This document shows, in pieces, positions 1 through 64,000 of a DNA stretch of 64,000 nucleotides; the first letter of the stretch is position 1; the number at the start of each line of letters is the position of its first letter. The translations under genes and the position numbers were made by a program. Source of the DNA: Synechococcus sp. PCC 6312. Lineage in GTDB: Bacteria; Cyanobacteriota; Cyanobacteriia; Thermosynechococcales; Thermosynechococcaceae. The stretch covers positions 2,109,501 through 2,173,500 of the forward strand of contig NC_019680.1 in assembly GCF_000316685.1 (NCBI RefSeq), given 5' to 3'. A model generated the notes under the pieces. It was not told where the DNA came from. It saw only the letters and a list, made by a program, of their open reading frames with translations, and ran no database searches.

Positions 1-2
1 AT

Positions 3-365
3 GCTGATCATGGGCTAACAGAAGAAGAATCAAGAATTATCAGTCAGCAATTTCGTTTATTGGCAATTGAACTTGTTGATGCAAACTCATTGGCTAATCT
101 CAAATTGGTTTATAGAGCAACAACATTATTTTTAGACCAAATCGCTCAATTTAAGCATCAGGACAGAAAGTATTCTATTTCACGAGAAGTTCGCCATGGG
201 ATTCTAGATCGCTTAAATTCATGTGTTGGTAGTTATGAAAATTTCCAACGCCGTACTTCACTTTTGACAAATTCAGATATTACTCCTCCTTCACCACAAC
301 CTCATCTTTTTTCTAGTCGTGAACACAACCCAAGTTTATTAGGTTCTTTAAAGTCCTCAAGTTAG
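3..365 (+). CDS. C-terminal end of an unknown protein (5' truncated by window edge)
   Basis: The reading frame is open from the left edge of the window to a TAG at 363-365, so only the last ~120 residues are visible and the start lies outside. A TTG at 60 could be read as a start, but the uninterrupted codons before it argue that the gene is longer. The visible part looks helical (residues like LVYRATTLFLDQIAQF) and ends in a Ser/Pro-rich, probably disordered tail. I do not recognise a family. Codon use is more AT-rich than in the housekeeping genes that follow. Confidence 0.55.
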   Translation, partial: ADHGLTEEESRIISQQFRLLAIELVDANSLANLKLVYRATTLFLDQIAQFKHQDRKYSISREVRHGILDRLNSCVGSYENFQRRTSLLTNSDITPPSPQPHLFSSREHNPSLLGSLKSSS

Positions 366-436
366 TTAATACTGACAATCTACCGACTAAACCAAACAAC
401 TCAAATAATTGACTTTGATCTTCAGTTGCTATCTCA

Positions 437-1012
437 ATGTCTAATCCGTTGATGATTTGCCCGGGATTTCATGAGCCGACCTGGACGGGTAAATTTTTGA
501 TCGGAATGAACCTAGAGACGAGCGAGGTGCGCTGTTTTCCGGCATCAAAACCTGTTTATTCTCCAGCCGCTGTTCTTGAGTTTTACCAGGCCGGGTGTGA
601 TCCAACTCAACCCTTAATAATGGTCGCCTATAGTGCTGGGGTGGTTGGGGGCCTGGGGGCGGCACAACTCTGGCAAAAACTGGGTGGAATTGTCGGTGGG
701 GTAGTGGTGATTGATGCTTGGGGAGTACCCTTATGGGGCAATTTCCCACTTGTAACGGTTAGCCATGATTGGATTACAGATGTTTGTGGCCAGGCCTGGG
801 GAAAACGCAATCACTTTTTGGCCCAACCCGCTGTCACCCATGCCCAACTGTGGCAATCTCCCCAATCGGCCTGGGGCCTGGGAACCTTTGAGGGGCAAAC
901 CAACCGCCAAACTGCCAAAACATTTATTCAAAAAAACCTGGAGCAGTTCCGCAACAGAAGCGAGGGCCATGAGGAGGACAAAATATCAGTTTGGGCCAGA
1001 GCTAACGGTTGA
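437..1012 (+). CDS. alpha/beta-hydrolase-like conserved hypothetical protein
   Basis: A 191-residue protein. The N-terminal strand runs into MICPGFHEP, and near residue 65 there is an AYSAGVVGG segment that resembles the nucleophile elbow (G-x-S-x-G-like) of alpha/beta hydrolases. A VVVIDAWGVPLWG strand follows, as expected for the acid-bearing part of that fold. No His of a catalytic triad can be assigned safely (VSHDW is a candidate). No strong ribosome binding site precedes the ATG. It converges on pgk with about 50 bp between the stops. The fold is an inference from motif spacing; the substrate is unknown. The antisense frames over this gene are shadows. Confidence 0.7.
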   Translation: MSNPLMICPGFHEPTWTGKFLIGMNLETSEVRCFPASKPVYSPAAVLEFYQAGCDPTQPLIMVAYSAGVVGGLGAAQLWQKLGGIVGGVVVIDAWGVPLWGNFPLVTVSHDWITDVCGQAWGKRNHFLAQPAVTHAQLWQSPQSAWGLGTFEGQTNRQTAKTFIQKNLEQFRNRSEGHEEDKISVWARANG

Positions 1013-1065
1013 GAGTCTTCACCAGCCCAAAAACTGAACTTAGGAGTCGCATCAATCAGAGAGGA

Positions 1066-2268
1066 TTAAGCATCATCTAAAGCGGCTACACCAGGGAGAA
1101 CTTTCCCTTCCAGAAGCTCTAAGCTGGCCCCGCCCCCGGTTGAGATATGACTCATTTGGTCAGCAACCCCGACTTTTTCCACGGCTGCGACAGAATCCCC
1201 TCCGCCAATGATGGTACAAACTCCCGTGTGGGTCAGTTCCGCTAATGTCCGGGCAATGGCCTCAGTTCCCACGGCAAACTTATCAAACTCAAACACTCCC
1301 ATTGGGCCATTCCAGATCACGGTTTTGCAATCTTTGAGAGCGGCTTGGAAGGTGGCAATGCTGTCGGGGCCAATATCTAAACCCATCCAACCATCGGGAA
1401 TGCTATTAACAGGGACAGTATGGGCATTGGCATCGGCGGCAAAGGCATCGGCCACAACCACATCGGTCGGCAAGAGTAATTTCACCCCCCGTGCTTTGGC
1501 TTTGGCTTCTAGGGCAGTGGCCAGTTCTAACTTGTCAGCTTCCACTAAGGATTTACCGACACTCAAGCCCTGGGCCTGGAAGAAGGTAAAAATCATCCCC
1601 CCACCCAGAATAAGAATGTCCACTTTATCCAGGAGGGTTTCAATCACGCCAATTTTGGAGGACACTTTCGACCCCCCGACAATCGCAGCCAAGGGCCGGC
1701 GGGGATTTTCAATCGCGTTTTGGAGGTATTCCAGTTCTTTCTCCATCAACAGGCCTGTAACGCAGGGACTCAGATATTGGGTGACACCCGCCGTAGAAGC
1801 ATGGGCCCGGTGCGCCGTTCCAAAGGCATCGTTGACATAGACTTCCGCCACAGAGGCTAACTTCTCCGCAAAAGCCGGATCATTTTTTTCTTCTTCTGGG
1901 TAGAACCGGACATTTTCGAGTAGGGTGACAGAACCGGGAGTCATGGCCTGGCAGTGGGCTGTAACCACATCCCCAATGCAATTATCCAGCTTGCTTACGG
2001 CTTGCCCAAGAAGTTCACCTAAGCGGGTGGCCACCGGATTGAGCCGGAGTTTGTCATCTACGCCTTTTGGCCGGCCAAAGTGACTGACGAGAATAACTTT
2101 TGCGCCTTTGCTAGTCAGATTTTGGATGGTCGGAAGTGCGGCCCGAATCCGTGTATCGTCTGTGATTGCGCCCGTGCCATCGAGGGGGACATTAAAATCC
2201 GCCCGAACTAATACCCGTTTCCCGTCTAAGTCAGCGGCGGTTAAATCTGCTAATGTTTTTTTTGACAC
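1066..2268 (-). CDS. pgk: phosphoglycerate kinase
   Basis: A 400-residue protein of normal family length that transfers phosphate between 1,3-bisphosphoglycerate/ADP and 3-phosphoglycerate/ATP. It serves both glycolysis and the Calvin cycle in cyanobacteria and is cytosolic. Visible hallmarks are the N-terminal [12 protein letters not shown] signature (near residue 19), the SHFGRPKG loop, [11 protein letters not shown] near residue 117, [11 protein letters not shown] near 198, and the nucleotide-binding [10 protein letters not shown] near 350. It stands alone on the minus strand between two plus-strand genes, so it is probably its own transcription unit. About 180 bp separate its start from the divergent universal stress gene. 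Confidence 0.97.
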
Positions 2269-2452
2269 GGTAATTGACTCCTAAATCTGCGTTGCGTGTG
2301 CAAGTGTTTCAATGTGACCTGACCCCAGGCCTGGGAGGGTATCGAAAGTAAGACAATGGTAGTAGGGCTTAATCCCAAATCTGGCCCATTTGCCGTAACC
2401 AATTTTACCGAAGTGCGTACCCTGCCACCTAATCTAAAGGAGATCGAAGACA

Positions 2453-2839
2453 ATGTTTAAGCGGATTTTATTTCCCGTTGATCGGAGTCGTGATACTCAA
2501 GATGCGGCCGAAACCCTGATTCAACTGGCTCAGTTTTGCCAAGGACAGTTATGGTTGCTTGCGGTTCAAGAAGGGGAACCCGACTCGGAAATCACCCAGG
2601 CCATTGATAGTTTCTTAGCGCAATTAAAACAGGGCTTTACCAACCAAGGTTTAACGACACAAGTCCTCCAACGACAGGGCATCCCCGCCTTTACGATTTG
2701 TGATGTTGCTGATGAGTTGAATGCCGATTTAATTGTCATGGGTTGCCGGGGGATTGGTTTAACCCAAGAAGGAGCCAATGAAAGCGTCAGTAACCGAGTG
2801 ATAAATCTTGCCCCTTGTCCAGTCTTAGTTGTTCCATAA
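2453..2839 (+). CDS. universal stress protein, UspA family
   Basis: A 128-residue single-domain Usp protein. It starts with the family's MFKRILFPVDRS strand and ends with ADLIVMGCRGIG followed by SNRVINLAPCPVLVVP. This is the usual ATP-binding-type C-terminal layout (G-x2-G-x9-S/T), although the spacing after GCRGIG is a little irregular. A strong Shine-Dalgarno AAGGAGA lies about 9 bases before the ATG and fixes the start. It is followed after 25 bp by the YaaW-like gene on the same strand, so the two may be cotranscribed. The specific stress or ligand cannot be read from the sequence. Confidence 0.9.
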   Translation: MFKRILFPVDRSRDTQDAAETLIQLAQFCQGQLWLLAVQEGEPDSEITQAIDSFLAQLKQGFTNQGLTTQVLQRQGIPAFTICDVADELNADLIVMGCRGIGLTQEGANESVSNRVINLAPCPVLVVP

Positions 2840-2864
2840 ACTTTAATCGTGAGGACTTGATGCA

Positions 2865-3575
2865 ATGGGGATGGATGAGGTCTATCGAATTCTTGATGAT
2901 TCTAGTGAGGAGCATCGTCAAAATCTGGCCGAACTCATTGATGCCGGTTTTGGTTCTTCCCCAGGCCTACTTTGTGATCACATTCGCTATCTGCGCTATG
3001 GCACGATTGGGCAATTTTTTGCTGATCCTGACTGGAAGCAAATTGTTACCGATGTTGCCGATCACCTCCAAATTGACTGGCTAGGATTATTGGGCGGTCG
3101 AACTTGGGAAGACTTAGCAACAGCAGAAATTGAGACGGCGATTGTCTGTAAGCTGTTTCAGGAAATGCTCATTACTCTACCTCCAGAGCAACAACAAGAA
3201 CTCCTGCGCCAAATTGATCAGACTCACCATGACTTGCACTTAGAGGGACTCTTGCTAACTGGTGGGGTGATGACTCTAGCTAAGATGAGTGGCTTTGGGG
3301 TCTATGTTCTTGCCAGTTCAGTTTTAGGCGGTTTAACCAGTGCTTTGGGTATTACTCTGCCTTTTGCTGTCTATATCGGCATGAGCCAAATCATTGCCCT
3401 TGTTCTCGGCCCGGTTGGTTGGCTAGCTTTACTGGCAGGCGTGTTTGTGACCATCAATCAACCGAATTGGCAAAGACTCACTCTGGCAGTTGTGTATATC
3501 TCTTTGATCAGAGCATCAAGATATGCACCATCGGATATTAAGAATATGGATCTCATGGCCAGCCAACCTAGTTAA
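2865..3575 (+). CDS. YaaW/UPF0174-like protein
   Basis: A 236-residue protein. The middle contains TAEIETAIVCKLFQEML followed by LPPEQQQELLRQID, which parallels the TFEIEQQLLEQFLRN...EEHKQEFLHAVD region of E. coli YaaW. A hydrophobic, glycine-rich C-terminal half (about residues 130-215) with two or three likely membrane or amphipathic helices also fits that family. The molecular function of UPF0174 is not established. The ATG at 2865 is followed two codons later by another ATG at 2871, and either could be used. It lies directly downstream of the stress-protein gene. The family assignment is from remembered sequence resemblance, not a search. Confidence 0.7.
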   Translation: MGMDEVYRILDDSSEEHRQNLAELIDAGFGSSPGLLCDHIRYLRYGTIGQFFADPDWKQIVTDVADHLQIDWLGLLGGRTWEDLATAEIETAIVCKLFQEMLITLPPEQQQELLRQIDQTHHDLHLEGLLLTGGVMTLAKMSGFGVYVLASSVLGGLTSALGITLPFAVYIGMSQIIALVLGPVGWLALLAGVFVTINQPNWQRLTLAVVYISLIRASRYAPSDIKNMDLMASQPS

Positions 3576-3705
3576 ACTCTAGCCATACCTTGACCAAGTT
3601 GCGTGTAGTAGCGGAGTCCAAGTGGAGCAAACTCAGGGATGGTATTGCCTCAGAATTCCTCTAGCACTGTTAATGAAAGCTGTTTTCTTAAGGTGACTCT
3701 AGGCC

Positions 3706-3711
3706 TATAAT
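3706..3711 (+). promoter_or_regulatory. putative -10 element of purA
   Basis: A perfect TATAAT stands 37 bases before the TTG at 3748. Transcription would begin near 3718, which would exclude the upstream in-frame TTG at 3718 and supports the shorter PurA. No convincing -35 hexamer is seen at the right spacing. Confidence 0.45.
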
Positions 3712-3747
3712 AGGGGTTTGTGTGCATATCAATCCTGGGGTAAACCC

Positions 3748-5094
3748 TTGGCAAACGTAGTTGTAGTCGGCGCTCAGTGGGGCGATGAAGGCAAAGGTAA
3801 AATCACGGATCTGCTGAGTCGTTCGGCGGATGTGGTGGTGCGCTATCAAGGAGGGGTCAATGCTGGCCATACGGTGGTTGTCAATGATCAGACCCTCAAG
3901 CTACACCTGATTCCATCGGGCATCCTCTATCCAGAAACCGAATGTATTATTGGCACGGGAACAGTTATTGATCCGCAGTTATTGATTCAGGAATTGGATC
4001 AACTGGAGCAGGCCGGCGTTAGTACCGCTAATCTGCACATTGCCGAGACGGCCCACGTAACCATGCCCTACCACCGGCTGATTGACCAGGCCTCGGAAGA
4101 ACGGCGCGGGACTCACAAAATTGGCACCACAGGCCGTGGAATTGGCCCTACCTATGCGGATAAATCGGAGCGGACGGGCTTAAGGGTGTTGGATTTACTC
4201 GATGCTGCCAACCTCGAAGCCAAGGTGCAGTGGGCTGTGGAGTCTAAGAATGTGCTCTTGGAAAAATTCTATGGATTACCGCCCCTCGATGCCAAAGCCA
4301 TTGTCAATGAATATCTCGGCTATGCCCAACGCTTGCAACCCCATGTGGTGGATGGCTCACTGCGAATTTATGATGCGGTTTCCCATAAGCGAAATATTCT
4401 CTTTGAAGGCGCACAGGGGACTCTCTTAGATTTAGATCATGGCACCTACCCATATGTGACATCTTCTAATCCGGTAGCGGGTGGGGCCTGTGTCGGGGCT
4501 GGTGTCGGGCCAACCATTATTGATCGGGTGATTGGTGTTGCCAAAGCCTATACGACGCGAGTGGGGGAAGGGCCATTTCCGACCGAACTCCTAGATGACA
4601 CCGGTAAATTGCTCGGAGATCGGGGGGCAGAATTTGGGACAACAACGGGACGGGCGCGGCGGTGTGGCTGGTTTGATGCCGTGATTGGTCGCTATGCGGT
4701 ACGGATCAATGGCCTGGACTGTTTGGCGATTACAAAACTCGATGTCTTGGATGACTTGCCAGAGATTAAGGTCTGTGTTGCCTATGAGGTGGCGGGGTCG
4801 CGGTGCGCCGATTTTCCCAGTAATGCCCATCACTTTGCCCAATGTCAGCCCATTTATGAAACTCTCCCCGGCTGGCAGCAATCCACCAGTCATTGTCGGA
4901 GTTTAGCGGAACTGCCCCCGGCGGCTCTGAATTACTTAAAAGTTTTGGCCGAGTTGATGTCTGTGCCAATTGCGATTATTTCTGTTGGAGCCGAACGCAG
5001 CCAAACCATTATTGTCGAAGACCCCATTCATGGGCCCAAGCGCGCCTTACTTTACGGAGATGGCAGTAATGGCCCACCACCGCCTTTGAGCTAA
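3748..5094 (+). CDS. purA: adenylosuccinate synthetase
   Basis: This enzyme joins IMP and aspartate using GTP, the first committed step from IMP to AMP. Hallmarks are [11 protein letters not shown] at the N-terminus (P-loop-like), [25 protein letters not shown], and [13 protein letters not shown] in the C-terminal half. I start at the TTG at 3748, not the in-frame TTG at 3718. The family begins (M)[14 protein letters not shown], a GGGG-type ribosome binding site lies at about 3737-3740, and a TATAAT at 3706 places transcription start near 3718. This gives 448 residues, normal for the family. Confidence 0.95.
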
Positions 5095-5168
5095 GCCTGT
5101 GTTTGAGTTGCAATCACTTGATTGCCCTTGGTCTTTCATTTTTCATGTCTGTTTTTAGGAGTTCTACC

Positions 5169-5462
5169 ATGTCCCTAGCTATTGAATGTCAAGTTCGCCC
5201 TGCCGACAGTAAACCCAATGCCCTTCGCCAATCGGGATTAACCCCTGCGGTTCTCTATGGCCACAATGGCAACGAGTCTTTGCCCCTGATGATTAAAACT
5301 AAGCTGGCCGAGTTTTTAGTCCGGGATGCGCGGGGGCAGAAAGCGGTTGTGGATGTGACGATTCCCGAAATTTCCTGGGCGGGGCAAGCCGTTCTCCAAG
5401 AAATCCAGGCCCACCCAGCCAAAAATACCCTCTATCATCTGAGTTTTTGGGTTCAGGCCTAG
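5169..5462 (+). CDS. rplY: 50S ribosomal protein L25-type (Ctc/RplY)
   Basis: A 97-residue protein whose body (ALRQSGLTPAVLYGHNG, then KAVVDVTIPE and AVLQEIQAHPAKN) matches the 5S-rRNA-binding L25/Ctc fold. The upstream in-frame ATG at 5103 adds an unconserved extension. The ATG at 5169 has a clear AGGAG 7 bases before it and begins MSLAIECQVRP, so that start is used. It follows purA by 74 bp on the same strand and converges on the diguanylate cyclase with about 16 bp between stops. It lacks the long CTC C-terminal domain, as is common for the short form. Confidence 0.88.
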   Translation: MSLAIECQVRPADSKPNALRQSGLTPAVLYGHNGNESLPLMIKTKLAEFLVRDARGQKAVVDVTIPEISWAGQAVLQEIQAHPAKNTLYHLSFWVQA

Positions 5463-5478
5463 GCTAGCTTTTTATACT

Positions 5479-6906
5479 TTAGGCTGGGGGCAGTGCAACC
5501 ACGTAGCAGTTACGGCCCTGTTCCTTGGCCTGGTAGAGGGCCTGATCTGCAAGGGCAACTAGGGTTTCGGGGAGATAATCTGGGTCGGGAATAAAGCTGG
5601 CGATGCCCAAGCTCACGGTGATGGTTGCTTTGCCCTGCACAATCGTTTGATGATGGGGAATGGCGAGGGAGTCCACTAAAGTCTGGATTTCTTGACTAAG
5701 TTTAATAGCGCCAATTTCATTTGTATTAGGCAAAAGGATAATAAACTCTTCCCCACCAAAGCGAGCGAGGAGATCAGTCGGGCGTTTGAGAATTCGTTCC
5801 AAGGCCTGGGTGATCCCAATCAGACATTCATCTCCGGCTAAGTGGTCATAAAAGTCGTTATAGGCCTTGAAGGAATCTATATCCAACATAATTACGGCCA
5901 GGGGTTCTTCTTCCCGTTGGGAGCGATGCCATTCCAGTTGCAACCGTTGATCAAAACAGCGCCGATTTGCCACTTGGGTCAGGCCATCTAGGTTGGCTAG
6001 TTGTTCGAGTTTTTGATTAGCATCTTGTAAAGCAACTTCGGTTTGTTTGCGATGGGTAATATCTCGTAAGGTTACGGCAAAGCCATCCCCCAACTTCACT
6101 GCCGATAAGTGATACCAGGCCTGGGATTGGGAGGAAACAAAAATATCTTCCGAGAGGGCCGCCCCGGTTTCGACAACATGAACGAGTTTCGTAAACAGAT
6201 TCGGATCAAAATGTGTCAGGAATTTCCGAAAACCCATTTTACCGACTAATTCATTGCGATCACGGTTGAGAATCCGGGCAATGACGGGATTGACGACTAA
6301 ACAGCGAAAATCACCAATGTCCCCAGTGGCCGGATCGCGCACCGCTTGCATGGCCGCAATTCCATCCAAAGAGCAGTTCAAAACACTGGCCAATAAGGAG
6401 CGGGATTGATAAAGAACTTCTTCGGCTTCTTGTCGTTTTTTAATTTCTTCTTGTAATTGTTTTTGTTGCCGTTGAATCGTTAAGGGGCCTTCAATCCGAG
6501 CCACGACTTCTTCGACTTGGAAGGGCTTTGTGATGTAGTCTATACCACCCACATTAAAGGCTTTTACCTTATCAAAGACATCATCTAAGGCACTAATGAA
6601 AATAACTGGAATATGCTTTAAGTCTTCATCTGCTTTTAGGGCCTGGCAAACTTGATAGCCATCCATCTCAGGCATTTTAATATCAAGGAGAATAATGTCC
6701 GGCTGTTTAACTCGCATCGTTTTTAGGGCCATTTTGCCACTGGTTACACTCCGGACGGTGTAACCTAATTTCACGAGTAAATCACTCAGGAGTTGCAGAT
6801 TCTCAGGAATATCGTCCACTAATAAAACATTCCCTTTGCTCTCGGATGTCTGGTCAGTTGGAGAATTCATCGGGCTGGCCCCAAGGGGAGGATAAGCAAG
6901 AGTCAT
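5479..6906 (-). CDS. response regulator with PAS and GGDEF domains (diguanylate cyclase)
   Basis: Domains in order: a REC domain with VLLVDDIPENLQLL and phospho-acceptor Asp in IILLDIKMPEMDGYQV, a short coiled linker (QQKQLQEEIKKRQEAEE), a PAS-like sensor (RSLLASVLNCSLDGI to VTLRDITHRKQ), and a GGDEF domain. The catalytic motif is GGEEF, and an RPTD inhibitory site stands exactly five residues before it, so c-di-GMP product inhibition is likely. The frame is open back to a TTG at 6951; I prefer the ATG at 6906 (ATG at 6870 is also possible). It lies just downstream of the hybrid histidine kinase on the same strand, a probable phosphorelay partner. Confidence 0.92.
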   Translation of the reverse strand: MTLAYPPLGASPMNSPTDQTSESKGNVLLVDDIPENLQLLSDLLVKLGYTVRSVTSGKMALKTMRVKQPDIILLDIKMPEMDGYQVCQALKADEDLKHIPVIFISALDDVFDKVKAFNVGGIDYITKPFQVEEVVARIEGPLTIQRQQKQLQEEIKKRQEAEEVLYQSRSLLASVLNCSLDGIAAMQAVRDPATGDIGDFRCLVVNPVIARILNRDRNELVGKMGFRKFLTHFDPNLFTKLVHVVETGAALSEDIFVSSQSQAWYHLSAVKLGDGFAVTLRDITHRKQTEVALQDANQKLEQLANLDGLTQVANRRCFDQRLQLEWHRSQREEEPLAVIMLDIDSFKAYNDFYDHLAGDECLIGITQALERILKRPTDLLARFGGEEFIILLPNTNEIGAIKLSQEIQTLVDSLAIPHHQTIVQGKATITVSLGIASFIPDPDYLPETLVALADQALYQAKEQGRNCYVVALPPA

Positions 6907-6975
6907 TGTAAATTTAGGGCTGGGTTTGTGTTGACAGATATAGACTGACAATTTTAGTTTAGATGTTCACTGGGA

Positions 6976-9438
6976 TTAGCTGGGAGAGGGCAGCAAAGGT
7001 TCAATCAGATCAATCAGGGTTTCAAACTGAAATTGCCGGGCCATCACGCTTAAGGGAGCTTGAAGATGCAGATAGTGGGGGGGAAGTTCCTCAATGAATG
7101 ACAGGATAGATTGATTATCGGCCTCAAGGGCGGCGGTATAGACCTGGGACAACCATTCTGAAGCTAGTCCTGAGAGTTGCTCTGTGGTGAGGGCTTGATC
7201 GGGGGACAGGGAGAGGGAGGGAGTGGAGTCTTCGTAGATATAGGTCACTCCCAGATGTTTGGTCAGGGCATCAAAGATGGTGTGTTCGGCAAAGGGTTTC
7301 CGCAAAAAGTCATCACAACCGGCCGAGAGGATAATTGCCTGTTCTTCCTCTAGGACACTGGCTGTGAGAGCAATGACCGCAGTTGCATGACCTTTGGTAG
7401 TGGCTTTGATCTGCTTAGTTGCTTCATAGCCATCCATGACCGGCATCCGCATATCCATCCAAATCAGATGGGGTTCCCAGACATCCCAAATGGCTACGGC
7501 TTCTTGGCCATTGACAGCTTCTTTCATCGCAAACCCTAAAGGCTCAAGCAGTTTAATCAATAGCTTGCGGTTGACTTCTTGGTCATCAACAACGAGGATG
7601 CGATACCGGGCCTGGCCGGGAGCTAGGGCTTTGACCTGTTTTTTGCCTTCAGCACTATCCCGAATGGTGCCTTGCCCGAGTTTGACGGGTATTTGCAGAT
7701 GAAACTGTGTCCCGAGTCCGATTTGACTTTTGACCTGAATATCGCCCCCCATCAGTTGGACAAATTTGCGGCTAATACTGAGTCCCAGGCCTGTTCCTTC
7801 TTGTTTTTCCCGGCCGGCTTGACCTTGGGTAAAGGGTTCAAAGAGTTGGCTCAATTCCTCAGGACTAATGCCCACACCAGTATCTCCAACCGTAATTTCC
7901 AGTTGCCAAGTTTTCGGGTCAGGGGTTGGTTCACTCTTGGACTGGAGCCAGACGCGGCCAGCGGGGGTGAATTTGATCCCATTGCTGAGGAGGTTAATCA
8001 AGACTTGCCGCAACTTCATTTCATCGGTTTGGACATAGCGGACGAGATCCGGACTCCGTGAAAAAACCAAGTCCAGGCCAGCATTCGTCGCGCGCAAGTG
8101 CAACATATCTTCAAGATCATTGAGTAGGCGAATCAGGTCAAAGTTTTGGGGGTTAAAGGTGGCTTTGTTGGCTTCGAGTTTAGAGAGGTCAAGAATATTA
8201 TTGATTAATGTGAGTAAATAATCGCCACTCCGATAGATGATTCCGACATTTTCATATTGGGATGGTGAGAGTTCTTTGCTCCGTAACATCAGTTGGGAAA
8301 AGCCTAAAACTGCATTTAGGGGGGATCGTAGTTCATGACTCATGTTGGCAATAAAGGCACTTTTGGCCTGGTTGGCTGCTTCGGCTTTAGCAGCGAGATT
8401 TTTGGCGTTGGCTTCACTGGTCTGGAGGGCATCGGTGCGATCTAAAACCCGTTGTTCTAATTCCTCATTGAGTTGACTGAGTCGCCATTCCGCTTGATGA
8501 TTTTCAGCCACGACACCCAGCACCACTAAAACTGTCACCGCCATCACGCCAATAAATAACTGCAACAGTAACAGGGATTGACTTTCCTCAAAAAGCCGAT
8601 AAAAGGTTCCCAGCTTATAGGTGGTGGAGACAGCAGCAACAGTGGCAGTCAGGGCAACAAGTAAGGTGGTTACTCTAGCCGGGAAGCGAAACGAACACCA
8701 AATCAAGGGCGGAAATAGTAAATACTCAAGCGGCTGTCCCAGACCAAAGGCAAGGTAAAGAATCAGGCCCTCACAGATCAGGATCATCCCTAGTTCGTTG
8801 AGGTTGCCCATGCGCGTCGAGGGGTTGAGAGCAGGCCAGGCCTGGGATTTCTTAGAAAGCCACGTATAAAAAACCGGCGCAATCACGAGAACTCCAATAC
8901 TATCCCCAATCCACCAGTTGGCAAAAAATTGGGGGGCATTATGAACGGCGATGACTCCAGAGGCAAACACTAAGCCAACTCCGGTTAGAGATTGAATGAG
9001 TGTCCCGGTAAATAAGGCGCAAATCGTAAAAATAACGACATTCCGTACAGTTCGCCAAGGTTCGTTGGTGCCAAGCAATTGTCGCAGAATAGTCACGGTT
9101 AGCAGTACGCCCAAGGTGATGCCCATTGTACCGATGAGCGCGCTCCCGAGCGGATCGGCCTTAACCCCCCAATTAACCAGCAAAGCTCCGAGCGTGACTC
9201 CCAACCACCGTGATCGCCCCCAGGTCAGTAAGCCCCCCACCGTAATCCCTGCCCCAGGCCAGAAGGGAGAACCATTGATTGCATCCAGAATCGGAAGTCT
9301 TTTGAGCACAAGCCAGCAGGCACCAGTATAGAGAAGGGAGATCACGGCAATCTCTAGCCACCAGCGGGGCCGGTCTAATTCCAGTCCCAGGGATTTGAGC
9401 CAAGGTTGAGTCCGGTCAACAATGTGGGGGGCTGACAT
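6976..9438 (-). CDS. hybrid sensor histidine kinase with MASE1-type membrane sensor
   Basis: An 820-residue protein. The first ~310 residues are strongly hydrophobic with about eight helices and fit a MASE1 sensor. A coiled linker follows, then a HisKA domain with phospho-acceptor His in NMSHELRSPLNAVLGFS. The HATPase_c domain has an N-box (LINLLSNGIKFTP), GDTGVGIS and GTGLGLSIS. A receiver domain has RILVVDDQEVNRKLL and Asp in WMDMRMPVMDGYEAT. The ~90-residue C-terminal tail is helical and unassigned. The gene is followed after 24-70 bp by the REC-PAS-GGDEF gene, which suggests membrane sensing linked to c-di-GMP output. The signal is unknown. Confidence 0.92.
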   Translation of the reverse strand: MSAPHIVDRTQPWLKSLGLELDRPRWWLEIAVISLLYTGACWLVLKRLPILDAINGSPFWPGAGITVGGLLTWGRSRWLGVTLGALLVNWGVKADPLGSALIGTMGITLGVLLTVTILRQLLGTNEPWRTVRNVVIFTICALFTGTLIQSLTGVGLVFASGVIAVHNAPQFFANWWIGDSIGVLVIAPVFYTWLSKKSQAWPALNPSTRMGNLNELGMILICEGLILYLAFGLGQPLEYLLFPPLIWCSFRFPARVTTLLVALTATVAAVSTTYKLGTFYRLFEESQSLLLLQLFIGVMAVTVLVVLGVVAENHQAEWRLSQLNEELEQRVLDRTDALQTSEANAKNLAAKAEAANQAKSAFIANMSHELRSPLNAVLGFSQLMLRSKELSPSQYENVGIIYRSGDYLLTLINNILDLSKLEANKATFNPQNFDLIRLLNDLEDMLHLRATNAGLDLVFSRSPDLVRYVQTDEMKLRQVLINLLSNGIKFTPAGRVWLQSKSEPTPDPKTWQLEITVGDTGVGISPEELSQLFEPFTQGQAGREKQEGTGLGLSISRKFVQLMGGDIQVKSQIGLGTQFHLQIPVKLGQGTIRDSAEGKKQVKALAPGQARYRILVVDDQEVNRKLLIKLLEPLGFAMKEAVNGQEAVAIWDVWEPHLIWMDMRMPVMDGYEATKQIKATTKGHATAVIALTASVLEEEQAIILSAGCDDFLRKPFAEHTIFDALTKHLGVTYIYEDSTPSLSLSPDQALTTEQLSGLASEWLSQVYTAALEADNQSILSFIEELPPHYLHLQAPLSVMARQFQFETLIDLIEPLLPSPS

Positions 9439-9608
9439 ATTCTTTATGCGACTAGTGATGGATATCTCGGGCTAGGACTTGATTACTTGTTTTATAGCAC
9501 TAGAGAGAGCATTTAAATGTCTGTACCTAAGTTCTAGCTAGGGCTGACTCGGAGCCTGGAGAATTAAGATAAAGAGGTTAGGAAGGTAGACAGGCCTGGA
9601 GAGCAGGG

Positions 9609-10188
9609 ATGACCACGATACTCAACTTACCCAAGGGTTTCATATTCAGCAATGGGGAATTTGCAGAACTCGCCCAGGCCAACCGAGACCTACGCCTTGA
9701 GATGTCTGCCACGGGAGAGTTGATGATTATGGCACCAACTGGGGGAGAAACAGGAGTGCGCAATCCGGAATTAATTGGCCAACTTTGGGACTGGAACCGC
9801 AAAACTCAGTTAGGCAAGGCGTTTGATTCATCTACGGGGTTCGTTTTACCCAATGGGGCCCGCCGTTCGCCGGATTTAAGTTGACTGTCTTTGGTTCGTT
9901 GGCAAATCGTTATCTCCAGAACAGCGCCGTCAGTTTATTCCCTTATGCCGGGACTTTGTTGTGGAGTTAAGGTCAGATTCTGATGAGTTAAGGCTACTCC
10001 AGGCCAAAATGCAGGAATATCTGGAGAACGGGTTGCGTTTAGGTTGGTTAATTATCCCAGACACCAGAACTGTTCACATTTACTGGCCTGGGCAAGCAGT
10101 GGAAATTCTGGAAAATCCTCAAACCTTAAGTGGAGAAGCTGTTCTACTTGGATTTATGATGAATTTAGAACCGATTTGGGTAGTCTAA
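9609..10188 (+). pseudogene. Uma2/DUF820-family nuclease-like gene, broken
   Basis: The first part (9609-9881) gives a typical Uma2 start: LEMSATGELMIMAPTGG, then NRKTQLGKAFDSSTGFVLPNGARRSPDLS. It then hits TGA at 9882-9884, where family members carry Trp (SPDLSW). Reading on in the same frame gives LSLVRWQ up to about 9905. One extra base in the AAA run at 9904-9906 then shifts the frame, and SLSPEQRRQFIPL...VVELRSDSD and the conserved C-terminus (EYLENGLRLGWLIIPD) continue in the +1 frame to TAG at 10186-10188. Two independent lesions make this a pseudogene. Family members are widespread in cyanobacteria as multi-copy genes of uncertain function. Confidence 0.85.
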
Positions 10189-10214
10189 GGTTGATTAATT
10201 CTGGAAATGTGCTG

Positions 10215-10760
10215 ATGAATGTTGAATTAGGGCAACCGCTGCGATTACATATTGGAGGGAAAGAGGCTCACCCGGATTGGAAAATACTTGATATTGAGTC
10301 ACGCCCAGAAGTTGACTTTATCGGTGATGCAACCAAGTTGAGCCAATTTCCAGATCATTCCATCAATTGTATTTATTCCAGTCATGTTTTAGAGCATTTT
10401 TACTATGGCATCAATAATGAACTGAGTACGGTTTTGAGTGAGTGGTATCGTGTTTTAGAGGAAAATGGAAAGCTATACATCAGCGTACCAGATTTAAAAA
10501 CATTATGCTGGTTATACACGAATCCAAACCTTTTGCCTCTAGAACGCTTTCATTTGATGCGAATTATGTTTGGTGGTCAGATTAATGAATATGATATTCA
10601 TAAAGTCGGATTTGACTTTGACATTCTTGCGATGTACTTAAACGAAGCTGGCTTTACTGAGATTGAACAAGTATCAACCTTTGATTTATTTAATGACTGT
10701 AGTGGATTAAGAATTTTGGATACGCTGATTAGCTTAAACGTCATTGCAACCAAGAGCTAA
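10215..10760 (+). CDS. class I SAM-dependent methyltransferase
   Basis: A 181-residue protein beginning MNVELGQPLRLHIGGKE. This resembles methyltransferases in which the SAM-binding loop is LHIGGKxxHPDWxxxDI rather than the classic GxGxG. The post-I region (DFIGDATKLSQFPDHS) is followed by CIYSSHVLEHF, then a WYRVLEENGKLYISVPD strand typical of Methyltransf_11-like domains. The open frame extends upstream into the Uma2 remnant, but that part has no family resemblance, so I use ATG 10215. Base composition is more AT-rich than the neighbours, suggesting later arrival. Substrate unknown; such proteins are often found in surface-polysaccharide loci, which is not evident here. Confidence 0.75.
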   Translation: MNVELGQPLRLHIGGKEAHPDWKILDIESRPEVDFIGDATKLSQFPDHSINCIYSSHVLEHFYYGINNELSTVLSEWYRVLEENGKLYISVPDLKTLCWLYTNPNLLPLERFHLMRIMFGGQINEYDIHKVGFDFDILAMYLNEAGFTEIEQVSTFDLFNDCSGLRILDTLISLNVIATKS

Positions 10761-10770
10761 ACTATTAATT

Positions 10771-11784
10771 TTACTGGTCAAGTTGAATCCGAGGATCGAC
10801 AAACTTTAGTAATAAATCCGCCAATAAGTTTCCGAGGATCAACATCACGGCTCCGATCATTAAGCTGGCCATGACGAGATATAAATCTTGTACCTGAACT
10901 GCTTGTAAAATTAATCGCCCCAGGCCTGGCCAGTTAAAAAAGTATTCGGCAATAAAAGCCCCACTGAGTAATCCGGCAAATTCAAACCCTAACAACGTAA
11001 TTAAAGGATTGATTGCATTGCGGAGGGCATGAACATAGATGACTCGATGTTCGGGCAAGCCTTTGGCCCGGGCCGTTTGGATATAGTTTTGTCGCAAGAC
11101 ATCCAGTAAATTGCCCCGCATTAACCGTTGTAACCCGGCAAAGCTGGTAATACTCAACGCTAAAGTCGGTAAAATCAAATGCCAGCCAATATCTAGCACC
11201 TTGCCAAGGCCTGTGAAGTCCGCATAATCAATACTGGTCATATTCCCGACAGGAAACAAGGGCATACTCTGAGCTAAGAATAATAACAATAATGCGGCAA
11301 CAAAACTGGGAAACCCTTGGGCCAGATAACTTACCACCTGCAAGACCCGGTCTGCCCACCGATTTTGATTCACCGCCGCCACAATCCCCAAGGGAATCCC
11401 AATCCCCCACGTCACCAGAATAGAACTAAACGCTAAGAGCAAGGTGGCCGGAACCCGATCCCATAACAAAGACGCAACCGACCGTTGATAAATAAAACTC
11501 GTGCCAAAATTCCCTTGGGAAATAATCTGCCAGAGCCAGTGAAAATATTGTTCCGCGGCCGAGCGATTTAGGCCAAACTGTTGCTCCAACTCTGCTAACC
11601 GTTCCGGGGAAATGCGGGGATTTGCCTTGAGAGTATCCAGATAAGTGCCAGGGGCTAGCTGAATAATGGCAAAACTGAGGGCAGAGGCTAAAAATAAGGT
11701 CAGCAGGGCCTGGGCCAAGCGTTGGATAATATAAAGCGTGGTTTCCTGTCTCAAAAATTGTTTAACGAGCCTGACCCATCCCAT
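10771..11784 (-). CDS. ABC transporter permease, DppB/OppB type
   Basis: A 337-residue inner-membrane permease of the peptide/nickel (PepT) class. Visible are an N-terminal helix (LAQALLTLFLASALSFAII), the periplasmic loop with LAELEQQFGLN, further helices from about residue 110, and the cytoplasmic EAA-type loop ARAKGLPEHRVIYVHALRNAINPL that contacts the ATPase. No partner permease (DppC), ATPase or binding protein is adjacent, as is common for scattered cyanobacterial Opp components. The ATG at 11784 shares its CATG with the start of the divergent DUF3593 gene, so the true start could be a few codons inside. Confidence 0.9.
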   Translation of the reverse strand: MGWVRLVKQFLRQETTLYIIQRLAQALLTLFLASALSFAIIQLAPGTYLDTLKANPRISPERLAELEQQFGLNRSAAEQYFHWLWQIISQGNFGTSFIYQRSVASLLWDRVPATLLLAFSSILVTWGIGIPLGIVAAVNQNRWADRVLQVVSYLAQGFPSFVAALLLLFLAQSMPLFPVGNMTSIDYADFTGLGKVLDIGWHLILPTLALSITSFAGLQRLMRGNLLDVLRQNYIQTARAKGLPEHRVIYVHALRNAINPLITLLGFEFAGLLSGAFIAEYFFNWPGLGRLILQAVQVQDLYLVMASLMIGAVMLILGNLLADLLLKFVDPRIQLDQ

Positions 11785-12088
11785 GGATGTTAATACCCTA
11801 TTTGCCTTGTCATTGTTTCCCTTTCTTGGCTTTCTCTATTTTTTAACCAAAACCCCAACCATGCCCCGGCTCGCGTTAATGGGATTTTATGGCACGTTAG
11901 TCTTTGTTGCCGTCACAATTCCAGCCGGACTCTATGCCTTACGGGTTTATCATACCTCCTTAGCGAATGTGGATTGGTTGCATGGGGCCGCAGAAGCTTT
12001 TTTGACCGTAGCCAATATTTTCGTTGTCCTCGGATTTCGCCAGGCCCTGCGCGCGGTTCCGACTCCCGCTGATCCACCGAAGTCTTAA
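11783..12088 (+). CDS. DUF3593 family membrane protein
   Basis: A 101-residue hydrophobic protein beginning MDVNTLFALSLFPFLGFLYFLTK, followed by MPRLALMGFYGTLVFVAVTIPAG. This matches the DUF3593 family of cyanobacteria and plastid-bearing organisms as I remember it. Three membrane helices are visible (about residues 5-22, 32-52 and 65-88). The function is not known. An in-frame ATG at 11738 lies inside the divergent permease and lacks family resemblance, so it is not used. The exonuclease gene follows after 15 bp, probably in the same transcript. Confidence 0.82.
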   Translation: MDVNTLFALSLFPFLGFLYFLTKTPTMPRLALMGFYGTLVFVAVTIPAGLYALRVYHTSLANVDWLHGAAEAFLTVANIFVVLGFRQALRAVPTPADPPKS

Positions 12089-12103
12089 GCAGAGATTCTT
12101 TTG

Positions 12104-12850
12104 ATGCTCCACTCCCAAGACATTCTGGCCATATATCGACACCTGGGAACTAGTGATTTAACCGTTGTAGATGTGGAAACAACGGGGAGTCAACCCGACC
12201 ATAATTGGGTGATTGAAATTTCTGTTCTCCAGGGATGCCCCCAGGCCGGGATTGCCAAACACAGAACGCAACTGATCAAACCACCGATCCCAATTCCGAA
12301 AGATATTCAACGCTTTACAGGAATTACCCCAGATCTCGTCACCGATGCCCCCCCACCCGCCCAGGCCTGGCCTGAATTTTTACCCCTGTTAGAAACCGGA
12401 ATTTTCACTGCCCACAACTTGCCTTTTGACTATGGTTTTATCCAGTCAGAGTATGAAAAACTAAATATCCCCTTTAGCCGCCCCTTAGAGGCCCAATTTT
12501 GTACCGTCAAGCTCTCCCGGATTTTACTCTCCCACCTGAAATCCCGCCGTTTACCCGATCTCGTCCGCCATTTTGATTTTCCTGTAGATACCTCTCATCG
12601 CGCCGAAGCAGACACCCTGGCCTGTTGGTACTTAACCCTAGAGTTAGTTAACCGCTTAGAACAAACCCCCGATGGGCCAATCCTAGAAAAACTGGGGCAA
12701 GAATGGCTCACCCTTGAAGAGGCTGCTCAACTGTTAGGCACTGATGTCACAACTGCCTTAGGAGAACTCATGCATCCCCATATCGTTAACAAATGCACCC
12801 GCCGCGGCGAGATTCTCTTCCAGCGCCATAGTGTTGAACGCATCTGTTAG
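12104..12850 (+). CDS. DEDDh 3'-5' exonuclease (DnaQ/epsilon-like)
   Basis: A 248-residue protein with the three exonuclease motifs of the DnaQ superfamily. Exo I is VVDVETTG (catalytic Asp and Glu), Exo II is FTAHNLPFDYGF (Asp), and Exo III is SHRAEADT (His and Asp), which makes it the DEDDh subtype. The last ~70 residues (TLEEAAQLLGTDVTTALGE) resemble a small helical or winged-helix appendix. It is too short and separate to be the whole DNA polymerase III epsilon/PolC system, and it could serve proofreading, repair or RNA turnover. A TTG sits immediately before the chosen ATG at 12104. Confidence 0.88.
   Translation: MLHSQDILAIYRHLGTSDLTVVDVETTGSQPDHNWVIEISVLQGCPQAGIAKHRTQLIKPPIPIPKDIQRFTGITPDLVTDAPPPAQAWPEFLPLLETGIFTAHNLPFDYGFIQSEYEKLNIPFSRPLEAQFCTVKLSRILLSHLKSRRLPDLVRHFDFPVDTSHRAEADTLACWYLTLELVNRLEQTPDGPILEKLGQEWLTLEEAAQLLGTDVTTALGELMHPHIVNKCTRRGEILFQRHSVERIC
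12361..12370. repeat. representative copy of the iterated palindrome CCAGGCCTGG
   Basis: This 10-bp perfect palindrome was located by eye at 2325, 6115, 8836, 10920, 12361, 19963, 21825, 31150, 33142, 37510, 43734, 44059, 45203, 51880, 52893 and 56850 (first base given). Nine-base near copies lie at 9591, 30561 and 60715, and the half-sites CCAGGCC and GGCCTGG occur throughout the window. In coding regions the favoured frame reads Gln-Ala-Trp. The palindrome contains StuI/HaeIII-type GGCC and two back-to-back CCWGG pentamers. It seems to take the place that HIP1 (GCGATCGC, one copy at 19160) has in other cyanobacteria. Confidence 0.9.
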
Positions 12851-12924
12851 GGGCCTGGCAGAGGAAACGAGGAACGCCTGCGCGTCAATTAGGATATGGG
12901 GGTAGCCGTTAAGCGATGCGATAG

Positions 12925-13989
12925 ATGGATCCGATACAACTTGGTTTAATTGCTTCGATCCTTTCAGGGGTTTGTACCGCGGCCTGGACAGTTCTCACCT
13001 GGCGACAGCAACAGGATAAGGAAGAAGAAGCAAAACGAGATCGCAATGCTGCCCTCTATGTCAATCCCTTTATCCTTGCGGCAGAGGAACTTCAAGATGC
13101 TCTCTATAACTACCTCAGCGGCAATTACCACAAACTCCCCGGCGAAGAAACACGTCAAGGCTATGCTGGGTTTTCGGCAGCGGCCCTAGAAATTGTCTAT
13201 ACCATCGTGATTTATTTTGGTTGGTCGTTCACGATCTATCGCTATGGCCCCTATACCAGTGACGAAAAACTCATTGAACTCACCCGCCAAGTCTCAGAGA
13301 TGTTTTCCGACATTACCCACGCTAGCGAAGCCGAAGAAGATGCCTTTTACTTCTCATACCCCGAACAAAAAGCCCTCGGTCTGACCTTTGTTAAGCCCAC
13401 TGCGATTGCCTACGCCCATGCTGGTAACGCTGCCCATCTAAATACCCACTTACCTCAAGTCGAATCCCAGTTTCCCAGTTTTGAGTCCATTTCTCTTTAT
13501 GATTTTGAGGAACAAATTAAGAATCAACGGAATGAACGCTCGGCCCTCTACCTGAATATTCGCGATGCCCTCCATGCCATAGATAAGGCTCAACCCACCG
13601 CAGATTTTACGGGGCGGCGGCGTTTGGTACGGGTGCAGAACTATTTAGTGGACTTAGTAAATTATCTGGAAGAAAAAGAGGGCTTTTCGGTATCTGTTTC
13701 TAAGCGGCGGCGGGCCAGACATCATCTGACTTTTGCCCAACTCTTTGGCTATATTGATTTGCAAGTGGCCCATCATATTCCGGGACGGCTGCGGCTTAAA
13801 TTTCCAGTTTTGAAGAATAACATGGTCTATGGGGTTCACTTTGAATCGTTCTTCTTTTCTTTGGAAGGTGTTAAAGATGTGCGGGTCAATCTCCAGGCCT
13901 GTAGCATTGTGATTGAGTATGACATCAAGAAATATTCCATGAATGAACTAGAAGCAACCTTGGGCAACTATATCCACAACCTCAGTTGA
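12925..13989 (+). CDS. membrane-anchored protein with C-terminal HMA-like domain
   Basis: A 354-residue protein of unknown function. An N-terminal membrane helix (residues ~5-25, LGLIASILSGVCTAAWTVL) is followed by a charged linker (QQQDKEEEAKRDRNA). A helical central region (~40-260) has no motif I recognise. A C-terminal ferredoxin-like domain begins HHIPGRLRLKFP and ends VKDVRVNLQACSIVIEYD. That last part matches the HMA_2 style seen near the N-terminus of some metal P-type ATPases and magnetosome- or encapsulin-associated proteins. It has no CxxC metal site. It lies just upstream of a Fur-box iron transporter ATPase, so a metal-related role is possible but inferred. Confidence 0.75.
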   Translation: MDPIQLGLIASILSGVCTAAWTVLTWRQQQDKEEEAKRDRNAALYVNPFILAAEELQDALYNYLSGNYHKLPGEETRQGYAGFSAAALEIVYTIVIYFGWSFTIYRYGPYTSDEKLIELTRQVSEMFSDITHASEAEEDAFYFSYPEQKALGLTFVKPTAIAYAHAGNAAHLNTHLPQVESQFPSFESISLYDFEEQIKNQRNERSALYLNIRDALHAIDKAQPTADFTGRRRLVRVQNYLVDLVNYLEEKEGFSVSVSKRRRARHHLTFAQLFGYIDLQVAHHIPGRLRLKFPVLKNNMVYGVHFESFFFSLEGVKDVRVNLQACSIVIEYDIKKYSMNELEATLGNYIHNLS

Positions 13990-14081
13990 GCCAAGGATTA
14001 TCTCCCAACTTCCCGGAGAAATTTAACCGGAGGCATGACTAGAGTAGAGACATTGGGGCGGTGGTATGGTTAGATTATACT

Positions 14082-14100
14082 AATGAGAATTATTCTTATC
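14082..14100 (+). promoter_or_regulatory. putative Fur box before the iron-transport ATPase gene
   Basis: The 19-bp site contains TGAGAAT-T-ATTCTTA, a 7-1-7 inverted repeat with one mismatch, close to the classic Fur pattern TGATAAT-N-ATTATCA. It lies 20-38 bases before the ATG at 14120, in position to overlap the promoter. Iron-dependent repression is therefore likely, by inference from the site alone. Confidence 0.65.
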
Positions 14101-14119
14101 TCCCTTTTTTGACTGCTCC

Positions 14120-15220
14120 ATGCTGACATCTGATCTCCAGGCCCCGTCTCATCCCAGTTCTCCAAGCACTAGGCAACCAATTTTGCGCCTTGCGGCAGTG
14201 ACCAAAAGATATCAACCCCAGGCCCGCCCCGCAGTCGAAAGTATTTCCCTCGAATTACAATCGGGGCACATTTTAAGTTTACTCGGCCCTTCTGGCTGCG
14301 GAAAAACAACTCTATTGCGACTGATTGCTGGGTTTGAGACCATTGACCAGGGGGAAATTTACCTGAATCAGCACCGAATTGCCACCGCCAAAGGGGGGCT
14401 CCCACCCGAACAGCGCTCCTTAGGGATGGTTTTTCAGGATTTTGCCCTCTTTCCCCATTTAACCGTTTTTGAAAATATTGCTTTTGGCTTGCAACAACAG
14501 CGTTTGAAATCGGGAATTATCCGAGCTAAGGTAGCATCTAGTCTGGCCTTAGTGGGCCTGGAGGGTATGGCCCAGCGGTATCCCCATCAACTCTCTGGTG
14601 GGCAGCAGCAACGAGTCGCGTTAGCTAGAGCTTTGGCCCCTGAGCCGACTTTAATTTTGCTAGATGAACCCCTTAGCAATCTGGATGCCCTTGTCCGTAT
14701 CCAACTCCGGGAAGAACTCCGGCAGATTCTCAAGGTGGCGGGAACGACGGCCATTTTTGTCACCCATGATCAAGAAGAAGCTCTCGGAATTTCTGATGTG
14801 GTGGCAGTCATGCAGCAGGGTAAGTTGGAGCAATGGGGGACACCTGAAGACATCTACCTCCAGCCCGCCTCCCGCTTTGTGGCCGGATTTGTCACCCAGG
14901 CCAACTTCCTCCCAGCCCAGGCCGAAGGTTCTAGTTGCCAGACTGAAGTTGGACAATTTACAACCCCAGAAGAGGCGGGTCATGGGCCTGGGGAGCTAAT
15001 GCTACGGGAGGAGGAACTGATTCTGGAACCTGTGGCCCAATCGGATATTGTGATTCGTACCCGCCAGTTTTTAGGTCGGGAGTATCGGTATTGCCTACAG
15101 ACGGCCTCTGGTCGTGAACTTCATGCTCGCTCTGTCACGCCCCACCCCCTCCCTGTCGGTACCCATGTGATTGTCAAAACCCAACCCCAGGCCGGACGAT
15201 TTTTTCCTAGCCCCTCCTGA
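14120..15220 (+). CDS. futC: iron(III) ABC transporter ATP-binding protein (FutC/FbpC-like)
   Basis: A 366-residue ABC ATPase. Walker A is LLGPSGCGKTTLL, the Q-loop is GMVFQDFALFPHLTVFENI, the signature is LSGGQQQRVALARALA, Walker B is LILLDEPLSNLD, and the switch is FVTHDQEEA. The C-terminal ~120 residues form a TOBE-like regulatory extension, as in FbpC/PotA/CysA-class ATPases. The Fur-type box immediately upstream points to ferric-iron uptake. No permease or binding protein is adjacent, which fits cyanobacteria, where fut genes are often scattered. A spermidine or sulfate importer cannot be excluded from the protein alone. Confidence 0.82.
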   Translation: MLTSDLQAPSHPSSPSTRQPILRLAAVTKRYQPQARPAVESISLELQSGHILSLLGPSGCGKTTLLRLIAGFETIDQGEIYLNQHRIATAKGGLPPEQRSLGMVFQDFALFPHLTVFENIAFGLQQQRLKSGIIRAKVASSLALVGLEGMAQRYPHQLSGGQQQRVALARALAPEPTLILLDEPLSNLDALVRIQLREELRQILKVAGTTAIFVTHDQEEALGISDVVAVMQQGKLEQWGTPEDIYLQPASRFVAGFVTQANFLPAQAEGSSCQTEVGQFTTPEEAGHGPGELMLREEELILEPVAQSDIVIRTRQFLGREYRYCLQTASGRELHARSVTPHPLPVGTHVIVKTQPQAGRFFPSPS

Positions 15221-15246
15221 TAATCCCAATTCAGTTGTAATCCCGA

Positions 15247-16383
15247 TTAAGTTTGGAGGTTTGCTAAAACGTTTCTGGCAATCCGGTTCCAGTCGAAACG
15301 TTCCAAGGCATAAGTCCGCCCGGCCTGGGCCATTTTTGCGCGTTTGTCGGGATTTTTAAGGAGATCAATGATGGCCTGGGCAAAGTCATCCATAAATTTC
15401 GCTGTGATTGGATAGTCCCAGTCCACCAAAATACTCGTTTTTCCGGGGATGGTTGTTTCGGGTAAAGCCCCACGATAGGAAGAAATCGGTACCGTCATGG
15501 CACATTGGCTCTCAGCGGCTCCGATACAAAAAGTTTCGGCATTGAATGAATACATGGCCTGGGGAGAGGGTTCATGGGGAAGTTGGGGTAAGACCCAAAG
15601 GGCAGCTTGCATCAGTTCTTGGGCGAGTTGGGCTTTACTGGCCTGGCCCCGGAAAATAATCCCGTTTCCTTGCCAATGTTGGTAATCGGCTAAATCTACA
15701 TAGCTAAAAATATGGAGTTCAGCTTCGGGGCAGGCCTGTTTAACCTTGGGAAAAATTTGGCTCACCAGTACCTCCAGGCCCCGTTCTGGTCGGGAAGAAT
15801 AGATAATCCGCCAGGGGTATTTTGACCAGTTTTCGACATCAAACAAGTCCAGATCAATGCCATTGGGAGAGACTAAAATTTTTTCGGGTGCGAGTCTCAT
15901 TCCCTGAATAAACGGTTCAGCTTGCCAGTGGGAAACGGCTATTACCCGATCAATCCGGCGAAATAATAGCCCTAACAACCGGAGGATTAATTTTCCCGCT
16001 ATTTTTTTCCAGCTATTGGCCTGCTCGGGATAGATACCCAAAGCTGAAAAGTCATCATGGGCCCAAAAGAGGACTTGCTTGGCCGGAATCGGAAATATTG
16101 GGCCAGCAAAATCACGAACAATGATCAAATAATCAACGGGATGCTTCCGGGCGTAGTCGATGGTTTCCCACAAGCCCCAACGGGGATGGTAGTCCCGATA
16201 GAGCACACCATCATAAATCCCTGCCTCTGACCGACAGTTGTTAATCACCGTGACTTGATGCCCCAATTTGGCCAGGGCCTGAGCCAGGTAATAGACGCAA
16301 CTTTCCGTACCGCCTAAGCTCTTGGTCTGCAGGGTTAGGGGGGAGAAAATATCGGCAATCCGAGCAAAAAAAAGAAAGTGCAT
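15247..16383 (-). CDS. glycosyltransferase family 4 protein
   Basis: A 378-residue GT-B-type transferase. The N-terminal Rossmann half starts MHFLFFARIADIFSP with the acceptor loop KSLGGTESCVYYLAQALAKLGH. The C-terminal half has the donor-site features VSPNGIDLDLF and IIYSSRPERGLEVLV, and a glutamate-containing FNAETFCIGAAESQCA segment in the position of the E-x7-E motif. It probably transfers a sugar from a nucleotide donor to a glycan or lipid, but the acceptor is not predictable. It is convergent with futC and is followed upstream by the restriction-modification pair on the same strand. Confidence 0.85.
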   Translation of the reverse strand: MHFLFFARIADIFSPLTLQTKSLGGTESCVYYLAQALAKLGHQVTVINNCRSEAGIYDGVLYRDYHPRWGLWETIDYARKHPVDYLIIVRDFAGPIFPIPAKQVLFWAHDDFSALGIYPEQANSWKKIAGKLILRLLGLLFRRIDRVIAVSHWQAEPFIQGMRLAPEKILVSPNGIDLDLFDVENWSKYPWRIIYSSRPERGLEVLVSQIFPKVKQACPEAELHIFSYVDLADYQHWQGNGIIFRGQASKAQLAQELMQAALWVLPQLPHEPSPQAMYSFNAETFCIGAAESQCAMTVPISSYRGALPETTIPGKTSILVDWDYPITAKFMDDFAQAIIDLLKNPDKRAKMAQAGRTYALERFDWNRIARNVLANLQT

Positions 16384-16427
16384 AAACTTCTAAACTAGCT
16401 AGACTTTAACATTTAAACGAACAATTT

Positions 16428-17741
16428 CTAACTTGCTAGATAATCAAATTTACTGAATTTATTTGATTCCATTAAAATCGCTCTATTATTCTCATTATCA
16501 AATAAATCTTTAATAATTGCCTTGACTACAGGAACACTAACAGCATTTCCAAGTTGCTTATAAGCGGCATGATCCTCATGATGAATTGCAAATGTCTCGG
16601 GAAATCCTTGCAGTCTTGCACATTCACGGGGGGTAATTCTTCTAATCCGATCTTGATGAATTACTCCAATGCGACTAGCGTCAGAAGAGGTTAAGGTAAT
16701 TGAAATACTATCAGGATCCAATATTTTAAATATCTCAAAAGACATATTTCCACAAATAGGATTGAATTTTCCATTATGTTCCTTGAGGTATCCCTTTTCA
16801 ATGAGTGACTGAACTAAATCATAAAGATGATCATGATTAAAAAATGTTTGAATTTGATCAAGAGTTAAACTTTTTCCATCTTGATGTTTTCCAAAGGCTT
16901 TTAAGCGGCGGTTTGATATTAGTGCATTCATGAAATCTCGCTCATCTTGAGTACATTTACCCTTCAACCCTAAGTCCCAGGAGTGAATCGAATTTCCTCC
17001 TCGGAAGTCAATGAGTCGAACTCCATACAGTTTCTCAATTTTGTAACCCACTGCTTTCAACAATTGTTGCTCAAAGTTCCTGGAAACATAATAATTCTCA
17101 GAAACCTGTGTCTCGAGGATATCTTTTACTTTTATTACGGATAGGCTTTCATCAAACAAGCTTGGCTGAACGATATGTTGCTTAAATGAATGGGAATCAA
17201 TAGCTCCACGATCCGACTGAATTGTCAAGATAGGATATTGATGAAGAAGTCCAATAATATAGATACGGACTCTATTTTGAGCTAAGCTAAAATTACTACT
17301 GTTTAGAAGAAGATAATTAGTTTTGTACCCTAGCTTTTCTAATGAATGAAGAATGGTTTGAAAAGTTCTTCCACGATCATGAGTAGTTAATCCGCGCACA
17401 TTTTCAAGCAGAAATCCTTTAGGCTGACACTGTTCAAGGATGCGTTCTATTTCAAAAAAAAGAGTTCCTCGAGTATCTCCAAACCCCTTTTGTTTTCCAG
17501 CATGAGAGAATGGTTGGCACGGAAAGCCTGCGAGCATAAAGTCAAACTTTGGAATTTCAGAGACCTGTCGAATATCACCTTGAGGCACTTCATTGAAATT
17601 GAGAGCATAAGTCTCTTTTGCTTTCCGATCAATTTCTGAACTCAGAACACATTTTGATTCCAGACCAAGTTGCTGACAAGCTTGCTCAAGCCCTAACCGC
17701 ATTCCACCGATACCAGCAAAGAGATCAATAAACCGTATCAT
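16428..17741 (-). CDS. DNA (cytosine-5-)-methyltransferase of a type II restriction-modification system
   Basis: A 437-residue C5 methyltransferase with the motifs in canonical order: I (IDLFAGIGGMRLGLEQA), IV (LAGFPCQPFSHAGKQ, catalytic Cys), VI (FLLENVRGL), VIII (QNRVRIYIIG), a target-recognition stretch of about 180 residues, then IX (RRITPRECARLQGFP) and X (YKQLGNAVSVPV). It overlaps the 3' end of the restriction gene by four bases (ATGA), so the two are translationally coupled. Base composition is clearly more AT-rich than the flanking GT4 and hemB genes, consistent with horizontal acquisition. The recognition sequence cannot be read from the protein. Confidence 0.95.
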   Translation of the reverse strand: MIRFIDLFAGIGGMRLGLEQACQQLGLESKCVLSSEIDRKAKETYALNFNEVPQGDIRQVSEIPKFDFMLAGFPCQPFSHAGKQKGFGDTRGTLFFEIERILEQCQPKGFLLENVRGLTTHDRGRTFQTILHSLEKLGYKTNYLLLNSSNFSLAQNRVRIYIIGLLHQYPILTIQSDRGAIDSHSFKQHIVQPSLFDESLSVIKVKDILETQVSENYYVSRNFEQQLLKAVGYKIEKLYGVRLIDFRGGNSIHSWDLGLKGKCTQDERDFMNALISNRRLKAFGKHQDGKSLTLDQIQTFFNHDHLYDLVQSLIEKGYLKEHNGKFNPICGNMSFEIFKILDPDSISITLTSSDASRIGVIHQDRIRRITPRECARLQGFPETFAIHHEDHAAYKQLGNAVSVPVVKAIIKDLFDNENNRAILMESNKFSKFDYLAS

Positions 17742-18790
17742 AGTAGCTCTTGTTGGATAAAATTAATCAGAATATCAAACTCAACATCTGAATACGCAAC
17801 AGTACAATCACTGTTCTGACAGATTTTGATAATTGCAGAGGATCGTTGAAAGTTTCCAGCACCATCAATGACATAAGCGATCCGGTGACCACTAGAACTC
17901 ATAAGCTTTTTCCTAGTTTCCGCTAGTGATGCTTTTCTTTCAATAGTGCTATTGGTTGTGACCTGGAAGCTAATTTCAATACCAATAGATTTACTATTTT
18001 GTTTATTAGTATTTTTAGAAATTAATATATCGAAGGGGATTGATGTAGATGATGAGAGCTTAAGCTTTTTGTTGACTTCGACTGAATATTGACTACCTAA
18101 CTTTTGAATTAGGTATTCCTCGAGATATTTTTGAGCTAGTTGACCAAGTGAATTTGCCGTTGCTCCACCTGTAATTCGGCTGACGATAATATATCTTTCT
18201 TTGATAAATCTTTCTAACGCTGTTCTATCTCCCAGCATGGAACCGAGATTACAGACCTCTAGCCCAGCTTGATCCGCAGAATCTGACAATCCCGCATAAA
18301 GCAGGATCATTGTCGTGTCACGCTTTAAGTCATCAAATGGTTTGGGAATGAGAAGTCCATTACCATCAATGTGAAGTGTTGTGTTTTTTAAACCTGTATG
18401 GGACGAGGCCTTGAAAACGTAGCGACATGGTTTATCCTGCCAAGTAAAGTTCATCATTGCTCGATCTGACTTGCTGCGTCTTTCAAAAACCTCTGTGAAG
18501 TTCCTTCCGAGTCTTTGAATTGCCTCACCGCCATAGTTTGAAATAACAGCAAGATGCTTAATCAGTAAATTTGCGGGACAACCTACATATTGGGTGAGAC
18601 GGAAGATTTGTCTAGGATTTTTTCTACTCAGTTGTAGCAAAGCGATAAAATCATCCTGGGTTTTGAGCAATTTTGGCAGTACGCTAACTTCTGCATCTCG
18701 ATTCGCCAAATTTTCTGGCCACCACTTGCTTGCCTGTGCCTCTAGTGCAGTAATATCTCGCTGGAAATTACTCATCTTAAGGCTAGGCAA
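17738..18790 (-). CDS. type II restriction endonuclease (putative, partner of adjacent C5 methyltransferase)
   Basis: A 350-residue protein whose stop overlaps the methyltransferase start by four bases. The C-terminal third holds a likely PD-(D/E)xK-like core: SIPFDILIS (Asp), then SIGIEISFQVTTNS (Glu followed by a polar residue in place of the usual Lys), then TIERKASLAETRKK. The first 200 residues would carry DNA recognition. The call relies on coupling to a C5 methyltransferase plus this core; I cannot name the specificity. The AT-rich composition matches its partner. A second ATG (codon 6, 18775) is an alternative start. Confidence 0.8.
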   Translation of the reverse strand: MPSLKMSNFQRDITALEAQASKWWPENLANRDAEVSVLPKLLKTQDDFIALLQLSRKNPRQIFRLTQYVGCPANLLIKHLAVISNYGGEAIQRLGRNFTEVFERRSKSDRAMMNFTWQDKPCRYVFKASSHTGLKNTTLHIDGNGLLIPKPFDDLKRDTTMILLYAGLSDSADQAGLEVCNLGSMLGDRTALERFIKERYIIVSRITGGATANSLGQLAQKYLEEYLIQKLGSQYSVEVNKKLKLSSSTSIPFDILISKNTNKQNSKSIGIEISFQVTTNSTIERKASLAETRKKLMSSSGHRIAYVIDGAGNFQRSSAIIKICQNSDCTVAYSDVEFDILINFIQQELL

Positions 18791-18832
18791 CTTTAGATGT
18801 TTGAACTTTAAGCATACTGACCATCGAAGTAC

Positions 18833-19819
18833 TTAAGACTCCTGTAGCCAACGGGCCGCATCCTTGGCATGGTAGGTGAGAATTAAATCGGCTCCAGCCC
18901 GCTTAAAGCTAATTAGGGTTTCCAAAACAACTTTGCGCTCATCAATCCAGCCATTTAGGGCTGCGGCTTTGACCATTGAATATTCCCCAGAAACGTTATA
19001 GGCCGCCACGGGTAAGTTTGAGGCTTGTTTAACTTGCCAAATTACGTCCATATAGGCCAAGGCCGGTTTGACCATGAGCATATCGGCTCCTTCGGCAATG
19101 TCGAGTTCAATTTCCTTCAGGGCTTCCCGGGAATTAGCGGGATCCATTTGATAGGTGCGGCGATCGCCAAATTGGGGGGTAGATTCAGCGGCATCACGGA
19201 AGGGGCCATAGTAGGCAGAGGCATATTTAGCAGCGTAGGATAAAATTGGAATATCTGTAAACCCAGCCCCATCTAATCCCTGACGAATGGCTTGGACAAA
19301 CCCATCCATCATCCCCGAAGGCGCAATAATATCCACACCGGCCTTGGCCTGGGCAACAGCCGTTTTTTGCAATAGTTCGAGGGTGGGATCATTCAAGACG
19401 CGGCCGGTTAAATCCCCAGTTTGGAGATAGCCGCAATGACCGTGACTCGTGTATTCGCACAAACAAGTATCGGCAATGACGATCAAATCTGGGATTGCGG
19501 ATTTAACAGCCGTTGCCGCTTTTTGGACAATTCCACAATCATGCCAGGCCCCGGTGGCTTGATTATCTTTACTATCGGGAATCCCAAAGAGAATGATCGC
19601 TGGAATCCCCAGGTCATAGACTTCTTGAGCCTCGGCCACGATTTTATCTACTGATAACTGATAGACCCCCGGCATTGATTTAACTTCTTGGGCAACGCCG
19701 TCACCGGGGACTGCAAACAAGGGGTAGATTAAATCCGCTGTGGATAACGTATTTTCACTCACCATCCGCCGTAGTTGTGGGTGTTGACGGAGGCGACGGG
19801 GGCGATGGGTAGGAAACAT
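18833..19819 (-). CDS. hemB: delta-aminolevulinic acid dehydratase (porphobilinogen synthase)
   Basis: This enzyme condenses two 5-aminolevulinate molecules to porphobilinogen, the common precursor of heme, chlorophyll, bilins, siroheme and B12. The two active-site lysines sit in [14 protein letters not shown] and [28 protein letters not shown] carries the three-Cys motif of Zn-type enzymes rather than the Asp-rich motif of Mg-type plant enzymes. The frame is open to 19861, but the family begins [11 protein letters not shown], so I use ATG 19819 (328 residues). It is monocistronic on the minus strand, between the restriction gene and divergent yvcK. Confidence 0.96.
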
Positions 19820-20055
19820 AGGCGGTATGGCAGGATGTAACGTAAGGTGGCAGAGCGTCAAGATTCATTCCTAAACTCTACTATCCCTTAACTTTGCCCT
19901 TTGGAATCGGGAGTCTGGGGGCTAGGGCAGTGCGGCTCGTGATGGAGTGACTTTACCAAATCCCAGGCCTGGTCATTGTTCTAGCTCTGTGCCACGTCCC
20001 GAAAAATCTACCCCACTGTTCATGTTTCTTAATTCATGCCCCTGGCCAACAGCCC

Positions 20056-21426
20056 ATGACCTCCACCCAGCCCCGTCCCTTCTCCCGTAAACCCCCCCGC
20101 CCCCGTTCCACCCGCCAGATTAATCGTTGGTCAAAATGGTTGCAACCCGGCCTGGTGGTCAAACGCTGGTTACTAATCAGTGCGGCAGGAATTATTTTAG
20201 TTAGCCTGGGCCTGGCGATTAGCATCAAACTCACGCCCATTTTCTTTACATTTCAATTCATTGGCAAGTTAGTCCAGGCCTTTGCTGAGGTCTTTCCAAG
20301 TTACATCAGTGGCCCGATTGCCATTTTGATCGGCCTGTTTTTAATTTGGTGGGGACAATCGCGCACCTTAGGCTCCATTACGGAAGTGCTTTTACCAGAT
20401 GGGGATCGGGAGCTGGTGGATCGCCTCTTGACCCATCGGCGTTTAGGACGGGGGCCCAAAATCGTCGCCATCGGGGGAGGAACTGGGCTTTCGACCTTAT
20501 TACGGGGCTTAAAAATTTACAGTGCCAACATTACCGCAATTGTCACCATGGCCGATGACGGGGGCTCCTCTGGGCGGTTGCGGCGGGAAATTGGGGTGCT
20601 ACCACCAGGGGATATTCGCAACTGTTTGGCGGCCCTCGCGGATGAAGAAAGATTAATTACAGAACTTTTTCAATATCGGTTCGAGTCTGGTGCAGGCCTA
20701 GAGGGGCATAGCTTTGGCAACTTGTTCATTACAGCCATGGAAAAGGTGACAGGTGACTTGGAGCAGGCCATTGCCGCCAGTTCCCAAGTGTTGGCCATTC
20801 GTGGGCAAGTCTTACCCGCTAGTTTGACGGATATGACCCTCTGGGCTGAGTTAGCTGATGGGCGATGTGTGCAAGGCGAGTCGAATATTACTGAAGCCGG
20901 TGGCCGGATTATCCAAATTGGTTGCCATCCCCCCCACCCCCCCGCCCTCCCCAAAGCGATCCAGGCCATTGAGGACGCTGATTACATTATTTTGGGCCCG
21001 GGGAGTTTGTTCACCAGTATTGCCCCGAACCTGCTCGTCCCCGATATTACGGCCGCCCTCCTCAATCGCCACTGTCCTTGTGTTTATGTCTGCAATATTA
21101 TGACCCAGCCCGGAGAAACCGATGGCTATAGCGTTGGGGATCATATCCGGGTGTTAGATCATGTGTGTGGGGAGCGGGTCTTTGATGCGGTCTTAATGCA
21201 AAAAACACCCCCTAGCCCAATTACCCAATCTCGCTATCAACTCAATCATTCCCAACCCGTCACCATTAATCGGGAGGAGTTACGGGAACTGGGCTGCCGC
21301 CTAATTTTGGCCGATGTCATGGTGGAGAACCACGCCAAGAAGTTAGTCCGCCACGATTCGGCCAAGTTGGCTCAAGTGTTGATGAAGTGGTACGAGCGGG
21401 TGGGTAGTTTAATTGGCTATGACTAA
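20056..21426 (+). CDS. yvcK: YvcK/CofD-like family protein (gluconeogenesis factor type)
   Basis: A 456-residue protein. Two N-terminal membrane helices (about residues 40-60 and 80-98) are followed by a soluble YvcK domain. That domain has [55 protein letters not shown] and [13 protein letters not shown]. YvcK proteins bind UDP-GlcNAc and influence carbon flux and cell shape in other bacteria. The membrane-anchored form is usual in cyanobacteria. The exact biochemical role here is inferred from family membership. It is convergent with the small ycf33 gene (10 bp between stops). Confidence 0.93.
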
Positions 21427-21436
21427 GGCTGAGGAT

Positions 21437-21640
21437 TTAGCTCACCGGTAGGCCCAGCATGGCTCGCATCGTCAAGGTGACAAAGGCTAAACTCCCGACT
21501 AATAACCCCACTAAGGCAACGGCGGTAACTGGTTTTTTGAAGAGGGGAATGAGGGGTTCAACCAGATTCCAAACAACGCCCAATAAGACTGTAACGAAAT
21601 AGCGCTGATAACGAAAGACGTTTTGCCAAAATCCTTCCAT
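21437..21640 (-). CDS. ycf33: Ycf33/DUF751 family small membrane protein
   Basis: A 67-residue protein starting MEGFWQNVFRYQRYFVTVLLGV and continuing PLFKKPVTAVALVGLLVGS, then TMRAMLGL. It has two membrane helices, and the conserved residues agree with the Ycf33 (DUF751) family found only in cyanobacteria and plastids. It is probably a thylakoid-associated accessory protein, but its function is not established. It is short but intact in length for the family. Confidence 0.88.
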   Translation of the reverse strand: MEGFWQNVFRYQRYFVTVLLGVVWNLVEPLIPLFKKPVTAVALVGLLVGSLAFVTLTMRAMLGLPVS

Positions 21641-21843
21641 GACAGATTTTTCTCTAGATATTCGGGTAGTTGCAAGGATGGCTGAGGAGAGCTTCTAGCT
21701 CAGACCAATTGTATTTTATCGTGGAGCGCAGGGGCAGATCCGGAGATGGCAGCGACAACTGTAACAATAAATTAAGTAAAGTAACCATAGGGATGCTTGC
21801 TTTTTACATCGATATTTAGCCGCACCAGGCCTGGAGAATTGTC

Positions 21844-23061
21844 ATGGAAATCTGGGAAAGTCTCAAAATTGCGGTGGCCACCTTAAGTGCGAATCGGCTG
21901 CGAAGCGGTTTGACCATGCTGGGGATTGTGATTGGGAATGCCTCGGTAATTGCCATGGTCGGGGTTGGCCAAGGGGCGGAACGCTATGCTGCGGGTCAGT
22001 TTGAATCTCTCGGCCCCAATACCTTGTTTGTTGTCCCTGGTTCCCCTCAGGCTCGCAATCGTACCTTTGATCTGCCTCAAACCTTGGTTCTAGCCGATGC
22101 TAAAGCTATTGCTCAACAAGTGCCTTCGGTGAAAGAGGTGGCGCCCCAAATTCAAAGTCAACAGCGGATTACCTTTGATAGTCGTAACTTGGCTGGCCTG
22201 GTGGTTGGAACAACGCCGAATTTTTTAACGGTGCGTAGTTTTGAAGTGGATCGAGGGCGATTTATTTCCGATGCAGATCTGGCTCGGCAAAATCGGGTCG
22301 TAGTCCTTGGCTCGGAGATGGCGAATAAACTCTTTGTGCGGCAAGACCCCGTTGGGGAATCCATTCGGATTAAGGGCATCACCTTTGAGGTCGTTGGGGT
22401 TTTGAAGGAAAAAGGCGCTTTCCTGGGAAATAACCAAGATGAAACCGCTTTTATTCCGATCACCACAATGGCCAACCGAGTCGTTGGGACACGATCCCCC
22501 TATGGGATTCCGTTAACGTTTATTTCTATTGCGGCCAATGATCAACAAAGTATTGATGCCGCTAAGTATCAAATTACGAATCTGTTGCGCCTGCGCCACC
22601 AAATTGTTAATGAGGATGACTTTACTATCCAAACTCAAAAAGAAGCCTTGGAAATTATTGGGAATATCTCCAATGCTTTGACCCTAATGTTGGCGGCCAT
22701 TGCGGGTATTTCCCTTTTGGTGGGTGGGATTGGAATTATGAATATTATGTTGGTTTCCGTCACCGAACGCACCCAGGAAATTGGTCTACGCAAAGCCATT
22801 GGAGCGACCCAAGAAGATATCCTCTGGCAGTTTATTATTGAGGCGATGATTTTATCTGCGTTGGGTGGGTTGATTGGCACAGGCCTGGGGGTTGGTGGTG
22901 TGATGTTAATTGGGGCGATTACTCCCTTAGAAGCGGGGGTGGCTCCAGCGGCCGTGGCTTTGGCAGTGGGGGTTTCTGGGGGAATTGGCTTATTCTTTGG
23001 GGTTGTTCCCGCCCGCCGCGCCGCTCAGTTAGACCCAATTGTGGCCTTGAGAAGTGCTTAG
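21844..23061 (+). CDS. ABC transporter permease, MacB/FtsX type
   Basis: A 405-residue permease. An N-terminal helix is preceded by LSANRLRSGLTMLGIVIG. A MacB-like periplasmic core (about residues 45-250) contains GPNTLFVVPGS and FLTVRSFEVDRGRF. The C-terminal FtsX domain has three helices, with LVGGIGIMNIMLVSVTERTQEIGLRKAIGATQ at the second. Such permeases pair with a separate ATPase and often an HlyD-type adaptor for efflux or signalling (DevBCA-like in cyanobacteria). Neither partner is adjacent. The substrate is unknown. A copy of CCAGGCCTGG sits 10 bp before the ATG. Confidence 0.9.
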   Translation: MEIWESLKIAVATLSANRLRSGLTMLGIVIGNASVIAMVGVGQGAERYAAGQFESLGPNTLFVVPGSPQARNRTFDLPQTLVLADAKAIAQQVPSVKEVAPQIQSQQRITFDSRNLAGLVVGTTPNFLTVRSFEVDRGRFISDADLARQNRVVVLGSEMANKLFVRQDPVGESIRIKGITFEVVGVLKEKGAFLGNNQDETAFIPITTMANRVVGTRSPYGIPLTFISIAANDQQSIDAAKYQITNLLRLRHQIVNEDDFTIQTQKEALEIIGNISNALTLMLAAIAGISLLVGGIGIMNIMLVSVTERTQEIGLRKAIGATQEDILWQFIIEAMILSALGGLIGTGLGVGGVMLIGAITPLEAGVAPAAVALAVGVSGGIGLFFGVVPARRAAQLDPIVALRSA

Positions 23062-23090
23062 TCAAGTCAGGTATCGAGCAAAACTGGAAT

Positions 23091-24761
23091 TTACAAGCTG
23101 ACTGTGTAGATTACTTGTGGTTCCCAGGCCAGGGATGATTGCGAGCCTGTTTCCTGCACCGAGTAAGTTTCCCGTTCCAGGCCCACCTGTAAACTACGCA
23201 TTGGATCGACACCTGTGGAGATGAGAAACTCTAACTGACGCAGCCATTTTCCGCTGGTGAGTTGCTCCAGAATATTTTGCACAGCTAAGAGGTAGGGGTG
23301 TCCAGGTTGTTGATACCAATTTGGCGCGGCCACATCCGGTTGATCCAGACCAAGGTGAAAGACTAAATCTGTCTCCCCAAATAGGGCCTGGGCCACTGGA
23401 CGGGCTTCTTCTTGCAGGAGTAAGTGCTGGGCCTGGGCTAGATAACGCAGTTTTTCTAAATGCTCATAGCGTTCTGTAACGGTTGCGGGTGGTTGTTGCC
23501 ATTGAATTGCCACCGTAACTAGATAGGTTTGCAGGAGCATATGCCCTAGTTTCTCGGCTTTGGTGGCCAAGTAGGTGGAGTTAAAATCATTGGCTTCAAT
23601 TAATAATGGCACTCGATCGACAACTTCCAGGCCATAGCCCTTCAAACCAGCAATTTTGCGGGGATTATTGGTAATCAGGCGAATTTTTTTTACCCCAAGA
23701 TCATTGAGGATTTGCGCCCCGACCCCATAGTTACGCAGGTCAGCCGGAAACCCTAAATGCTCATTTGCCTCAACCGTATCCAGGCCCATGTCTTGGAGGG
23801 AGTAGGCCCGCAGTTTATTGACTAAACCAATCCCCCGTCCCTCCTGCCGCAGATAGACCACCACCCCTTGTCCGGCACTTTCCAACATTTTTAGAGCAGC
23901 CTGTAACTGCATCCGACAATCGCACCGTAAGGAGCCAAGGGCATCGCCGGTCAAACATTCCGAATGTACCCGGACTAAAATAGCCTCTTGACTAAAGGTT
24001 TCAGGATTCCCTTTGACAATGGCAACGTGTTCTGACTGGTCTAGGCCATTGCGATAGGCATAGATTTGAAACTCCCCATATTCTGAGGGCAATTTGGCGA
24101 TGGCTTCCCGATAAATAAATCGTTCATGTTGGAGGCGATAGCTAATCAAATCCGCAATGCTAATAATTTTCAGGTCGTATTTTTGGGCGTATTGAATTAA
24201 TTCTGGTAGGCGGGCCATTGAGCCATCGGGATTTTGAATCTCACAGATCACTCCTGCCGGGTATAGCCCTGCTAACCTCGCCAAATCTACCGCCGCCTCT
24301 GTATGCCCCGCTCGTTTCAGCACCCCCCCTTCTCTGGCTCTTAAGGGAAAAATATGGCCGGGTCGGCGTAAATCACTGGGTTGGGTCTGGGCCTGGATGG
24401 CAACTTGAATCGTCCTAGCTCGGTCTTCGGCAGAAATTCCCGTGGAAACCCCCAAGTGCGGCCCGGCATCAATACTGACCGTGAAGGCGGTTTGATTACT
24501 ATCGGTATTGGTGGTTACCATCAGGGGCAAATCCAGTTGATCCAGCCGCTCTCCCTCCATGGCGAGACAAATCAGTCCCCGGGCATTGACCGCCATAAAG
24601 TTAATCAGGGCTGGTGTGGCAAACTGGGCCGCACAAATTACATCCCCTTCGTTTTCCCGGCTCTCATCATCCACGACGACAATGGCCTGGCCTTGTTTTA
24701 ATGCCGTCAGCGCAGAGGTAATGGAATCAAATTCAAAGTCAGATTCAGAGGAGTGAGTCAC
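23091..24761 (-). CDS. ribBA: bifunctional 3,4-dihydroxy-2-butanone-4-phosphate synthase / GTP cyclohydrolase II
   Basis: This enzyme supplies both precursors for riboflavin. The N-terminal RibB domain (~1-215) shows [26 protein letters not shown] and [13 protein letters not shown]. The RibA domain (~220-420) shows zinc-binding Cys residues in [18 protein letters not shown] and the catalytic [17 protein letters not shown]. The remaining ~135 C-terminal residues form the extension often seen in cyanobacterial RibBA, and I see no catalytic motif in it. It is divergent from argC, about 140 bp apart. No FMN riboswitch was recognised upstream. Confidence 0.96.
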
Positions 24762-24901
24762 AGTGGGAATGAGAATTCGTAAAATTTCTTAACAACTTTC
24801 TTGATCTGATCTTAGCGGTTTTCGGAGTGGGTTTTGTTATCTTTAGCAGAGTTATCGTCAAATCGCCAAAAACTCAGCCAGGGGAAAGTGGGGCAACAAT
24901 C

Positions 24902-25960
24902 ATGACTCAAGTGGAAGCCATATCAGTCGCAATTGTTGGGGCCTCTGGTTATGGTGGTGTGCAACTAGTCCGGCTCCTCCTTGAGCATCCCCTAACCACA
25001 ATTACCTATCTGGGAGGCGAGGGCAGTGCGGGGCGACCCTATAGTGATTTCTATCCCCATTTGCAGCATTGTCTGGACTTAACCGTTGAAGCCGTGGATG
25101 TGGATGTCATTGCCTCGAAAGCCCAAGTCGTCTTTTTGTCCCTACCCAATGGCCTGGCCCTGGAAATCGCCCAACCGCTGTTAGCAAAAGGCTGTAAAGT
25201 CCTTGACCTTTCGGCAGATTATCGTTTTCGAGACTTAGCCACCTATCGCCAGTGGTACGGTACAGAGCGTCAGGATGATGAACTTGCCGCCCAGGCCGTG
25301 TATGGTTTACCCGAACTCTATCGCGATAAAATTGCCCCGGCCCAGTTAGTGGGTTGCCCCGGCTGCTATCCCACGGCCAGCTTATTAGCTCTCTCCCCAT
25401 TGCTGAAACAGGGCCTGGTTCTCCCAGAAACCGTGATTATTGATGCTAAATCTGGGACATCCGGTGGCGGCCGGCAAGGGAAAATTAATCTCCTTTTAGC
25501 TGAGGCCGATGCCTCCCTTGCTGCCTATGGTGTCGCCCGCCATCGCCATACCCCCGAAATTGAGCAAATTTGCAGTGATTTAGCAGGGCAGTCAGTAAAA
25601 GTCCAATTTACCCCCCATCTCATCCCGATGCCCCGCGGGATTTTGGCGACAGTCTATGCAACGCTGCGGGATCCCGGCCTGGTGCGAGAAGATTTAATTA
25701 CGATTTTCCAAGCCTTTTATCGCAATTCTCCCTGGGTGAAAATTCTGCCACCGGGAATTTATCCCCAAACTAAATGGGCCTGTGGGACAAATCTCTGCTA
25801 CATCGGCATTGAGGTAGATGAGCGCACCGGACGGGTGATTATTATGTCTGCCATTGATAACCTGATGAAGGGCCAGGCCGGACAAGCGGTGCAGTGTCTT
25901 AACCTCATGTCGGGCTGGTCAGAAACCCTTGGTTTACCACAGTTAGCTTTTTATCCTTAG
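24902..25960 (+). CDS. argC: N-acetyl-gamma-glutamyl-phosphate reductase
   Basis: This is the third step of arginine synthesis: NADPH-dependent reduction of N-acetylglutamyl phosphate to the semialdehyde. The NADP-binding loop is [17 protein letters not shown], the catalytic Cys is in [11 protein letters not shown], and HRHTPEIEQ carries the conserved His. The frame is open to 24827, but the ATG at 24902 ([13 protein letters not shown]) gives the usual family start and 352 residues. A GGGGAAAG stretch lies about 20 bases upstream, rather far for a ribosome site. Confidence 0.95.
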
Positions 25961-26093
25961 GTGATTGTTTGCCGTAACTGTTAAACCCAGAATCGGCCGG
26001 CCAATGTCCAGGGTTTTCAGTTGCCGCCAATGGTGACTGTGACGCTATAGTGTTAAAGCTTTGGCAATATACATCCCAAGGTTGAGGCAGCCT

Positions 26094-26828
26094 GTGGCCA
26101 GTGTTCAAGAACTTTTTTATGCCTTAGAGCAATGGGCCAATCAAATTGTTGTGGCTCAACTCACTGACCTCAATCCTGTTAGCATTGCCATTATTTTTAT
26201 GGCCGGATTACTCACCAGCCTTACCCCCTGTACCCTTTCGATGTTGCCGATCACCATTGGCTATATTGGCGGGTATAACGCGGAAAATCGCCTACAAGCA
26301 GCTAAACAATCGGCCTGGTTTGCCCTGGGTTTAGCCACAACCTTAGCGATTTTGGGAATTATTGCAGCGTTGGCGGGAAAAATCTACGGCCAAGTGGGGC
26401 CGGGGCTAACCATTGTGGTCAGTTTAGTGGCGATCATCATGGGCTTAAATTTGCTCAATGCTTTGCCAATTACTTTACCCACTTGGCCAGGCCTGGAGGA
26501 ACTTCCTGAGCGGGTTCCCAAGGGATTGAGATCCTATGTGCTAGGAGCAAGTTTTGGCCTGGTGGCGGCTCCCTGTAGTACTCCCGTATTGGCAACTCTC
26601 TTGGCCTGGGTGGCAGCGAATCAAAAACCTGTGGTCGGAGCCGGATTATTACTTGCCTATACAGTTGGTTATGTGTTGCCTCTGATCATTGCGGGTACAT
26701 TTACAGCCAGTATCAAAAAGCTCCTAGCCCTGCGTCAATGGTCGGCCTGGATTACCCCAGCGAGTGGTGTGCTATTGGTCGGTTTTGGCGTGGTTTCCTT
26801 AGCTGTGCGGCTATTGCCGAGGGTCTAG
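26094..26828 (+). CDS. ccdA: cytochrome c biogenesis protein CcdA
   Basis: A membrane thiol-disulfide transporter that passes electrons across the thylakoid or plasma membrane for c-type cytochrome maturation. It has six hydrophobic helices. The two redox cysteines are in SLTPCTLSMLP (first helix) and AAPCSTPVLATL (fourth helix), the standard CcdA pair. I take GTG 26094 (VASVQELFYALE), preceded by TGAGG at 26083, over the more upstream in-frame TTG at 26061. It is followed after 3 bp by cobM on the same strand, so cotranscription is likely. Confidence 0.92.
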   Translation: MASVQELFYALEQWANQIVVAQLTDLNPVSIAIIFMAGLLTSLTPCTLSMLPITIGYIGGYNAENRLQAAKQSAWFALGLATTLAILGIIAALAGKIYGQVGPGLTIVVSLVAIIMGLNLLNALPITLPTWPGLEELPERVPKGLRSYVLGASFGLVAAPCSTPVLATLLAWVAANQKPVVGAGLLLAYTVGYVLPLIIAGTFTASIKKLLALRQWSAWITPASGVLLVGFGVVSLAVRLLPRV

Positions 26829-26831
26829 ATT

Positions 26832-27614
26832 TTGGCAACGGGTAAACTCTATCTAATTGGCGCGGGGCCTGGGGATCCTGACCTATTGACAGTGAAAGCT
26901 CAACGCTTGATTACCCAGGCCAATGTGATTTTTTATGCCAACTCCCTTATTCCCCCGGAAATCCTCAATTTAGCCCAGGCCGACTGTGAACTCATCCCCA
27001 CTGCAGATCAGATTCTAGAAACTGTCCTACCCCTAATGATCGAGCGCGTCCAGGCCGGGCAATTAGTCCTCCGTTTACAATCCGGTGATCCATGTCTCTA
27101 CAGCACCCTCCACGAACAACTCCAAGCCCTAGAGCAAGCAAACATCCCTATAGAAGTAATTCCTGGAATTAGTGCCTTTCAACTAGCAGCGGCCAAGCTC
27201 CAAGTCGAACTCACCATTCCCGAACTGGTTCAAACAATTATCCTCACCCGTATCAGTGGCCGCACCCAAGTTCCAGCCAAGGAAGAATTAGCTCACCTTG
27301 CCGCCCACCAGGCCAGCCTATGTCTATACCTCAGTGCCCGCCATGTTGAAAAAGCTCAAGCTGAATTACTTGTTCACTATCCCCCTGATACCCCTGTGGC
27401 GATTTGTTTTCGGTTGGGCTGGCCTGATGAGCAGATTCATGTGGTTCCCCTCACCGAGATGGCCAACGTCACCCAGACCCATCATCTTTATCGAACAACG
27501 TTGTATTTAGTGACTCCGGCCTTACGACCTGATCGGGGCAACCGTTCGCAACTCTATCACCCTAACCATCCACGTTTGTTCCGCAGCCAGGCCATGAATC
27601 AGACTCAACCATGA
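26832..27614 (+). CDS. cobM: precorrin-4 C11-methyltransferase
   Basis: A 260-residue SAM-dependent tetrapyrrole methylase that methylates C-11 of (cobalt-)precorrin-4 in vitamin B12 synthesis (CobM in the aerobic route, CbiF in the anaerobic one). Motifs are LIGAGPGDPDLLT, LRLQSGDPCLYS and VIPGISAFQLAAA. The start is TTG at 26832, 3 bp after ccdA. The last ~10 codons (SQAMNQTQP) run antisense through a decayed fragment of the VOC-family gene at 31910-32923, so the native C-terminus may have been replaced. The catalytic core is complete. Confidence 0.92.
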   Translation: MATGKLYLIGAGPGDPDLLTVKAQRLITQANVIFYANSLIPPEILNLAQADCELIPTADQILETVLPLMIERVQAGQLVLRLQSGDPCLYSTLHEQLQALEQANIPIEVIPGISAFQLAAAKLQVELTIPELVQTIILTRISGRTQVPAKEELAHLAAHQASLCLYLSARHVEKAQAELLVHYPPDTPVAICFRLGWPDEQIHVVPLTEMANVTQTHHLYRTTLYLVTPALRPDRGNRSQLYHPNHPRLFRSQAMNQTQP

Positions 27615-27690
27615 TCAGCATTTTGATAGAGGAGTCTGACGGATTACAGCCCAGAGCAAACACTCTACAACTACTCTGCCCCCTCAATGG
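27585..27690 (-). pseudogene. decayed fragment of the VOC-family gene at 31910-32923
   Basis: By eye, 27609-27690 aligns with 32729-32812 at roughly 84% identity, and the similarity continues weakly to 27587. Translated on the minus strand in the parental frame it reads EGAE*L*SVCSGL*SVRLLYQNADHG, then *V*FMAW. The intact gene reads EGAERLYGVRSGLQSVRLLHQNADHG, then LLRLMAW. At least five in-frame stops show it is dead. It covers the cobM 3' end in antisense. Confidence 0.8.
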
Positions 27691-27781
27691 ACACAATTAA
27701 CGACATGCGTTCGTAAATCCATGCTGTAGATCATCGCTCAATTCATGCTTTAACTTATTATTTGAAAATATTATATAGACC

Positions 27782-27887
27782 TATAGCATTACCCATTTAG
27801 AATTGAGCTAAGGACAAGTCAGAAAGCGCTTTTTAGTCAAGGCTGGGAAGATTTCTATTCACCCAGAACAGTCTGCGTAATGCTATA
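27782..27887. repeat. MITE-like inverted-repeat element, copy A
   Basis: A 106-bp segment bounded by perfect 11-bp terminal inverted repeats TATAGCATTAC / GTAATGCTATA. The ends start and finish in TA, as expected if the target is TA. A second copy lies at 37237-37340. The two share CAAGTCAGAAA near the left and CAGAACAGTCTG near the right end. No coding capacity. It occupies much of the 348-bp gap between cobM and metX. Confidence 0.7.
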
Positions 27888-27962
27888 AGACTTCGGTGCA
27901 TTATTTTTGGGATTTCTGCCACAACAGATTTACAGTTCTCAAAATGCTGAAAAAGAGAGGAC

Positions 27963-29036
27963 TTAATGCCAGGCCAGGGTTGGGGTAAACAAATCCGATT
28001 GACGCTGACGAAACTCTAATACGCTCTGATTCAGTTCGGTCATATTAATCAAAAAGGCATCATGGCCGTGGGGGGAGTTCAGCCAGGTTAGTTGGGCATT
28101 GGGAATCAACTCTGCCAATTCTTCCTGTTCGCTGGGGGGATAGAGAATATCCGTATCAATGCCAATGACTAGGGTCGGTTGCGAGATGCTTTGGAGAACC
28201 TGAGGATAGGATTTATCAGCCCGAGTTAAATCATGGCGATCCATGGCCTGGGTCAGGGTGACATAGCAGTTGGCATCAAACCGTTCAACGAACTTTTCCC
28301 CTTGGTAGTTTAAATAGTTGGCAATCCTAAAATCATTGGCCTGGAAGGTTCTGCCATAACGCATTTGAAAACTATCCCACGACCGATAGGTATTCATGGC
28401 GATCATCCGCGCCACCGCCAGGCCTCGGGCCGGAGTTTGGGTGTAGTAGCCGTTTTGCCAGTGGGGATCTGCATAAATCGCTTGCCGTTGGGCCTCATGC
28501 AACCCAATACACCAGGCCGAGTGTTGCCCAGAGACCGCAATCGGAACAATCGCCCTGACCATTTCCGGATATAAAACCGCCCACTCCAAGACCTGCATCC
28601 CGCCTAGGGAGCCACCGATGGCTAGTCGTAACTGCTTCACCCCCAAGGCTTTGAGTAACTCGGCCTGGAGATGCACCATGTCGCGAATCGTAATCGCGGG
28701 GAATTCCGGGCCATAGGGAGTTTGGGTTAACGGGTTAATCGAAGTCGGGCCGGTCGTGCCATAGCAACTGCCGAGAATATTGCTACAAATAATAAAATCT
28801 TGGGTCGGATCCAAACAGCGGCCTGGGCCTAACAAAGGTTCCCACCATTGCTCAACATCGGCAGATCCGGTAAAGGCATGGCAAACCAGCACCCCATTAT
28901 CGCCACTCGGATTAAGCTGACCCCAGGTTCGATAGGCCACTTGCACCCCGGTTAAGGTTCCCCCCAACTCTAAAGTCAAGGGCTGGGGATGCTGATAGAA
29001 CTGGGTTTCTGGCGAAATGATGGCCTGGTAACGCAT
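27963..29036 (-). CDS. metX: homoserine O-acetyltransferase
   Basis: This enzyme acetylates homoserine with acetyl-CoA, giving the substrate for MetY. It has an alpha/beta-hydrolase fold with nucleophile Ser in IGGSLGGMQVLEWA, GVLVCHAFTGSADVEQWW in the N-terminal part, an Asp in VIGIDTDILYPPSEQ, and the C-terminal His in NSPHGHDAFL. The 357-residue length is normal. It starts 2 bp after the metY stop on the same strand, so the two form a tight operon. Succinyltransferase specificity, which exists in this family, cannot be ruled out by eye. Confidence 0.93.
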   Translation of the reverse strand: MRYQAIISPETQFYQHPQPLTLELGGTLTGVQVAYRTWGQLNPSGDNGVLVCHAFTGSADVEQWWEPLLGPGRCLDPTQDFIICSNILGSCYGTTGPTSINPLTQTPYGPEFPAITIRDMVHLQAELLKALGVKQLRLAIGGSLGGMQVLEWAVLYPEMVRAIVPIAVSGQHSAWCIGLHEAQRQAIYADPHWQNGYYTQTPARGLAVARMIAMNTYRSWDSFQMRYGRTFQANDFRIANYLNYQGEKFVERFDANCYVTLTQAMDRHDLTRADKSYPQVLQSISQPTLVIGIDTDILYPPSEQEELAELIPNAQLTWLNSPHGHDAFLINMTELNQSVLEFRQRQSDLFTPTLAWH

Positions 29037-29038
29037 CT

Positions 29039-30686
<1,648 letters not shown>

Positions 30687-31121
30687 ATGAGTAACTCCGT
30701 TGAACTGCCGCCAACCAGCCAGGATGAAAAAAATCCACCCAGGAAAAAGAACCTCAACCGGATTCGGGATCATTTGGCTAACGAGCGAACCTACCTGGCC
30801 TGGATGCGGAGTGCTGTGGCCCTGATGGGGTTTGGGGTGCTGATTGTGCGTTTACGGATTTTGCGGCCCCCTTTGGCCATTCAACCCCCGGGAAATGGTT
30901 GGCGTTTGGGTTTGGCCTTTGCGGTGGTGGGTCTGATTACTGTTTTGCTCTCAACGCAGCATTATTTTGTCGTGCGTGACGATATTGAAAACGATACCTA
31001 TGAGCCGCCCGACCGCTGGGTAATTATTTCCAGTTTGAGCATTATTCTGTTGGGCGTAGGGGTCTTTTACTATGTCTTTGCCGCACCCCTGGATGACCTC
31101 GGGACAATTGTGCTTGATTAA
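30687..31121 (+). CDS. DUF202/YidH-type small membrane protein
   Basis: A 144-residue protein. A polar N-terminus rich in Lys/Pro is followed by NRIRDHLANERTYLAWMRSAVALMGFGVLIVRL, the characteristic DUF202 opening. Two more membrane helices follow (about residues 75-93 and 118-138), for three in all. The family is widespread in bacteria and fungi and is of unknown function. It is a single gene on the plus strand with no close partner. Confidence 0.85.
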   Translation: MSNSVELPPTSQDEKNPPRKKNLNRIRDHLANERTYLAWMRSAVALMGFGVLIVRLRILRPPLAIQPPGNGWRLGLAFAVVGLITVLLSTQHYFVVRDDIENDTYEPPDRWVIISSLSIILLGVGVFYYVFAAPLDDLGTIVLD

Positions 31122-31280
31122 ATCCTCATCACTTAGAGTTGACGCGTTCCCAGGCCTGGGTAGGTTTACTGTCAGCAATCGATCAACGATTTGAACTTGG
31201 ATCGGAGCAGTTTTGAATTGCCACTCATGATATAGTCTCATAACACTATCGAGTTACGGGATTTTGAAGGAGGTATCCGC

Positions 31281-31889
31281 ATGAGTCAGGTTTTAGCAGA
31301 GGTTTTGGCGGCAAATCAGAGCTATGTTGAGAATTTTGGCGATAAGGGTGAATTACCGTTACCCCCAGGCCGACGTTTTGCGATTTTGACCTGCATGGAT
31401 GCCCGTCTGGATCCGGCGAAATATGCTGGCCTGGCAGAGGGAGATGCCCATGTGATTCGCAATGCAGGAGGACGGGCCAGTGATGATGCGATTCGCTCCT
31501 TGATTATTTCCTACAAACTTTTAGGCACACGGGAATGGTTTGTGATTCATCACACCAATTGCGGCATGGAGCTTTTTACCGATGAGATTATTCGGGGCCT
31601 CCTCAGCCAAAGTTTAGAAACTGCAATTGTTGATGAGTCTGGTTGGCGGGATGTAGGTCAAGAGCTTAAGTCTGAATTTGCCGATGAGGCTCGGTTTATT
31701 GATTGGTTGACATTTACGGATTTGGCTAAAAGTGTAGTTGCTGATGTTCAACGAATTCGCCGTCATCCCCTTGTCCCCAGCAATATCCCGATTTATGGGT
31801 TTATTTACGATGTCAAAACTGGGCAGTTAATTGAAGTTCCTAAAGCCACCGAAGCAGGTCAAGTTAGGGCTGGATTTTCACAACTCTAG
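31281..31889 (+). CDS. beta-carbonic anhydrase-like protein
   Basis: A 202-residue protein with the beta-class zinc ligands in order: Cys and the Asp-Arg pair in [12 protein letters not shown], then His and Cys in [12 protein letters not shown]. The [18 protein letters not shown] segment is also conserved. It is likely to hydrate CO2 or play a related role, possibly in carbon concentration or pH balance. The short form resembles Rv1284-type enzymes rather than the carboxysomal CcaA. An excellent AAGGAGGT ribosome site lies 7-8 bases before the ATG. It is convergent with the VOC gene. Confidence 0.9.
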
Positions 31890-31909
31890 AATATATTCCT
31901 GGATTGTAT

Positions 31910-32923
31910 TTAACCCACAAGTGTCCAAAAATAGCCATCAGGAGCCATAAAGGAAAAGCTGGGTTCTTGAAACTCATTCTGAATAATTTCTGTGACTTGG
32001 GTGGCTGCACTAGCTTTAACCCGCTCCCAAAACTCGGAAATGGGTTGAACTCGATAGGTATAAAGAGATATCCCCAACTGGCCTGGGCGTGACTCTAGCA
32101 GCTTATTTTCTAAAGCCATGGCCTGGGGAAAGCGAATCACTTTGAGGCGACCGGATCGGACTTGACTTATATCTGTTACCGATGAGCGTGGATCGTCAAA
32201 ATCAGTGGTGTAGTAATAATCTCCAGGCCCCAGATCCAAAATCGGTCGAGCAGCGGGGTTATCTTCATAGCGATCCACCAGGCCATCCCGTGCCCGCAAT
32301 AGTCCTAAAACTTGATCATAAAAATCCAGCACCTCGCTACTATCATCTTGAATCACCAGGCCAACATGGGTGATTTGACTCGTTTGGAAAAAAGAATGGG
32401 GGTTAACGGAGCCGTAGTGAGGTAATTGATAGTTAAATCGCTGGAAGAAAACGTGACGGGTCAATGGGGTCAGCCACAAACTTTCACGCACTCCCAATAA
32501 TGGGTCAACCCAGGCCCGGGCAGGAGTAGCTGAAGCATAAATTTGACTCCAAAGAGGCTCGGTGTAGCGATAGGTATCAGGAGATCGCTGGGCCAGAAGT
32601 TCAAAGTGATTGAGAAGATTCAAGAGATCATTGGTTAAAGTCGTTCCCCAGCGATTCCCGATCACCTTCATTGAAGCCAAACCCAGGCCAGGCCCCGTCG
32701 GGCTTTCCCAGGCCATGAGTCGAAGTAAACCATGATCGGCATTTTGATGAAGCAGTCTGACGGATTGCAGCCCAGAGCGCACACCATACAACCGCTCTGC
32801 ACCCTCAGGAGATAACCGTCCAATCTCACCGATCCGATAACCAAACTGCTGCCAATACTGCACCTGAGCCAGTAAATCCAGTGTGCCAATCCCCACCTCA
32901 TAAATGCCTTGAATCGTTCCCAT
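31910..32923 (-). CDS. VOC-superfamily (glyoxalase/dioxygenase-like) protein
   Basis: A 337-residue protein with two vicinal-oxygen-chelate-like modules. The first begins GIYEVGIGTLDLLAQVQYWQQFGY. The second, near residue 185, begins THVGLVIQDDSSEVLDFYDQVLGLL, the usual start of a VOC repeat, and the chain ends FMAPDGYFWTLVG. Metal-ligand residues are not certain. I use ATG 32923 (MGTIQG) rather than the GTG/ATG at 32935. Substrate unknown. A decayed piece of this gene, covering codons for about residues 40-75, lies at 27585-27690. Confidence 0.78.
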   Translation of the reverse strand: MGTIQGIYEVGIGTLDLLAQVQYWQQFGYRIGEIGRLSPEGAERLYGVRSGLQSVRLLHQNADHGLLRLMAWESPTGPGLGLASMKVIGNRWGTTLTNDLLNLLNHFELLAQRSPDTYRYTEPLWSQIYASATPARAWVDPLLGVRESLWLTPLTRHVFFQRFNYQLPHYGSVNPHSFFQTSQITHVGLVIQDDSSEVLDFYDQVLGLLRARDGLVDRYEDNPAARPILDLGPGDYYYTTDFDDPRSSVTDISQVRSGRLKVIRFPQAMALENKLLESRPGQLGISLYTYRVQPISEFWERVKASAATQVTEIIQNEFQEPSFSFMAPDGYFWTLVG

Positions 32924-33085
32924 ACCTCGCCTCAAGCCAGTTTTAGAGTCTTAGTCATCCAACACCTAGAGCCGTCCCTGAATTAGCCCAGACTTAACCA
33001 TTGCATAAACTTCAGTCTGTATGCGAGAATCAAAAACTAATGTACAGTAACTCACTCGGTTTTTAGTATTTTAAGTAGGTCGTTT

Positions 33086-33325
33086 ATGTCTTTATCTCTA
33101 TCCCAGCCTCCTATCTCTCAACAGCGTGTCCCCATCACCCACCAGGCCTGGAGTTGGCCAAGACGGTTTTGGTGGTCATTCCAATCCTTGTTAACGGTTG
33201 CCAAACTTTTACCTCTGATTTTTGCCAGCCTTGTCTATCTGGGCCTATGGTCTTTGGGACGGCAACTCACGGGTAAGAAAAAAGCAACCTTGGCCCCATA
33301 CCCCCAATATTCATCCCAAATTTGA
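33086..33325 (+). CDS. small hypothetical membrane protein
   Basis: A 79-residue frame with a Trp-rich stretch (HQAWSWPRRFWWSF) followed by one membrane helix (about residues 38-60, VAKLLPLIFASLVYLGLWSLG) and a basic tail. It is preceded by a 150-bp gap suitable for a promoter and a weak AGGT ribosome site. The product is plausible but unrecognised. The gene lies 49 bp before the CDF-like gene on the same strand. Confidence 0.5.
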   Translation: MSLSLSQPPISQQRVPITHQAWSWPRRFWWSFQSLLTVAKLLPLIFASLVYLGLWSLGRQLTGKKKATLAPYPQYSSQI

Positions 33326-33374
33326 GTTTTTCGTTATGCTCTGACATATTGGAACCCTCTGGGCAAGTTAAGTC

Positions 33375-33962
33375 ATGACCAAAAACATCGGGTTACGTCC
33401 CGCCATCCTGTTCGTGGGGCTTGCCAACCTCAGTTACTTTTTCGTGGAATTTTGGGTTGCCCGACACATCAACTCAGTTTCCCTATTTGCCGATAGTATT
33501 GATTTTCTCGAAGATGCCGCCGTTAATTTCCTCATCCTTGTTGCCTTAGGCTGGCCTGCAAAAACACGAGCATTTGTTGGGATGTTCCTCTCGGGTGTGC
33601 TGCTGATTCCGGCGATTGCATTGGCCTGGGCCGTCTGGCAGAAATTTGCTACCCCAACACCACCGGAACCTTGGTTATTGTCTGGCACTGGCCTGGGTGC
33701 GCTGGTTGTTAATCTGGTCTGTGCCTTTGTCATCTCTAAATATCGCCATCACGAGGGCAGTTTAGTTAAAGCGGCGTTTCTTTCGGCCCGGAATGATGCC
33801 TTGGCCAATATTGCGATTATCGGGGCTGGCCTGGTGACATTGCTCTGGTTATCTGGCTGGCCCGATTTAATTGTGGGGATTGGAATTTTAATCATGAATG
33901 CCGATGCTGCCAAGGCCATTTGGAAAGCGGCTAGAGATGAACACACCTTAGCTGAGCCTTAG
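33375..33962 (+). CDS. cation diffusion facilitator-like transporter, membrane domain only
   Basis: A 195-residue protein with five or six membrane helices. SLFADSIDFLEDAAVN corresponds to the CDF helix-2 metal-site region (usually SxSLxADxxHxxxD). ARNDALANIAIIGAGLV corresponds to helix 5, where the second Asp site normally lies. The C-terminal cytoplasmic dimerisation domain of standard CDF proteins is absent, so this is a short form. Divalent cation export is inferred. The helix-2 His is Asp here (ADSIDFLED), so specificity may differ from zinc transporters. Confidence 0.78.
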   Translation: MTKNIGLRPAILFVGLANLSYFFVEFWVARHINSVSLFADSIDFLEDAAVNFLILVALGWPAKTRAFVGMFLSGVLLIPAIALAWAVWQKFATPTPPEPWLLSGTGLGALVVNLVCAFVISKYRHHEGSLVKAAFLSARNDALANIAIIGAGLVTLLWLSGWPDLIVGIGILIMNADAAKAIWKAARDEHTLAEP

Positions 33963-34057
33963 AAAAGTACCTAAACTCAGTCCCAACGCCTGAATATTCA
34001 TCTGTTCTCTCAAGTGGGAATCTTGACCAATCGACAATACAGCTATCAACCTTAAAC

Positions 34058-34086
34058 TTTACTTAACCTTGCTCAAACCTTATAAT
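34058..34086 (+). promoter_or_regulatory. putative sigma-70-type promoter of the MgtC-like gene
   Basis: A perfect TATAAT at 34081-34086 is preceded, after 17 bases, by TTTACT (4 of 6 matches to TTGACA) at 34058-34063. Transcription would start near 34093, leaving a leader of about 28 bases before the ATG at 34121. Confidence 0.5.
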
Positions 34087-34120
34087 CCCCTTATTCGCCG
34101 GGTTTAGTGAGGTATATCTG

Positions 34121-34678
34121 ATGGCGTTAGAAAATACTTTATTCTTCAGCCCGGATGATATATTCACAATTTCGTTGCGTTTGGGCATGGCGTTTTTTGT
34201 GGGGGGTGCGATTGGCTTAAACCGACAACAACCCGGGCGACCTGCTGGCCTACGCACCTATATGGCTGTGAGCGTTGGTTCTGCTTTATTTGTGATGCTG
34301 CCACTCCAGGCCGGGATTGATCTTAATTCCACTAATGCCTTGAGTCGGACAGTGCAGGGGGTGGCAACTGGGGTGGGGTTTATTGGTGCGGGTTTAATTT
34401 TGCAACAGTCAAGTCATGGAGTAAAGCCAGAAGTTAAGGGTCTGACCTCTGCTGCTGCCTTGTGGTTAACTGCTGGCCTGGGAACTGCTGCCGGATGTGG
34501 GCTTTGGATTACCAGCTTAATCGGAACATTAATGACCTTGGTAATTTTGAGCGGAGTCAAGCGGATTAAACAAGCTCCCCTGTATCAAGTGCATATCTAT
34601 GGGAAAGGTAAAAAGAAAAAGACCGCAGCCCCGTTGAAAAACATCTCAGCCTCTACTCCTGACAATTCTAACGATTGA
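34121..34678 (+). CDS. MgtC/SapB family membrane protein
   Basis: A 185-residue protein with the MgtC/SapB signature: LRLGMAFFVGGAIGLNRQQPGRPAGLRTYM, VGSALFVML, GVGFIGAGLIL, and GLTSAAALWLTAGLGTAAGCG. It has four to five membrane helices and a basic C-terminal tail (GKGKKKKTAAP). MgtC proteins affect magnesium homeostasis and ATP synthase activity in pathogens. The role in cyanobacteria is not established. The predicted promoter is close by, so it is likely monocistronic. Confidence 0.9.
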   Translation: MALENTLFFSPDDIFTISLRLGMAFFVGGAIGLNRQQPGRPAGLRTYMAVSVGSALFVMLPLQAGIDLNSTNALSRTVQGVATGVGFIGAGLILQQSSHGVKPEVKGLTSAAALWLTAGLGTAAGCGLWITSLIGTLMTLVILSGVKRIKQAPLYQVHIYGKGKKKKTAAPLKNISASTPDNSND

Positions 34679-34840
34679 TAAAATTTATGGATTTTCCCAT
34701 GCCGACTTGGAAATTTTAGAGAAAATAAGTTAATCTACTTAATATCTGTCGGCTTTAAGGAATTGATTTGTCCCCCAGATGTTCATGGTCAAGGGAGGCA
34801 GACGTTAATCCATTTGCAGAGTTTTGGAATATTGAGTATC

Positions 34841-35800
34841 ATGAGAGCCTTTACCAAATCATTATCCCGTCTCAGTTGGCGGTCACGGCGATTACTAATT
34901 GCGGCCGTATTTTTTCTCGCAGTCGTTGCTTTACCTATTACCTGGATTGTCAATGCCACTGCCGCCCCCGGGGCCACAATTCAATTTGTCAGTCCAGACT
35001 GGGTGAAGTCCCAAGCAAAAAACTCTAATCTTCGCATTCTCGATGTCCGTAATGCCCCCCTGGAATATATTTCTGGACACCTTCCCAATGCCGTAAATAT
35101 TGCTGATGCTGCTTTTCGGGGGCCGGATGGTCGCTTGCCGGTACAGTACTGGGATGAAGTTAAACTCACTAAAATCCTAGGTCAAGCCGGAGTTAGCAAT
35201 AATAGTAAGGTCTTGGTCTATTCGGATGCTCGGGATGTTCTCGGTGCAACGATGGTGGCCTATGTCCTCGAGCGGCTTGGCTTTAAGGATATTGCGATTC
35301 TCGATGGTGGCTTTACTGGTTATAAGGCGAGTGGGGAAGTAACCAAAGCCTATCCCAAATATTCTATTGCCCAACCAAAGTTTCAAGATAACCCCAACAT
35401 TCGCGTCAATCTGGCTCAGGTCAAGCAACTGATTGGTAAGCCTGGGGTGGTTTTTGTTGATCCACGGCCACCAAAGCTCTTTAGCGGTGAAGAAAATGTC
35501 TTTATCCGGAATGGTCACATTCCCGGCGCACGGAATATCCCTTGGCCCACGTTCACAACTGCAGATAACCCGCACAAACTCAAGTCCTTGGATGAGATCA
35601 AAGCGATTTTAGCCAGCAAAAAAGTTGACCCCAGCCAAGATGTGATTGTCACGTGCAGCACCGGCCGGGAAGCTACCTTGCAATACATTGTCCTGAAGCA
35701 CTTGCTCAAATACCCGAAAGTCCGCATCTATGAAGGCTCTTGGACTGAGTATAGTGCCACCGATTTACCCGTTCAAACTGGCCCTGATCCGATTGGTTAG
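34841..35800 (+). CDS. exported two-domain rhodanese-type sulfurtransferase
   Basis: A 319-residue protein. A basic N-terminus and hydrophobic core (RLLIAAVFFLAVVALPITWIV), ending near NATAAPG, form a signal peptide or anchor, so the enzyme should act in the periplasm or lumen. Two rhodanese domains follow. The first has LDVRNAPLEYISGHLPNA but Asp at the catalytic position (VYSDARDVLG), so it is probably inactive. The second has the active loop CSTGREA. I use ATG 34841; the upstream in-frame ATG at 34763 adds unconserved residues. It is followed by a small exported peptide and a YeeE-type transporter on the same strand, indicating sulfane or thiosulfate metabolism. Confidence 0.88.
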   Translation: MRAFTKSLSRLSWRSRRLLIAAVFFLAVVALPITWIVNATAAPGATIQFVSPDWVKSQAKNSNLRILDVRNAPLEYISGHLPNAVNIADAAFRGPDGRLPVQYWDEVKLTKILGQAGVSNNSKVLVYSDARDVLGATMVAYVLERLGFKDIAILDGGFTGYKASGEVTKAYPKYSIAQPKFQDNPNIRVNLAQVKQLIGKPGVVFVDPRPPKLFSGEENVFIRNGHIPGARNIPWPTFTTADNPHKLKSLDEIKAILASKKVDPSQDVIVTCSTGREATLQYIVLKHLLKYPKVRIYEGSWTEYSATDLPVQTGPDPIG

Positions 35801-35863
35801 TGGTCTAATAGATTGTTGAGGCTGTTAGCGTTCGCTCCTAAGTTTTTTGTTGAGGTTTTGCTT

Positions 35864-36001
35864 GTGAAAATCCTTTCATCTCTGGTGTTGTCGGGACTTT
35901 TGTGTTTGGGGCTTGGCCTGGTAAGTTTGGTGATTACATCTGAGGCTTCTGCCTGTGACATCCCTTCTCAAACCAGCACCAAAACACCACCGAAAAAATG
36001 A
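35864..36001 (+). CDS. small exported peptide (possible lipoprotein)
   Basis: A 45-residue frame from GTG at 35864. It consists almost wholly of a signal peptide (VKILSSLVLSGLLCLGLGL) followed by ITSEASACDIPSQ and a short Lys/Thr/Pro tail. EASAC could be a lipobox, although Leu at -3 is lacking. A TGAGG ribosome site stands 9 bases upstream. The stop overlaps the start of the YeeE-type gene (ATGA at 35998), so the two are translationally coupled. Unrecognised; it may simply be a leader that couples translation. Confidence 0.5.
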   Translation: MKILSSLVLSGLLCLGLGLVSLVITSEASACDIPSQTSTKTPPKK

Positions 36002-37197
36002 GTCTGTCTCAACCTTCGGGGGCCTGGCAAAAACTTTTAGCATCAAAGACTGTGGCAATAGCTCTGGGCCTCATTGGCTTTGGGGTTGTTGCCCTTTCCC
36101 GTTATGGCTGGCGGCAGAGTATTCTTTTTCTCTTGGGTGCTTTGCTGGGACTAACTCTCCACCATGCCCGCTTTGGCTTTAGCTCGGCCTATCGGAATTG
36201 GTGGCTGCATCGGGATGGGCGGGGGCTTTTGGCTCAGTGTTTATTACTCGCAGTGGCCACGGTTCTGTTTGCTCCTGTTTTGTCCGCGGGAGAAATTGCT
36301 GGGGAAACAATTCGCGGGGCCTTGGCCCCTGTGGGTGTAGCGGGGATGGTAGGGGCGTTTTTGTTTGGGATTGGGATGCAGTGGGGCGGGGGTTGTGGCT
36401 GTGGTAGTTTAGCTGGCCTGGGGAGCGGCAATGGCTCGATTGTGATTACGATTCTGATGTTTAGCGTTGGCTCGTTTTTGGCCAGTTTGACTCGCCCCTT
36501 TTGGGCCCAGTTTCCCAGTTGGCAGCCGATTGTTTGGAACCAGGCCTTGGGTTGGGTTGGGGGTGTGGCGTTCCAGTTAGCCCTATTGGGAATTGTGGCG
36601 GGTGTAATTCTCTGGCTAAACCAGGCCCCGTTAAAGTCTCGATCTGAAGCACTCATCGCGACCGATCAGTCTTCCAAACAGGAGTTAAGCAAAATCATTC
36701 GGGGGCCTTGGTCCCTCACCACTGGAGCGATTGTTTTAGCAGTCTTGGCCTGGTTAACTTTGATTGTCTCTGGGCAACCCTGGCGCATCACTTGGGGCTT
36801 TTTAGTCTGGGGCGCGCATTTAGCTCAAACCCTCGGATGGAACCCAGGCCAGGCCCCGTTTTGGCAGAGTGAACCGGCCCAATTTGCTCTGAATCATAGT
36901 ATTTTTGCTGATGTCAGTTCTGTGATGAATCTCAGCTTGATTTTGGGAGCGGTTCTGGGGGCAGGTTTAACTGGGAACTTTGCGATTCGGTTTGATTTAT
37001 CAGGGCGACAAATTTTGGCTCGCGGCTTTGGTGGTTTACTCATGGGCTATGGGGCGTTGCTTTCCTTTGGCTGCAATATCAGTGCTTTTTTAGGGGGGAT
37101 TGCCTCGCTCAGTTTGCATGGTTGGCTGTGGATTGTTTTTGCCCTATTTGGCAGTTGGCTGTCTTTACAATTCCAGGGGCAACTCAAGGGTGAATAG
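35998..37197 (+). CDS. YeeE/YedE (TsuA-like) sulfur-compound transporter
   Basis: A 399-residue integral membrane protein with about ten helices in two halves. The conserved motifs include HHARFGFSSAYRNWWL, GGGCGCGSLAGLGSGNG, which carries Cys residues on the expected conduction path, and SFGCNISAFLGGIAS near the C-terminus with another conserved Cys. In E. coli and relatives this family imports thiosulfate. The exported rhodanese just upstream supports a thiosulfate or sulfane-sulfur role here. The start ATG overlaps the stop of the small exported peptide. Confidence 0.88.
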   Translation: MSLSQPSGAWQKLLASKTVAIALGLIGFGVVALSRYGWRQSILFLLGALLGLTLHHARFGFSSAYRNWWLHRDGRGLLAQCLLLAVATVLFAPVLSAGEIAGETIRGALAPVGVAGMVGAFLFGIGMQWGGGCGCGSLAGLGSGNGSIVITILMFSVGSFLASLTRPFWAQFPSWQPIVWNQALGWVGGVAFQLALLGIVAGVILWLNQAPLKSRSEALIATDQSSKQELSKIIRGPWSLTTGAIVLAVLAWLTLIVSGQPWRITWGFLVWGAHLAQTLGWNPGQAPFWQSEPAQFALNHSIFADVSSVMNLSLILGAVLGAGLTGNFAIRFDLSGRQILARGFGGLLMGYGALLSFGCNISAFLGGIASLSLHGWLWIVFALFGSWLSLQFQGQLKGE

Positions 37198-37236
37198 CAA
37201 TCTAAATTGTTTTTTAAGGAAAGTAGCTGAAACAGA

Positions 37237-37340
37237 TATAGTTTGACTCATTTACGGCTGCTTAAGAGCAAGTCAGAAAACCTCCCACTGGTGAAACTTT
37301 GAACATTTTTACGCGTCAGAACAGTCTGTGTAACGCTATA
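37237..37340. repeat. MITE-like inverted-repeat element, copy B
   Basis: A 104-bp segment related to copy A (27782-27887). The ends are TATAGTTTGAC and GTAACGCTATA, an imperfect inverted repeat with 8 of 11 pairs. Shared internal blocks are AGCAAGTCAGAAAA and CAGAACAGTCTGTGTAA. It has diverged more than copy A and is probably older. It lies directly after the YeeE-type gene and has no coding capacity. Confidence 0.65.
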
Positions 37341-37428
37341 GTTGATGACTGAAATAAACTTAAGGAAAATATTTCTAAATCTTTAGTCTGCAATAGGGCT
37401 ACTCCTAAGATTCCTCAGTGGTATCGAA

Positions 37429-37611
37429 CTACTTGATGGTACGAATAATCAAGTGATCTGGAATTGCCTGCCAAATGCTATCCCAAAATGCGGTGTCATC
37501 AGTCCCTTCCCAGGCCTGGAGATAGGCCCCCCAAACTTGATCGGGTGCAGATTCTTCAAGAATTGGATAGCAAGCTTTAGCGCAAGGCCGATTGAGTCTT
37601 CCCCAAGTCAT
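37429..37611 (-). CDS. small hypothetical protein, possibly lacking its true start
   Basis: A 60-residue frame (MTWGRLNRPCAKACYP, then DQVWGAYLQAWEGTDD) with protein-like composition and the Gln-Ala-Trp reading of the iterated palindrome. The same frame stays open about 24 codons further upstream, to a TGA near 37686, with no ATG, GTG or TTG (VQIIPDLPTPPSPDWESHR), and that part also looks coding. It may be the 3' remnant of a larger gene that lost its start. No family is recognised. Confidence 0.4.
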   Translation of the reverse strand: MTWGRLNRPCAKACYPILEESAPDQVWGAYLQAWEGTDDTAFWDSIWQAIPDHLIIRTIK

Positions 37612-37876
37612 GCATGGCCGGTGTGATTCCCAATCAGGTGATGGAGGAGTGGGCAGATCAGGGATGATTTGAACCCTACCCCCTCAGGCTCGTGTTTAGA
37701 AATTCTCCAGAAGCGGAAGTAATAAATTTTGCTAATGATTTTTTTAGGCTAAACATTTAAAGAATTATTGCATTGAAAAGCCAGCCAGCGGTCTATTAGG
37801 ATCAAAAGGCGAAGTCCCTCAATCCGTCTTGGGAGGACAGCGGCTCAGGCACTTAACTTTATCAAGGCAAATACTT

Positions 37877-39220
37877 ATGACTACCGATGTCAGCAGCTTA
37901 ATGACCCTTGTGGAAACAACCGCCCAGCAATTGGGCATTCACAAATATGATCTCGGTGGTTCTCAGATAGATGAGGTCTCTGTGCAAGTTCAAAATGGCC
38001 GGCCCAAGCAGGTCAAAGCTTCCCAGCGCTCAGGGATTACGGTGCGGGTTTGGAATGAGCAGGGACAAATGGGGGTAACAAGTACAACGGATTTGGATCG
38101 GCGAGGTTTGGAGTTAGCCTTGGGGATGGCCCGGGATGCCAGTCATTTTGGGGTTATAGAACATATTCCCGACTTTAGTCCCCAGGCCCAGGCCCCCGTA
38201 GCCCCCATTTCCTCTCCCCTAGTCAGCCCCGCCCCCGCCAGTGAATTAGTCGAAAAACTTGTCGCTGCCGAACAAGCCGTCATTGAAGCTCACCCAGCTA
38301 TCAGTAGTGTTCCCTATAACGGATTATCCCAACGGGCTATCTCGCGGTTTTATCTCAACAGTGAAGGGGCCATGCGCCAAGAGGGGGGAACCTACACCTC
38401 CATTTATCTCTACAGCAAAACCGATGTGGCCGGTCGGAAACCCCGCAGTGCCGGAGCCTTTCGCCTCAGCTATGGCCTGGAAGACCTGGATATTGCCAGT
38501 TGTGTTGCCGAAACCACAGAAAAAACTACTAGCCATTTAGACTACCAACCTATTGCTTCGGGTCACTATCCCGTCATCTTTTCCCCGGAAGCGTTTTTAA
38601 GCCTCCTCTCGGCATTTTCCAACCTGTTTAACGCCCAAAGCATTTTGGATGGACAAAGCCTTTCCACCCCCGACTCCCTCGGCCAGGCCCTCGCTGTTCC
38701 AGACCTGACTGTTTTTGATGATGCCCGTCATCCCGAACATATCGGTGCCACAACCTTTGATGGGGAAGGAACACCGACCCAACGCACCCCCCTGATTGAG
38801 CAAGGAATCTTAACCGGATTACTCCACAGTGCCGGAACCGCCAAACGCCTCCAAGCCCAACCCACAGGCCATGCCAACATGGGGGCAAAAGTCACCGTCA
38901 GTAGTCATTTTTATGATGTTTTGCCCGGTCGGGAAGCTAACTCCGGTTATAATTTGGCAACTGCGGACGGGGTCGTCTATGTGGATGATCTCCATGCTCT
39001 CCATGCTGGGGTGAAGGCTTTACAAGGATCGTTTTCTTTGCCCTTTGATGGCTGGTTACTGAAGAACGGTGAGAAAATTAGTATCGAGTCGGCTACGGTA
39101 GCAGGGGATTTTCGGACAGTCCTGAAACAGATTGTTCATCTTGATCCGGTTGCGCAATTTACCCAAGGTGGTTTCTGCCCCCTTGTCTGGGTGGACGGAT
39201 TAGCCATTACTGGAGAATAA
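37877..39220 (+). CDS. pmbA: TldE/PmbA-family metalloprotease subunit
   Basis: A 447-residue protein of the TldD/PmbA family. The N-terminal part has VSVQVQNGRPKQVKAS and RSGITVRVWNEQGQMG. The centre has NSEGAMRQEGG, and the C-terminal part has TFDDARHPEHIGATTFDGEGTPTQRTPLIEQGILTGLLH with a conserved YDVLPGREANSGYN. In E. coli, TldD supplies the zinc site and PmbA (TldE) the non-catalytic half, processing peptides such as microcin B17. No HExxH is seen, which fits TldE. I use ATG 37877. TldD is not nearby. The lptF/G-like gene starts 2 bp later. Confidence 0.88.
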   Translation: MTTDVSSLMTLVETTAQQLGIHKYDLGGSQIDEVSVQVQNGRPKQVKASQRSGITVRVWNEQGQMGVTSTTDLDRRGLELALGMARDASHFGVIEHIPDFSPQAQAPVAPISSPLVSPAPASELVEKLVAAEQAVIEAHPAISSVPYNGLSQRAISRFYLNSEGAMRQEGGTYTSIYLYSKTDVAGRKPRSAGAFRLSYGLEDLDIASCVAETTEKTTSHLDYQPIASGHYPVIFSPEAFLSLLSAFSNLFNAQSILDGQSLSTPDSLGQALAVPDLTVFDDARHPEHIGATTFDGEGTPTQRTPLIEQGILTGLLHSAGTAKRLQAQPTGHANMGAKVTVSSHFYDVLPGREANSGYNLATADGVVYVDDLHALHAGVKALQGSFSLPFDGWLLKNGEKISIESATVAGDFRTVLKQIVHLDPVAQFTQGGFCPLVWVDGLAITGE

Positions 39221-39222
39221 AT

Positions 39223-40359
39223 GTGGCTGTTGCCCCAACTCGCCCTTGGCTACCAATTTCACTCCCCGTTTTAGATCGTTATTTGCTCGTAGAAATGATT
39301 GCTCCGTTTATTTGGGGCCTGGGTATCTTTACGACTATTGCGGCGGTCATTGGGACTGTTTTTGAACTAATTCGGCGTGTCCTCGATTCTGGCCTAGGGG
39401 TGGCTGATGCTGGGCAAGTCTTTCTGCTGCGGCTCCCCAGTTTTATTGTCTTGGGGATTCCGATGGCAATTTTATTTGGCACTCTTATGGCCTACAGTCG
39501 GCTCTCGCGCCGCAGTGAAATTATTGCTTGCAAAAGTGTTGGCATTGGTGCGAGGCGTTTAGTAGTTCCGGCCCTGTTGGCGGGTCTGGTGGCAATGACG
39601 AGTACCTGGGCCTTAAATGAGTATGTGGTGCCGGCCAGTAGTTACCAGGCCTATCTGACGCTAAAAGCGGGGATTGACCAGCCCGTCAAGCCATTTCAAG
39701 AACGGAACATTTTCTATCGGGAATTTGCCCAACGCTATCTTCAGCAGATTTTCTTTGCCCAGGAATTTGATGGCCAGGTGATGCAGGGGGTGACCATACT
39801 AAATTTTGACCAGGGATTATTGTCCGAAATTATTGCCGCTGAGTCGGCCGAGTGGTTCGAGCCAGAACGGGCCTGGGAATTGAGCAATGGCACGCGCTAC
39901 CTTCTGGATGGGAACCAAGCCTATCAAGAGGTTGTCCCCTTTACCCGTCAAGCCTTCACCTATCGCCGCACCCCTCTCGAATTAGCCCAGGAAATTCGCA
40001 CACCGGAGTTTATGAGTAGTGGGGAGGTCAAGGATTTTCTAGGTATCTTGCTCCAAAGTGGTGATCAAAAGCGGATTCGGACTTGGCGCGTTCAACTCCA
40101 AGAAAAACGCTCTCTTCCTTGGGTGTGCCTTCTTTTAGCCCTGATTGGGGCAGTTTTGGGTATTAATTCGCCTCGTAGTAATAATGCCTGGGCTTTTGGC
40201 CTGAGCGTAGCCGTGATTTTTAGTTACTATCTGGTTTCCTTTGTCGCAACCTCATTTGGGCAGGGGGGGATTCTTTCTCCTGCTGTGGCCAGTTGGTCGC
40301 CCAAAATTGGCCTGGGCTTGATTGGGATTATTTTACTGATCCAGGCCCAGCGTCACTAA
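39223..40359 (+). CDS. LptF/LptG (YjgP/YjgQ) family permease
   Basis: A 378-residue membrane protein with the family layout. Three N-terminal helices follow LDRYLLVEMIAPFIWGLGIF, with LRLPSFIVLGIPMAILFGTLMAYSRLSRRSEIIA. A periplasmic beta-rich domain spans roughly residues 130-275, and three C-terminal helices begin KRSLPWVCLLLALIGAVLG. It is predicted to extract lipopolysaccharide from the inner membrane together with LptB. F and G paralogues cannot be told apart by eye. The start is GTG at 39223, 2 bp after pmbA. Confidence 0.9.
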   Translation: MAVAPTRPWLPISLPVLDRYLLVEMIAPFIWGLGIFTTIAAVIGTVFELIRRVLDSGLGVADAGQVFLLRLPSFIVLGIPMAILFGTLMAYSRLSRRSEIIACKSVGIGARRLVVPALLAGLVAMTSTWALNEYVVPASSYQAYLTLKAGIDQPVKPFQERNIFYREFAQRYLQQIFFAQEFDGQVMQGVTILNFDQGLLSEIIAAESAEWFEPERAWELSNGTRYLLDGNQAYQEVVPFTRQAFTYRRTPLELAQEIRTPEFMSSGEVKDFLGILLQSGDQKRIRTWRVQLQEKRSLPWVCLLLALIGAVLGINSPRSNNAWAFGLSVAVIFSYYLVSFVATSFGQGGILSPAVASWSPKIGLGLIGIILLIQAQRH

Positions 40360-40370
40360 ACCCAAACAAG

Positions 40371-41033
40371 CTAGAGCGTCAAAGCCGTAATTGCCGGGGT
40401 GAGAATCAGGTGGCGATCCCGATCAAATTTGAGCCAATTTTCTTCGCGCAGTTTTCCCAATAGCCTGGTAATAGTCACCCGACTCGTCCCAATGGCACTG
40501 GCTAACTGTTGGTGAGTCAGGCGGACTGCTAAACGATGCCCTTGAGGATGGGGATGTCCCACTTCTTGCCGTAGCAAAAATAATAGATGGCGCAAGCGAT
40601 CCTCAATCCGGCGATGGCTAGAAATGGCTAAGATGGCTTCCACCTGCCTTAATCGCCGACTCAAACCCCGAAATAGGCTCTGGTTTAAATTAGGAGAAGA
40701 CTCAACTTCGGTCAAGGTAAAAGACATCAACTCCACCGCCGTCAAGGCGCGGGCCTGGTAGGCTTCCAATGTCGTTAAAGCTGAACCAAAGGGCATCCCC
40801 GGCCCGGCCAACCCTAAAATCACTTCATCGCCACTGGGGTGGAGCAAATTTAATTGGACAATTCCCTGACCAACAACCCAAATCCGCTCAGGATGCAGCC
40901 AAATACAATCGCCCGCCGCAAAATTATGTAACTTAGGAGGGAGGGGACTGGTGCTGACTTGATGCCGATAAATTGCTTCCAGAGATTCTATGTGGGAATC
41001 TGCAAAGGATTGAGGGGGAGTGTAATTCGGCAT
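40371..41033 (-). CDS. Crp/Fnr-family transcriptional regulator
   Basis: A 220-residue regulator. The N-terminal effector domain (~35-125) is a reduced cyclic-nucleotide-binding-like barrel (IWVVGQGIVQLNLLHPSGDEVILGLAGPGMPFG). A long dimerisation helix follows (RRLRQVEAILAISSHRRIEDRL). The C-terminal winged helix has LTHQQLASAIGTSRVTITRLLGKLRE, strongly like the NtcA recognition helix, so it may recognise an NtcA-like half site. The Arg/Glu pair that binds cAMP is not evident, so the ligand is unknown. It is convergent with the lptF/G-like gene. Confidence 0.88.
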   Translation of the reverse strand: MPNYTPPQSFADSHIESLEAIYRHQVSTSPLPPKLHNFAAGDCIWLHPERIWVVGQGIVQLNLLHPSGDEVILGLAGPGMPFGSALTTLEAYQARALTAVELMSFTLTEVESSPNLNQSLFRGLSRRLRQVEAILAISSHRRIEDRLRHLLFLLRQEVGHPHPQGHRLAVRLTHQQLASAIGTSRVTITRLLGKLREENWLKFDRDRHLILTPAITALTL

Positions 41034-41469
41034 ATTGGTGGTGCCTAGGAGTATTCCCCAATACTTTAAGCTGGTTCTGTAAAGCTAAGTTAATCAAAAC
41101 ACCAAGGTTATGTTAAGAGATAGAAATTCAGTATTGATTTATACAATGATTGTCGATGGATAACGAGGAGAAATTCGTAGTTTGAGTAAGCTGCTCTCCC
41201 AATTAACAGCAATAATCTGCTAGGAACAAAACTCTTCAATGACTGCCCAATCTCTCTAGGGTTACCCATTGAGGATTCGATAAACTTTGGTGTAAGGCTA
41301 TCTATTCTGAATGGTCTCTGTCAAGTGACTATCGCTTGTTTGGCTTGTCAGCAACCGTAACGTTATGTCCCACTTTAAGAGTAGTTAGCAGCAATAAATT
41401 TAATAAAAAATAGTCTCCAGGTCTGGGGACAGAATTTATAACCTTGATAGAAATGATAAAATCAAGGGC
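41034..41469. other. long intergenic region upstream of the thiC riboswitch
   Basis: This 436-bp divergent gap separates the Crp-family gene from the TPP riboswitch. I see a hairpin at 41413-41430 (GTCTCCA-GGTC-TGGGGAC, one G-T pair) that is not followed by a T-run. No open frame or tRNA is recognisable. The length leaves room for an unannotated small RNA, but nothing seen proves one. Confidence 0.35.
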
Positions 41470-42966
<1,497 letters not shown>

Positions 42967-42986
42967 GCTAGAGTTGGGGTGGGAAT

Positions 42987-43550
42987 GTGGTTAGTTTTCT
43001 CCAAGTCCTGCCCCGCTCCTTAGCAACATTTCTCTTTGCCTTAGCTGCACTGTTGAGGTTCTATGGAAACACCGAATCCATCCCCCTCCCATTCTTCCGC
43101 CTCACCTACCTCCAATGGAGTCTTGCAACCTTTGTGGCGGCCGCACTGGCTCTGGTGGCTAATCTCAGCCTTGAGTGGTACGCTCTCCATCGAGGAAGAA
43201 ATCGTGATGATCAAACAAGACAGAGAGAGGTTGAGGCAAGAAACCGAGAGATTGAAGCAAGAGAACGCGAAATACGACGGGATCGTGCAGCAGAATCAGA
43301 CCGTGAGCTTGCAGCTAGAGAACGAGAGCTTGCGAGTCAAGAAAGAAATCGAGCAAATCGAGAACGAAACCGAGCGGATCAGGAAAGAGAACGAGCAAAT
43401 CGAGAAAGACTATGCGCGGCTAAGCGAGCTGCTCTCCAAGGTCAATGCTTTGTGGCGCTCTTCCGATTCCAACTTGACCCCACCAACATAAATCGTGAGC
43501 GTTTGCGGGATTTAATGGCTTTGCTTGATGAGTACAGCGATATTGCGTAA
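42987..43550 (+). CDS. membrane-anchored Arg/Glu-rich coiled-coil protein
   Basis: A 187-residue protein from GTG at 42987. It has two N-terminal membrane segments (about 10-25 and 42-62), then a highly charged region of Arg-Glu-rich heptad-like repeats (NREIEAREREIRRDR, ELAARERELASQERNR). The C-terminal patch CFVALFRFQLDPTNINRERLRDLMALLDEYS is more globular and seems conserved-looking. A second frame over 43063-43491 also reads as a coiled coil. I favour this frame because both its ends look like real protein. Function unknown. It follows thiC by 20 bp. Confidence 0.6.
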   Translation: MVSFLQVLPRSLATFLFALAALLRFYGNTESIPLPFFRLTYLQWSLATFVAAALALVANLSLEWYALHRGRNRDDQTRQREVEARNREIEAREREIRRDRAAESDRELAARERELASQERNRANRERNRADQERERANRERLCAAKRAALQGQCFVALFRFQLDPTNINRERLRDLMALLDEYSDIA

Positions 43551-43690
43551 TCTGCCTATCAATCGAGAGCGTTAGTCAAGCTGCGACTGTGCTGATCGTC
43601 GTGCTGAAGTTCTAGACCAAACGAAAGTCACTGTCATGAATGAAGACGGATTGCTATAATCGCCATACTCAAAACCATCGCTAGGCATTA

Positions 43691-44413
43691 ATGTCCACTG
43701 CTACTTTTTTAGTGATTCATGGAAGCCGTGACCCCAGGCCTGGCCTGGAACTTGCTGAACTATTACGGCAATTACGGTCACATTCGCCAAGATCTTTAAT
43801 GGGGGGCGGGGCACTAGAGGCTACAGAAATTTCTTTGACAGAACAGATCCAGCAGTTTAGCCACCAGGCCCAAATTTGTGGCTACCCGGCCATTAACGTA
43901 CTCCCATTATTTTTATTGCCCGGTGTTCATGTCTGTGAAGATGTTCCTGCCGCTGTCAAAACTGCCCAGGCCCTCAGCCCGTTACCGATTACCTTGCTGC
44001 CTTACCTCGGCCAACAACCAGGTTTAATGCCACTCTTGCAATCAATCCTGAAGGCAAACCAGGCCTGGGTATTTCTGGGCCATGGGAGTCGGCGGCCAGG
44101 GGCAATGGCGTGGATTGATCATCTGGCTGGACAACTCGGGGCAATACCTGCCTATTGGACAAAACCGGAAAGCCTTAAAGTAGCCATTGAGCAGCTGGTG
44201 TCTCAAGGAACAACGGAGATTAGAATTTTTCCCTATCTGCTTTTTGCAGGCAAACTTTTGGAATTGATAACTCAACAGGTACAAGATCTGAATCTGGACT
44301 ATCCCCAGTTAAGGCTGCATTTGACCGATTGTTTACGCCCAGGCCCGGAATTAGTCAATCTGGTTCAGGATGGCCTGGGATTTTCCGAAACTCTTGTTTT
44401 AAGCTCTAATTAA
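43691..44413 (+). CDS. sirB: sirohydrochlorin chelatase (CbiX/SirB type, two-domain)
   Basis: A 240-residue protein with two CbiX-like halves. The first begins FLVIHGSRDPRPGLELAELL and the second has WVFLGHGSRRPGAMAW. Each carries the metal-handling His (HGS) of class II chelatases. It inserts iron (siroheme) or cobalt (early B12) into sirohydrochlorin. The gene precedes cobA by only 2 bp on the same strand, and cobA makes the precursor precorrin-2, so the two act in sequence. Confidence 0.88.
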   Translation: MSTATFLVIHGSRDPRPGLELAELLRQLRSHSPRSLMGGGALEATEISLTEQIQQFSHQAQICGYPAINVLPLFLLPGVHVCEDVPAAVKTAQALSPLPITLLPYLGQQPGLMPLLQSILKANQAWVFLGHGSRRPGAMAWIDHLAGQLGAIPAYWTKPESLKVAIEQLVSQGTTEIRIFPYLLFAGKLLELITQQVQDLNLDYPQLRLHLTDCLRPGPELVNLVQDGLGFSETLVLSSN

Positions 44414-44415
44414 TT

Positions 44416-45168
44416 ATGGGTGAAAGTTCTACGGTTGGTAAAGTCTATTTAGTGGGTGCGGGGCCTGGAGATCCGGGTCTATTGACGGTGCGGGGAAAAA
44501 CCCTTTTAGAATGTGCTGATGTTGTTTTGTATGATGCCCTGATCAGCCCAGAGATTTTTAACTTAATTAACCCGATGGCGGAACTAATTCATGTGGGGAA
44601 ACGCCGGGGGAATCACTCCTTAAATCAGGCAGAAATTATTCAACTGTTGATTGACCAGGCCCAGGAACACGCCATTGTAGTCCGACTGAAGGGGGGCGAT
44701 CCGTTTATTTTTGGGCGGGGGGGAGAGGAGTTGATTGCCTTAACCCAGGCCAAAGTTCCGGTGGAGGTTGTACCGGGTGTGACCAGTGGAATTGCCGTTC
44801 CAGCGAAGTTAAATATTCCCCTGACCCATCGGGAACTCAGTTCATCCGTACTGTTGGTCACTGGTCATGAGGGGGCTGGCAAATATCAACCGGACGTGAA
44901 TTGGGATGCGGTGGCCCATGCTGCCGATACGATTGTGATTTACATGGGCCTGCACAACCTCAGTCAAATTCGCCAGGCCTTGCTAACTGCGGGGCGAGAC
45001 CCTAATACACCCATGGCCTTAATTCAAGCCGGAACCCAACCCGAAGAAAAAATTATCATCACAACCTTGGGGGCAGAGTTTGAGGGCCTAGAAAATACCA
45101 AAAAACCGACTTTAATTGTGATTGGGGAAGTGATCAATATCCGTGAACTTTGCCAGAATTTAATCTAA
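44416..45168 (+). CDS. cobA: uroporphyrinogen-III C-methyltransferase
   Basis: A SUMT enzyme of 250 residues that methylates uroporphyrinogen III at C-2 and C-7 to give precorrin-2, the branch point to siroheme and cobalamin. Motifs: VYLVGAGPGDPGLLTVRG, LVRLKGGDPFIFGRGGEE (here VRLKGGDPF), VPGVTSGIAVPA, and NIPLTHRELSSS. It is a stand-alone SUMT, not fused to a CysG-type oxidase/chelatase; the chelatase role is supplied by the gene directly upstream. Confidence 0.95.
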   Translation: MGESSTVGKVYLVGAGPGDPGLLTVRGKTLLECADVVLYDALISPEIFNLINPMAELIHVGKRRGNHSLNQAEIIQLLIDQAQEHAIVVRLKGGDPFIFGRGGEELIALTQAKVPVEVVPGVTSGIAVPAKLNIPLTHRELSSSVLLVTGHEGAGKYQPDVNWDAVAHAADTIVIYMGLHNLSQIRQALLTAGRDPNTPMALIQAGTQPEEKIIITTLGAEFEGLENTKKPTLIVIGEVINIRELCQNLI

Positions 45169-45184
45169 AAAAGCAGCGCGATGA

Positions 45185-45826
45185 CTACTGGACACAACCC
45201 CTCCAGGCCTGGTGAGCATAGATTAAAACAGCCTGATTTTGAGTTGTAGGTTGCAGTTGCCATTGATGGATGATCTCTTGTGCTTCGGGAACGTAACTTA
45301 CCCAATGTCCCAGGCCATGAAGGGCCGAAACAATCACCTGATCATTTTCAAAAAATAAGGCTTCTGCCATGACAGTTAGGGCTGCATCCGTCATTTCTAC
45401 ACTGATGCTTGGATGGCCGGGATACAGGACAAAAATATCCCAGAACATATAGCAAAGGTAACCAATGGGGCCATCATCCAGATCATGGCCAATCCATTTA
45501 ACCGGGGCCTGGCAGAGGGGATTAAAGTAGTTTTGATAGAGGTATTTAAGGTTTTCTATGGCTGTGACCTTGCGCTGATGATCGGGGGTTTCTAAGTAAC
45601 TGAAAACAGCATAACCACAGGCGTTGGAAAACAGAAGTTGTAGGCCAATCCCAATTTGCTCTTTGGTAAAAAGCTGAGGAATAGCGGGATCGACTAGAGC
45701 CTGGTCAATGAAGTCTAAGGTTTGGCCTGGAGAGAGGCGGTAGGTTTCATCTCGCAATTCCCAAAATACGGGGTCAATGTTGGGAGGCGTATCAAAAATG
45801 TCCTGTCGCCAATCGCAATAATTCAT
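45185..45826 (-). CDS. conserved hypothetical protein downstream of murG
   Basis: A 213-residue protein beginning MNYCDWRQDIFDTPPNIDPVFW. It is helix-rich, with a motif VIVSALHGLGHWVSY near residue 175 that recalls HEAT-type or armadillo-type helices. I do not recognise the family and assign no function. The frame extends to a GTG at 45838 that overlaps the murG stop; ATG 45826 leaves a 4-bp gap and is used here. It is likely cotranscribed with murG. Confidence 0.7.
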   Translation of the reverse strand: MNYCDWRQDIFDTPPNIDPVFWELRDETYRLSPGQTLDFIDQALVDPAIPQLFTKEQIGIGLQLLFSNACGYAVFSYLETPDHQRKVTAIENLKYLYQNYFNPLCQAPVKWIGHDLDDGPIGYLCYMFWDIFVLYPGHPSISVEMTDAALTVMAEALFFENDQVIVSALHGLGHWVSYVPEAQEIIHQWQLQPTTQNQAVLIYAHQAWRGCVQ

Positions 45827-45830
45827 TCGC

Positions 45831-46913
45831 TTAAGCACACTGACTTCTAATCAGGCTCACGAGTTGATCCACACTATCGGGAACGGCTAAAGACCGAGCT
45901 TGGCTGGACATTTTTTCTAGCTTGGCTGGATGTTTGAGCAGGTCTAAAACAATTTCTTGTAATTGGGTGCTGGTTAGCTCCTGTTGCCGATGGGTATAAG
46001 CGGCCCCGGCCTGGGCAAAGACTTGGGCGTTAAACCACTGATGATCTTCGGCGGCAAAGGGGTAGGGAATTAAAATACTTGGGGTGGCGGTGATCGCTAA
46101 TTCGGTTAAGGCACTGGCCCCGGATCGACTAATGGCTAGGTCAGCCCGCTGCAACAGAGGAGCCATGTCATGATAGAACGGCAGACTGAAATAATGGGGA
46201 TGCTGTAGGGCCTGGGCCTCAGGATCATTATGACCCGTTAAGTGGACAACCCAGGCCCCCCGCTGCAACCAGGCCCCGACTGCACCCCGAACTAACTGGT
46301 TTAAGCCCACAGCCCCTTGACTGCCCCCCATCGCCACAATTAAGGTGACATCCTCAGGAATGGTGACATTCTCAATTTGGAGGCTCATTGAGTTAGTGGC
46401 CTGGTGTAAAAACTCTGGGCGGACAGGGGTTCCAGTGATTTTAATCGGAGTTTTGGATTGACCCTGTTTGAGTCGTTTGGCCGCTGCATCCATCCCCACG
46501 GCCACAGTTGAACACCAAGGAGTTAACCAACGGGTGACTTTGCCGGGGAGAGCATTGGAATCATGGAGAATGGCTGGTAGCCCTAAACTCCGAGCCGCTA
46601 AAATTGCCGGGGATGAAATATAGCCGCCTGTGGTAAACACACCCCCATAGTTTCCGGTTTTCAAGATTTTCCGGGTTTGGCGAATCGCTTTGAGCAACTG
46701 GACAAGGGGTTTGACGTTACTGAGGGGGTTACGACTTTGAAATCCGCCCATTTTGATGGTGACTAAGGGGAAATGGCCTGGGATTAACTCGTTCTCTAAG
46801 CGATCTGGCACACCCAACCAAGTAATTTCGTAATCGGTCAGGGCCTGGGCCACCGCCAAAGCCGGAAATAAATGGCCCCCGGTTCCACTGGCAGCAATTA
46901 AAAGTTTTGGCAC
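45831..46913 (-). CDS. murG: UDP-N-acetylglucosamine--N-acetylmuramyl-(pentapeptide) pyrophosphoryl-undecaprenol N-acetylglucosamine transferase
   Basis: This membrane-associated GT-B enzyme converts lipid I to lipid II in peptidoglycan synthesis. The 360 residues include the N-terminal glycine loop AASGTGGHLFPALAVAQAL, FTTGGYISSPAILAARSLGLPAILHDSNALPG, VAMGGSQGAVGLNQLV, ADLAISRSGASALTELA, and PSILIPYPFAAEDHQWFNA. All are standard MurG donor and acceptor motifs. It stands apart from other mur genes, as usual in cyanobacteria, and is followed by the hypothetical gene above. Confidence 0.96.
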   Translation of the reverse strand: MPKLLIAASGTGGHLFPALAVAQALTDYEITWLGVPDRLENELIPGHFPLVTIKMGGFQSRNPLSNVKPLVQLLKAIRQTRKILKTGNYGGVFTTGGYISSPAILAARSLGLPAILHDSNALPGKVTRWLTPWCSTVAVGMDAAAKRLKQGQSKTPIKITGTPVRPEFLHQATNSMSLQIENVTIPEDVTLIVAMGGSQGAVGLNQLVRGAVGAWLQRGAWVVHLTGHNDPEAQALQHPHYFSLPFYHDMAPLLQRADLAISRSGASALTELAITATPSILIPYPFAAEDHQWFNAQVFAQAGAAYTHRQQELTSTQLQEIVLDLLKHPAKLEKMSSQARSLAVPDSVDQLVSLIRSQCA

Positions 46914-47206
46914 AGATTCTCCTCAGTTCACGCTTAGCCTATTTTCCCCTGAGTTTGGTCATGGCTCGCATTAAAGGTATTTAGAATGACCCGAATATAG
47001 TGATCTAAGCCTAGGCATAGAGACTGAAAACTCAAACATTACAGCTTCAAACTCAGATCATTGATCCCAGGTTTACAAGCGATATACTAAGATTACTCTT
47101 AATAAAACTCTTAATTGGGGTGCCATGCAGGGAATTTCTGTATAATTCGTAATTAGGTTGACAAGCCAAGGACAATTAGAATTTATAAATTTGTAGTATT
47201 TGTATT

Positions 47207-47884
47207 ATGCACAGAAAAGCGGTTCCAGAGAAAATAAGGAAGCGAATATTTCAAGAAGCTAGCATGGTTTGCCCAGTATGTGGAGAGACTGATGTAACTA
47301 CGTTAGAAATGCATCATATAGACCCCTACTCTGAAGTCGTTAATCATAAGGAAGAGAACATAATTCTGCTATGTAGTAACTGCCACTCTAAAGTTACAGC
47401 AGGCAAAATTTCAAAGGAAGAAATCCTCAAATTAAAGATATCGCTCATGCACGGAAATAATCCCAACTTGAACAGGGCGAAGGATACTAATGTCATAAAT
47501 TTTAATCAAAGCGTTAATAATGGCGTAATTGCAAACAATCTACACATTAAGAATGAAGGCGGAAAAATAAAAGTAAATCCTCCGAATGGAACTATTGCCT
47601 CTAGTATGCATCATAAAAATTATGTTAAGAGACTTATTGATAGATATCATGAATTTAAACTTGCAGATGTTGGTGCTAAAAACATGAACTATACGTTATT
47701 GTATAGTACTATCAAAAGAGAATTTGGAGCAAAATGGGATATGATTCCATTAGACCAATTCGAGAGACTAGTATCATATATACAAAGAAGAATTGACAAT
47801 ACAATATTAGGTAAGAATCAGAAGTCCAACGACGTTAAGCGTTACTCTACATTTGACGAATTTTTGAGTAAATATTCTAGCTAA
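47207..47884 (+). CDS. HNH-endonuclease-domain protein
   Basis: A 225-residue protein. The N-terminal half (about residues 20-70) carries a zinc-ribbon HNH module: CPVCGETDVTTLEMHHIDPYSE, then NIILLCSNCHSKVTAG. It therefore has two CxxC pairs and the HH/H catalytic residues. The C-terminal half (from about residue 130, KNYVKRLIDRYHEFKLAD) is helical and unassigned. The sequence is strikingly AT-rich against its neighbours and stands alone between murG and a toxin-antitoxin pair. It is probably a horizontally gained defence-type or mobile-element nuclease. Confidence 0.8.
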   Translation: MHRKAVPEKIRKRIFQEASMVCPVCGETDVTTLEMHHIDPYSEVVNHKEENIILLCSNCHSKVTAGKISKEEILKLKISLMHGNNPNLNRAKDTNVINFNQSVNNGVIANNLHIKNEGGKIKVNPPNGTIASSMHHKNYVKRLIDRYHEFKLADVGAKNMNYTLLYSTIKREFGAKWDMIPLDQFERLVSYIQRRIDNTILGKNQKSNDVKRYSTFDEFLSKYSS

Positions 47885-48000
47885 GTTAACTTTTTTATAG
47901 CATAGTTTTATGCAGTTATTAAAGCCTTAACTGCTTATTATGCTAAGGATAGTTCAAAATATTATATTTGTGGAATATTTACTGCTGCCAATTATTTCTG

Positions 48001-48095
48001 TTAGCTTAATGCTCTTTCGTTGAGTTTGTCCATCGCCCCGGCTTGAACCCGCTAAAGATGGGCGTGAATTCCAGGCCTTTAGAACCAAGCGCTCT
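48001..48095 (-). pseudogene. decayed C-terminus of an ABC exporter gene
   Basis: On the minus strand this reads GIHAHL*RVQAGAMDKLNERALS*, matching the end of the intact ABC gene at 48712 (GIYTHLWRVQTGAMGEIEKSLR*) down to the stop codon. The Trp codon is TAG here (48052-48054). Weak similarity (LGSKG) continues to about 48095 behind a frameshift. The fragment and the intact gene end flank the toxin-antitoxin pair in the same orientation. Confidence 0.75.
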
Positions 48096-48137
48096 GGATA
48101 TAATCTAAACACACACAACTTTCTTATTTTCCCCCAT

Positions 48138-48362
48138 ATGGACTACCAACACATCATCACAATTGAGCCAGGAAAGCGTAGTGGCAAGCCTTGTATTCGA
48201 GGGATGCGGATCACGGTCTATGACATCCTAGAATATTTGGCATCTGGCATGACCGAAACGGAAATTCTAGAAGATTTTTCTGAACTCACTTCAGATGATA
48301 TTAAAGCTTGCCTTTCATTTGCGGCTGATCGTGAGAAGAAATTATTTGTGACATCCCTGTGA
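48138..48362 (+). CDS. DUF433 antitoxin-like protein
   Basis: A 74-residue protein with the DUF433 pattern: ITIEPGKRSGKPCIRGMRITVYDILEYLASGMTETEILEDF, followed by TSDDIKACLSFAADRE. DUF433 proteins are helix-turn-helix antitoxins often paired with DUF5615 toxins (VapB45/VapC45-like). The next gene starts with a GTG that overlaps this stop by four bases (GTGA), the standard coupling for such pairs. Confidence 0.9.
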   Translation: MDYQHIITIEPGKRSGKPCIRGMRITVYDILEYLASGMTETEILEDFSELTSDDIKACLSFAADREKKLFVTSL

Positions 48363-48715
48363 AACTGCTCTTAGATGAAAATCTATCTGACCGAATTGTT
48401 AGCAGAATTATCGATCTCTATCCTGATTCCAAGCACGTCAAAACCCTAGGATTAATTAATACGGACGATACCGTAATTTGGAACTATGCCAAAACGCATG
48501 GTTTTATAATTGTTTCTAAAGATTCTGATTTTCATCAACGAAGTTTACTCTATGGTCATCCACCCAAGTTTATTTATCTTCGAGTTGGCAATTGCCCGAC
48601 ATCGTTGATTATTCAAACTTTGAGGGATAACAGAGACACAATCACCCAGTTTGAAGGTCGCCACACAGAAAGTCTTTTGATCTTGACATCGGGGAAAGCC
48701 GCAGCGCAAGGTTAG
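48359..48715 (+). CDS. DUF5615 PIN-like toxin
   Basis: A 118-residue protein with PIN-like acidic residues: LLLDENLSDRIVSRI at the start, TDDTVIWNYAKTHGFIIVSKDSDFHQ in the middle, and PPKFIYLRVGNCPT. It is the predicted RNase partner of the DUF433 protein upstream (GTG start overlapping by four bases). The stop at 48713-48715 overlaps the stop of the convergent ABC exporter (48712-48714), an unusually tight junction consistent with insertion next to the gene end. Confidence 0.88.
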   Translation: MKLLLDENLSDRIVSRIIDLYPDSKHVKTLGLINTDDTVIWNYAKTHGFIIVSKDSDFHQRSLLYGHPPKFIYLRVGNCPTSLIIQTLRDNRDTITQFEGRHTESLLILTSGKAAAQG

Positions 48716-50499
48716 CGTAACGATTTCTCTATCTCGCCCATTGCTCCGGTTTGCACCCGCCAAAGATGGGTATAAATTCCATTTTTTCCGAGCAATTCCT
48801 CATGGGTACCAAACTCGGCAATTTCCCCTTGCTCCATGACATAAATACAGTGGGCCTGGCGGATGGTGGAAAGGCGATGGGCAACAGCAATGGTTGTCCG
48901 ATTTTGGGTGATGTGGGCTAAGGAGCGTTGAATCGCGGCTTCGGTTTCATTATCCACAGCAGAGGTGGCTTCATCCAAAACTAGGATTGGGGGGTCTTTC
49001 AAAATCGCCCTGGCAATAGCTAACCGTTGACGTTGCCCCCCAGAGAGTTTTTGCCCCCGTTCCCCGACCACTGTGTCATAGCCTTGGGGCAGTTGTTGAA
49101 TAAATTCGTGGGCTTCAGCAATTTTGGCGGCCTGGGTAATCTCTGCTGGGGTGGCATCAAATGTCCCATAGGAAATATTTTCCGCAACCGTGCCATGAAA
49201 CAAGAACACATCCTGACTGACCAGGCCAATGCTGGCTCTTAAATCCCTGAGGTTATATTCATGAATTTCAATGCCATCGAGAAGAATTTGCCCGCCGTGA
49301 ATTTCATAGAGTCGCAGGAGTAGTTTAACTAAGGTACTTTTACCGGATCCCGTTGCCCCGACAACCCCAATGGTTTGACCGGCTGGAATTTTGAGATTGA
49401 TGTTTTTGAGGATGCCAGGCCGGTTCGCATACCCAAAATTCACGCTGATAAATTCCAGTTCCCCTTTGACTTGAGTTCGGAATAGCGGACGCTGGCCTGG
49501 GTGGATCGCTATCGGAGTTTCAAGGAGGGTAATCACTCGCTGAGTAGAAGCCATCGCCCGTTGATATTGATCCAAGGTTTCCCCAAGCCGGGTTAAGGGC
49601 CAGAGTAAACGCTGAGTCAGAAAAACCATCACACTGTAGGCACCCACATCCAATGCACCTCGACTGGCAGCTATCCCCCCAAACAACAAGGTGGCCGTGA
49701 ACCCAAACAAAATCACAAAGCGAATTAAGGGGACATAGGCGGCACTAAGGGCAATGGCGCGCTGGTTACTTTGGCGATAGGCTTCACTGTCCAGGCCCAG
49801 GCGGTCTAATTCATACACCTCTGAGGTAAAACTTTTAATGGTCAGAATGCCGCCTAAGTTGTTCGTCAGTCGCTCATTGATCAGGCCCGCTTTTTCCCGG
49901 ACATCAGCATAGCGAGGGGCCAGTCTTTTCTGAAAGGCAACAGAACCCCAAAAAATAAACGGCATCGGAATCATGGAAAACCAGGCCACGCCCGGAGCGA
50001 GAGCAAAAAAGACTGCGCCAATTACCAAAACAGTTGTGGTCACCTGGAGAATTTCATTCGCCCCCCGGTCTAAAAATCGTTCCAGTTGGTTAATGTCATC
50101 ATTCAAAATGGCCATTAATGTGCCACTGCTGCGTTCTTCAAAATAGGCCATTTCCAGGTTTTGCAGGTGGGCATAGGCTTCCAGACGCAATTCATGTTGG
50201 ACAGTTTGGGCCAAGTTCCGCCAGAGTCGGTCGTAAAGGTATTCAAATAGGGATTCCAAGCTCCAAATCACAAAGGAGAGAACGGACAAAAGAATTAACT
50301 GCGCTGTGACATCTACAATCCCCCACCGGGCGAGGAGAGAGTTTTGCCGTTCGACCACCACATCCACGGCCATGCCAATTAAGAGCGGCGGTGCTAAATC
50401 AAAGACTTTATTGAGCACTGAACAAAGGGAGGCTCGCCAAATTTGGGCTTGATGACGATGGGTATGGCGGAGGAGTTGGAGGAGGGGATGATTAGCCAC
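48712..50499 (-). CDS. ABC transporter, fused permease and ATPase (MsbA-like exporter)
   Basis: A 595-residue half-transporter. The N-terminal six-helix exporter domain (about residues 20-310) is followed by the nucleotide-binding domain. Walker A is GVVGATGSGKSTLVKLL, the signature is KLSGGQRQRLAIARAIL, Walker B is ILVLDEATSAVDNETE, and the switch His is in VAHRLSTI. The order TMD-NBD fits lipid or multidrug exporters. Substrate unknown. The C-terminal ~23 codons are also present as a decayed copy at 48001-48073. Confidence 0.93.
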   Translation of the reverse strand: MANHPLLQLLRHTHRHQAQIWRASLCSVLNKVFDLAPPLLIGMAVDVVVERQNSLLARWGIVDVTAQLILLSVLSFVIWSLESLFEYLYDRLWRNLAQTVQHELRLEAYAHLQNLEMAYFEERSSGTLMAILNDDINQLERFLDRGANEILQVTTTVLVIGAVFFALAPGVAWFSMIPMPFIFWGSVAFQKRLAPRYADVREKAGLINERLTNNLGGILTIKSFTSEVYELDRLGLDSEAYRQSNQRAIALSAAYVPLIRFVILFGFTATLLFGGIAASRGALDVGAYSVMVFLTQRLLWPLTRLGETLDQYQRAMASTQRVITLLETPIAIHPGQRPLFRTQVKGELEFISVNFGYANRPGILKNINLKIPAGQTIGVVGATGSGKSTLVKLLLRLYEIHGGQILLDGIEIHEYNLRDLRASIGLVSQDVFLFHGTVAENISYGTFDATPAEITQAAKIAEAHEFIQQLPQGYDTVVGERGQKLSGGQRQRLAIARAILKDPPILVLDEATSAVDNETEAAIQRSLAHITQNRTTIAVAHRLSTIRQAHCIYVMEQGEIAEFGTHEELLGKNGIYTHLWRVQTGAMGEIEKSLR

Positions 50500-50874
50500 A
50501 ACGTTTCTGAGCCTAGAATGAGTTAGTAGTCATAGTTCAATCCTAGACAATCTCTTTACCTTAATTGGAGTGCAAATCTGGAGTGATAGCCCATGTAGTC
50601 TGGGAGCGAGTCATGGGGGATATAGGCAAATCATAGCAATGGCTGGGTGGGGCCTAAGTCACTCAATCTCCACATGGCTATTCTCAGCAGACAATGCCGA
50701 CAGTCCATTGCCCAATACTCTAGAATGGCATGAATATAATTTGTATGTCTCAATTCAGAATGTGTTACTACGCTTTCCCGGTACAATCGTAATGATTAAA
50801 ACTAGCTGAATCCATACACTTTCACGCTATCAAAAATCCAAAAGAATGTGACGAGAGTTCGGTCGTGATTTGTC
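50500..50874. other. intergenic region upstream of the N4-cytosine methyltransferase gene
   Basis: This 375-bp divergent gap has no recognised gene. An open frame at 50570-50809 has unlikely composition and no ribosome site, and I do not call it. No tRNA, riboswitch or terminator was seen. Confidence 0.3.
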
Positions 50875-51780
50875 ATGAAAAAAGGGAGTAGAACCCGGCC
50901 ATTTGGTTCAAGTCAGCGGATTAATCATGATGCCTCTGGTTATTATGAATCCAAGCTTTATCAAGACCTCAAGCATCCTCCCCAAGCTCACAGTCAGGTA
51001 GATCTGCCCTTTCCTAATGCTTACTTAGATAAAACTATCCATCACAGTTCTGAGAAAATGTCGGAATTGCCCGATAACTGTTTGCATTTGATGATTACGT
51101 CTCCCCCCTATAATGTCAGTAAAACCTATGATTCGGATTTATCACTTACAGAATATTTAGGTTTACTCAAACGCGTTTTTCAAGAAACCTATCGAGTTTT
51201 AACACATGGTGGGCGAGCCTGTATTAATGTCGCTAACTTAGGCCGAAAACCTTATATTCCCTTGTCTGACTATATTTCTCAAATGATGCTTGAAATTGGC
51301 TTTTTGATGCGAGGGGAAATTATCTGGCAAAAAGGGGCAGGCGCAGGGGGTTCCATGGCCTGGGGAAGTTGGCAGTCGGCTTCAAATCCTGTCTTACGGG
51401 ATACCCATGAATATATTTTGGTGTTTTCTAAAGGCACATTTGCACGAAAAAAACAGGATCGGGAGAATACGATTACCAAAGACCAATTTATGGAATGGAC
51501 AAAATCTGTTTGGACAATGAACCCCGAATCTGCTAAAAAAGTTGGTCATCCTGCCCCATTTCCCGTTGAATTACCCTTTCGCTTGATCCAGCTTTATAGC
51601 TACAAGAATGATATTATTCTTGATCCCTTTATGGGAAGTGGTTCTACTGCAATTGCGGCTATTACGGCTAATCGTCATTATGTGGGCTATGAGTTAGATC
51701 AGCACTATATTGACTTAGCAAATATCCGACTTGAACCCCATCTGCTCAAAGCCACATCATCGCTTCTGGCATACCGATAA
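50875..51780 (+). CDS. orphan DNA methyltransferase, probably N4-cytosine
   Basis: A 301-residue beta-order methyltransferase. The catalytic motif IV (TSPPYNVSKTY, TSPPY form typical of N4-cytosine enzymes) comes first, and the SAM motif I comes near the C-terminus (LDPFMGSGSTAIAAI), with YVGYELDQHYIDLA after it. No restriction gene is next to it, so it looks like a solitary epigenetic enzyme. Solitary N4-cytosine enzymes acting on GGCC occur in cyanobacteria (M.Ssp6803II of Synechocystis). Whether this one does is an inference. The 3' end overlaps the convergent phosphoesterase gene by 24 bp. Confidence 0.88.
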   Translation: MKKGSRTRPFGSSQRINHDASGYYESKLYQDLKHPPQAHSQVDLPFPNAYLDKTIHHSSEKMSELPDNCLHLMITSPPYNVSKTYDSDLSLTEYLGLLKRVFQETYRVLTHGGRACINVANLGRKPYIPLSDYISQMMLEIGFLMRGEIIWQKGAGAGGSMAWGSWQSASNPVLRDTHEYILVFSKGTFARKKQDRENTITKDQFMEWTKSVWTMNPESAKKVGHPAPFPVELPFRLIQLYSYKNDIILDPFMGSGSTAIAAITANRHYVGYELDQHYIDLANIRLEPHLLKATSSLLAYR

Positions 51781-52737
51781 GTTTAATTCTTCGATGGCGC
51801 TGATTTGAGGGAGAAAGGGTTGTAAATTGGCTTGATGGAGTAGTGATCGGTGTTGAATCCGTTGATCCTTCACATTGACCCAGGCCTGGTTAATATCCAT
51901 AATTCGTTCTCCATCCCAAAAGACCACCATAAAGGTGCGCCATGTTTGATCCTGGGCCTGGATCATTCGGGGACAAACCGCCGCATTGAGATAAATAGTA
52001 TCTCCATGAATGGCAATTGGGGTGCGTTGGCGATCATTCCGGTGTCGTAAACGGTGATGCATATGACCAAAGGCAACTAAAGGAATCCGTTTCCCCTCCT
52101 GTTTTAACTGCTGAATGGCCGCTGCTAAATCCGGATCACCAAAATCTCCGCCCAAAGGTTGCCAATCTCGTCCACAGGGAGATTCTGGGTAATCCCCTAA
52201 ACCAGCCGGGCCATTGTGGGAAATAAACCACAGGGTATCAGTCGGGGCCTGGCGTGCGGCTTGGATGATCTCTGCTGTGGACTCCGATAAGTTACAAATC
52301 CCAAATCGCTCCTGAAGGTAGTGAATATTTTTTAGCTCCGGTCCACCCCAACTAAAGGGCCGTCCCCCCACCACTGCAAACCTACAACTGGGAAAATCTC
52401 GATAGCCATACCCAACATGGGCTACCCCAAGTAAATCAAGTTGTTGCTGGACTCGGTCTTCAATTTGGCGATTGTAAGGACATTTTTTCCGGCCCCAATC
52501 CGTAGCACTGTACCAAGCATCATGATTTCCCAACGCCACTGCCTTAGGTAGATCAATGGCCGCAATTCCTTGGACAACCGCCACCGCTTCATTCCCAAAG
52601 TCCCCCACGAAAAGGGCGACATCCACATTTAAGAGCTTCAGGGCCGTGGCATCATCACTATTCCAGAGTTCGTGAATATCACCCACCACCGCAATAGTTT
52701 TTATGTTTAAGTCAGGGGAACTGGTAATAACGGTCAT
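51757..52737 (-). CDS. calcineurin-type metallophosphoesterase
   Basis: A 326-residue protein with the metallophosphoesterase blocks in order: AVVGDIHELWNSDD (D-x-H), VALFVGDFGNE (GD), KAVALGNHDAWY (GNHD), TLWFISHNGPAG (H) and LVAFGHMHHRLR (GHMH). It matches the cyanobacterial/plant TIGR04168-type family in length and in the SPCGRDW segment, as I recall it. Substrate unknown. Its stop codon region overlaps the convergent methyltransferase gene by 24 bp. Confidence 0.88.
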   Translation of the reverse strand: MTVITSSPDLNIKTIAVVGDIHELWNSDDATALKLLNVDVALFVGDFGNEAVAVVQGIAAIDLPKAVALGNHDAWYSATDWGRKKCPYNRQIEDRVQQQLDLLGVAHVGYGYRDFPSCRFAVVGGRPFSWGGPELKNIHYLQERFGICNLSESTAEIIQAARQAPTDTLWFISHNGPAGLGDYPESPCGRDWQPLGGDFGDPDLAAAIQQLKQEGKRIPLVAFGHMHHRLRHRNDRQRTPIAIHGDTIYLNAAVCPRMIQAQDQTWRTFMVVFWDGERIMDINQAWVNVKDQRIQHRSLLHQANLQPFLPQISAIEELNLSVCQKR

Positions 52738-52769
52738 GGGATCAATAAAAAAGACGGAAACATTGCTGC

Positions 52770-52991
52770 TTAGGCCCTGGTGTGACTCGACTTCTTAATT
52801 TTATCCACTACTCCTCGCAAAAAGCATGGGCACAAAATAGACTGGCGTGCTTTGGATATTGTTTTTTGAACAGTAGCCCCATCTACAAAATTCCAGGCCT
52901 GGGACTCTTCTGTACAGGGTATCTTCAGAAATTCCGCAATACACCAATCCGTTTTTAGATATAAGATAATTAGAGTATGATTTGGATGGTT
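52770..52991 (-). pseudogene. start-less open frame, possible 3' remnant of a lost gene
   Basis: A minus-strand frame of 73 codons is open between a TAG and a TAA but has no start codon. The translation looks protein-like (TDWCIAEFLKIP, SQAWNFVDGATVQKTISKA) and uses the Gln-Ala-Trp reading of CCAGGCCTGG. It ends where the IS630 remnant begins, so it could be the surviving 3' end of an interrupted gene. A competing frame exists, and no family is recognised. Confidence 0.3.
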
Positions 52992-52993
52992 CT

Positions 52994-53633
52994 ATGGATG
53001 AACTCAACCAATTTATTGATGCTTGTCTAGATTCAAGAGAGACTAAGCGCGCCCTAGCGATAAAGATGACACTAGAAGGATTTACGCATCAACAGATTAT
53101 GAATATTCTCCAGGTTTCATTAGGATTTTGCTACGCACGACCTTCAGTCTATACGAAATGGAAGTAAGCTTTTTTATTGTCAGGTGTTAATGCACTAAAA
53201 CTGGCCAACAAAGGTAAAGCTGCATATTTAACAGATGTTGAAAAACAACAGGTGCTTGATTGGTTAAAGCAACAGAATTATTGAAATCTTGAAGAGTTAG
53301 AGGCGTATATTTTAGATACATTTAACGTTGTCTACTCTGCAAAGTCTAGCTATTATAATTTATTACATAAAGCGGGTCTATCCTGACAAAAGGCAAAGGT
53401 CACTAATCCCTTAAAAGATCCAGATAAAGTTGCTTTAAAAAAAAGAGATTTGTCAGTATTTAGAAGCCAATCGAGTTTCAATTGAAGCAGCGTGGTTGCA
53501 AGTTAAAAACTTCTTGAGGAATGTGTGGCACTTATTGAAAACGTTTAAAATTATAAAATGGCTGTTTGAATTGTTTCTAAGTCATTTCATTCTTCATTGT
53601 TATCATCTCAGTATGTATGGTACGTTCTCATGA
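52994..53633 (+). pseudogene. IS630-family transposase remnant
   Basis: The first 55 codons (MDELNQFIDACLDSRETKRALAIK, GFTHQQIMNILQVSLGF) are the helix-turn-helix start of an IS630 transposase. A ~25-bp insertion (near 53130-53155) and TAA at 53165 follow. The frame continues with NALKLANKGKAAYLTD up to TGA at 53282 and TGA at 53384, both at expected Trp sites, then a frameshift near 53440-53455. After EANRVSI it jumps to AAWLQVKNFLRNVWHLLKTF, the extreme C-terminus, so the DDE catalytic region has been deleted. Confidence 0.8.
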
Positions 53634-53797
53634 ATAATTAATGTTTGCGATACAATTCATGTTTGCTATATTCTGAAGTCAAATCTCAGATATGCCAATA
53701 TTGGCTCAGGCCTGAGAATTTCCCAACCATCGCAGTCTATACCTAGAAACTGAGGCCGATTCCCCGTAAAATCACAATCAAACCCAGTTGAGGACAA

Positions 53798-55162
53798 ATG
53801 ATGATAGCCGTAGCGGTACTGGCAGCCGGGCGGGGAACAAGGATGAAGTCTCAGTTACCGAAAGTTCTCCATCCCCTTGGGGGCCGCTCACTCGTAGAAT
53901 GGGTTTTTCAAAGTGTTGCAGATTTAGCCCCTACTCACAAAATTGTGATTGTCGGTTATGCCGGGGACATGGTTCGCCAGGCCCTCCAAGACCTACCTCA
54001 GATCCAATTTGTTGACCAAACTGAGCAATTGGGCACAGGTCACGCTGTCCAACAGGTCATGCCATTACTGGAGAATTTCACAGGGGATCTACTGGTACTC
54101 AATGGGGATGTGCCCCTGCTGCGCCGAGAAACGCTCAGAGCATTACTAACAACCCACCAGGCCCATGGTAATGCTGCCACCATCCTCACAGCCCAAATTC
54201 CCGATCCCCAGGGCTATGGCCGAGTCATTTGTGATGGGAACAACATCGTCAAGCAAATTGTTGAAGACCGAGATTGCACCGCGGCCCAAAAGCAAAATCG
54301 CCGGATCAATGCTGGAGTCTATTGTTTTCATTACCCTCAACTTGCTGAAGTGTTGCCTCACCTGAAAAGCGAAAACGACCAGCAGGAGTTCTATCTCACA
54401 GATGCCGTTAATGATCTGGATCCAGTCATGGCTATGGATGTCGAGGACTATGAAGAAATTCTGGGGGTGAATGATCGGCAACAATTAGCCGCCGCCTATC
54501 AAATCCTCCAAAGACGGATTAAGCAATATTGGATGATGGCCGGTGTCACCTTGATTGATCCCGACAGCATTACCATTGACGACACCGTTCAGTTAGCCCC
54601 CGATGTCATTCTGGAACCCCAAACTCATCTGCGGGGCCAAACCGCTATCGGTTCAGGTTCACAAATTGGACCAGGAAGCTACATTGAAAATAGCCAAATT
54701 GAGGCCAACGTCTCTGTCAAGTTTTCTGTTATTACCGACTCTCAAATTGCTGAAGCTAGCCAAATTGGCCCCTATGCTCATCTGCGCGGCCACAGTCAAA
54801 TCGGCAGCCATTGTCGGATTGGAAATTTTGTTGAACTCAAGAAAGCAACCCTCGGCAATCACACCAAAGCCTCTCATCTCTCCTATCTTGGTGATGCCCA
54901 CTTAGGCAATCAGGTTAACATTGGGGCGGGCACAATTACCGCAAACTATGATGGTCTGAACAAGCATCAAACCGTTATTGGACATCGAAGTAAAACTGGG
55001 GCAAATTCTGTTTTGGTCGCTCCGGTGGAATTAGGCGAAGATGTGACTGTCGCAGCAGGTTCAACCGTAACCGCAGATGTCCCCTCCCAGAGCCTAGTGA
55101 TTGCCCGCGCCCGTCAAGTGATTAAGCCCGGTTGGCAACTGTCCCCTCCTTCTGCACCCTAA
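53798..55162 (+). CDS. glmU: bifunctional N-acetylglucosamine-1-phosphate uridyltransferase / glucosamine-1-phosphate acetyltransferase
   Basis: This enzyme makes UDP-GlcNAc for peptidoglycan and lipopolysaccharide. The N-terminal pyrophosphorylase domain (1-~230) begins [27 protein letters not shown] and contains QLGTGHAV and LNGDVPLL. The C-terminal left-handed beta-helix (~250-454) has the hexapeptide series with [21 protein letters not shown] and [13 protein letters not shown], then [13 protein letters not shown] codons lie at 53798 and 53801; either is usable. It starts a plus-strand run with the two pentapeptide genes. Confidence 0.96.
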
Positions 55163-55165
55163 CCT

Positions 55166-55678
55166 ATGGAAGCCCTGAATACTCGTGATTTTTTCCTCCG
55201 CTGGCGCGCTGGTGAACGGGATTTTTCTGGCCTGGATCTGCGGCGAGTGGACTTAACCCTAGAGGAAGTGAACTACACCGACTTTACGGGTTCCAACTTG
55301 GCTGGGGCGGTGCTGAATGGGGCCGATTTAATTGGTTGCAATTTTACCCAGGCCAATCTCGTTTCAGCCAAAATTCTCGGGGCAGATTTAAGCGCAGCAA
55401 ACTTGACTGAAGCTGATCTGAGTAATGCGTTGATCAGTAGTTCTAACCTGATGGGGGCGCAATTAACCAAAGCAAATTTACGGCGGGCAGTCTTGAGTTG
55501 TGCGATTATGCGGGGAACAAACCTGCGGGGGGCAAAACTGCGGGGGGCAAATTTTGACTGCACGGATCTGACGGGGGCGGATCTATTGGGGGCAGATGCT
55601 TTGCGGCCAGAATTGCTTGAGGCGGTTTTGGATAATACAACTATGCCCGATGGAACTGTTTATGAGTTACCCAGCTAG
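55166..55678 (+). CDS. pentapeptide-repeat protein
   Basis: A 170-residue protein. After a short leader (RDFFLRWRAGERDFSGLDL) there are about twenty A(D/N)LxX pentapeptides, for example ADLIGCNFTQANLVS and ADLSAANLTEADLSN, which form a right-handed quadrilateral beta-helix. Cyanobacterial genomes carry many such proteins, mostly of unknown role. It starts 4 bp after glmU and is followed after 9 bp by a second pentapeptide gene. Confidence 0.88.
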   Translation: MEALNTRDFFLRWRAGERDFSGLDLRRVDLTLEEVNYTDFTGSNLAGAVLNGADLIGCNFTQANLVSAKILGADLSAANLTEADLSNALISSSNLMGAQLTKANLRRAVLSCAIMRGTNLRGAKLRGANFDCTDLTGADLLGADALRPELLEAVLDNTTMPDGTVYELPS

Positions 55679-55686
55679 GTGAGGGA

Positions 55687-56172
55687 ATGATTGGCAATCG
55701 TCTGACCCGACAGGGGGTGATCACTCGTTTGGCTACTGATCCGACCGGGGATTTTTCTCGCTTAGATTTATCGGAAATTAACTTATCGGGTTTAGAGTTG
55801 AGCCACTGTAACTTTGACCAGGCCCGGTTGGATCGCACCCGTTTTCGACACTGTAACCTGAACGAAGCCAATTTTAGCCGGGCTTACCTAAATGGAACTG
55901 ATTTTTTCGAGGCGAATCTAACCGGGGCAAATTTTAGTCAAACCCGAATTTATCGCTGTCGTTTTTCCCATGCCAATTTAACGCGAGGGAATTTCTTACT
56001 AGCTGAAATTTGGGAATCTAAATTTGTGGCAGCATTATTAAAACAGGCCGACTTTACAGGGGCAACGCTTTATCAAGTCAAACTCAATCGGGCTGATTGT
56101 CGCCAGGCCAGTTTAGAAATCCATCATCTCTATACCAAACGTAAACGGATGCTCAGCCTGATACAAGATTGA
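55687..56172 (+). CDS. pentapeptide-repeat protein
   Basis: A 161-residue pentapeptide-repeat protein (LSHCNFDQARLDRTRFRHCN, ANFSRAYLNGTDFFEANLTG) with slightly looser repeats than its neighbour. It ends in a short helical tail (LYTKRKRMLSLIQD). The two adjacent genes probably arose by duplication and are cotranscribed. It is convergent with egtD (9 bp between stops). Confidence 0.86.
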   Translation: MIGNRLTRQGVITRLATDPTGDFSRLDLSEINLSGLELSHCNFDQARLDRTRFRHCNLNEANFSRAYLNGTDFFEANLTGANFSQTRIYRCRFSHANLTRGNFLLAEIWESKFVAALLKQADFTGATLYQVKLNRADCRQASLEIHHLYTKRKRMLSLIQD

Positions 56173-56180
56173 CCGAGTCG

Positions 56181-57173
56181 CTAGTTTTGACGTTGAGCTA
56201 AAATCACAGCAAACCAATCCTGCTCGTCCGTCCAGGCCTGTACTGTTTCCAGTTGATGGTGTCGCAGTTGGGCTTGAATTTGCTCTAAGTTAAACTTGCG
56301 CGAGATTTCCGTATGGAGGAGTTCACCGGGTTGAAATTCACAGGTAAAGTCTAGGGCATTTAAGGTAATCTGCTGTGACTCAAGACTGACTAAATACATT
56401 TCAATCTGCTGGGCCTGGGAGTTATAAATCGCCCGATGTTGAAAGGCGTTTAAATTAAAGTTGCCATCAAAGCGCCAATTCAAGTGGGACAGCAAGTTCA
56501 AATTAAATTGTGCCGTGATGCCTTGTTCATCGTTATAGGCTGCTGCTAAAATCCCTGGCGGCTTGACTAAATCGACTCCCAATAGAAAATATTCTGCTGG
56601 CTTGAGGCTGGTTTGAATCCATTGAAAGAACTGCTCACATTCTTCGGGCGTTAAATTACCAAGGGTACTGCCCAAAAAACTAATCATCCGTTCTGGGAGT
56701 TTCCGGGGGGGCAGATGGCTTAAACCCTGTTCATAGGTACTAATAATTCCCGTCACGGCCAAGTTGGGATAATCCGTTAATAGGGCTAAGGCACTTTCCT
56801 TGAGGATGCTCCCACTCACATCAATTGGTAAATAGTGGAGCGGTAAGCCCCAGGCCTGGGCGGTATCTAATAGAATTCGGGTTTTCAGCGAACTACCACT
56901 GCCCAATTCCACTAATTCACAGGCCCCAGTAATCTCGACAATGTCTGTCGCAAATCTTTGGAGAATCCCTAATTCAGTGCGAGTTGGATAGTACTCGGGG
57001 AGTTGGCAAATCTGCTCAAATAGCTGAGAGCCGCGTCCATCATAAAAATATTGGGGAAGTACGGTTTTTAAGGGCTGCGACAACCCCCAGATCACATCCT
57101 CCCCATCTCGCCCCTGTTGGCCTGGCTCAAGATAGATGACATTCAAGCGGGATTGAATCGGAGTCACAATCAC
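56181..57173 (-). CDS. egtD: L-histidine N(alpha)-methyltransferase (EgtD-like)
   Basis: A 330-residue member of the Methyltransf_33 family that trimethylates histidine to hercynine in ergothioneine synthesis. Visible are KTVLPQYFYDGRGSQLFEQIC, LPEYYPTRTELGIL, ELGSGSSLKTRILLD (SAM site), PIDVSGSIL, FLGSTLGNLTPEE, and LGVDLVKPP. The frame runs on to 57374, but that part lies inside infB and lacks family resemblance. The GTG at 57173 (or 57167) is a more realistic start. EgtB is not nearby. Confidence 0.85.
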   Translation of the reverse strand: MIVTPIQSRLNVIYLEPGQQGRDGEDVIWGLSQPLKTVLPQYFYDGRGSQLFEQICQLPEYYPTRTELGILQRFATDIVEITGACELVELGSGSSLKTRILLDTAQAWGLPLHYLPIDVSGSILKESALALLTDYPNLAVTGIISTYEQGLSHLPPRKLPERMISFLGSTLGNLTPEECEQFFQWIQTSLKPAEYFLLGVDLVKPPGILAAAYNDEQGITAQFNLNLLSHLNWRFDGNFNLNAFQHRAIYNSQAQQIEMYLVSLESQQITLNALDFTCEFQPGELLHTEISRKFNLEQIQAQLRHHQLETVQAWTDEQDWFAVILAQRQN

Positions 57174-57252
57174 AGGAGCATTCTCAAAAATACAGCAAGG
57201 AGGCCTGGGAACAATCTTGGCAAGACATCCTGAAAATCTCCTGAGAGGTTCC

Positions 57253-60219
57253 TTAGAGTGTCCGGCGTTTAGCCACGGTTTGATAGGCGGCGATGACATC
57301 CCCCTCTTGCCACCCCTGGAAGTCATCCAAGCGCACCCCACACTCAAAGCCAGTTGCGACTTCCTTGGCATCATCTTTCATCCGCTTCAAGGACGTTAAG
57401 ACACCCGAATGGACGGTTTGATTCCCCCGTTGAACCCGGATTTTGCAGTTACGCACGAGTTTCCCGGCCTGGACATAGCAACCGGCAACAACACCTTTGG
57501 CCACCGCAAAAGTGGCTCGGACTTCGGCTTGTCCCAGTTCTTCCTCGACCATTTCCGGATCAAGTAACCCTTCCATCGCGGCCTGGAGATCATCCAAGAG
57601 TTTGTAGATGATGTTGTATTCCCGAATGTCTACATTGTTTTGATCGGCGGCCTGGCGGGCTCCACTGGCGAGGGTGGTATTAAAGCCGACAATAACGGCG
57701 CTACTGGCTGCGGCTAAGTCCACATCTGTTTCGGTGATTTCTCCAGGGGCTGAGAGTAAAATCCGCAGTTGGACTTGATCTTGCGGCAGTTGCCCTAAGG
57801 AAGCCAAAATCGCCTCTAAGGATCCCTGCACATCTGCTTTGAGAACCAGATTTAGTTCTTTGAGTTCCCCTTCGCGAGCCTGGTCAGACAAGGTGGTGAG
57901 AGAAACACGTCGGGCAGCCATGGCCTGGGCCAAACGAACTTGCCGTTGTTCCATCGTCCGTTGATCGGCTAAAGAACGGGCTGCTTTTTCATCAATAAAG
58001 ACTTCAAATTCATCCCCAGCTGCAGGGACATCCGTTAGACCCAAGACTTCCACCGCAAAGGATGGTCCAGCCGCCTCAACCCGTTGTCCCCGGTCATCAA
58101 TCATGGCCCGGACTTTCCCTAAGCAGGCCCCGGCCACAAAGACATCACCGACGCGTAAGGTGCCATTTTGAACCAAGAAGGTGGCTACAGCACCTCGGGC
58201 TTTATCCAAATGGGCTTCAATTACTGTCCCTCGCGCAGGTCGGTCTGGGTTGGCATAGAGATCTTCAACCTCGGAAACCAACAAGATCATTTCCAGTAAG
58301 GTATCCAAGTTTTCCCGTTGGAGGGCACTGACCGGAACCATGATCGTATCGCCCCCCCATTCTTCAGGAACCAGATTAAATTCGGTTAACTCCTGTTTCA
58401 CCCGATCGGGCTGGGCCGATTCCTTATCAATTTTGTTAATTGCCACAACAATCGGCACGCCCGCAGCTTTGGCATGGCTAATGGCTTCAATGGTCTGTGG
58501 TTGTACCCCATCATCGGCGGCCACCACTAGGACTGCCACATCTGTTACCCGCGCGCCCCTGGCCCGCATAGCTGTAAAGGCTTCGTGGCCGGGAGTATCC
58601 AGGAACACAACCTGGGCCGGTTCGCCATTATGCTCCACATCCACATGGTAAGCCCCAATATGTTGGGTAATGCCACCGGCCTCTCCTTGGGCTACTTTGG
58701 CATGGCGGATTGCATCCAAAAGACTGGTTTTCCCGTGATCCACATGCCCCATAATCGTGACTACGGGCGGACGACGTTGCAGATAATCGAGATCCCCCGC
58801 CTCAATCATCTCTGTGACTTTCTTGGCCGCAGATTCTTGAGTCCCCGCTTCAACCTCAATCCCCAATTCCTTAGTCACCATTTCAGCGGTTTCCAAATCT
58901 AGGGCCTGGTTGATGGTAGCAGCAATGCCTTTGAAGAAGAGAACCTTGATCACTTCCGATTCCGGAACAACCAGCTTCATCGCCAATTCCTGAACCGTGA
59001 GACTACCGTCGAGGGTGATTTTCTCAGGCCTGGTGACTTCTTCTTCCTCTTGGCGATCTCGCCCGCGATGACCACGTCGATCATTCTTATCCGCTTTCTT
59101 GGGTGCTGGCTTGGCCTCAGGCTTAACGGTAACTGGGCGACTACTCTTGGTGGCTTTTGGCTTGGGTGGGCGCACCAGGGATTGACTAACATCTATGGTT
59201 TGTAGCTTCAGAAGAGAGTCAGCCCCAAAATCTAGCTCATCTTCCTCCTCAATTCCTGAGGTGCGGCGTTTACCCTTAGCGGCATTTTTGGCCCGGAGTT
59301 CCTCTTCTTCCTCTTGGGCGGTCTTACCACGAGTGCGGCGGCCACGGGTTGAGAGAACGCGATTAACAGAGTCATTTTGGAGAACTTCAATCGCATCTTC
59401 CGATGTCCCGGTTCCAGGGGGTTTTGGCGGTGCAGGCCGGACTGGAGCATCTAGGAGGCGCGGGGGCGGCTGGAGTTTATGAACTGGTTTAGGCAGCACG
59501 TCTGGGGGGACAGGTTCTGAACCAGAGACACTAATTTTAGGCCCTGGAACTTTCAGAGGTTCAGGGTGTTGGAGTTGCTGGGAACGGGGGGGGTCGGGGA
59601 GGCGAACTTTACGAGGTGGAGCAATGCCTTCCAAACTCGAGGCTGAAGCAGCAGTCTCGGCAGCAGATGGGGTAGAGCGAGGCCGGGGTGGGGGGCCTTG
59701 GAGAGTCGGTAAAGGGGCAGGTTCCTGGGCCTGGACAAGTGGTTCAACTTCCGGGGTAGCAGGTGCTGGCGGGGCCGGGGGCTGGGGCGCGCGCACGATG
59801 GGCTTAATCGGCGGTTGCAAACTTCCCTCCCGGGCTGGGGGGCGGTGGAGTTGCGGTACAGGTCGAGACGGCTGCTCCACCAGGCCAGGGGTTGAATTGC
59901 CCTCACTGGTTGGGGCCAAGGCAGGGGTCGGGCGAGAATGGGTACTGTGAACCGCCACAATTTGTTGAGATTTCTTGACGGGCATCGGGACAGAAGGTTT
60001 CGGTCGCGCTGGAGCCTGGGCCGGACGCATCGGTTTCGGGGCTACGGGAGGTGTAAAGGTCTCTGCTTCTTGGCGAATTTGGGCGGCTTCCTCATCAGAA
60101 ATGGTGCTGCTATGGCTTTTCACCGAGATGGCCAACTTTTCACAAATCGTCAACAGATCCTTATTATCCCGATTCAGTTCCTTCGCAAGATCGTAAATTC
60201 TGACTTTACCGTTACTCAT
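57253..60219 (-). CDS. infB: translation initiation factor IF-2
   Basis: A 988-residue GTPase that brings initiator tRNA to the 30S subunit. The N-terminal IF2_N domain begins [19 protein letters not shown] long Pro/Ala-rich linker (~55-300) is typical of cyanobacterial IF-2. A second IF2_N-like module ([16 protein letters not shown]) lies near residue 401. The G domain starts at residue ~491 with G1 [12 protein letters not shown]3 DTPGHEAF and G4 NKID, and the beta-barrel and C-terminal domains follow. It lies downstream of rimM by 150 bp. Confidence 0.98.
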
Positions 60220-60369
60220 TCTTTACCCTGTCTGCAATTGCTACCAACTCAGTCCCCAAAATGGTGGATCAGCACGTAAAGATGCTAACTCACAGGAAGT
60301 TCCACAACCTTGGCGAAATTTGGCCCTATAGCCATTATTAACCATTTTGCCAGTTTGCCAGGGGAATGT

Positions 60370-60927
60370 TTATTTTACGGGAATTAATCCGGTCGGGGGG
60401 GTGAGTTCAATCCGCCGATGTTGGAGGTCAATCGTAGGAACAATCTCCCGAACCAAAGGAATCAGGACAATTGGCTCTTGGGGGCGGTGGAGCCGGACTT
60501 CAAGGAGATCATTCCCGGCATTGATCAGCCCGATCACCGTCCCAATCACCTCTGGATCAGGGGGAATAAAAACGTCTAGCCCGATCAAATCCATCAAATG
60601 AAATTCATTAGGCTCTAGGGGGGGGCGGTCAGACATGGGCACGACTAACTGACTTCCCCGTAAATTTTCAGCCTCTGTCCGGGTTTTATATTCTGCAAAG
60701 GTAAGAACATACAGGCCTGGGCCATTTAAAAATCTACCCTCAGTCAGGGTGACTGGAATTGGGGAGTTTTGATGATTAGTTTTTAGCCAACGGGGCCCAG
60801 GTTCTAAAAATCGCTCCGGAAAATCTGATTCTGGATAAACTCGGACTGCCCCAGCCAGGCCTTGGGGAGCAACAATCTGCCCAATTACAATCCAGTCGGA
60901 GGTATCAATTTGCGAAGAGAGAGTCAT
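60370..60927 (-). CDS. rimM: ribosome maturation factor RimM
   Basis: A 185-residue protein needed for 16S rRNA processing and 30S assembly. The N-terminal RimM domain has VIGQIVAPQGLAGAVRVYPESDFPERF, LTEGRFLNGPGLYVLTFAEYKTRTEAENLRG. The C-terminal PRC-barrel has YRL-like FHLMDLIGLDVF and VIGTVIGLINAGNDLLEVRL, ending in EIVPTIDLQHRRIELTPPTGL. It precedes infB on the same strand but with a 150-bp gap, so a separate promoter for infB is possible. Confidence 0.95.
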   Translation of the reverse strand: MTLSSQIDTSDWIVIGQIVAPQGLAGAVRVYPESDFPERFLEPGPRWLKTNHQNSPIPVTLTEGRFLNGPGLYVLTFAEYKTRTEAENLRGSQLVVPMSDRPPLEPNEFHLMDLIGLDVFIPPDPEVIGTVIGLINAGNDLLEVRLHRPQEPIVLIPLVREIVPTIDLQHRRIELTPPTGLIPVK

Positions 60928-60960
60928 AAGGAAAAAAAGGAGAGAATTAGGGCGGGAGTG

Positions 60961-61593
60961 TTAGCGGGGCTTACTTTGATCCTTGATGTCGTGGCCGTAA
61001 GCTCCCCAGGCCAAATCAATCAGACCCGATAAAATAGCTGCTGCGACCCCTGGCCCCCCTTTTTGCCCATTCAGCATAATATTGGGTAACCAAGATTTTT
61101 CCAGTTGCTCGCGCCCTTGGGGCAAAAATCCCACCGGTGTGTGGATAATCAAGGCTGGCTTAATTTCATCGGCCTGCACCAGTTCTAACAAGGGAGACAG
61201 AGTTGTTTGGGAAGCCCCAATGACAAAAATAGCCGTTGGATGCCGCCGGGAGAGGGTTTCGACTCCAAAAGCCGCGCGGGATTTTTCAGTCTGCGGGCGG
61301 GTAAAGGTTTCGCTGCCACAGTAAACGGGATTCGCAAAGGTGGTTTGCAATTGCGGCAAAATTCCCATCTGCACTAAGGGCACATCGACAATGATTGGGG
61401 TTCTGACCGAGAGGGCCGCCACACCCGCAGACAAGGCCTGAGGACAAAATTGGATCAAGGTTTGATAGTCAAAATCCCCTGTGGCATAAATCACTCGCCG
61501 AATAATTTCATATTCTGCCGGAGCAAAGGGATGATCCCCCAACTCCTGATCAATTTGGTGCAAACTTTGGATGTCGCTACTGTGCCAATCCAT
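60961..61593 (-). CDS. cbiC: precorrin-8X methylmutase
   Basis: This enzyme moves the C-11 methyl group to C-12, giving (hydrogeno)cobyrinate in B12 synthesis (CobH in the aerobic route, CbiC in the anaerobic one). Visible are the helix PAEYEIIRRVIYATGDFDY, IIVDVPLVQMGI, the ATP-like loop VIGASQTTL, and PALIIHTPVGF with the catalytic His. The frame extends to 61620, overlapping the mtnA stop. ATG 61593 has an AGGG site upstream and leaves an 8-bp gap, so it is used. The gene is probably cotranscribed with mtnA. Confidence 0.92.
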   Translation of the reverse strand: MDWHSSDIQSLHQIDQELGDHPFAPAEYEIIRRVIYATGDFDYQTLIQFCPQALSAGVAALSVRTPIIVDVPLVQMGILPQLQTTFANPVYCGSETFTRPQTEKSRAAFGVETLSRRHPTAIFVIGASQTTLSPLLELVQADEIKPALIIHTPVGFLPQGREQLEKSWLPNIMLNGQKGGPGVAAAILSGLIDLAWGAYGHDIKDQSKPR

Positions 61594-61600
61594 GGGTTCC

Positions 61601-62668
61601 CTAGCCTTGGTGTTCCGCATTGAGATGGCCTGCTAACCCCGCTTCTAATCGCTCCGGGGGAAAGACACCAAACTCAGTAATAATCCCTTTAATTAAATGG
61701 GCAGGGGTGACATCAAAGGCGGGCGTATAAAACTCAACCCCTTCTGGACAAATGCGTTGATTCCCGACTAAATAAACTTCTTCCGGATCCCGTTGCTCAA
61801 TGGGAATTAAACTGCCTTCTGGTAACGCTAAATCTACGGTAGAAGCTGGGGCGGCAATAAAAAAGGGAATCCCGTGGGCCTGGGCTGCAAGAGCAACGCT
61901 GTACGTCCCAATTTTGTTGGCCGTGTCCCCATTGGCAGCAATCCGATCCGCCCCGACTACGACCGCATCGATCATCCCCTGCTGCATACAATGGGCTGCC
62001 ATCGTATCTGCCAATAACGTCACTGGAATACCTTCTTGGACACATTCCCAAGTGGTTAGTTTGGCCCCTTGCCAACGGGGGCGAGTTTCATCAGCATAAA
62101 CCCGTTCTAACCGTCCCGCTGACCAGGCTGAGCGAATTACCCCTAAGGCTGTTCCATAGCCCGCCGTGGCTAAGGCCCCGGCATTACAGTGGGTCAGAAT
62201 TCTTAACTTCTCAGGAGAGTTCGGTAAGGCTGCCAGGCCATGGTCGCCAATTTGCTGACAGGTGCGGATATCGTCATCACAGATTTTTTGCGCCGTTTGC
62301 AGCAGGTAGGCTTGGATTTCGGAGACTGAACCGGGTCTGGCCTGGGCCGCCTTCAGCATTTGATCAATGGCCCAGAATAAATTCACCGCGGTGGGTCGAG
62401 TTTGCCGTAAGAGAATTGCGACCTGTTCGAGATGGTCTAATAAGCCCTGACGGTCAGAATCAGCATAGTCCCGTGCTCCCAAATACATCCCAAACGCCGC
62501 CGCCACCCCAATCGCGGGCGCACCCCGAACAATCATGGTGGTAATCGCGGTGGCCATGTCGTCAACACAGTGAATATCGACAACGCTGTATTCGGCCGGT
62601 AAGCGGGTTTGATCAATCAGGCGGACACTGTTTTCATGCCACTGCACCGGAAAAATCCCCTGACTCAT
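61601..62668 (-). CDS. mtnA: methylthioribose-1-phosphate isomerase
   Basis: This enzyme isomerises 5-methylthioribose-1-phosphate to the ribulose form in methionine salvage. The 355 residues from ATG 62668 include [38 protein letters not shown] (catalytic Cys), and [26 protein letters not shown] (catalytic Asp), plus [14 protein letters not shown] near the end. Residues upstream of ATG 62668 are unconserved, and an AAGGA site lies 8 bases before it. The downstream partner is cbiC. Confidence 0.95.
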
Positions 62669-63270
62669 GCACTTGTCCTTTGGATAAATCACCCCTTAAT
62701 TATCACTAAAAGAGGTCTAATTCCTCCAGCTTCTTGAAGTACAGCCTTAATGCTATAACTTCAGGCAAAAGATAATTAATTACGGCTCTCTTGGGAACAG
62801 GGTGATAGGCTCAGCTTATAACCCCTGATATCAAAAGCTTTCAGTCATTAGCACGTCAATAAAATGTATCATCATATACATTTTTACCGTAAATCCAAGA
62901 GAGCCTAAATTACTCAGATCCATAATTTATTATTCACCGTATAAATTCATAAATGCCTTTGATTCAATTCAAGAGTTTGTTGATTATGCTTGTCTTGATG
63001 TCCAATAGCTATTTTGTAGGAACATATAGCAAACAGTAATGAATTGTGAGACTAGGATAAAATTATATCTTCTTGAAAGTTTCTAGTTTCACCCTAGATT
63101 TAAGGAAGGTCTATTCCTTGCCAATGCCTGTCATGATCAATCATTCTCACAAATCAAGACGGACTGCCATATTGGAGAGTAGGGTATAAAAAGAATCTGT
63201 GAAGAGTTAAACATTACTTTTTCGGAACGAGCTAATCAATTAAATCAGCATTACCAAGAATTAATTGGAT
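62669..63270. other. long AT-rich intergenic region
   Basis: This ~600-bp gap between mtnA and the small exported gene holds the inverted-repeat element at 62784-62905. Near 63183-63270 a plus-strand stretch reads KRICEELNITFSERANQL with no start and runs antisense into the next gene, possibly a coding remnant. A TAATGCTATA at 62750 recalls one end of the MITE-like element. Nothing else is recognisable. Confidence 0.35.
62784..62905. repeat. 122-bp segment with terminal inverted repeats
   Basis: The arms GGCTCTCTTGG (62784-62794) and CCAAGAGAGCC (62895-62905) are exact reverse complements. Inside is a second hairpin (AAATGTAT ... ATACATTT near 62861-62882). The arms are unrelated to the MITE-like element at 27782. 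No coding frame. It could be a degenerate small mobile element or a structured RNA. Confidence 0.45.
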
Positions 63271-63564
63271 CTAAAAGAGATGAAACATACATCCCCTTTG
63301 AATTGGTTTTAAAGCCGGATCATTTGGATTACTGGCCAATCGTTGAAACTGCTTAAAGCTCATTTTTGCCTGAATTCCCTCAATCATGCAGGTGCAGAAA
63401 GCTGTGCCACGACCACCAAAACCAGGAGGAGCCTGTTTCTGAAACCTTCGAGTACAATCAACCATAAATTTTTGTATTGATGCCGGGGGATAGCTGGCCG
63501 CCAGCACTGGGCCTGGGATAAAAAAAGCAATGGATAAAATTGGTACGGAAATTAAAAATTTCAT
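63271..63564 (-). CDS. small exported Cys-containing protein
   Basis: A 97-residue protein with a clear signal peptide (MKFLISVPILSIAFFIPGPVLAA, cleavage near AASYPP). The mature part has about four cysteines (VDCTRRF, TAFCTCMIEGIQ, RGCMF) that could form two disulfides, with helices around YPPASIQKFMVDC and MSFKQFQRL. It resembles a family of small secreted cyanobacterial proteins with a C-x-C-M/T-x-x-I pattern. The function is unknown. It is intact and ends in FHLF. Confidence 0.75.
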   Translation of the reverse strand: MKFLISVPILSIAFFIPGPVLAASYPPASIQKFMVDCTRRFQKQAPPGFGGRGTAFCTCMIEGIQAKMSFKQFQRLASNPNDPALKPIQRGCMFHLF

Positions 63565-63736
63565 ACAAACACTATCCCTATGGGAAGCCCCCCAAGAGAA
63601 TCTTGCGACGCTTACTGACTTTACTGCAACAGCAGAATAAAAAGTCTATGATACATCTTACTTAAAGATACCCTTGACACTACCAATTCAACATTGTACG
63701 GATGCCCGCTCAGATACGATGGCCGCTAGGCCCCGC

Positions 63737-64000
63737 TTAACGTTGTACTTCCTGGGCAATCGCTTCGGCCATTTGTTGGGTACCAACTGGGGTTTGTCCG
63801 GGGGGAATTAAATCGTAGGTGACATATTTTTTCTCACCAATCACTTTTTCCACCGCCGCTTGTAACCGTTGCGCGGCATCCACTTCCCCCAGGTATTGCA
63901 ACATCAACACCCCGGAAAGAATCAACGCGGTCGGATTTGCCTTGTTTTGTCCGGCATATTTGGGGGCCGAGCCGTGAATGGCTTCAAACACCGCATAGTC
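63737..64000 (-). CDS. icd: isocitrate dehydrogenase (NADP), C-terminal part, cut by window end
   Basis: The frame is open to the last base of the window ([22 protein letters not shown]), continuing [16 protein letters not shown] and ending [10 protein letters not shown], then [15 protein letters not shown]. The [13 protein letters not shown] block is the conserved nucleotide-binding region of NADP-isocitrate dehydrogenase. Only the last ~88 residues are visible, and the gene's start lies beyond 64000. In cyanobacteria this enzyme makes 2-oxoglutarate, the carbon skeleton and signal for nitrogen assimilation. Confidence 0.9.

Follow-up and report, generated by a model that had tools for sequence, protein, structure and literature searches.

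The 3' end of cobM in Synechococcus sp. PCC 6312 overlaps a decayed partial copy of a VOC-like gene located 5 kb away, and the last eight codons of cobM, together with its stop codon, lie within this fragment. The fragment is real, yet it is ordinary genome debris situated beside the remains of mobile elements. Our analysis concerned a stretch of 64,000 nucleotides (referred to below as the window), to which all positions given here refer unless another locus is named.

The VOC-like fragment and its donor gene

The features on which the comparison is based are as follows (position, strand, description):

26832..27614, (+), cobM, precorrin-4 C11-methyltransferase, 260 codons as listed from TTG; TIGR01465
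27588..27614, (+), cobM codons 253-260 (QAMNQTQP) plus the stop codon, inside the fragment
27587..27686, (-), degenerate partial copy of the VOC-like gene, corresponding to its residues 44-76 and interrupted by 5 stops; 83/100 identity
31910..32935, (-), intact VOC/glyoxalase-like gene (the donor), labelled from the PF00903 matches of its homologues
32708..32807, (-), donor stretch within the VOC-like gene, from the local alignment to the fragment

The best local alignment of 27587-27686 with 32708-32807 comprises 100 gapless columns with 83 identities. Its score (115) far exceeds those obtained when the query region was shuffled 2000 times with its dinucleotides preserved (mean 20.6, maximum 31), whereas the reverse complement scores 20; within the window, the blastn E-value of the pair is 1e-24. 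When positions 27560-27960 were used to query the host's own genome (3,720,499 bases in two contigs, E <= 0.001), the VOC site was the only other match to the fragment part (E 7e-23). The two stretches are directly oriented with a spacing of 5121 bases and, since the VOC frame reads from the minus strand in each of them, the fragment runs antisense to cobM. Read in that frame (residues 44-76), it gives EGAE*L*SVCSGL*SVRLLYQNADHG*V*FMAW. The fragment displays two hallmarks of a pseudogene fragment, namely resemblance to one living gene far beyond chance and a reading frame broken by five stops.

These results bear out most of what had been proposed in a sequence-only reading of this DNA, namely a decayed piece of a VOC gene (a single match in the own genome, with five stops) placed antisense through the end of cobM, the last codons of which it provides (codons 253-260 and the stop are inside 27587-27686). 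The alignment had been expected to surpass shuffled sequence, which it does. The site was correctly located, although the proposed interval (27585-27690) proved to be a few bases too wide.

The VOC label of the donor is used because its homologues match PF00903: this model was matched at E <= 0.1 by 20 of 22 aligned homologues (best 4.9e-6), while the donor protein itself reaches E 0.16 and 12.8 bits, below the curated cut-off of 20.6. The predicted structure of the donor is of low confidence (mean pLDDT 64.4). The distribution of the gene is patchy. It was found, the own genome included, in 3 of the 39 genomes of the relatives search and in 38 of the 386 genomes of a phylum sample, 33 of these 38 belonging to one family (f23).

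Over the stretch covered by the fragment, the 31 homologous loci are 57-65% identical to the own gene, as compared with 51-59% for the fragment, so that the latter is nearer to the own VOC-like gene (83%) than to any homologue (<=59%). At the 17 sites where fragment and donor differ, the homologue majority agrees with the intact gene at 8, with the fragment at 3 and with neither at 6 (the homologues being about 61% identical there). These identities and the 8-versus-3 site agreement favour the fragment as the derived copy, which probably arose within the own lineage, in line with the local duplication envisaged in the sequence-only reading. The same data leave practically no room for two further explanations. 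Chance similarity was rejected, given a score of 115 against a shuffle maximum of 31, and descent from an unrelated VOC paralogue was rejected as well, as 83% identity to the own gene stands against 51-59% to the 31 homologues.

Comparison with the donor revealed changes in 15 of 33 codons (5 stops, 5 non-synonymous and 5 synonymous changes), and transitions account for 11 of the 17 base differences. When the same mutations were placed at random in a simulation, a mean of 1.35 stops was obtained, and five or more, as observed, had a P of 0.002; neutral decay alone does not account for this excess. The substitutions in the fragment have also created a perfect 8-bp inverted repeat (27599-27606/27632-27639) that the donor lacks. 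Inverted repeats of this length arose in 69 of 3000 simulations, so that a template-switch origin is no more than one possibility for it.

The C-terminus of CobM

The TIGR01465 match to CobM (E 4e-94) aligns residues 7-251 with positions 2-247 of the 247-position model. The family model therefore stops at residue 251, and the fragment-derived codons 253-260 are beyond it. In 34 of 35 CobM loci of relatives, the protein ends with LFR followed by 0-14 variable residues; the remaining locus (L044) is broken before the LFR end. A tail of the QAMNQTQP type was seen in none of the 35, and in a blastn search of the fragment against the relatives' CobM loci the own locus was the sole match. Comparison of CobM tails had been suggested as a check, and it did not refute the proposal that the tail may have been altered. 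As the altered part is past the conserved model, in a freely varying stretch, no functional effect on CobM would be expected from it, and the proposed change of the C-terminus can be retained only in this restricted sense.

The locus thus offers a clean small case of a scrap of one gene re-writing the end of another, and a warning against functional reading of C-terminal tails.

Regarding the wider neighbourhood, cobM-metX synteny was not seen in the 35 cobM loci of relatives (flanks mostly of 1.5 kb); at one of these loci (L020), cobM is preceded by DsbD. A CobM search of the genome contigs yielded four loci, none of them close.

Mobile-element remains and the origin of the fragment

The sequence-only reading had missed the immediate surroundings of the fragment, which adjoins an IS630-family relic that is in turn followed by a MITE-like repeat. 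The corresponding features, together with the two junctions of the fragment, are:

27587..27593, (+), left junction; the fragment begins precisely on CCAGGCC, an iterated heptamer of the own genome
27676..27776, (-), IS630-family relic (element end and transposase N-terminus); score 41; reads MIYSMDLRTHVVNC
27679..27685, (+), right junction; donor 32800-32806 and the IS read CACCCTC, the fragment now CCCCCTC
27781..27888, no strand assigned, MITE-like repeat with TATAGCATTAC terminal inverted repeats and 23 further genome matches

The score of the relic against the end of the IS630-family element compares with a maximum of 19 in 500 shuffles. Where the minus strand of the relic reads MIYSMDLRTHVVNC, the intact copies read MPYSMDLRTRVVTF. 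Five copies were compared and proved to be 99.2-100% identical to each other over the stretches aligned; their HTH part corresponds to PF01710 (HTH_Tnp_IS630; E 6.3e-36), which places the relic in the IS630 family. The relic ends abruptly at the start of the VOC fragment, with the 5' end of the transposase truncated, and the VOC and IS630 matches overlap in the final 11 bases of the VOC piece, where the 7-base word CACCCTC is common to donor and IS.

The account to which we attribute a slightly better than even chance is that a patch of about 100 bases from the VOC-like gene filled a deletion between the end of cobM and the interior of the IS, and later decayed without function. According to this account, DNA would have been lost from the cobM end to the interior of an IS630-family element, and the patch that sealed the gap would have come from the VOC-like gene 5 kb off, the copying strand having switched at short words in common (CCAGGCC at the left edge, where the microhomology is putative, and CACCCTC at the right one). 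The fragment would then have decayed, and cobM would terminate at the first in-frame stop met within it; the CobM tail, being free to vary in both length and sequence, presumably tolerates such replacement. The presence of a single extra copy in the own genome and the exact coincidence of the left edge with CCAGGCC are consistent with this filling of a gap. On the other hand, shared words of at least 7 bases were also encountered in 66 of 5000 random pairs of 21 x 21 base windows, and among 22 single-copy repeat ends CCAGGCC bounds just one, namely that of the fragment itself. The excess of stops over random placement and the newly formed 8-bp inverted repeat also count against this account.

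It is also quite conceivable, at somewhat below an even chance, that the fragment is a remnant of a larger or complete second VOC-like gene (e.g. from a 5 kb tandem duplication) that was hit by IS630 and mostly deleted. The direct orientation and the 5.1 kb spacing would suit a tandem duplication, and the relic does adjoin the fragment; however, no further VOC similarity was found within 27560-27960, and the VOC piece is joined to the interior of the IS rather than to its end, so that an additional deletion would be needed. Retention of the fragment as a useful cobM end, e.g. an RNA hairpin or terminator, is in our opinion highly improbable. The 8-bp inverted repeat, present in the fragment and absent from the donor, speaks in its favour, but the predicted RNA folding is ordinary (z-score -0.86, 40 of 200 shuffles being equally good), no terminator-like site was found within 27450-28000 and no Rfam match within 26700-33400, and the fragment is heavily decayed.

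A patch filling a deletion would resemble templated insertion (filler DNA) in that a short copy derives from a nearby locus and a short word common to donor and flank is found at one junction. Templated insertions at microhomology-joined breaks have, in the parts of the reports consulted, been described mainly from plants and other eukaryotes, whereas the present case concerns a cyanobacterium. The fragment is also similar to partial-gene-duplication pseudogenes: it is short, has diverged from its living source gene, is interrupted by stops and adjoins mobile-element debris. It differs from them in reaching into the end of another living gene, whose stop codon it provides.

Short scraps of this kind are not rare in the own genome. 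Together, the window and 19 sampled stretches (380 kb) yielded 11 single-copy repeat pairs with lengths of 40-800 bases, some of which may be gene paralogues; the fragment-donor pair is sixth by E-value. Besides the fragment, short, diverged, single-copy duplications of the same general sort were observed in the sampled stretches L099 (6416-6594 / 7034-7211) and L103 (6295-6441 / 11680-11829), the copies being within a few kb of each other.

The iterated heptamer CCAGGCC

The heptamer on which the fragment begins is strongly over-represented in the host DNA. It occurs 216 times in the window (14.3 expected) and 1157 times in 380 kb of the own genome (82 expected, an approximately 14-fold excess), divided evenly between the strands (577 versus 580), while HIP1 is represented in the same 380 kb by merely 3 copies. 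This excess was not seen in the sampled relatives, most of which have kept HIP1: across 15 stretches sampled in 13 relatives, CCAGGCC was present in 0-13 copies per 20 kb (2.5-10.4 expected), and HIP1 had 4-59 copies in 12 of the 15 stretches and none in the other three. One stretch of the own genome (L108; G000:C1:2800001-2820000) is exceptional in carrying 11 CCAGGCC per 20 kb, compared with 43-85 in the other 18, and perhaps consists of recently acquired DNA.

A role of CCAGGCC as a general boundary of duplications was rejected, since only 1 of 22 repeat ends (the fragment's own) had the heptamer near both copies, the corresponding figure for randomly chosen internal positions being 0.9%. 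Its position at the left edge of the fragment may therefore be a coincidence.

CCAGGCC resembles HIP1 and the alternate HIPs in being highly iterated in its own genome, where HIP1 is nearly absent. It differs from them in being non-palindromic, as the alternate HIPs of cyanobacteria are all described as palindromic in section 2.3 of Elhai (2015; PMC4390886), the main text of which does not contain CCAGG. A literature search for CCAGGCC or GGCCTGG in cyanobacteria, supplements being outside its scope, returned nothing relevant. We regard it as very unlikely that CCAGGCC has taken over the place of HIP1 and that its abundance provides words at which replication or repair changes template, so that short gene pieces like the present fragment are moved and gene ends re-written. 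If CCAGGCC had truly replaced HIP1, it would constitute a fresh test case for the role of HIP sequences.

The own genome encodes four C5 cytosine methyltransferases (PF00145), whose nearest named solved structures are HhaI- and HaeIII-type enzymes. One of them is a candidate for a relationship with the iterated heptamer:

16500-17738, C5 cytosine methyltransferase, PF00145; HhaI-like by nearest solved structure
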